From NCBI GenBank assembly GCA_030039695.1, contig JASHVB010000571.1, positions 1-5,376 on the forward strand: a DNA stretch of 5,376 nt, read 5' to 3'. Below the pieces are notes generated by a model. That model was not told where the DNA came from. It was given only the letters and a program-made list of their open reading frames with translations, and did not search any database. Made by a program: the position numbers and the translations under genes. Source of the stretch: Acetobacteraceae bacterium (GTDB lineage Bacteria; Pseudomonadota; Alphaproteobacteria; Acetobacterales; Acetobacteraceae). Below are positions 1 to 5,376 of this stretch, one piece after another. Positions within the stretch are counted from its first letter, which is position 1. Every line of letters begins with the position of its first letter.

Positions 1-66
1 TGTGGAGCGATCTGCGCGGTGCCGGGCTGCTGCATCCAGAGGCGCCGACGCCGGCCTAACACTCTC
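1..66. other. Region after the selenoprotein gene, nothing assignable
   Basis: These 66 bases follow the selenoprotein stop on the minus strand. No T-run terminator is visible. A minus-strand ATG at 35-33 opens a frame that runs off the edge, but it is far too short to judge as the start of a further gene. Confidence 0.3.
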
Positions 67-612
67 TCAGGGCGCCAGCAGCAACGTGCGTGCCTGCTTC
101 ATGGCCAGGTCCGCAGCACCGCGAAGAGCGTGGTCGCCGGCGCTGCTTATGGGATGCGGAATGACGGCGAATTCGTATCCCGGGAAGCCGAGGACGCGTG
201 ACATGAGCTCGGCGGCCGTGACGAAGCGCGTCGTCATTATTGCCATTGCGGGAATGCCCAGACGCTCGGCAGTGATGGAGTCATGCAGACTGCACGACGA
301 GCAGGAGCCTCAGTCGCCGATACCGGTCACGACGGCCTGCCAACGACGGAGCTCATCGACGATGTCGGGGTCAGCGGGCGCGCTGTAGTTTGACTTGGTG
401 CGGCGTACCACGTCGGCGACGCCGAACTGGTCGCGCAGCATGCGGTCGAGATAGTTGAAGAATCCGGCGGTGCCTTCCTTGCCGTTGGAGATGATACCGA
501 CGGTCTTGCCCGCCAGCGACGCGAGGCGCGGCGCACGCTGGCCGAGCGGTGGGACGGTTTCGTTTGTGGGATCGAGGACCTTGAGGGACATCGGGATCGC
601 CATACCGCTCAT
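67..612 (-). CDS. UGSC-family selenoprotein, full length with in-frame UGA (Sec101)
   Basis: Reading through the TGA at 310-312 gives 181 residues ending at a TGA at 67-69. The N-terminal half has a beta-strand/Gly pattern (LAGKTVGIISNGKEG, residues 33-47) like a nucleotide-binding or racemase-type fold. The centre reads VTGIGD-U101-GSC-SSC-SLHDSI, so U101, C104 and C107 form a redox-type cluster. The C-terminal half (LGIPAMAI, then YEFAVIPHPISS at about 145-156) matches what I recall of the UGSC domain family, which occurs with either Sec or Cys at this site; its reaction is unknown to me. The start is ATG 612; Met4 (603), beginning MAIPM, is a plausible alternative, and neither has a strong Shine-Dalgarno. 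The gene lies 52 bp after its upstream partner on the same strand, probably one transcript. Family and Sec reading are strongly supported; biochemical function is not known. The alternative is a nonsense-mutated Cys form. Confidence 0.88.
280..298 (-). promoter_or_regulatory. Candidate bacterial SECIS hairpin
   Basis: In the mRNA sense, 11 nt after the UGA, arm GUCGUGCA (298-291) pairs with UGCAUGAC (287-280) around loop GUC (290-288). This gives eight pairs including one G-U. The loop begins 19 nt after the UGA with G first and U second, which fits the bacterial SECIS rules as I recall them (loop about 16-37 nt from UGA, G in the first two loop positions, G/U contacted by SelB). The core UGCAGUCUGCA closely resembles the upper stem-loop of the E. 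coli fdhF SECIS. The hairpin lies within coding sequence, as bacterial SECIS elements do. Pairing was found by hand, not folded by software. Confidence 0.8.
310..312 (-). other. In-frame TGA read as selenocysteine (residue 101)
   Basis: The triplet is TGA on the minus strand, preceded by codons for Gly-Ile-Gly-Asp and followed by GGC TCC TGC (Gly-Ser-Cys). The stop therefore falls exactly at the U position of the UGSC motif. The downstream frame stays open for 80 codons with GC-rich third positions like the upstream part, which a random nonsense codon would not explain. A one-base change from Cys TGC/TGT to TGA is the alternative, but the hairpin just downstream favours recoding. Confidence 0.88.
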
Positions 613-654
613 GTTAGTGACACAAACTCATAGACCTCGGACGACGCAATGTCG

Positions 655-671
655 AGGCTGACGGTCAGCCT
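655..671 (-). other. Perfect inverted repeat at the stop codon of the 355-aa gene
   Basis: AGGCTGA (655-661) and TCAGCCT (665-671) are perfect 7-bp inverted arms around a 3-nt loop. On the minus-strand transcript the first arm contains the TGA stop of the upstream gene. No T-run follows, so it is not a standard intrinsic terminator. It could be an intercistronic processing or stability hairpin ahead of the selenoprotein gene, or chance. Confidence 0.5.
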
Positions 672-1732
672 GCTCCGGCCGCGGCATCGGGTTCGCAGTC
701 CACGCATGCCCCGATGGGCAGCGTCACCGCGCGACTCTTGTGTCCCAGCCAGGGCGGAATGACCGCGCCGAAGCCTCCCGCCGGACCGCCGGCCGCCACC
801 ACCAGCAGTGCATCCGGCGAAGGCAACGCCGCATATTCGGTGTCGCCGCGGTCGCGCACAACAGCGCCCTTCCCTACTTCCGCCCACTCGCGCCGATAGA
901 TCCGCGCGCGCGCGTGGATGAATTCCGCGATGTCGCTCTTGCTCCACCCAGCCGCGATGAGGTGCTCGCGCAACTGCTTCGGAATCACCAACGCGTAGCT
1001 GCCACTCCAGATTGAGTAGTGTCGCATGTTGGCGCGCATCTCGGCGGCGAAGGTCTCGAGTATCTCTGCCGGCTCCGTCGTCCATTCGTTCATGATCTGC
1101 CGCGGCGCTCCGGCGGCCATGACAGTGACCGCTGAAACCCCAGCTGGCAGTCCGCGCTGCACATGCAATGGCTGCCAGCTGCTGTCTTCCTCGTCCTCGG
1201 CGATGCAGTAGCTGAACTTGCCAGGATGGCCAAGGGTGGAACGGTCGATCCCGCCGGGTCGCACCTCGAGGATGTTGATCAGGGCCAGGCGGATGGCGCG
1301 GCCAATCGAAGCCGTCGCGCGGTCACTATTGCCTAGCGCATTGAACCCGCCGCCGGCGCCGATCTCGCGACGGATCGGGCCGTTCAGCACCACGAGCACC
1401 GCGCAACCACCAGTGGAGGCGGTGGCGCCGTGCAGCAGGAAGTCAGGCTGCAGCATCGCCGCAACCGCTGTGACGACGGCCGGGAAATGCATCGGCAGGC
1501 AACCCGCCATCACGGCATTGACCGCGAGCTTCTCCGCGGTGATCGGCACCGCACGTACCGGTTCGACGCCGATCAGCATGTCAGGCGGTGTCATCGCCCA
1601 GTCGAGGCAGGCGGCAACGGCATGGGCGGTAGGAGGCACGATCGGCAGTCCGTCGGTCCAGCCGTTGGCATGGTACAGCTCCTGCGCGGCCTGGATGTCG
1701 GCAACGTCGTAGGTCTTGGAGCTCAGGTTCAT
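665..1732 (-). CDS. Uncharacterised 355-aa protein, probable partner of the UGSC selenoprotein
   Basis: This 355-residue protein has no signal peptide or clear membrane segment, so it is probably cytoplasmic. Visible blocks are HANGWTDGLPIVPPT (21-35), AVNAVMAGCLPMHFPAVVTAVAAML (70-94), HGATASTGGCAVLVVLNGPIRREIGAGGGFNALG (101-134), a C-terminal helical part rich in basic and aromatic residues (about 250-285), and LLVVAAGGPAGGFGAVIPPWLG (309-330). Cysteines at 78, 110, 176, 343 and 346 include a late C-V-D-C pair. I recognise the GWTDGLPIVPPT type of N-terminus from conserved hypothetical proteins near UGSC genes, but I cannot assign a named family or reaction. Its stop (TGA, 665-667) lies 52 bp before the selenoprotein start, suggesting one operon. 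The start at ATG 1732 has only a weak GGA upstream, but the N-terminus looks complete. Reality as a gene is secure; function is open. Confidence 0.85.
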   Translation of the reverse strand: MNLSSKTYDVADIQAAQELYHANGWTDGLPIVPPTAHAVAACLDWAMTPPDMLIGVEPVRAVPITAEKLAVNAVMAGCLPMHFPAVVTAVAAMLQPDFLLHGATASTGGCAVLVVLNGPIRREIGAGGGFNALGNSDRATASIGRAIRLALINILEVRPGGIDRSTLGHPGKFSYCIAEDEEDSSWQPLHVQRGLPAGVSAVTVMAAGAPRQIMNEWTTEPAEILETFAAEMRANMRHYSIWSGSYALVIPKQLREHLIAAGWSKSDIAEFIHARARIYRREWAEVGKGAVVRDRGDTEYAALPSPDALLVVAAGGPAGGFGAVIPPWLGHKSRAVTLPIGACVDCEPDAAAGAG

Positions 1733-2062
1733 TTCGTTCTGTCCGGGTTCGCGGCGGGCTTAACTTTGCACGGGACCGGGGCCGCGGCGACAGGCATCGG
1801 TCGAGCTTGGCCGCTGCGCGCACGACCACGCATCAGCGGCCCAGGTCAATGCGATGTCGCTGCGCATGCTGAGGCAGGTCCGGAGCGCCAGGTCGCGGCG
1901 AGGACCCGAGGTGGCCGGGAACGGGGAAGCCGGGCCGGGGCGGAACAAGTGTCACACAACGCGATCACCGCGCCACGTTCGCTCACTCAGCTCCAAGGTT
2001 GCCACAACCCATCCGCCCATGGATCGTGCGCTCGACGCACCGACACCCCTGCGGAGCTCGCC
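1733..2062. promoter_or_regulatory. Divergent intergenic region, presumed promoters for both arms
   Basis: These 330 bases separate the heads of two divergent gene groups, so both promoters should lie here. Short open frames on either strand translate to Arg/Pro/Ser-rich sequence without family features, so I see no gene. I could not find convincing -35/-10, sigma-54 or operator sequences by eye. The only small dyad noted is GGTTG (1997-2001) and CAACC (2005-2009) around CCA, 53 bp before the amidohydrolase start; it is too short to call an operator. Confidence 0.5.
2053..2056 (+). promoter_or_regulatory. Ribosome binding site deciding the amidohydrolase start
   Basis: GGAG sits 6 nt before ATG 2063. 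The frame is open back to 1430, but only this start gives an N-terminus (MDLIIRNARL) typical of amidohydrolases. Confidence 0.7.
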
Positions 2063-3289
2063 ATGGACCTGATCATCCGCAACGCCCGCCTCGCCAGCAC
2101 CCCAGAAGTCCCGCCCGTCGATATCGGCGTGCAATCCGGCCGCATCATCGCGCTCGAGCCGAACCTGGTCGCGAACGGGCCGGAATACGACGCGGACGGC
2201 AATCTCGTCTGCGCTGGCTTCGTCGAGACGCACATCCACCTTGACAAATCATGCATCATCGACCGGTGCCCACCAGAAACCGACCGCCAGGCCAACGCGG
2301 TTGCGCGTGTTGCCGCGGTGAAGCACACATTCACCGTCGAGGACGTCTATGACCGCGCCCGCCGCACGCTGGAGAAATGCCTCAAGCACGGCGCGACGCG
2401 CATGCGTACGCATCTGGAACTCGACGCCGGCGTGGAGCTGCGCAGCTTCGAGGCGATCGAGGCGCTGCGCAGCGACTATGCCGCGGCGATCGACCTGGAG
2501 ATCTGCGTCTTTCCGCAGGAGGGACTGACCAACAATCCGCGCGCCGACGAACTGCTGGTGGCGGCGCTGAAACGTGGCGCGAAGGTCATCGGCGCCGCGC
2601 CGAACTACGACCCGGACCACGCGGGTCAGATCAATCGTATCTTCGACCTGGCGCGCGAATTCGGCGTCGACATCGACATGCACCTCGACTCCGGCAACTC
2701 ACCTCAGGCTATGGACATCCACCTGGTCTGCGAGCTGACCGAGAAATACGGCCTTGGCGGACATGTCGCGGTCGGCCATGGCTGCAAGTATTCAACAATG
2801 CCGCCCGACGATCTGAAAGCGCTGGCCCGCCGCATTGCGTCCGCCGGTGTCGCCGTCACCGTACTTCCCGCCACTGACCTATTCATGATGGGCCGTGACC
2901 AGGTGCACAGCGTGCGCCGCGGCGTCGCCGACGTGAACCTACTGGCGGAGCTTGGCGTCAATTGCTCCATCTCAACCAACAACGTGCTCAACCCATTCAC
3001 GCCATTGGGCGATTGCTCGCTGCTGCGCATGGCCAATCTGCAGGCGAATGTCTGCCAGATCAGTCACGCGCACCGACTGCGTGAGTGCTTCGCCATGCTG
3101 ACGGAACGCGCGGCAAAGTTGATGAACCTGAGCGATTACGGGATCCGTGTCGGGAATCCGGCCGACATTGTCGTGGTCGACGCGACGACGCCGGAACAGG
3201 CGGTGGCAGAAATCACCCCGCCGCTTGCGGTCTTCAAACGCGGTAAGCGTACAGTGACACGGTCCCGCGCTGAGCTGCACCGGCCCTGA
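2063..3289 (+). CDS. Cytosine-deaminase-like amidohydrolase
   Basis: The 408-residue protein belongs to the metal-dependent amidohydrolase superfamily, in the CodA-like branch, which hydrolyses C-N bonds in cyclic or linear amides and amidines. The N-terminal beta-sandwich strand MDLIIRNARL leads to the metal motif ETHIHLDKS (H57, H59). Further metal candidates are H207 (DIDMHLDS) and H239 (AVGHGCKYS). The C-terminal signature is STNNVLNPFTPLGDCSLLRMANL (304-326), and NPADIVVVDA (365-374) returns to the small domain. Length and layout match the roughly 400-430-residue family norm. By hand alignment with E. coli CodA, the positions of the catalytic Glu217 and Asp313 are occupied by S210 and N306, so cytosine is probably not the substrate. 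It is the first gene of the plus-strand group, with GGAG 6 nt upstream of the start. Family is secure; substrate is unknown. Confidence 0.9.
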   Translation: MDLIIRNARLASTPEVPPVDIGVQSGRIIALEPNLVANGPEYDADGNLVCAGFVETHIHLDKSCIIDRCPPETDRQANAVARVAAVKHTFTVEDVYDRARRTLEKCLKHGATRMRTHLELDAGVELRSFEAIEALRSDYAAAIDLEICVFPQEGLTNNPRADELLVAALKRGAKVIGAAPNYDPDHAGQINRIFDLAREFGVDIDMHLDSGNSPQAMDIHLVCELTEKYGLGGHVAVGHGCKYSTMPPDDLKALARRIASAGVAVTVLPATDLFMMGRDQVHSVRRGVADVNLLAELGVNCSISTNNVLNPFTPLGDCSLLRMANLQANVCQISHAHRLRECFAMLTERAAKLMNLSDYGIRVGNPADIVVVDATTPEQAVAEITPPLAVFKRGKRTVTRSRAELHRP

Positions 3290-3342
3290 AGCCAGACACT
3301 TCCCCCGGCTCGCACTCCTGGGCAGACTGCCAGCCACTCCAC

Positions 3343-3347
3343 AGGAA
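3343..3347 (+). promoter_or_regulatory. Possible ribosome binding site for the small ORF
   Basis: AGGAA lies 9 nt before GTG 3357, slightly long but workable spacing. It is the main signal that the small ORF may be translated. Confidence 0.4.
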
Positions 3348-3356
3348 CGTCGCACC

Positions 3357-3725
3357 GTGTTGCTGGTCGATCAAACTGGGCTCATCCAATCGGTGGCACC
3401 CCACGACGTTACGCGCGTGCGAGAGATTCTTCGCTGCTGTCCGCACGGGCTGCGCTGTATCACCGAAATGGTCCGCGAGTTGCTCCGCTGTCTGGTGTCA
3501 CGGGAGAACAACCTGCCCTATTCGGACCGACTGACCGAAGCCGCCGCACGTGCGATCGCCGGCCCCCTGATCGGCGTCGCCGGAACGGTGCCCGGCAACG
3601 CCGGCGCGATTTTCGATGCCCGCTTGCCGATCGCGCCGAGCGGACTTGGCGCATTGACGTTCGACGGGCGGGCGTGTGGCGAAGCGTTTCATCGCCATCG
3701 TCCGGTGCGCCGTGCGAAGGTATGA
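3357..3725 (+). CDS. Hypothetical 122-aa protein, doubtful
   Basis: This GTG-started frame fills most of the gap between the amidohydrolase and the alpha/beta hydrolase. In its favour are AGGAA 9 nt before the start, mostly G/C third positions, the same strand as its neighbours and a stop 36 bp before the next gene. Against it, I recognise no family. The first half is Cys/Arg-rich (C27, C28, C34, C45) and the second half is Gly/Ala/Pro-rich (AGPLIGVAGTVPGNAG, 69-84), ending in a basic tail (HRHRPVRRAKV). It has no signal peptide and no clear membrane helix. It could be a small lineage-specific protein, a degraded remnant of a larger gene, or a non-coding spacer that happens to be open. Confidence 0.4.
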   Translation: MLLVDQTGLIQSVAPHDVTRVREILRCCPHGLRCITEMVRELLRCLVSRENNLPYSDRLTEAAARAIAGPLIGVAGTVPGNAGAIFDARLPIAPSGLGALTFDGRACGEAFHRHRPVRRAKV

Positions 3726-3749
3726 GCGTTGTGGTGGAAGTGACGTAAC

Positions 3750-3754
3750 AAGGA
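3750..3754 (+). promoter_or_regulatory. Ribosome binding site of the alpha/beta hydrolase
   Basis: AAGGA lies 7 nt before ATG 3762, an optimal arrangement that fixes this start. Confidence 0.7.
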
Positions 3755-3761
3755 AGCCGCC

Positions 3762-4583
3762 ATGACGGTCAGTGGACAGTTCAACGCCAGCGATGGCGTC
3801 CGCCTCGCCTATTACGAGGACGATTTTACCGATCCATGGGAGAAGCCGGCCACGTTGCTACTGCTGCATGCGGCGATGGGGCACGCGAAGCGCTGGTATG
3901 CCGCGGTGCCTGCGCTCGCCCGCCACTATCATGTACTGCGGCTCGACCTGCGCGGACACGGCCAGTCGCAGGTGCCGCCCGCAGATTCGCTCCTGACGAT
4001 GGAACGGCTGGTGCAGGACGTACGCGAGCTTTTGGGGACGCTCGGCACCGGTCCGGTGCATATTGTCGGCAATTCCGCCGGCGGCTATGTCGCGCAGAAT
4101 CTGGCGATGCAATCGCCGGGGCTGGTGCGCAGCCTGGTGTTGTTCGGCTCCACGCCCGGGCTGAGGAAGTCGCAGGCGCATACCTGGCTGCCACGCGTCG
4201 CGAAGGAAGGGCTGCGGAACTTCCTCGCCGCAACCATCGAGGACCGCTTTCCACCCGATCACGATCCCGGACACGTGGAGTGGTTCCTGGACGAAGCCGG
4301 CAAGAACGACACCGCGTGGATCGGCCGCTTCGTCGGCCTGATGACCACACTTTGGTGGATGGACGAGCTGCAGGGCATCGCGTGCCCGACCCTGCTCGTC
4401 GTGCCCGGCGCGGAAACCGTCGGCCACGCGGGGAATTATGAAACCATGCGCGAACGCATGCGCGATGCCGAGCTGATCAGCTACCCGGGTTTGCCGCACA
4501 ACATCTGCGACATCGTGCCGGAACGCTGCGCCGCCGATGTACTGGCATTCCTGCGCCGTCGTTTTCCGGAGGGTCACGTATGA
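3762..4583 (+). CDS. Alpha/beta-fold hydrolase
   Basis: The 273-residue protein has the normal length of a single-domain alpha/beta hydrolase and no signal peptide, so it is presumably cytoplasmic. Strand 3 and the oxyanion-hole region read ATLLLLHAAMGHAKRW (30-45). Next come RLDLRGHGQS (60-69), the nucleophile elbow G-N-S105-A-G-G (103-108), the strand LVRSLVLFGSTPG (121-133), a helical cap (about 140-200, with FVGLMTTLWWMDEL), and the late strand PTLLVVPGAE (209-218). The catalytic His is probably H246 in GLPHNICD. The acid after the late strand would be E218, where Asp is usual. This group cleaves esters, lactones, C-C bonds or haloalkanes; an enol-lactone hydrolase or esterase role is possible, but the substrate cannot be fixed. 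Its last codon overlaps the DUF4387 start as ATGA, so translation is coupled. Confidence 0.92.
   Translation: MTVSGQFNASDGVRLAYYEDDFTDPWEKPATLLLLHAAMGHAKRWYAAVPALARHYHVLRLDLRGHGQSQVPPADSLLTMERLVQDVRELLGTLGTGPVHIVGNSAGGYVAQNLAMQSPGLVRSLVLFGSTPGLRKSQAHTWLPRVAKEGLRNFLAATIEDRFPPDHDPGHVEWFLDEAGKNDTAWIGRFVGLMTTLWWMDELQGIACPTLLVVPGAETVGHAGNYETMRERMRDAELISYPGLPHNICDIVPERCAADVLAFLRRRFPEGHV
4568..4573 (+). promoter_or_regulatory. Strong ribosome binding site of the DUF4387 gene
   Basis: GGAGGG lies 6 nt before ATG 4580, inside the end of the alpha/beta hydrolase gene. It confirms the 4-bp overlap and adds its own initiation to any coupling. Confidence 0.75.
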
Positions 4584-4882
4584 AGCTATCCGATATTGCT
4601 CAGGTAGTCCGCAGCAAGAATGCCGGCCCGCGCCGGCTGACGCTGGATCTGATGTTCGCAACCGATGACGAGTATGGGCGCGTCGCGCAGTCGCCAGCAA
4701 TCAATCGCGAGACGATCGCCGCGCTGTACCTTGTCCCGGCGGATGACGTGACAGTGATCCCGTATCCGGTCGGCCGCGCCATCAAGATCGTGCTGGCGCG
4801 CGCGATCATGGCGGGTGATCCGGGCGATGTCGACGTATATGGCGCGCAACAGCACGCGCCGCTGCTGGGGTTGGAAATATGA
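4580..4882 (+). CDS. DUF4387 family protein
   Basis: This 100-residue protein matches the DUF4387 family in length and in its hallmark blocks: MKLSDIAQVVRSKNAGP (1-17) followed by LTLDLMF (20-26), ALYLVPADDV (48-57), and the C-terminal GDPGDVDVYGAQQHAPLL (79-96). Family members are encoded next to, or fused to, AtuA-like DUF1446 proteins, as here, and are thought to act with them; the biochemical role is not established to my knowledge. There is no signal peptide or membrane segment. It overlaps the hydrolase before it and the AtuA-like gene after it by 4 bp each (ATGA), which suggests the three products are made in fixed proportion, perhaps as a complex. Confidence 0.93.
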   Translation: MKLSDIAQVVRSKNAGPRRLTLDLMFATDDEYGRVAQSPAINRETIAALYLVPADDVTVIPYPVGRAIKIVLARAIMAGDPGDVDVYGAQQHAPLLGLEI

Positions 4883-5376
4883 GCGCCGCCGCTCGCGTCC
4901 TCGACACGCTGCACAGAAGCCGCCGGCCCATGCGCTTGGTCGGTGCATCCGGCCAGCTTGGCTATGGCGTGCCAACGCCGGCATTCGACGCGGCGCTGGC
5001 ACGTGCGCCCGACCTCATCGGCGCCGACATGGGCTCAATCGATATCGGCCCGACCTATCTCGGCAAAGGCGAGATGGCGACTGCGCCAGCAGCGACACGC
5101 CGCGATCTTCGCAAGCTGCTGCATGGCGCGCGTAAGCTCGACGTGCCGCTGGTGATCGGCTCGGCCGGATCGGCCGGCGCGGCGCCGCATCTCGATGCGA
5201 CACTCGGTATCGTGCGCGAAATCGCGCGGGCCGACGGGCTTCGCTTCCGCCTTGGCGTACTGCGCGCGGATCTGCCGCGCGAGATGCTGCGCGCGGCGGT
5301 CCGTGCGGGAAAGGTCATCGGCATCGACGGGATGCCGGAGCTAACCGAAGAGGAAGTCACCGAAGCCGCACATATC
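4879..5376 (+). CDS. AtuA-like (DUF1446) protein, N-terminal part, cut by window edge
   Basis: The frame is open from ATG 4879 to the window end: 166 residues with no stop, while family members usually run to about 400-600. Recognisable blocks are MRLVGASGQLGYGVP (18-32), the segment LIGADMGSIDIGPTYLGKGE (46-65), PLVIGSAGSAGAAPHLDATLGIVREIA (90-116) and a PELTEEEV motif (153-160). These match the acyclic terpene utilisation AtuA/DUF1446 family, named from citronellol/geraniol catabolism in Pseudomonas, although many members sit in other catabolic loci and the reaction is not settled. The ATGA overlap with the DUF4387 gene supports the 4879 start; Met18 (4930) is an alternative. Only weak purine-rich sequence precedes the start, consistent with coupling. 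I withhold the symbol atuA because a terpene role cannot be shown. Confidence 0.9.
   Translation, partial: MSAAARVLDTLHRSRRPMRLVGASGQLGYGVPTPAFDAALARAPDLIGADMGSIDIGPTYLGKGEMATAPAATRRDLRKLLHGARKLDVPLVIGSAGSAGAAPHLDATLGIVREIARADGLRFRLGVLRADLPREMLRAAVRAGKVIGIDGMPELTEEEVTEAAHI

Follow-up and report, generated by a model that had tools for sequence, protein, structure and literature searches.

A UGA-containing UGSC selenoprotein gene of an Acetobacteraceae bacterium and its conserved partner: a two-gene module and a candidate thioredoxin-fed reductase

The stretch of DNA analysed here, referred to as the window, comprises 5,376 nt from an Acetobacteraceae bacterium (GCA_030039695.1, contig JASHVB010000571.1, positions 1-5,376). 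Its minus strand carries a UGSC-family selenoprotein gene (612..67; 181 codons plus a terminal TGA when an in-frame UGA is read through) and, directly upstream and in the same direction, a gene for a 355-aa protein that we term P (1732..665). Divergent from this pair, the plus strand encodes a cytosine-deaminase-like amidohydrolase (2063-3289), an alpha/beta hydrolase (3762-4583) and a DUF4387 protein (4580-4882), followed by an open frame without Pfam match (4879-5376) whose product we take to resemble AtuA-type proteins. Standard ORF calling yields only a 100-aa ORF (310..612) at the UGSC locus. A preceding sequence-only reading had noted a frame that stops at a TGA after VTGIGD and then continues for 80 more codons; this is true, and the strand, which that reading did not give, is the minus strand. 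With TGA translated as selenocysteine (Sec), 612..67 reads MSGMAIPMSLKVLDPT...VVTGIGD-U-GSCSSCSLHDSI...VIPHPISS...LLLAP-stop, with the UGA codon for Sec101 at 312-310, Cys104 at 301..303, Cys107 at 292..294 and, as final stop, again a TGA. Since UGSC relatives begin at window residue 8 (ATG 591-589), the native protein probably consists of 174 residues with U94/C97/C100. Thus, frame and residues of the initially proposed 181-residue product are right, but its start probably is not; we nonetheless keep the numbering U101/C104/C107 of the 181-residue frame from 612 that was used there.

The read-through product matched the Pfam profile PF24696 with 158.3 bits (cut-off 25; residues 12-178 of 182) versus 56.6 bits for the truncated product, confirming the suggested UGSC identity. 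With U written as C, it scored 121.6 bits against NCBIfam NF041046 (E 2.5e-35, profile positions 2-145 of 147); the cut-off of this profile is 125, so that NF041046 at cut-off would not name the window protein even if the UGA were read through. As in the family described by these two profiles, the match is full-length and the motif is D-[U/C]-G-S-C with Sec or Cys in first place; the window clade differs by a third Cys (UGSCSSC). The [U/C]-G-S-C motif after Asp, here D100-U101-G-S-C104, is invariant in 34 aligned sequences, with departures encountered in fused forms (GC-U-GSC and GG-U-GTC) and at one further locus, L125 (U-G-A-C). Cys104, the resolving-thiol candidate of the UxxC motif, is conserved in 34/34 sequences. 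Cys107, which turns the motif into UxxCxxC, had been put forward as a possible additional resolving thiol. A Cys is present there in 81/81 window-type sequences, but in only 27/34 sequences of the wider family, the others having W, N, S, A or G at this position. Cys107 is thus clade-specific and a putative resolving thiol at most.

UGSC selenoproteins are already established, and the window gene is an additional member. Scanning the genomes of bacteria and archaea, we retrieved 187 UGSC relatives, the best 80 of which were analysed as loci. All 80 carry TGA at the position of the window's UGA codon, within the reading UGSCSSCSLHD, and align through this codon at 61-88% identity. The aligned stretches are free of TAA and TAG, and the only two additional TGAs, at codons -103 and -95, lie upstream of the conserved start. 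Third codon positions account for 54% of the differences from the window before the UGA and for 53% after it. Similarity downstream of the TGA, on which the initial proposal depended, is present, with conservation on both sides in 80/80 loci. Synteny was seen with a relative (L001, in genome G001) that shares four blocks with the window, covering 4656/5376 bases at 86.9-88.6% identity. In a sample of 241 alphaproteobacterial genomes, 64 of 65 UGSC places contained exactly one in-frame TGA (counted per place, irrespective of its position). Elsewhere, up to 8 UGSC genes were present per genome; among 88 UGSC matches in that search, two lacked a TGA, namely the L126 region, where the motif is lost, and a 32-residue fragment. 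A sequencing error at the TGA is ruled out by its presence on 80/80 other contigs. One might still regard the UGA as an ordinary stop, with a 100-residue protein being made and the downstream frame representing a relic; standard calls do end there, as do 65 of 108 database relatives. However, a TGA and a frame beyond it that are kept in 80/80 loci with coding-type substitution, together with a conserved SECIS hairpin, Cys at this position in other lineages and SelA in 24/24 UGSC genomes, make this explanation extremely improbable, and we consider it ruled out.

The putative bacterial SECIS element is a hairpin at 298-280 (minus strand) with a 7-bp stem (298-292/286-280) and the loop AGUCU (291-287), starting 18 nt after the UGA. 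RNAfold closes an additional A-U pair inside the loop, resulting in an 8-bp stem and a 3-nt loop with G in first place at a distance of 19 nt from the UGA; without this pair, the 5-nt loop has its G at the second position. The accessible text of PMC13188914 lists a loop of 3-9 nt, a stem of 4-16 bp, a G at loop position one or two, a distance of 16-37 nt from the UGA and a minimum free energy of -7.5 or lower, and the 298-280 hairpin is in agreement with all four bacterial-SECIS criteria printed there, its folding energy being -12.7 kcal/mol over 39 nt and -10.5 kcal/mol over 40 nt. Relative to shuffled sequences, stability showed no excess over a 71-nt stretch (z 0.07) and a mild one over 39 nt (z -1.65; 13/200 shuffles as good). 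Counted from the UGA, positions 19-24 and 26-29 are invariant in 81 sequences (71 distinct), and the outermost pair, 15-33, is formed in only 26/81. Synonymous variation in codons +5 to +11 amounts to 0.30 of expectation versus 0.79 elsewhere, making this the lowest stretch of the gene; codons +6 (TGC) and +7 (AGT) are the sole columns without any synonymous variation, and at other sites of these genes AGT makes up 6.2% of the Ser codons. In a set of 19 sequences that includes distant paralogues, six pairs are 97.4% paired as opposed to 4-47% when the alignment is slid; the set consists of 16 sequences from a group of 24 plus three others, the eight left out of the 24 being three near-copies (L085, L095, L127) and the five fusions L111-L115, whose stem is in another register. 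Two pairs are changed on both sides among the 19 sequences. The observed pairing, covariation score and number of double-changed cells were each reached by 0/500 shuffles; the count of doubly changed pairs (two) was matched by 235/500 and that of further pair types (four) by 73/500. The fusions L112-L115 have a different GC-rich hairpin at a similar distance from the UGA, and for L111, L100 and L090 the best RNAfold structure is not the window-type hairpin. Searching the window against Rfam with E values up to 5 gave three matches, none of which came near its gathering score; the one overlapping the SECIS region, RF01750, reached 20.9 bits versus a gathering score of 39 and is not credible. 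On comparative grounds, then, the UGA at 312-310 is shown to encode selenocysteine and to be followed, at a distance of 18 nt, by a SECIS hairpin; the recoding that had been suspected initially is supported by TGA in 80/80 loci, the conserved frame on both sides, the hairpin and the family match.

The selenocysteine machinery was searched for in the genomes belonging to 26 of the 80 relatives' loci. Matches over cut-off were obtained for SelA in 23, SelB in 23 and SelD in 26 of these genomes, and for tRNA-Sec at 68 bits or more, a threshold below which matches include ordinary tRNAs, in 25 of 26. All four components, SelA, SelB, SelD and tRNA-Sec, are present in G001, to which the syntenic relative belongs. 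SelA or SelB was absent or under cut-off in 4/26 genomes, and all machinery shortfalls fall into metagenome-assembled genomes (G002, G009, G015, G025). A set of 14 known control genomes yielded SelB in two, tRNA-Sec in five, SelA in one, SelD in two and UGSC in none. Of the 241 alphaproteobacterial genomes, 24 contain UGSC and 38 contain SelA, the latter being present in 24/24 UGSC genomes versus 14/217 others (Fisher 1.3e-23, with kinship ignored, so that the value overstates independence, the compared genomes being related). As an aside, the selD matches in G008 (C19, 85688-86614) and G011 (C46, 47029-47955) contain one in-frame TGA each, and SelD itself may be a selenoprotein there.

Among the 108 database relatives of UGSC, 65 have the residue that precedes the UGA as their last one (66 under a less strict rule) and 15 span the Sec position, with Cys in 10, Arg in two, Trp and Gly in one each and a deletion in one; 22 classified as 'other' and five C-terminal matches are part of the 108 but outside these two counts. 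Cys at position 101 in 10 of the 15 spanning proteins, and in 7 of 8 plasmid-borne copies, combined with TGA in the relatives is the pattern expected of a Sec/Cys pair, bearing out the anticipated alignment of Cys or Sec at residue 101. We observed that, where others have Sec, six database relatives (P0004, P0005, P0008, P0010, P0029 and P0077; protein records only) show Arg, Trp, Gly or Ser in an otherwise intact motif, and each of these amino acids has a codon one base away from TGA. Such copies may reflect sequencing errors, real loss of Sec or a database bias toward copies that look full-length. The consequence of the UGA is an annotation problem that extends to the fused form, for which 119 of the 120 relatives listed (the best 120 of 2147 matches) begin after the UGA. 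According to the accessible text of PMC5330540, Geodermatophilaceae have UGSC-motif selenoproteins with TAG as Sec codon and a tRNA-Sec with anticodon CUA; searches relying on TGA alone may therefore miss some UGSC genes. As judged from the sequence comparisons, the gene that standard software splits at the UGA really does encode a selenium-containing protein of a known family.

The second component of the locus, P, gave no family match in Pfam or NCBIfam (against the latter, 18 diverse members were also tried), yet had 6885 database relatives among 7998 scored candidates. P lies upstream of UGSC in 79 of the 80 loci, the contig of the 80th beginning inside UGSC, and the gap between the aligned parts of the two genes has a median of 27.5 nt (range 1-793; 79 loci and the window). 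UGSC adjoins P in 19 of 20 further loci (L111-L130), in the orders P-U, U-P and U-P-P, and at six loci (L100, L111-L115) both are in one frame. Among the 241 genomes, the 24 with P were precisely the 24 with UGSC, and at 61 of the 65 UGSC places P lay no more than 400 nt away in the same orientation. As the best 8 P candidates per genome were scored, these P counts are minimum values in P-rich genomes, and the missing neighbours at three of the four remaining UGSC places (G182, G189 and G091, at or near 8 scored candidates, but not G080) have to be read accordingly. On plasmids, 8/8 UGSC genes adjoin P (309-397 bits), the hosts being haloarchaea (four), Actinomycetota (two), Roseovarius and Acidovorax. 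The plasmid-borne UGSC proteins carry Cys in 7/8 cases, from which it follows that the module is independent of Sec; the Acidovorax copy has TGA and is annotated there as a short protein. This copy comes from Acidovorax sp. T1, for whose plasmid p2-T1 (conjugative and IncP by typing; L164, 3947-4237 and 4544-5488) the incomplete gene table of PLSDB gives a short hypothetical protein in the case of UGSC and no entry for the P region. At the twentieth of the further loci, in Acidisphaera sp. S103 (G007; L126, 4732-6324, minus strand), a UGSC remnant without TGA or motif is fused to P in an open frame, possibly representing a P protein with a dead UGSC domain. Eighteen P sequences share invariant residues that include D27, G28, L29, N72, M75-A76-G77-C78, G144-R145, E179 and W186, likewise conserved in 23/23 sequences; the larger set contains L128, which runs over a stop written as C, with Cys78 unaffected, and which was left out of the smaller one. 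Cys78 (1499..1501, minus strand) belongs to the motif N-x-V-M-A-G-C. Sequence searches of the PDB with P gave a single weak match (E 0.86), as did the P profile (E 0.33), and neither was taken as a relative. Conserved gene neighbourhood and co-occurrence argue that, in Bacteria and Archaea alike, UGSC and P constitute a single module, and we regard this as demonstrated at that level of evidence.

Clues to the function of the module come from its surroundings. Thioredoxin-system genes accompany it on plasmids of Arthrobacter sp. ERGS1:01 (trxB-trxA-P-UGSC) and Roseovarius sp. THAF8 (P-UGSC-trxB); the other six plasmid loci have no trx gene listed, the Embleya locus among them being unannotated, where our own search found none. 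A gene for a thioredoxin reductase (TrxR)-like protein lies beside the module in 7 of the 20 further loci (L112-L116, L119, L127), with CxxCDG present in all six translated ones, and in one database ORF a partial thioredoxin is fused to UGSC. We also observed a second P copy together with the TrxR-like gene, seen as two P matches in L112-L115 and as a stretch of about double length in L116, L119 and L127; these modules could possibly constitute a four-part enzyme. No trx genes were found in the fetched flanks, many of them short, of the 81 window-type loci. A cluster of TctC-type ORFs, named after the Pfam match of one member, is represented near UGSC by 106 ORFs in 49/81 loci (1.25 per 10 kb), compared with a background of at least 95 matches, or at least 0.16 per 10 kb, in the single genome used for this purpose (G014, 5.8 Mb); the window itself has no TctC gene. 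Plasmid UGSC genes have CoA-transferase, PEP-mutase-type and phosphosulfolactate-synthase-type genes as neighbours. Apart from the redox genes, the neighbourhood of the module, including that in the window, is thus one of catabolism and uptake.

The structure model of UGSC (pLDDT 91.3) is an alternating alpha/beta domain, and Rossmann/flavodoxin-type folds dominate among the matches listed in fold searches. When the model of a natural UGSC-P fusion was used as query, the matches were filled by the UGSC half. Searching the PDB by sequence with UGSC alone gave no match at E up to 1, and the UGSC profile gave three weak ones (best E 0.0073, ATP synthase gamma), none of which was taken as a relative. 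According to the model, UGSC would be a Rossmann/flavodoxin-like domain in which Sec opens the helix that comes after the third main strand. Lys45 (478..480) and His153 (154..156), both on the minus strand and invariant in 34 sequences, are predicted to follow strand 1 and the last strand, respectively, of the same sheet. These predictions bear on the notion that UGSC is a general thiol or peroxide oxidoreductase, i.e. a thioredoxin- or peroxiredoxin-like antioxidant, for which P would be only a scaffold or client. The UxxC motif, a redox motif common to UGSC and the Trx-, Prx- and Grx-like selenoproteins of the thioredoxin fold, and the trx/trxR neighbours would suit such a role. However, the predicted fold appears to differ from theirs: the model is alternating alpha/beta with Sec at a helix N-terminus, and thioredoxin was absent from the 50 matches listed in each of two fold searches, so that the published inference of a thioredoxin fold is not supported by the UGSC model. 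Up to 8 UGSC genes per genome, often near solute receptors, likewise look substrate-specific rather than suggestive of a general antioxidant, and we therefore consider the antioxidant role unlikely.

A different relationship is suggested by the selenoprotein subunits of glycine and D-proline reductase, GrdB and PrdB (PF07355). UGSC might be a distant relative of these proteins and cleave a C-X bond by reduction, P standing in for the pyruvoyl subunit. Both share U-x-x-C, extended by -x-x-C in GrdB (PMC13188914, as far as its text is accessible), a motif that U101-G-S-C104-S-S-C107 fits, and in a profile comparison the Sec residues of the two are aligned, with a helix and then a GIP strand after them. 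Moreover, the portion of PMC3091704 consulted describes glycine reductase as thioredoxin-linked, following a NADPH-TrxR-Trx logic, and trx genes are found in some UGSC modules. Against this stand the lack of any PF07355 match at E up to 10, the weakness of the profile match (probability 10% and 2.7%; score 23.8 versus 12.5 for the reversed and 16.1 for the partner control) and the fact that CxxC-type motifs can align by chance. UGSC is also shorter, with 181 residues versus 436 (GrdB) and 242 (PrdB) in C. sticklandii (PMC3091704, same portion), and where the GrdB/PrdB systems have a pyruvoyl proprotein, UGSC has P in its place. Homology to GrdB/PrdB is accordingly a lead only, and we hold this reading to be quite improbable. 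PF07355 proteins separate from UGSC scored over cut-off in 18/26 genomes. In the same genomes, we came across separate PrdB-like proteins (L131, L132, L134) whose motif, LLVPV-U-P-x-C-TRAVGAL, contains an in-frame TGA; they are likely further selenoproteins.

The best explanation at present, to which we attach roughly even credence, is that the window encodes a two-gene selenoenzyme module, a thioredoxin-fed and substrate-specific UGSC-P reductase. In such an enzyme, P would hold a small organic substrate whose electrophilic group is attacked by the Sec101 selenolate, with Cys78 of P and Lys45 and His153 of UGSC taking part. The product would be released in reduced form, and a selenenyl-sulphide would form between Sec101 and Cys104, possibly also involving Cys107 in the window clade. 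Reset of the selenenyl-sulphide would then proceed from NAD(P)H via thioredoxin reductase and thioredoxin, a system that is operon-encoded in some lineages and presumably belongs to the housekeeping inventory in others, including that of the window. The wider role of the module would thus lie in substrate-specific catabolism rather than in general antioxidant defence.

In aquatic metagenomes, few selenoprotein families are as common as UGSC, with 255 Sec genes in the Global Ocean Sampling table of PMC2398784, as far as that text is accessible, and a 2026 review, in the part available, describes the selenoproteins of UGSC's group as largely uncharacterised. The 2008 Global Ocean Sampling selenoproteome (PMC2398784, again in its accessible portion) already reported a UGSC/'Unknown_1' fusion, in which UGSC is joined to a conserved second domain, as it is to P in the fused ORFs seen here; Unknown_1 may or may not be the same domain as P. 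Unknown_1 was described there as limited to some aquatic organisms, whereas P accompanies UGSC in organisms ranging from Acetobacteraceae and Reyranella to haloarchaea. The UGSC literature covered here (partial texts, with supplements outside the scope and P being nameless) contains no description of P as a constant neighbour or of trx-linked U-P-P modules, and no biochemistry of the family was found in it.

In a broader and tentative extrapolation that we consider rather unlikely as it stands, UGSC-P would represent an unrecognised class of two-subunit, thioredoxin-fed reductases beside glycine and D-proline reductase, in which selenium or Cys cleaves or reduces small organics in soil and water bacteria and haloarchaea, and which has given rise by duplication to U-P and U-P-P versions for particular substrates, a part of them equipped with TrxR-like flavoproteins of their own. 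Such a class would be largely hidden in databases because gene callers cut at the UGA. Independent of this extrapolation, the near-constant partner P provides a real handle on the function of the unexplained UGSC family, since a partner with a conserved Cys, together with trx genes in some operons, makes for a concrete two-protein assay.
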